Shown piece by piece: positions 1 to 11,243 of a stretch of 11,243 bases of DNA. The notes beneath the pieces were generated by a model that was not told where the DNA came from, did not search any database, and worked only from the letters and a program-made list of their open reading frames with translations. Source of the stretch: DAOVGU01 sp030637775 [NCBI: bacterium] (lineage in GTDB: Bacteria; Ratteibacteria; UBA8468); contig DAOWFY010000085.1 of the NCBI GenBank assembly GCA_030637775.1, forward strand, positions 1 to 11,243, written 5' to 3'. Numbering within the stretch: the stretch's first letter is position 1; each line of letters opens with the position of its first letter. The position numbers and the translations under genes were made by a program.

Positions 1-339
1 AGGGGGAAAGCACTTTTTCCTTATATTCTCCAATACCTCCTCCATATTTTCCAGAACCTCATTATCCCAGAAGCGTAAAACCTTAAAGTTCTGTTGTTGA
101 AACCATATGTCTCTCTTCAAATCTTTTTGAGCACTTCTTGCATGTTGTCCACCATCGACTTCTATAATGATCCGTTTTTCAAAATTGACAAAGTCAACAA
201 TATAAGGACCTACAGGCTGTTGACGGCGAAATTTCAATCCATCCAGTTGCCTATTTCGAAGATATTTCCACAATTGTTTTTCTACCTCAGTAAGATTATT
301 CCTGAGTTTTTGGGCAATCGGGGTCAATTTCTTCTTCAT
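1..339 (-). CDS. DUF559 endonuclease-like protein (partial, runs off left edge)
   Basis: I translated this by hand from an ATG at 337-339; it gives 113 codons without a stop before the edge. The protein has the pattern of the DUF559 family (Vsr/PD-(D/E)xK-related, usually 110-125 residues). It has an N-terminal helix with E20 and W24, then FRRQ near 37-40, D49-F50, E60-V-D-G63 followed by H66, R76-D77, and LRFW near 88-91. These acidic residues are the expected metal-binding set of the fold. Its biological role is not established; members often sit near mobile or defence DNA. The start is 8 bases after the stop of the HsdR-N-like gene, so the two are probably cotranscribed. A purine-rich GGGGGA lies directly before the ATG, closer than usual. 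Only a few C-terminal residues are likely missing, because the family length is nearly reached. Confidence 0.88.
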   Translation of the reverse strand, partial: MKKKLTPIAQKLRNNLTEVEKQLWKYLRNRQLDGLKFRRQQPVGPYIVDFVNFEKRIIIEVDGGQHARSAQKDLKRDIWFQQQNFKVLRFWDNEVLENMEEVLENIRKKCFPP

Positions 340-347
340 TTCCCCCT

Positions 348-1385
348 TTATTCAATTACTAAAACATCAGGAGAGTAACCGAATTTTTTCAATAAACGCT
401 TAGAAGAGTCTATGCAACCAACAGTACTGTAATTTGTATCGATCCATAGTCTATTTGATAATCTTTTAGGAGCTTTGAAACCATTTCCATATCTATGTTT
501 CGGCTCTTTATTAACAAGGTATCTCTTGGGTCCTGCCGGTACTGGGCAATCTGAAATTTTCAGTTTACCTTTCTTTATAAGCCAATCAGCAGTATTAGTC
601 AAAATTTCATTAGCACTTTGGATTTCAAAAACTTCGCCGGAGAGTTTCATTCGCTTTGGTTTTTCTTCCTTTTGCCAACTATCCCTAATTTCTGGTTCAG
701 ATGAGATAGGTGCTTCTGTCACTCCAGAAGTCATCTCTCTAATCCTCTCTTTAAGAAAATCCTCAATTTCAGCATCATTAAACTGATAATTAGGATAGCT
801 TTCTCCGATATGTATTTTAACTGTCGGCATCAATCCTCTTATCATTTCTTCAGGCTCATCTGAAAGCGAAGTCCAAACTTCATCCAATATCTGAACTTTC
901 TTAACCAGCATTTCTACTTGCTCAACATTATCCTTTGAAATAGTTTGTAGCTTTCTTAGAACGCTTTGTAATTCTTCATTTTCTATGTCAACTTTCCAAA
1001 CAACCCTTTCTGCTAAAGGTATTTCTTCTATAAAGGATCTGAACAATATCCACACAACACCATTTGTCAACACGCCGTATTTCGTTCCCTCGCCAAAGCA
1101 ATATTTTGCTAATTGACGGATTTCTTGTTCTACATTGGACCTCAAGTTCTTGGCTTCCATAAAGAGCACTCTCTTACCATTTTTGATTAAAGAATAATCA
1201 GGCACACCTTCTTCGATAGAGATGTTTGGTTGTACTTCCTCAGGATTTTCAGGATTCCATCCAAGAGCCCTCAAAATAGGATTTACTATTTGGTCTCTCA
1301 CTGCCATCTCGTTCTGTTCGTATAGAGAACGAAACTTCTTTATTTTCTCTACTATTGGTGCTAGTATCTCATTTAAATTAGTCAT
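348..1385 (-). CDS. HsdR-N-like PD-(D/E)xK nuclease-domain protein
   Basis: This 345-residue protein has an N-terminal domain like that of type I restriction R subunits (HSDR_N family). The visible nuclease motif is P62-D63 in 'VPDYSL', then E77-A-K79 in 'FMEAKNL', then Q91-L-A-K-Y95. That is D-x13-E-x-K plus the QxxxY motif typical of HsdR nucleases. There is no helicase domain, so this is not a full R subunit, and no HsdM or HsdS gene is in the window. A charged linker (about 222-246, rich in E, K and S) leads to a C-terminal basic domain (about 247-345) containing GPKRYLVN and CIDSSKRLLKKFGY, for which I have no name. The start has a clear AAGGAG 9 bases upstream (1395-1400). Stand-alone HsdR-N proteins are common; DNA cleavage is a family-based inference. 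Confidence 0.82.
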   Translation of the reverse strand: MTNLNEILAPIVEKIKKFRSLYEQNEMAVRDQIVNPILRALGWNPENPEEVQPNISIEEGVPDYSLIKNGKRVLFMEAKNLRSNVEQEIRQLAKYCFGEGTKYGVLTNGVVWILFRSFIEEIPLAERVVWKVDIENEELQSVLRKLQTISKDNVEQVEMLVKKVQILDEVWTSLSDEPEEMIRGLMPTVKIHIGESYPNYQFNDAEIEDFLKERIREMTSGVTEAPISSEPEIRDSWQKEEKPKRMKLSGEVFEIQSANEILTNTADWLIKKGKLKISDCPVPAGPKRYLVNKEPKHRYGNGFKAPKRLSNRLWIDTNYSTVGCIDSSKRLLKKFGYSPDVLVIE

Positions 1386-1394
1386 TTTTTCACA

Positions 1395-1400
1395 CTCCTT
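1395..1400 (-). promoter_or_regulatory. Ribosome binding site of the HsdR-N-like gene
   Basis: AAGGAG on the minus strand lies 9 bases before the ATG at 1385. It supports that start and suggests independent translation of this gene rather than coupling to the gene upstream. Confidence 0.65.
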
Positions 1401-1413
1401 TTTATTGAAGGCA

Positions 1414-1448
1414 CACCCTCCCCTACGCCCCTCCCATCAAGGGAGGGG
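1414..1448. repeat. GC-rich palindromic intergenic repeat
   Basis: The 117-base gap between the alcohol dehydrogenase stop and the HsdR-N-like gene holds a C-rich stretch in otherwise AT-rich DNA. At 1428-1448 there is a perfect 8-bp inverted repeat, CCCCTCCC / GGGAGGGG, around a 5-base loop. It is preceded by a partly repeated CCTCCCCT. It resembles short REP-like intergenic repeats that are dispersed in many bacterial genomes. No T-run follows the stem on either strand, so it is a poor Rho-independent terminator. It marks the boundary between the aro operon and the nuclease pair. Only one copy is in the window, so calling it a dispersed repeat is inference. Confidence 0.5.
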
Positions 1449-1502
1449 AAGAAGAACCGCTATCTCCCCTTTTTTATCTCTTTCAATCTGTTACTTTCTT
1501 CA

Positions 1503-2621
1503 TTACTCAAAGGCATTTTTATAGATAAGGAAGAAGTCGTTTGCTTTTAAGGGAATGGAGATTCGTAATAATGCTCTTTCACAATCCTTTATTGCTCTCC
1601 GGGACAAGAGCTTTAAGTCCTTCTTTTTCACCCCTACCTCTTTTAAGGTAAGGGGTAAATTTAAACGCCGGTTTAATTTTAAAAGAGATTCTTTTACTTC
1701 AGTAGTTCTAAGTATTTCCTTCAATTTTTCTTGATAAACTTTTTTCTTCCCCAGATAGTCCATCGTATAGGGAAGAAGGAGAGCATTAGCCGCTCCGTGC
1801 TGGAGCCCGTAATCAAGGGTAAGAGGATAGCCCATTCCATGAACAATAATTGTTCCCGTACGATTGATAACTATTCCGGCATAGAAAGCGGCTAAAGATA
1901 ATTTTTCCCTCAAGGAAGGATTGTTTTCCTTCATAAGAGGGGGTAAATATCTTTTAATCAGTTTTATTGCTTCTCGCGAGAAAATCTCTGTAAGAGGATT
2001 TGCATCTGTTGAAAGATAGCCTTCGATAGCATGAGAGAATGCATCCATTCCCGTAGAAGCGGTGAGATTTTTGGGTAGGGTTAAGGTGAGGGAAGGGTCA
2101 ATTATGGCAATTTTTGGCAAAATGGAAAAGGAACTGACAACCTTTTTTGTTTGTGCTTGCCAGTCGTTGATTACGGCATATCTTGTTACCTCACTTCCCG
2201 TGCCGGAGGTGGTTGGAATGGCTAAAACCGGTAAAGGAGGATTTTTGAGTCTTTCATTGCCAAAATATTCTCGCAAGCCACCGGGGTTCGTTGCCAAAAC
2301 TGCAATTCCTTTAGCCGTGTCTATGCTACTACCCCCTCCCAGACCGATGACGAAATCACATTTTTTTTCTCTGACCAATTTCCCTCCCTTCTCCACAGTT
2401 TCTACGGAGGGGTTCTCCTCTACATCACAGAATTCTATTATTTTTATACCATTGTTCAGGAGAATAGATTCAACCTTTTTTAAAAGTCCGCTCCTTATAA
2501 CAAAATGTTTGCCGGTGACTAAAAGAGCGCTCTTGCCTAAATTCTTTGCCTCCTTTAACTCTTTTAAACTTCCCTTTCCAAAATATATTTTGGTAGAAAG
2601 ATTAAAGAAATAATTATTCAT
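1503..2621 (-). CDS. Iron-containing alcohol dehydrogenase family protein
   Basis: This 372-residue NAD(P)-dependent group III dehydrogenase matches the usual family length (about 380). The N-terminal dinucleotide-binding domain carries G95-GGSSID-101 and the PTTSGTGSEVT block at 136-146. The C-terminal helical domain supplies the metal ligands D193 and H197 (DAFSHAIEGY), H261 (IVHGMGYPL) and H275 (GLQHGAANALLLPY). All four are present, so the enzyme should bind Fe2+ or another divalent metal. Its substrate cannot be read from sequence; the family includes butanol, 1,3-propanediol, lactaldehyde and hydroxyacid-type dehydrogenases. Its ATG overlaps the aroA stop as ATGA (2618-2621), so it is translationally coupled to aroA. 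It ends the operon. A role in aromatic metabolism, for example reduction of an aromatic ketone or aldehyde, is suggested only by position. Confidence 0.92.
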   Translation of the reverse strand: MNNYFFNLSTKIYFGKGSLKELKEAKNLGKSALLVTGKHFVIRSGLLKKVESILLNNGIKIIEFCDVEENPSVETVEKGGKLVREKKCDFVIGLGGGSSIDTAKGIAVLATNPGGLREYFGNERLKNPPLPVLAIPTTSGTGSEVTRYAVINDWQAQTKKVVSSFSILPKIAIIDPSLTLTLPKNLTASTGMDAFSHAIEGYLSTDANPLTEIFSREAIKLIKRYLPPLMKENNPSLREKLSLAAFYAGIVINRTGTIIVHGMGYPLTLDYGLQHGAANALLLPYTMDYLGKKKVYQEKLKEILRTTEVKESLLKLNRRLNLPLTLKEVGVKKKDLKLLSRRAIKDCERALLRISIPLKANDFFLIYKNAFE

Positions 2622-3904
2622 TGAATTAGTGTTTTTAACAGATCCTCAAATTCAGGAAAGGAGGTGCGGATACAATCGGTATCGTTAACTTTTGTCTTTC
2701 CGATAGCGCCCAATCCGGCAATCGTAAGAGCCATTGCGGTGCGGTGGTCGCCAAAACTTTCTACCGTTGCCCCCTTTAATTTCTTCCCGCCAGAAATCTC
2801 CATTCCATCCTTTCTCTCCTTTATCGCCGCACCCAATCTCTTCAACTGGCTCGCAATGGCATGAATTCGATCCGTCTCCTTAACCCGAAGTTCCCCCGCA
2901 TCCTTGATGATGGTTTTTCCTCGAGCAAAACAACCAATCACGGCTAAAATAGGAATTTCATCGATAATTCGAGGAATAATCTTTCCCCCTATTTTTATTC
3001 CTCTCAATTCATTGTTTCCCTCCACGATCAAATCAGCGATAGGTTCTCGGCAGACCTCCTTTATATTTTTAATCCATATTTTTACTCCCATTTTCTTCAG
3101 AACGTCAAGAAATCCCGTTCGAGTGGGGTTTACCCCTATACCTGAAATTTTAATCTTTGAACCATTTAAAATTGATGCGGCAGCGATAAAAAAGGCCGTC
3201 GAGGAGATATCACCGGGAATGAAAAATTCTTTTCCTGCAAACTCTTCCTTTCTAATACTTACAGATAGTCCCTGAATCTTTAAGGGAACTCCGAAATATT
3301 TTAACATTCGTTCAGTATGATCCCGCGAGCGGGAGGGTTCGGTAACCGTTGTTTTCCCTTCTGCATGGAGACCGGCTAAAAGAAGACAACTCTTTACCTG
3401 AGCCGAGGCTATTGGTGAACTATAGCGGATTCCTTGCAACTTCCCTCCTTTAATCCTTAAAGGAGGATAATTACCTTTATCAGCATCAATTTCTGCGCCC
3501 AATTTACGTAATGGCTCCACAATTCTTTCCATCGGTCGTTTTCTCAAGTATTTATCTCCGGTAAGAACGCTGGAGAAATTCTGAGCGGCAAGGAGACCGG
3601 CCAAGAGCCGCATCGTTGTTCCCGAATTTCCGCAGTCAAGACTTTTTTTGGGTTTTTTAAATGCAAATAATCCCTCTCCAAAAATTACTAAATTTTCTCT
3701 GCTTTCTTTTACTCTAATACCCAAATCTTTCAGGCAATTTAAGGTAGAAAAGCAATCTTCGCATTTAGAGATTCCTTTGATAATAGATTTTCCTTGGGCA
3801 AGGGAGGCAAAGATAAGAGCCCGATGGCTAATTGACTTATCACCCGGAACCCTAATAATTCCTTTCAGAGCTCTTACTTGATTGATAATAATGGAGTGCT
3901 TCAT
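2618..3904 (-). CDS. aroA: 3-phosphoshikimate 1-carboxyvinyltransferase (EPSP synthase, class II type)
   Basis: This cytosolic enzyme transfers enolpyruvyl from PEP to shikimate 3-phosphate, the sixth step to chorismate. Counting from the ATG at 3904 gives 428 residues, normal for the family. Visible motifs are PGDKSISHRA (20-29, with K23 and R28), DCGNSGTTMRLLAG (90-103), KRPMERIVEPL (122-132), R194-DHTERML, the catalytic D315 in IDEIP, E343-TDR and GDHRTAM (385-391). The GNSGTTMRLLAG and KRPMERI blocks are class II-like, unlike the class I E. coli form. An in-frame GTG at 3922 would add six residues. I prefer the ATG because homologues begin close to the RALKGIIRVPGDKS block. The gene starts inside the 3' end of the upstream activase gene, with a 53-base out-of-frame overlap, and shares ATGA with the dehydrogenase downstream. 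Confidence 0.96.
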   Translation of the reverse strand: MKHSIIINQVRALKGIIRVPGDKSISHRALIFASLAQGKSIIKGISKCEDCFSTLNCLKDLGIRVKESRENLVIFGEGLFAFKKPKKSLDCGNSGTTMRLLAGLLAAQNFSSVLTGDKYLRKRPMERIVEPLRKLGAEIDADKGNYPPLRIKGGKLQGIRYSSPIASAQVKSCLLLAGLHAEGKTTVTEPSRSRDHTERMLKYFGVPLKIQGLSVSIRKEEFAGKEFFIPGDISSTAFFIAAASILNGSKIKISGIGVNPTRTGFLDVLKKMGVKIWIKNIKEVCREPIADLIVEGNNELRGIKIGGKIIPRIIDEIPILAVIGCFARGKTIIKDAGELRVKETDRIHAIASQLKRLGAAIKERKDGMEISGGKKLKGATVESFGDHRTAMALTIAGLGAIGKTKVNDTDCIRTSFPEFEDLLKTLIQ

Positions 3905-4838
3905 TGCAACTATATTTCCCACACCGGCTACCTAAATATGCAATTGGTTTATCTTCAATTGATATTTTAGTTACTTCACAATTATTAGGGCAATCTTCAC
4001 AAATAAAGGTTTCTGATTTTACATCTAAATCCCTTATTGTAAAACCTCTAAAATTGGTTTTTTCTGGTTTGTTTTCCCTCGCTAAAATAGCCATGCCTAT
4101 CGCTCCCATTGACTCGCAATATCCAGGCACGATTACTCTATGATTGAGTTGTTCTTCCAAAGCTCTTATTAAAGCTTTATTGTTTGCGGTAGCTCCTTGA
4201 AAAACATACGGTGGTTTAAGTTCAAATGATTTTGCTAAAGTAAGATAATTGTTAATTAAGGCTCTGCAAACGCCCATTAAAATATCTTCGTTATTTGCAC
4301 CTTTATTTTTTCTTGAAACAACTGCTGATTGGCATAAAATTCCACATTTTCCGGGAAAACTCAGGTTTATTCTACTTCTTAGAGCTAAATCTCCGACATC
4401 TTCGATATTGATGTTTAAGGTTCTTGCGATGGATTCAATCATCGCCCCTGTTCCTGCTCCACAAATATTATTCATTATATAATTTCTCCAAATCCCATTC
4501 TCTAAAGTTATGATTTTACAGTCTTCTCCCCCGATGTCAAAAATAGTATTTACATCTGGATAGTAATGTAGAGTTCCAATTGTGTGAGCTAAAATTTCTG
4601 TTCTTGTTATATCCCCGCCCAGCGAAATCTTTGCAAATTCTCTTCCACTCCCCGCACAACCAACCGCTCTTATTTCTGTGTTGTTTAATTGCTTTTCTAT
4701 TTCTGCCAAACATTTTTTTATTGTTTCAATCAAACCTTTGTTCTGTAGATAAGATTGAGCTAAAATATTTGTATCATCATCTATAACTACCATCTTCGCA
4801 CTTACGCTTCCCACATCACAACCCAGATAGCCGTTCAT
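3852..4838 (-). CDS. Acyl-CoA dehydratase activase-type ATPase (BadF/BadG/BcrA/BcrD, HgdC-like)
   Basis: This 328-residue ASKHA-fold ATPase is related to HgdC, which uses ATP to push one electron into a partner dehydratase or reductase. Motifs are the phosphate-binding G6-CDVGSVSAKMV, G61-AGSGRE region, DIGGEDCK (101-108), N124-ICGAGTGAMIE and F161-PGKCGILCQSAVV. C126 and C165 match the two cysteines that, from each of two subunits, hold the bridging [4Fe-4S] cluster in HgdC. After the ATPase domain (about 1-255) there is a Cys-rich tail, C280-x2-C283-x3-C287, then GSRC306GKYSC311. As I recall it, this resembles the segment after the activase domain in large fused activase proteins. The start shares ATGA with the upstream partner gene, so the two are coupled. 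The final residues are encoded inside the aroA coding region. The sequence is visibly AT-rich. Confidence 0.93.
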   Translation of the reverse strand: MNGYLGCDVGSVSAKMVVIDDDTNILAQSYLQNKGLIETIKKCLAEIEKQLNNTEIRAVGCAGSGREFAKISLGGDITRTEILAHTIGTLHYYPDVNTIFDIGGEDCKIITLENGIWRNYIMNNICGAGTGAMIESIARTLNINIEDVGDLALRSRINLSFPGKCGILCQSAVVSRKNKGANNEDILMGVCRALINNYLTLAKSFELKPPYVFQGATANNKALIRALEEQLNHRVIVPGYCESMGAIGMAILARENKPEKTNFRGFTIRDLDVKSETFICEDCPNNCEVTKISIEDKPIAYLGSRCGKYSCNEALHYYQSSKSSERNY

Positions 4839-5791
4839 TTGACCCCCTTCTTTCTTTGTAACAATTCAACAGATGCTTCAAGTCTTGTATTAATATTAGC
4901 TTCAGAATTTGTCTCATCAATTTCAAACCTATATAACGGTAAATCTAACCTTTTAGCAGTTAAATCCATAATCATTTCTGAAGTCGTTTCAGGCATACAA
5001 CTTAAAGGCATTAAATGAATAACAGCATCAAAATTATGGTGTTTATAAAAATATAAAGCATGATGAGAAGGATCTCCGTGAGCCCTGAACATCCCCTTGT
5101 AATATTTTTTTGCTTCTTTTACAAACCTCATCGGCACTTCCCCTTTATATCCCCTTTTCAATTCATTGCTATATTTAACAAATGTATGGACATTAACTCC
5201 CCTATTTCTTAATTTATTAAAAATGTTGTAATTAATACTGCTTTCAACTACAGTATAGAATTCTCCGACAATTCCTATTCTTATCTTTTCCTGATCATTC
5301 CAATCAAAATATTCGTTCTTTTTTTCTTCTTGATGCATTAGTTTAACAGCCTTTATAAGTTCTCTGACAACTTTTGGATATGAATTTTTTGGATTTACCC
5401 TTTTAAAAGCTGAGAGAACACCAAAGAAAATAGTTCCCTTTCTCTCGATGAAGATCGTATCAAAATCATATCCTAAATCCTCGCATATCTTTTTTTGTAT
5501 CTCAAAATATTGCTGAAATCTGCAAGAACTCATACAAACGTTAGAGGTTCCAACACCTAAATAAGTTAATTTTATTCCTTTCCTTTTTGCCATTTCTAAA
5601 GCCTCAATAAAAGAACCTAAAGTAATTTTAAACGGGTAGCACATCATCGGTGAGCTATGCTTAACTCCTAATTTTATTGTTTTTTCTGTTATCGGTGGCG
5701 GTAACATTACTGCTACTCCTAAATTTTCTAATAGTTGTTTAATTATCTGAGTGTAGAAAGACATTCTTGGCAAGGTTACAACTCTTTTCAT
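4835..5791 (-). CDS. 2-hydroxyacyl-CoA dehydratase D-component-like protein (DUF2229/HgdB-related)
   Basis: This 318-residue protein has the two-lobed pattern of the activase-related / 2-hydroxyglutaryl-CoA dehydratase D-component superfamily. Conserved-looking cysteines are C51 (PMMCYPFK), C86 and C90 (NVCMSSCRF) and C265 (PLSCMPETTSE), which are candidate Fe-S ligands. The second lobe begins at about 170 with IRIGIVGEFY, and the C-terminus has D292-E-T followed by R303-LEASVELL, a pattern seen in HgdB-type subunits. Family members are cytosolic, oxygen-sensitive electron acceptors activated by an HgdC-type ATPase, which is the next gene. True dehydratases need two such subunits; only one is here, so the substrate and even dehydratase activity are uncertain. 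It starts 31 bases after the aroF stop in an AT-rich gap. Its AT content sets it apart from aroF. Confidence 0.85.
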   Translation of the reverse strand: MKRVVTLPRMSFYTQIIKQLLENLGVAVMLPPPITEKTIKLGVKHSSPMMCYPFKITLGSFIEALEMAKRKGIKLTYLGVGTSNVCMSSCRFQQYFEIQKKICEDLGYDFDTIFIERKGTIFFGVLSAFKRVNPKNSYPKVVRELIKAVKLMHQEEKKNEYFDWNDQEKIRIGIVGEFYTVVESSINYNIFNKLRNRGVNVHTFVKYSNELKRGYKGEVPMRFVKEAKKYYKGMFRAHGDPSHHALYFYKHHNFDAVIHLMPLSCMPETTSEMIMDLTAKRLDLPLYRFEIDETNSEANINTRLEASVELLQRKKGVK

Positions 5792-5821
5792 TTCAGTAAC
5801 AGGTTTATTCCTATAAATATG

Positions 5822-6835
5822 CTAGATAGTTCTTTTGAGGGGCTTGAGAATCCTTTTTACTTCTTTCATTAATCTCTGGAAATCCTTCGGGAGGAGAGAT
5901 TGGAAACCATCGGAAAGAGCCTCTTCTGGTTTAGGGTGAACCTCAATCATCAGACCGTCAGCTCCCGCGGCAATTGCGGCCTTACTCATTGGAAGAATAA
6001 GTTCCCTTCTTCCTGTTCCGTGGCTGGGATCGACAATAAGGGGAAGATGACTCAACTCCTTAATCAGGGGAACGGCGGAAAGGTCCAGGGTGAAACGGGT
6101 TGAATCTTCAAATGTTCTGATTCCTCTTTCGCAGAGAATAACATTATAGTTGTTCTGGGAGAGAATATACTCAGCCGCCATCAGGAGTTCCTCCACTTTT
6201 GCTGATATTCCCCGTTTAAGGAGAACCGGTTTCTTGCTTTTGCCCGCTTCCTTCAAGAGATCGAAGTTTTGCATATTTCTGGCCCCAATCTGAATAATGT
6301 CGCTATAACGGCTGACCAACTCCAGCTGACTTGTATCTCTGGCCTCGGTGACAACTAAAAGACCGGTTATCTTTCTTACCTCAGCCAGGTATTCCAGGCC
6401 TTTCTTTCCCAAACCCTGGAAGGAATAGGGACTTGTGCGCGGCTTAAAGGCACCACCACGTAGCATCACTGCTCCCGCCTCTTTTACAGCCTTTGCAGTT
6501 TCCAAAAGGCTCTCTTTACTCTCTACGGAACAGGGACCAGCAATCACTACTATCCTTTTTCCTCCAATCTCTAAATCCTTTACTTTAACGATCGTGTCTT
6601 CCTTTTTAAATTCGCGGCTTACTAATTTATATGGTTTAGAGATTGGAGTAATTGAGTCTACCACAAAGAAGCCCTCAAAAATCTCCCTTTTGGCGATGGC
6701 ATTTTCTCCAATCACCCCGATAACTGTCCTTTCCTCCCCCTTGGAGATGTGAGGGGTAAATCCCAATTCCTTAATCTTGCTACAGAGTTGCTCAATCCCT
6801 TTTTGCGTCACACCTTTCTTTAGAATGAGAATCAT
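5822..6835 (-). CDS. aroF: 3-deoxy-7-phosphoheptulonate (DAHP) synthase, type I-beta with N-terminal regulatory domain
   Basis: This enzyme condenses PEP and erythrose 4-phosphate, the first committed step to chorismate. From the ATG at 6835 it is 337 residues long, matching Thermotoga-type enzymes. Residues 1-68 form the small ferredoxin-like domain (MILILKKG..., GVIGE) that mediates Tyr/Phe feedback in characterised relatives. The barrel follows with AGPCSVES (99-106), [11 protein letters not shown] (131-141), GARNMQNF (184-191), [10 protein letters not shown] (269-278), IEVHP (297-301) and LSDG (307-310). Metal ligands C102, H272, E298 and D309 are all visible. A longer reading starts at a GTG at 6886 but adds residues encoded inside pheA with no homology. 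The ATG at 6835 has GGGAGGG 9 bases upstream. No chorismate mutase domain is fused here; that activity is in the upstream pheA. Confidence 0.96.
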
Positions 6836-6840
6836 TTTAG

Positions 6841-7908
6841 TCAACCCTCCCTTGGGTAAGAGCCAAAAATTTTCAGAAAGAGACACTGTCTTTCTAATTC
6901 TAAAAGCGCTTTTTTTACATCCTTATCGTCCTTATACCCCAGAAGATCAATAAAGAAAACATATTCCCAGGCCTTCCGTTTCGTAGGTCTTGATTCAATT
7001 TTGGTAAGATTAATACCGTACTTACGAAAGGGAGCCAACATATCGTAAAGAGCTCCTATCCTGTCCTTAATGGAAAAAAGAATGGAAGTCTTATCCTGAC
7101 CGCTCCTCTTGCTAAATTCTCTTCCCAGAACCAGAAACCTGGTAAAGTTATGGGAAGAATCTTCAATGTGGCGGGCAGTAACGTTGAGGCGATAGAGACT
7201 GGCGGCAACATCGGAAGCAATCGCTGCCGTTTTTAATTCCTGGGAGGCTAATTCTGCTGCTCTTGCTGTAGATTCGGTCTCTACCAACTTTGCTTCGGGA
7301 AGATTCTCCTCTAACCAGCGCCGACACTGAGCAATTGCCTGGGAATGGGAATACACCTTCTTTATCTCCTTTAACCTTCCTTGAGAAAGAAGATGATGAG
7401 AAATCTCCAGCATCACCTCGGCAGAGACTTTGAGATCAGAATCTAAAAACATATCCAATGTATGATTCACTACTCCTTCCGTAGAATTTTCTATTGGTAC
7501 GATTCCAAAATCTGCCTCTTTTTTCTCGACGGTGGCAAAGACCTCGCTAATACTTCTTACGGGAAGAAAGTCTGCCCTTTTTCCAAATACCTTCAGAGCA
7601 GTAAGATGGGTAAATGTGGCCGGTGGTCCCAAATAGACGACACTTAATTTCCTCTGTAAATTACGAAAGCTGTTCAGGAGTCCTTCAACAATCTCGGAGA
7701 GAGTGCTATCGCTCAGAGGTCCTTGATTTCTCTTTAGCAGATGTTTTAGAATTTTCTTCTCTCGCGCAGGATCGTAAAAACTCTTCCCCTCCCTTTGCTT
7801 AATCTTGACAATTTCCAGAACCCTTTTTGCACGTTGGTTAAGAAGATTAAGTAATTTTAGGTCGAGATCATCGATCTCTTCTCTTGATTTTTTTAAATTT
7901 TTCGCCAT
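6841..7908 (-). CDS. pheA: Bifunctional chorismate mutase / prephenate dehydratase (P-protein)
   Basis: This 355-residue protein converts chorismate to prephenate and then phenylpyruvate, the phenylalanine precursor. Three domains are visible. An AroQ-class chorismate mutase helical domain (about 5-90) has REEIDDLDLKLLNLLNQRA and the YDPAREKKIL block. The prephenate dehydratase domain (about 90-262) has YLGPPATFTH, VPIENSTEGVV (137-147) and the catalytic-type NFTRF (254-258). The C-terminal ACT domain (about 272-350) has DRIGALYDML and KIESRP (303-308), which bind phenylalanine in characterised enzymes, so feedback inhibition by Phe is expected. The length is typical of P-proteins. The start overlaps the aroQ stop by 16 bases, so translation is probably coupled. 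No tyrosine-branch dehydrogenase is in the operon. Confidence 0.96.
   Translation of the reverse strand: MAKNLKKSREEIDDLDLKLLNLLNQRAKRVLEIVKIKQREGKSFYDPAREKKILKHLLKRNQGPLSDSTLSEIVEGLLNSFRNLQRKLSVVYLGPPATFTHLTALKVFGKRADFLPVRSISEVFATVEKKEADFGIVPIENSTEGVVNHTLDMFLDSDLKVSAEVMLEISHHLLSQGRLKEIKKVYSHSQAIAQCRRWLEENLPEAKLVETESTARAAELASQELKTAAIASDVAASLYRLNVTARHIEDSSHNFTRFLVLGREFSKRSGQDKTSILFSIKDRIGALYDMLAPFRKYGINLTKIESRPTKRKAWEYVFFIDLLGYKDDKDVKKALLELERQCLFLKIFGSYPREG
6845..6851 (-). promoter_or_regulatory. Ribosome binding site deciding the aroF start
   Basis: GGGAGGG on the minus strand lies 9 bases before the ATG at 6835, overlapping the last codons of pheA. It selects this start over the in-frame GTG at 6886. 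Confidence 0.75.
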
Positions 7909-8345
7909 TTTTTTCTTAAAAACCAGATCAATGCCTCTAATCCCAGAACGTAACTCAACTCTCCGAATCCACTTATCTGACCAAGAGAGACCGGAGCGAT
8001 TAATGAGCGATGACGAAATTGCTCTCTCTTATAGATATTGGAAAGGTGAACCTCCACCGCAGGAATTTTAACCGCCAAAATGCTATCTGCGATTGCGATG
8101 CTGGTATGAGTATAGGCCGCAGGATTAATAAGAATACCATCTGCCCAATTCCTCTCTTTTCCCAAAATAGAAACAATTTCGCCCTCACTGTTCAGTTGTT
8201 TAATTTGAACGACTACCTTTAACTCCTTTGCTCTTTTCCTGATTAAAGCATTTATCTGAGGTAGGGTCGTTTTTCCGTAAATCTCTTTTTCCCTTTTTCC
8301 CAAGAGATCTAAATTTGGGCCATGGATTACTAAGATATGCTTCAT
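7893..8345 (-). CDS. aroQ: 3-dehydroquinate dehydratase, type II
   Basis: This 150-residue protein has the flavodoxin-like fold of type II dehydroquinase, which forms dodecamers and dehydrates 3-dehydroquinate to 3-dehydroshikimate. Key positions are HGPNLDLLGKRE (8-19, with N11 and R18), the catalytic Y23 in EIYG, QLNSEGEIV (50-58), INPAAYTHTS (73-82, N74), VEVHLSN (98-103, H100) and R111. All residues of the known active site are in place. The usual QSNHEGE motif is modified to QLNSEGE. The ATG is only 2 bases after the aroB stop, and the last codons of aroB contain GGAGG, a good ribosome binding site. The 3' end overlaps pheA by 16 bases. Confidence 0.96.
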   Translation of the reverse strand: MKHILVIHGPNLDLLGKREKEIYGKTTLPQINALIRKRAKELKVVVQIKQLNSEGEIVSILGKERNWADGILINPAAYTHTSIAIADSILAVKIPAVEVHLSNIYKREQFRHRSLIAPVSLGQISGFGELSYVLGLEALIWFLRKKWRKI

Positions 8346-8347
8346 TA

Positions 8348-9451
8348 TTATTTATCTCCTCCTTGCAACACCTTTCTGATAAGATGGAAAGGAACATTTT
8401 CACAGATGAAAACGTCTCCCAATCTCCGGGGAAGGATAAAGCGCAATTTTCCTCCTTTTTTCTTTTTATCCAAGAAAAGGCTCTTGTAGATTTTCCCTTC
8501 ATCCACCCCTGATTTAATCAGGGGTTTAGTGGGCAACCTCATTCTTTTTAAAAGTTCACCCATTCGCAAAAGTAATCTCGGTGAGCAAAAATGCATCGCT
8601 ACCGCAATCTCGGTTGCTTTCAGCATCCCTATTGAAATTGCCTCTCCATGCCGACAGCCCTGATAACCCTCGGCGGCCTCGATGCTATGTCCAATGGTAT
8701 GGCCAAAATTCAGGATTTCCCTTTCCCCTTTTTCTTCTCTTTCATCCTGAGAAACAATTTTTGCTTTGATTCTCACCGATTCCACAATGACCCTCTGTAA
8801 AGCATTAGTCTCGAGCTTTTTTATTCTCTCTAAGTTCTTCTCTAAATATTCGAATAAACTTTTATCCCTTATTATACCATACTTTACAATCTCGGACATG
8901 CCTGTTCTCATTTCCCTGGAAGGAAGGGTCTTTAAGACCTCTGGATCGATAAGGACTGCTCTTGGCTGATAGAAGGAACCAACAAGATTTTTGGCCTGGG
9001 GTAAGTCCACCCCAACCTTTCCTCCAATACTTGCATCCACCTGAGCAAGGAGAGTTGTAGGGACGGCAATAAAATTTATTCCCCGGAGATAGGTAGCGGC
9101 TACAAATCCGGCTAAATCATTGATGACTCCTCCTCCGAGAGCAAGAATGGTTGAGTTCCTCTCCAATTTACAGTTGACGCATTTTTCGTATAGTCCTATT
9201 GCTTGATTTATCGATTTATATTTTTCGCCAATAGGAACCTTAACAATATTAACGCTATAACCTCTCTTTTCTAAGTCTCTTTTGATAGTTTCTCCGTAGT
9301 AATGGAAGACTTTGTTGTTGGTGATAACCAAAATTTTCTTGCCCAAACCCAATTCTTTGATAACTTTTCCAATCCGAGAAACTCTTTCTCCAATATGGAT
9401 GGGGTAACTGCGTCTACCTAAATTAACTGAAATAACCTCAACCTTTCTCAT
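8348..9451 (-). CDS. aroB: 3-dehydroquinate synthase
   Basis: This 367-residue NAD- and metal-dependent enzyme converts DAHP to 3-dehydroquinate, the second step. The NAD domain has GGGVINDLAGFVAATYLRG (106-124), followed by PTTLLAQVDASIGGKVGVD (131-149). The metal ligands E187 (MSEIVKYG), H251 (NFGHTIGH) and H268 (CRHGEA) are present. Length and motif order are normal. The ATG lies within the last codons of aroK (14-base overlap), consistent with coupled translation, as no strong ribosome binding site is visible. Residues 309-316 (PLIKSGV region) are encoded by a perfect 9+1+9 palindrome described separately. Confidence 0.97.
   Translation of the reverse strand: MRKVEVISVNLGRRSYPIHIGERVSRIGKVIKELGLGKKILVITNNKVFHYYGETIKRDLEKRGYSVNIVKVPIGEKYKSINQAIGLYEKCVNCKLERNSTILALGGGVINDLAGFVAATYLRGINFIAVPTTLLAQVDASIGGKVGVDLPQAKNLVGSFYQPRAVLIDPEVLKTLPSREMRTGMSEIVKYGIIRDKSLFEYLEKNLERIKKLETNALQRVIVESVRIKAKIVSQDEREEKGEREILNFGHTIGHSIEAAEGYQGCRHGEAISIGMLKATEIAVAMHFCSPRLLLRMGELLKRMRLPTKPLIKSGVDEGKIYKSLFLDKKKKGGKLRFILPRRLGDVFICENVPFHLIRKVLQGGDK
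8506..8524. repeat. Perfect 19-base palindrome inside aroB
   Basis: CCCCTGATT and AATCAGGGG form a 9-bp inverted repeat around one T, inside the aroB coding sequence at about codons 309-316. It could fold in the mRNA only with some stem opening for a loop, or it may be a DNA-level site. No role is known and chance is possible. Confidence 0.45.
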
Positions 9452-9968
9452 TTAAAAATCTAATAATCTTTTTCACTGTTTCTTCAACGGTTGAATCGGC
9501 TGTATCAATAATAAAATCCGCCTTTTGATAATAAGGCGCTCGGCGTGCCAGCAGCTGTTTGATTCTGTTTTCTTTCTCCTTTCTTTCTCCTTTCAAAAGA
9601 GGTCTTTTCTCATCCTGCAGCGTCCTTTTTAAAATCAACTCCGGGCTCACTGAAAGACATACAATAATTCCGCCTTTCCTTAATGCCTGCATATTTTCCT
9701 CTTTTAGGACCACTCCTCCACCGGTAGCAATAACAGCATTCTTATATTCTGCCACCTTTTTAATTATCTCGGTTTCAACTTTTCTGAAATAGGGCTCCTC
9801 CTTCTCCTGAAATATTTGGGAGATTTTAATCCCTTCCCTTTCTTCGATTAGGTCGTCGGTATCAACAAAATCCATCTTTAATCTTTTTGCCAACTCCTTG
9901 CCTACCGCAGATTTCCCGGTTGCCATAAATCCGGTCAGGACGATATTACCTTTTCCTTTATCTCCCAT
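9438..9968 (-). CDS. aroK: Shikimate kinase
   Basis: This 176-residue P-loop kinase phosphorylates shikimate at O3, the fifth step. The Walker A motif is GFMATGKSAVG (13-23). Shikimate-binding residues are D36 and D38 (DTDD), R62 (FRKVE) and the GGG at 83-85 (ATGGGVV). The lid has KRPLL (121-125), and R142/R143 (ARRAPYY) fit the C-terminal arginine that contacts nucleotide. The length is standard. This is the first aro gene in transcription order. It starts 4 bases after the HEPN gene stop with no strong ribosome binding site of its own, so it may depend on transcription and translation through the MNT-HEPN pair. No promoter was recognised in the overlapping DNA. Confidence 0.96.
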   Translation of the reverse strand: MGDKGKGNIVLTGFMATGKSAVGKELAKRLKMDFVDTDDLIEEREGIKISQIFQEKEEPYFRKVETEIIKKVAEYKNAVIATGGGVVLKEENMQALRKGGIIVCLSVSPELILKRTLQDEKRPLLKGERKEKENRIKQLLARRAPYYQKADFIIDTADSTVEETVKKIIRFLNEKG

Positions 9969-9972
9969 TTCA

Positions 9973-10437
9973 TCATTCTAACTTATCCCAGAAATCTGAA
10001 ACAGCCTTCTTTATATCACTCCATAGTGATTCAATATCATCTATCAACTCCACCATCTTTTCACCTTTTAATTGAAAACCATATCCACTTATAAATCGAT
10101 GTCTAAAATTTCTATAGGGATATAACCTACTTACTATATCTTGGTTAAGTATAGGAATCTTCCCTTCAGGAGGATTGAATGATAAAGCGAGAAGTTCTTT
10201 ATGCCAACTTTCTCCTTTAGGCACAGTCAAGTAGTACTTTTTGGTTATGCGCTTTAAAATATTCTCTATTCCATTATAAAAATTCATTAAATAAGTCCCC
10301 ATTGCTGGTTCTGTAGAATAATCTTCTTTATGGGAATCAAATTTGCTTACGACTTTAAAAAGTTTCTCTAAGGCTTCTTCAATTGCCTTTTCCTCATCTG
10401 ATACATCTTCTCTTAATTCCTTATACTTTTCTTTCAT
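9973..10437 (-). CDS. HEPN-domain (HepT-like) protein, putative RNase toxin of an MNT-HEPN module
   Basis: This 154-residue, mostly helical and charged protein begins with a probable coiled helix (about 14-34). W78-H79-K-E-L-L and the late motif around 108-121 (YRNFRHRFISGYGF) resemble HepT-like proteins. In HepT the motif is R-x4-H-x-Y, where Arg and His cleave RNA and the Tyr is AMPylated by the MNT partner. Here R112-x4-S117-x-Y119 has that exact spacing but Ser in place of His, with H113 next to the Arg. RNase activity is therefore doubtful, while the modifiable Tyr is kept. The start overlaps the nucleotidyltransferase gene by 17 bases, the usual MNT-HEPN arrangement. It ends 4 bases before aroK. 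Family assignment is from pattern memory, without a profile search. Confidence 0.75.
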   Translation of the reverse strand: MKEKYKELREDVSDEEKAIEEALEKLFKVVSKFDSHKEDYSTEPAMGTYLMNFYNGIENILKRITKKYYLTVPKGESWHKELLALSFNPPEGKIPILNQDIVSRLYPYRNFRHRFISGYGFQLKGEKMVELIDDIESLWSDIKKAVSDFWDKLE

Positions 10438-10711
10438 ATATAACCTTCCCCTTAGATAAAATTCTTTTATAAAGATGCTCTCTTACATCGTCCAAATCAA
10501 CTATATCCACTTCATCATCTACCACCATGGAAACTTTCCCATAATATTTAAAAAATTCTCTGGACTTAATCCCGGAGACTGCTATATCAACATCCTGAGC
10601 CGATTTAATATCATCAAGACATGAACCAAATAATAGCACTTTCTTTGCACCAAATCCTTTACTAATACCAACAATCTTATCTAATTCTCTTTTTAAAACT
10701 GCTCTTTTCAT
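10421..10711 (-). CDS. Minimal nucleotidyltransferase (MNT), MntA-like antitoxin
   Basis: This 96-residue protein is a compact nucleotidyltransferase domain of the DNA polymerase beta superfamily. The signature is FGS (28-30), then nine residues, then D40-V-D42, with the third carboxylate at D69 in EVDIVDLDD. All three metal-binding acids are present, so catalysis is plausible. In characterised MNT-HEPN modules the MNT protein adds AMP units to the HEPN toxin tyrosine and neutralises it. The next gene is HEPN-like and overlaps by 17 bases, which supports that role. A good ribosome binding site precedes the ATG. AT content is higher than in the aro genes. Confidence 0.88.
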   Translation of the reverse strand: MKRAVLKRELDKIVGISKGFGAKKVLLFGSCLDDIKSAQDVDIAVSGIKSREFFKYYGKVSMVVDDEVDIVDLDDVREHLYKRILSKGKVIYERKV

Positions 10712-10864
10712 TATTCATCACCTCAAACAGTCGTCAAAATTTCAGATAACTAGAAAATATATTTTTTCTATAATATCATTTTTTTGTTTGTTTACCAGTT
10801 TTTCATCATCGGGTCATATTGTATAAATAATAAAAGCGGACAGGCTACTTTCACAGCTTTTTTC
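10712..10864 (-). other. AT-rich intergenic region upstream of the MNT-HEPN-aro run
   Basis: This 153-base gap is the largest in the window and the likeliest place for a promoter of the MNT-HEPN-aro transcript. It holds an inverted repeat, TAGAAAA / TTTTCTA (10751-10757 and 10764-10770, 6-base loop). AT-rich hexamers such as TATTAT and TATATT on the minus strand could serve as a -10 box, but I could not pair any with a convincing -35. A TTGACG on the minus strand lies too close to the ATG to serve as a -35. The inverted repeat could be an operator, but that is inference. Confidence 0.35.
10717..10724 (-). promoter_or_regulatory. Ribosome binding site of the MNT gene
   Basis: GAGGTGAT on the minus strand lies 5 bases before the ATG at 10711. 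It is among the strongest ribosome binding sites in the window and fits a first gene of a transcript. Confidence 0.65.
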
Positions 10865-11131
10865 TTAAAAAGCATTTTCATGTTTCACAATAGCAAGAAT
10901 ATATGCTTCCTCTTTTTCCTTTTTGTATATACATCCATAATTTTTATTGATGCTAAATTCCCATGTATTAATAGTGCCTTTTATTGTTTTATTTCGCAAG
11001 GAAGGATGCTGTGGATTCTTTGTAAGTAGGTCTAAACACCAATAGAATTTTTCTTTTATGGGTGCTGATAACTTTTTCTTGTTTTTAAGTTTCTTCGTTA
11101 AATTATCCGGAATATGGATTATCTTAATCAC
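10865..11131 (-). CDS. RelE/ParE-family toxin
   Basis: This 88-residue basic protein has the length and layout of a RelE/ParE superfamily toxin. N-terminal helices (about 10-40, Lys-rich) are followed by HPSLRNKTIKGT (42-53), WEFSINKNYGCIY (57-69) and the final strand AYILAIVKHENAF (76-88). The HPSL...KGT...W..S....Y pattern is typical of the small mRNA-interferase-like toxins annotated as RelE/ParE or 'plasmid stabilisation'. The start is a GTG that overlaps the upstream antitoxin gene by 8 bases, as expected for a coupled module. In most relatives the strand carries an Arg after the central Tyr; here it is G-C, so activity is uncertain. Targets cannot be deduced. Translation on the ribosome is the usual one for RelE members. 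Confidence 0.78.
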   Translation of the reverse strand: MIKIIHIPDNLTKKLKNKKKLSAPIKEKFYWCLDLLTKNPQHPSLRNKTIKGTINTWEFSINKNYGCIYKKEKEEAYILAIVKHENAF

Positions 11132-11243
11132 TATCTACTGCTTTCTTTAAATCTTTGGCAGATGTAAAAGAAGAATATTTTCCTTCTTTAAACTCCTTCT
11201 CTGATTCTCTGATCTCCTTCTGGCATCTCTCACTAAAGAAATA
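11124..11243 (-). CDS. Antitoxin of the RelE/ParE-like module (partial, runs off right edge)
   Basis: Reading the minus strand from the right edge gives an open frame of 39 codons ending in TAA at 11124-11126. It overlaps the toxin GTG by 8 bases. The visible C-terminus is highly charged, with EKEFKEGKYSSFTSAKDLKKAV. That is the common tail of small antitoxins that precede RelE/ParE toxins, where a flexible acidic-basic segment followed by a short helix wraps the toxin. The N-terminal DNA-binding part lies outside the window, so its fold cannot be named. Position directly before the toxin and the shared bases make the assignment likely. Confidence 0.72.
   Translation of the reverse strand, partial: YFFSERCQKEIRESEKEFKEGKYSSFTSAKDLKKAVDSD

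What the first reader, a model, noticed from the sequence alone, without database searches (positions are those of the whole stretch)
3852..5791. ATP-dependent dehydratase/reductase-type pair embedded in an aromatic amino acid operon
An HgdC-like activase and a D-component-like Fe-S protein sit between aroF and aroA, coupled by ATGA. In many bacteria tyrA occupies the aroF-aroA interval. The pair belongs to a superfamily that does difficult low-potential reductions or dehydrations (2-hydroxyacyl-CoA dehydratases, benzoyl-CoA reductase, double-cubane proteins), none of which is a standard step in making aromatic amino acids. It may be a novel aromatic-linked enzyme, or an insertion that exploits the operon promoter.
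Basis: partly seen in the sequence, partly recalled or inferred. Interest (0 to 1): 0.62.

Follow-up and report, generated by a model that had tools for sequence, protein, structure and literature searches.

The report
Acquired Fe-S reductase pair among aromatic genes
Two genes for a self-contained, ATP-driven iron-sulfur reductase have dropped into an aromatic amino acid gene cluster in one genus of an uncultured bacterium; they look like working passengers on that cluster rather than part of its pathway, but they belong to a little-studied two-gene branch of a chemically powerful enzyme family.

Summary
Minus strand, 11-kb MAG contig: aroK-aroB-aroQ-pheA-aroF-[HGD-like, 318 aa]-[activase, 328 aa]-aroA-Fe-ADH, tightly packed. 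The pair belongs to the BCR/HAD/DCCP superfamily. The aromatic-enzyme reading is not supported. In the searched genomes the aro-linked pair was found in one genus only (two species). In 12 other genomes of the class aroF is followed directly by aroA. tyrA lies on another contig in the sister species (none was found in the 83.5%-complete window genome). The pair has 31.8/35.4% GC against 39.5-45.2% for the aro genes and Fe-ADH beside it, and third-position GC below all 118 usable sampled ORFs. Both genes fall in a supported two-gene clade found sporadically in other bacteria and on one IMG/VR contig, in differing surroundings. Two looser relatives do sit beside trpE and a trpB-like gene; I judge this within chance. 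dN/dS of 0.29 and 0.17 suggests function. Best reading: a horizontally acquired, self-sufficient ATP-driven reductase, working like DCCP/DCCP-R but with one conserved three-cysteine site, riding on the aro operon. Substrate unknown. Interest lies in the uncharacterised two-gene clade, not in aromatic biosynthesis.

The parts
4835..5791 (-). HGD-like (DUF2229-type) Fe-S protein, 318 aa; conserved Cys51, Cys90, Cys265
   Evidence: PF09989 2.7e-12, PF06050 7.1e-7; Cys51 in 18 of 18 rows that reach it, Cys90 and Cys265 in 19 of 19
3852..4838 (-). HgdC-type activase (ASKHA ATPase), 328 aa; Cys126 and Cys165, plus a C-terminal four-Cys segment (280, 283, 287, 306)
   Evidence: PF01869 3.8e-40; TIGR00241 181 bits, cut-off 125.4; 1hux_A 4.8e-33; Cys126, 165, 283, 287, 306 invariant and Cys280 nearly so in 15 rows
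5822..6886 (-). aroF (DAHP synthase), upstream neighbour, 30 bp before HGD
   Evidence: TIGR01361 414.6 bits; gap
2618..3922 (-). aroA (EPSP synthase), downstream neighbour; probable ATG at 3904, inside the activase ORF
   Evidence: TIGR01356 449.7 bits
1503..2621 (-). Fe-ADH, end of the operon; also near aroA/aroF in other families of the class
   Evidence: PF00465 2.9e-54; layouts
6841..7908 (-). pheA (chorismate mutase / prephenate dehydratase)
   Evidence: PF00800, PF01817, PF01842
7893..9968 (-). aroQ, aroB, aroK, rest of the aro operon

Best explanation
The two genes are a horizontally acquired, self-sufficient two-component reductase that entered the aroF-aroA junction in the ancestor of this genus and is read from the aro operon. 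Inferred mechanism: the activase dimer carries one intersubunit [4Fe-4S] cluster (Cys126, Cys165), is reduced by ferredoxin or flavodoxin, and uses ATP to push a low-potential electron into a [4Fe-4S] cluster held by Cys51, Cys90 and Cys265 of the HGD-like protein, whose fourth iron site binds and reduces a small substrate. It works like DCCP/DCCP-R (one catalytic gene, one reductase gene, no further partner), but with a HadB/BzdO-type three-Cys site. Shown: family, gene order, conserved Cys, composition, selection, distribution, separate clade. Inferred: clusters, homodimer, co-transcription, electron donor, absence of a role in aromatic synthesis. Substrate unknown.
For: Superfamily: Pfam; a 19-row profile finds HadC 3o3m_B E=1e-6 and DCCP 7yyl/6eno E=7.5e-6/1.9e-5 over the C-terminal Cys region; the 12 best Foldseek hits are all DCCP, HAD or BzdNO, 11 at E<=0.001. 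Insertion: aroF is followed directly by aroA in 12 class genomes; HGD GC 31.8% is below all 118 usable sampled ORFs, GC3 of both genes (0.263, 0.254) likewise, activase GC 35.4% above only 5 of 118 (the one lower row is a masked stretch). The slot after aroF also holds a GFO/IDH/MocA oxidoreductase, a glycoside hydrolase or Fe-ADH in other genera. Self-sufficiency: 8-row two-gene clade in both trees (HGD 95/93, activase 100/99); among its loci the only shared neighbours are those of the two same-genus species. Function: dN/dS 0.286 and 0.172 beside 0.214 for aroA and 0.157 for Fe-ADH. HGD has one match in the window genome at E<=0.001, PF01869 one over its cut-off.
Against: Single-sequence phmmer of the HGD-like protein against PDB finds no superfamily member (best: a glutaredoxin, E=0.0073). 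The fold model is poor (pLDDT 51.7, pTM 0.45; TM 0.31-0.38). trpE directly after a looser HGD relative (L147) and a trpB-like gene before another (L196) leave room for an aromatic theme. The pair is kept under purifying selection inside the operon. The genus is known from two incomplete genomes. Promoter-like matches inside the pair are no more numerous than in shuffles, so an own promoter is neither shown nor excluded. Low GC alone can arise without transfer.
Confidence: 0.62

Rival explanations
1. A new step or branch of aromatic metabolism: the pair reduces or dehydrates a shikimate-, chorismate- or prephenate-derived compound made by the operon.
For: Tight co-directional packing with aro genes kept in two species; purifying selection; looser relatives beside trpE (L147) and a trpB-like gene (L196).
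Against: No aro linkage in the 35 other loci read; absent from aroF-aroA junctions of 12 class genomes; two-gene relatives stand in unrelated contexts, even between two species of one genus (G012, G029); aroE and, in the sister species, tyrA are present elsewhere.
Confidence: 0.1
2. A repair or activation factor: the ATP-driven electron is used to reactivate a metalloenzyme or corrinoid rather than to turn over a metabolite.
For: No conserved metabolic neighbour; a housekeeping or stress role would explain changing contexts. The activase also matches methanogenesis marker 15 (TIGR03286, 110.6 bits, cut-off 455.75, so not a member).
Against: Sporadic distribution is poor for a repair factor of a core enzyme; no client gene recurs.
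Confidence: 0.15
3. A catabolic 2-hydroxyacyl-CoA dehydratase or class I benzoyl-CoA reductase.
For: Superfamily membership.
Against: These need two different catalytic subunits (PMC11971306, passages read); only one is found at the locus and in the genome; no CoA ligase, CoA-transferase or enoyl-CoA gene in the window.
Confidence: 0.08
4. Decaying leftovers of an insertion.
For: Foreign composition; the activase C-terminus differs between the two species.
Against: Open frames in both species and dN/dS of 0.17-0.29.
Confidence: 0.05

Closest known systems
Double-cubane cluster protein and its reductase (DCCP/DCCP-R; PDB 6eno, 7yyl)
   Same: Two-gene system of one catalytic subunit plus an HgdC-type activase; best Foldseek hits; activase matches 7yyl_E, E=2.4e-20.
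   Different: DCCP chains are 421-422 aa, here 318; the [8Fe-9S] cluster uses six Cys (PMC11971306, section 8, for BzdN), here three are conserved.
2-hydroxyacyl-CoA dehydratases (HadBC/HadI, HgdAB/HgdC)
   Same: Activase 1hux and 4eht matches at E<=4.4e-32; three-Cys site; C-terminal Cys aligned with 3o3m_B.
   Different: Two different catalytic subunits there, one here; no dehydratase pathway genes near.
Class I benzoyl-CoA reductase (BzdNO, 8s02)
   Same: Fold hit; BzdO uses three Cys for [4Fe-4S]-OH2 (PMC11971306).
   Different: Heterodimer with an [8Fe-9S] partner subunit; CoA-ester substrate.
Three-gene clusters with two DUF2229/HGD-type genes plus activase (e.g. L149, L153, L155, L162)
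   Same: Homologous longer HGD-like gene and activase with the same C-terminal Cys segment.
   Different: A second HGD-like subunit; separate clade in both trees.

Membership tests
BCR/HAD/DCCP superfamily | HGD-D/DUF2229-type catalytic protein | tested here: met
   PF09989 and PF06050 over cut-off; profile and fold hits; single-sequence PDB search negative
BCR/HAD/DCCP superfamily | ASKHA activase with two cluster Cys | tested here: met
   TIGR00241 over cut-off; Cys126 and Cys165 invariant in 15 rows; their ligand role is recalled from HgdC, not tested
DCCP | One catalytic gene plus one activase gene | tested here: met
   the genome is 83.5% complete
DCCP | Six Cys for [8Fe-9S] | tested here: not met
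   Window protein has five Cys, three conserved
2-hydroxyacyl-CoA dehydratase / class I BCR | Two different catalytic subunits | tested here: not met
   One HGD match in the genome at E<=0.001, none other in the window
2-hydroxyacyl-CoA dehydratase / class I BCR | CoA-ester substrate | not testable with these tools
   Needs biochemistry
Aromatic amino acid pathway enzyme | Linkage to aro genes in distant lineages | tested here: not met
   0 of 35 other loci with aroA/F/B/K/Q/C/E, pheA or tyrA on the stretch read; trpE and a trpB-like gene beside two of them
Aromatic amino acid pathway enzyme | Replaces a missing step (tyrA, aroE) | tested here: inconclusive
   aroE present in the window genome; tyrA in the sister species but not detected in the window genome

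The most novel reading that the evidence does not exclude
The short two-gene clade is a new class of ATP-driven reductase, and in this genus it has been recruited to act on a product of its host operon, so that the low-potential chemistry of benzoyl-CoA reductase relatives is used on a free, non-CoA aromatic-pathway compound.
Probability: 0.08. Interest if true: 0.78.

Novelty: new variant of a known kind. Interest (0 to 1): 0.36.

Why it matters
The BCR/HAD superfamily performs some of the most demanding ATP-driven reductions known, and the physiological role of its two-gene DCCP type is unclear (PMC11971306, passages). A compact two-gene branch with a single three-Cys site, found sporadically, under selection and without a fixed partner, is a small, expressible target for finding new reductive chemistry. 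For annotation the lesson is that operon position misleads here: the pair is best not named an aromatic biosynthesis enzyme.

Tried and rejected
tyrA replacement: rejected for the genus, since the sister species has PF02153 on another contig. Fe-ADH as a replacement for aroE: aroE found in 31 of 35 class genomes, the window genome included. Defence role: no PADLOC or PHROGs family for either protein of the pair. Plasmid cargo: tblastn of the HGD-like protein against 72,556 plasmid records found one weak relative (26.4%, Monoglobus). Viral scans: one HGD relative (L174), three activase relatives that I did not study further (L175-L177), none with the narrower profile A1. Structure: the A6 model is too poor to place the ligands. 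Promoter and terminator scan: no more matches than in shuffles. Neighbour themes: 104 neighbours (100-720 aa, up to two mechanical ORFs on either side of 35 loci) gave no aromatic family among the 25 of 127 families shown; GGDEF led with 5 members.

Literature: PMC11971306 (passages and section 8 read), PMC7306483 and PMC5322559 (passages), the rest seen as search listings. The two primary DCCP papers are not held. Full-text search for DUF2229, COG3580, COG3581 or PF09989 listed two papers, not read.

Full report
What is there. The window is one whole contig (C90, 11,243 bp) of a 1.4-Mb, 83.5%-complete MAG. Its minus strand carries aroK, aroB, aroQ, pheA, aroF, an HGD-like gene, an activase gene, aroA and an Fe-ADH. 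The HGD-like gene starts 30 bp after aroF and overlaps the activase by ATGA.

Family. The activase matches HgdC (1hux, E=4.8e-33), HadI (4eht, E=4.4e-32) and DCCP-R (7yyl_E, E=2.4e-20). The HGD-like protein alone finds no superfamily member in PDB (best a glutaredoxin, E=0.0073). A profile of 19 relatives finds HadC and DCCP at E=1e-6 to 1.9e-5, over about 65 C-terminal positions where Cys265 aligns with a Cys of those proteins. A three-sequence AlphaFold2 model is weak (pLDDT 51.7), yet its 12 best Foldseek matches are all DCCP, HAD or BzdNO chains, 11 of them at E<=0.001, with low TM-scores of 0.31-0.38.

Anatomy. Cys90 and Cys265 are invariant in 19 rows, and Cys51 is present in all 18 rows that reach it; within the two-gene clade the same holds for 8, 8 and 7 rows. 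Three Cys is the BzdO/HadB pattern ([4Fe-4S] with water or hydroxide as fourth ligand), while the [8Fe-9S] cluster of BzdN and DCCP has six further irons held by Cys (PMC11971306, section 8). In the activase Cys126, 165, 283, 287 and 306 are invariant in 15 rows and Cys280 nearly so; the last four form a C-terminal segment whose role I did not test.

Distribution of the linkage. The sister species (L021, isolate CSMAG_1143) has HGD-activase-aroA-FeADH, its contig ending inside HGD. In the rest of the class, aroF is followed by aroA in 12 genomes, by Fe-ADH in two and by another gene in twelve; two contigs end there. Of those other genes, four scanned are GFO/IDH/MocA oxidoreductases and one a glycoside hydrolase, so the slot behind aroF varies. 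In the sister genus (G002) the aroF contig ends, and the aroA contig begins, in the same roughly 270-bp repeat bounded by inverted repeats (96% over 144 bp). This suggests aroF-repeat-aroA without the pair, and G002 has no HGD match (77% complete); two repeat copies round an unseen insert are not excluded.

Wider search. HGD-type relatives were found in 24 of 386 genomes at E<=1e-20, 7 of 285 and 4 of 39 at E<=1e-30, and 5 of 384 at E<=1e-45, all five already known; these sets overlap. I read 35 loci outside the genus, from 32 genomes and one IMG/VR contig, some on pieces of only 3-7 kb. None carries aroA, aroF, pheA, aroQ, aroB, aroK, aroC, tyrA or aroE on the stretch read (phmmer E<=1e-8). 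Against my reading, L147 has trpE 6 bp after a looser, longer HGD relative, and L196 has a trpB-like gene just before two HGD-like genes. With about 1% of genes in aromatic amino acid synthesis (my estimate) and 104 neighbours, about one such case is expected by chance. Neither belongs to the two-gene clade.

Phylogeny. HGD-like proteins from the window, its sister, three genomes of family f3, G290, G585 and the IMG/VR contig form one clade (95/93), and their activases form the same clade (100/99). Long branches occur, and the G290-G585 join in the HGD tree carries a long-branch warning, so inner order is unsure. Four further short HGD-like proteins (G318, G406, G432, G493) join next in the HGD tree, but their activases do not. 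Within the eight loci, the only homologous neighbours (E<=1e-5) were aroA and Fe-ADH of the two same-genus species; G012 and G029, of one genus, differ in context.

Origin and function. HGD GC is 31.8% and activase GC 35.4%, while aro genes and Fe-ADH have 39.5-45.2%. Of 119 ORFs from 20 sampled contigs one is a masked stretch; of the other 118 none has GC at or below HGD's, none has GC3 at or below 0.263, and five have GC at or below the activase's. The sister's pair is alike (30.8 and 34.8% against 41.6% for aroA). dN/dS between the two species is 0.286 (HGD), 0.172 (activase), 0.214 (aroA) and 0.157 (Fe-ADH). So the pair looks acquired before the species split and kept under selection.

Nothing obvious is replaced. 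PF02153 (TyrA) occurs in 30 of 35 class genomes, including the sister species on another contig; the window genome gave none, which may be incompleteness. Shikimate dehydrogenase occurs in 31 of 35, including the window genome. The pair is the only HGD match at E<=0.001 and the only activase over the PF01869 cut-off in the window genome.

Verdict. The best model is an acquired DCCP-like two-gene reductase with a three-Cys site. What would interest a specialist is the uncharacterised two-gene clade: a full-text search for its family names listed only two papers.

Noticed in passing
window 1503-2621 and layouts: An Fe-ADH sits in the aro operon of many class members: directly after aroA or aroF in 8 genomes (G000, G001, G018, G017, G027, G012, G026, G007), with one gene between in 6 (f5), with two or three between in 2 (G033, G023). 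Its role is unknown; aroE is present elsewhere.
   Followed up: partly
L208:5-272; L057:3274-3414: A roughly 268-bp repeat with inverted ends lies between aroF and aroA of G002; matches in 7 of 35 class genomes (some only terminal pieces), and 80.7% identity in L156 from a genome outside the class.
   Followed up: partly
L147:81-2867: trpE follows a longer HGD-like gene by 6 bp on a 5.4-kb contig; an HTH-cupin regulator is nearby.
   Followed up: partly
L174:2193-4014: An IMG/VR contig carries the same short two-gene pair (HGD-like 299 aa, activase 309 aa), near a protease-like and a radical-SAM-like gene known from phage families.
   Followed up: partly
window 9973-10711 and 1-1385: HepT-like and nucleotidyltransferase genes (toxin-antitoxin type) precede aroK; HSDR_N-type and DUF559 genes follow Fe-ADH. 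The sister species has Mrr-type and HEPN genes in the latter place.
   Followed up: no
window 3852-3910: The activase lacks the stop seen in its sister and runs about 50 bp into aroA.
   Followed up: partly
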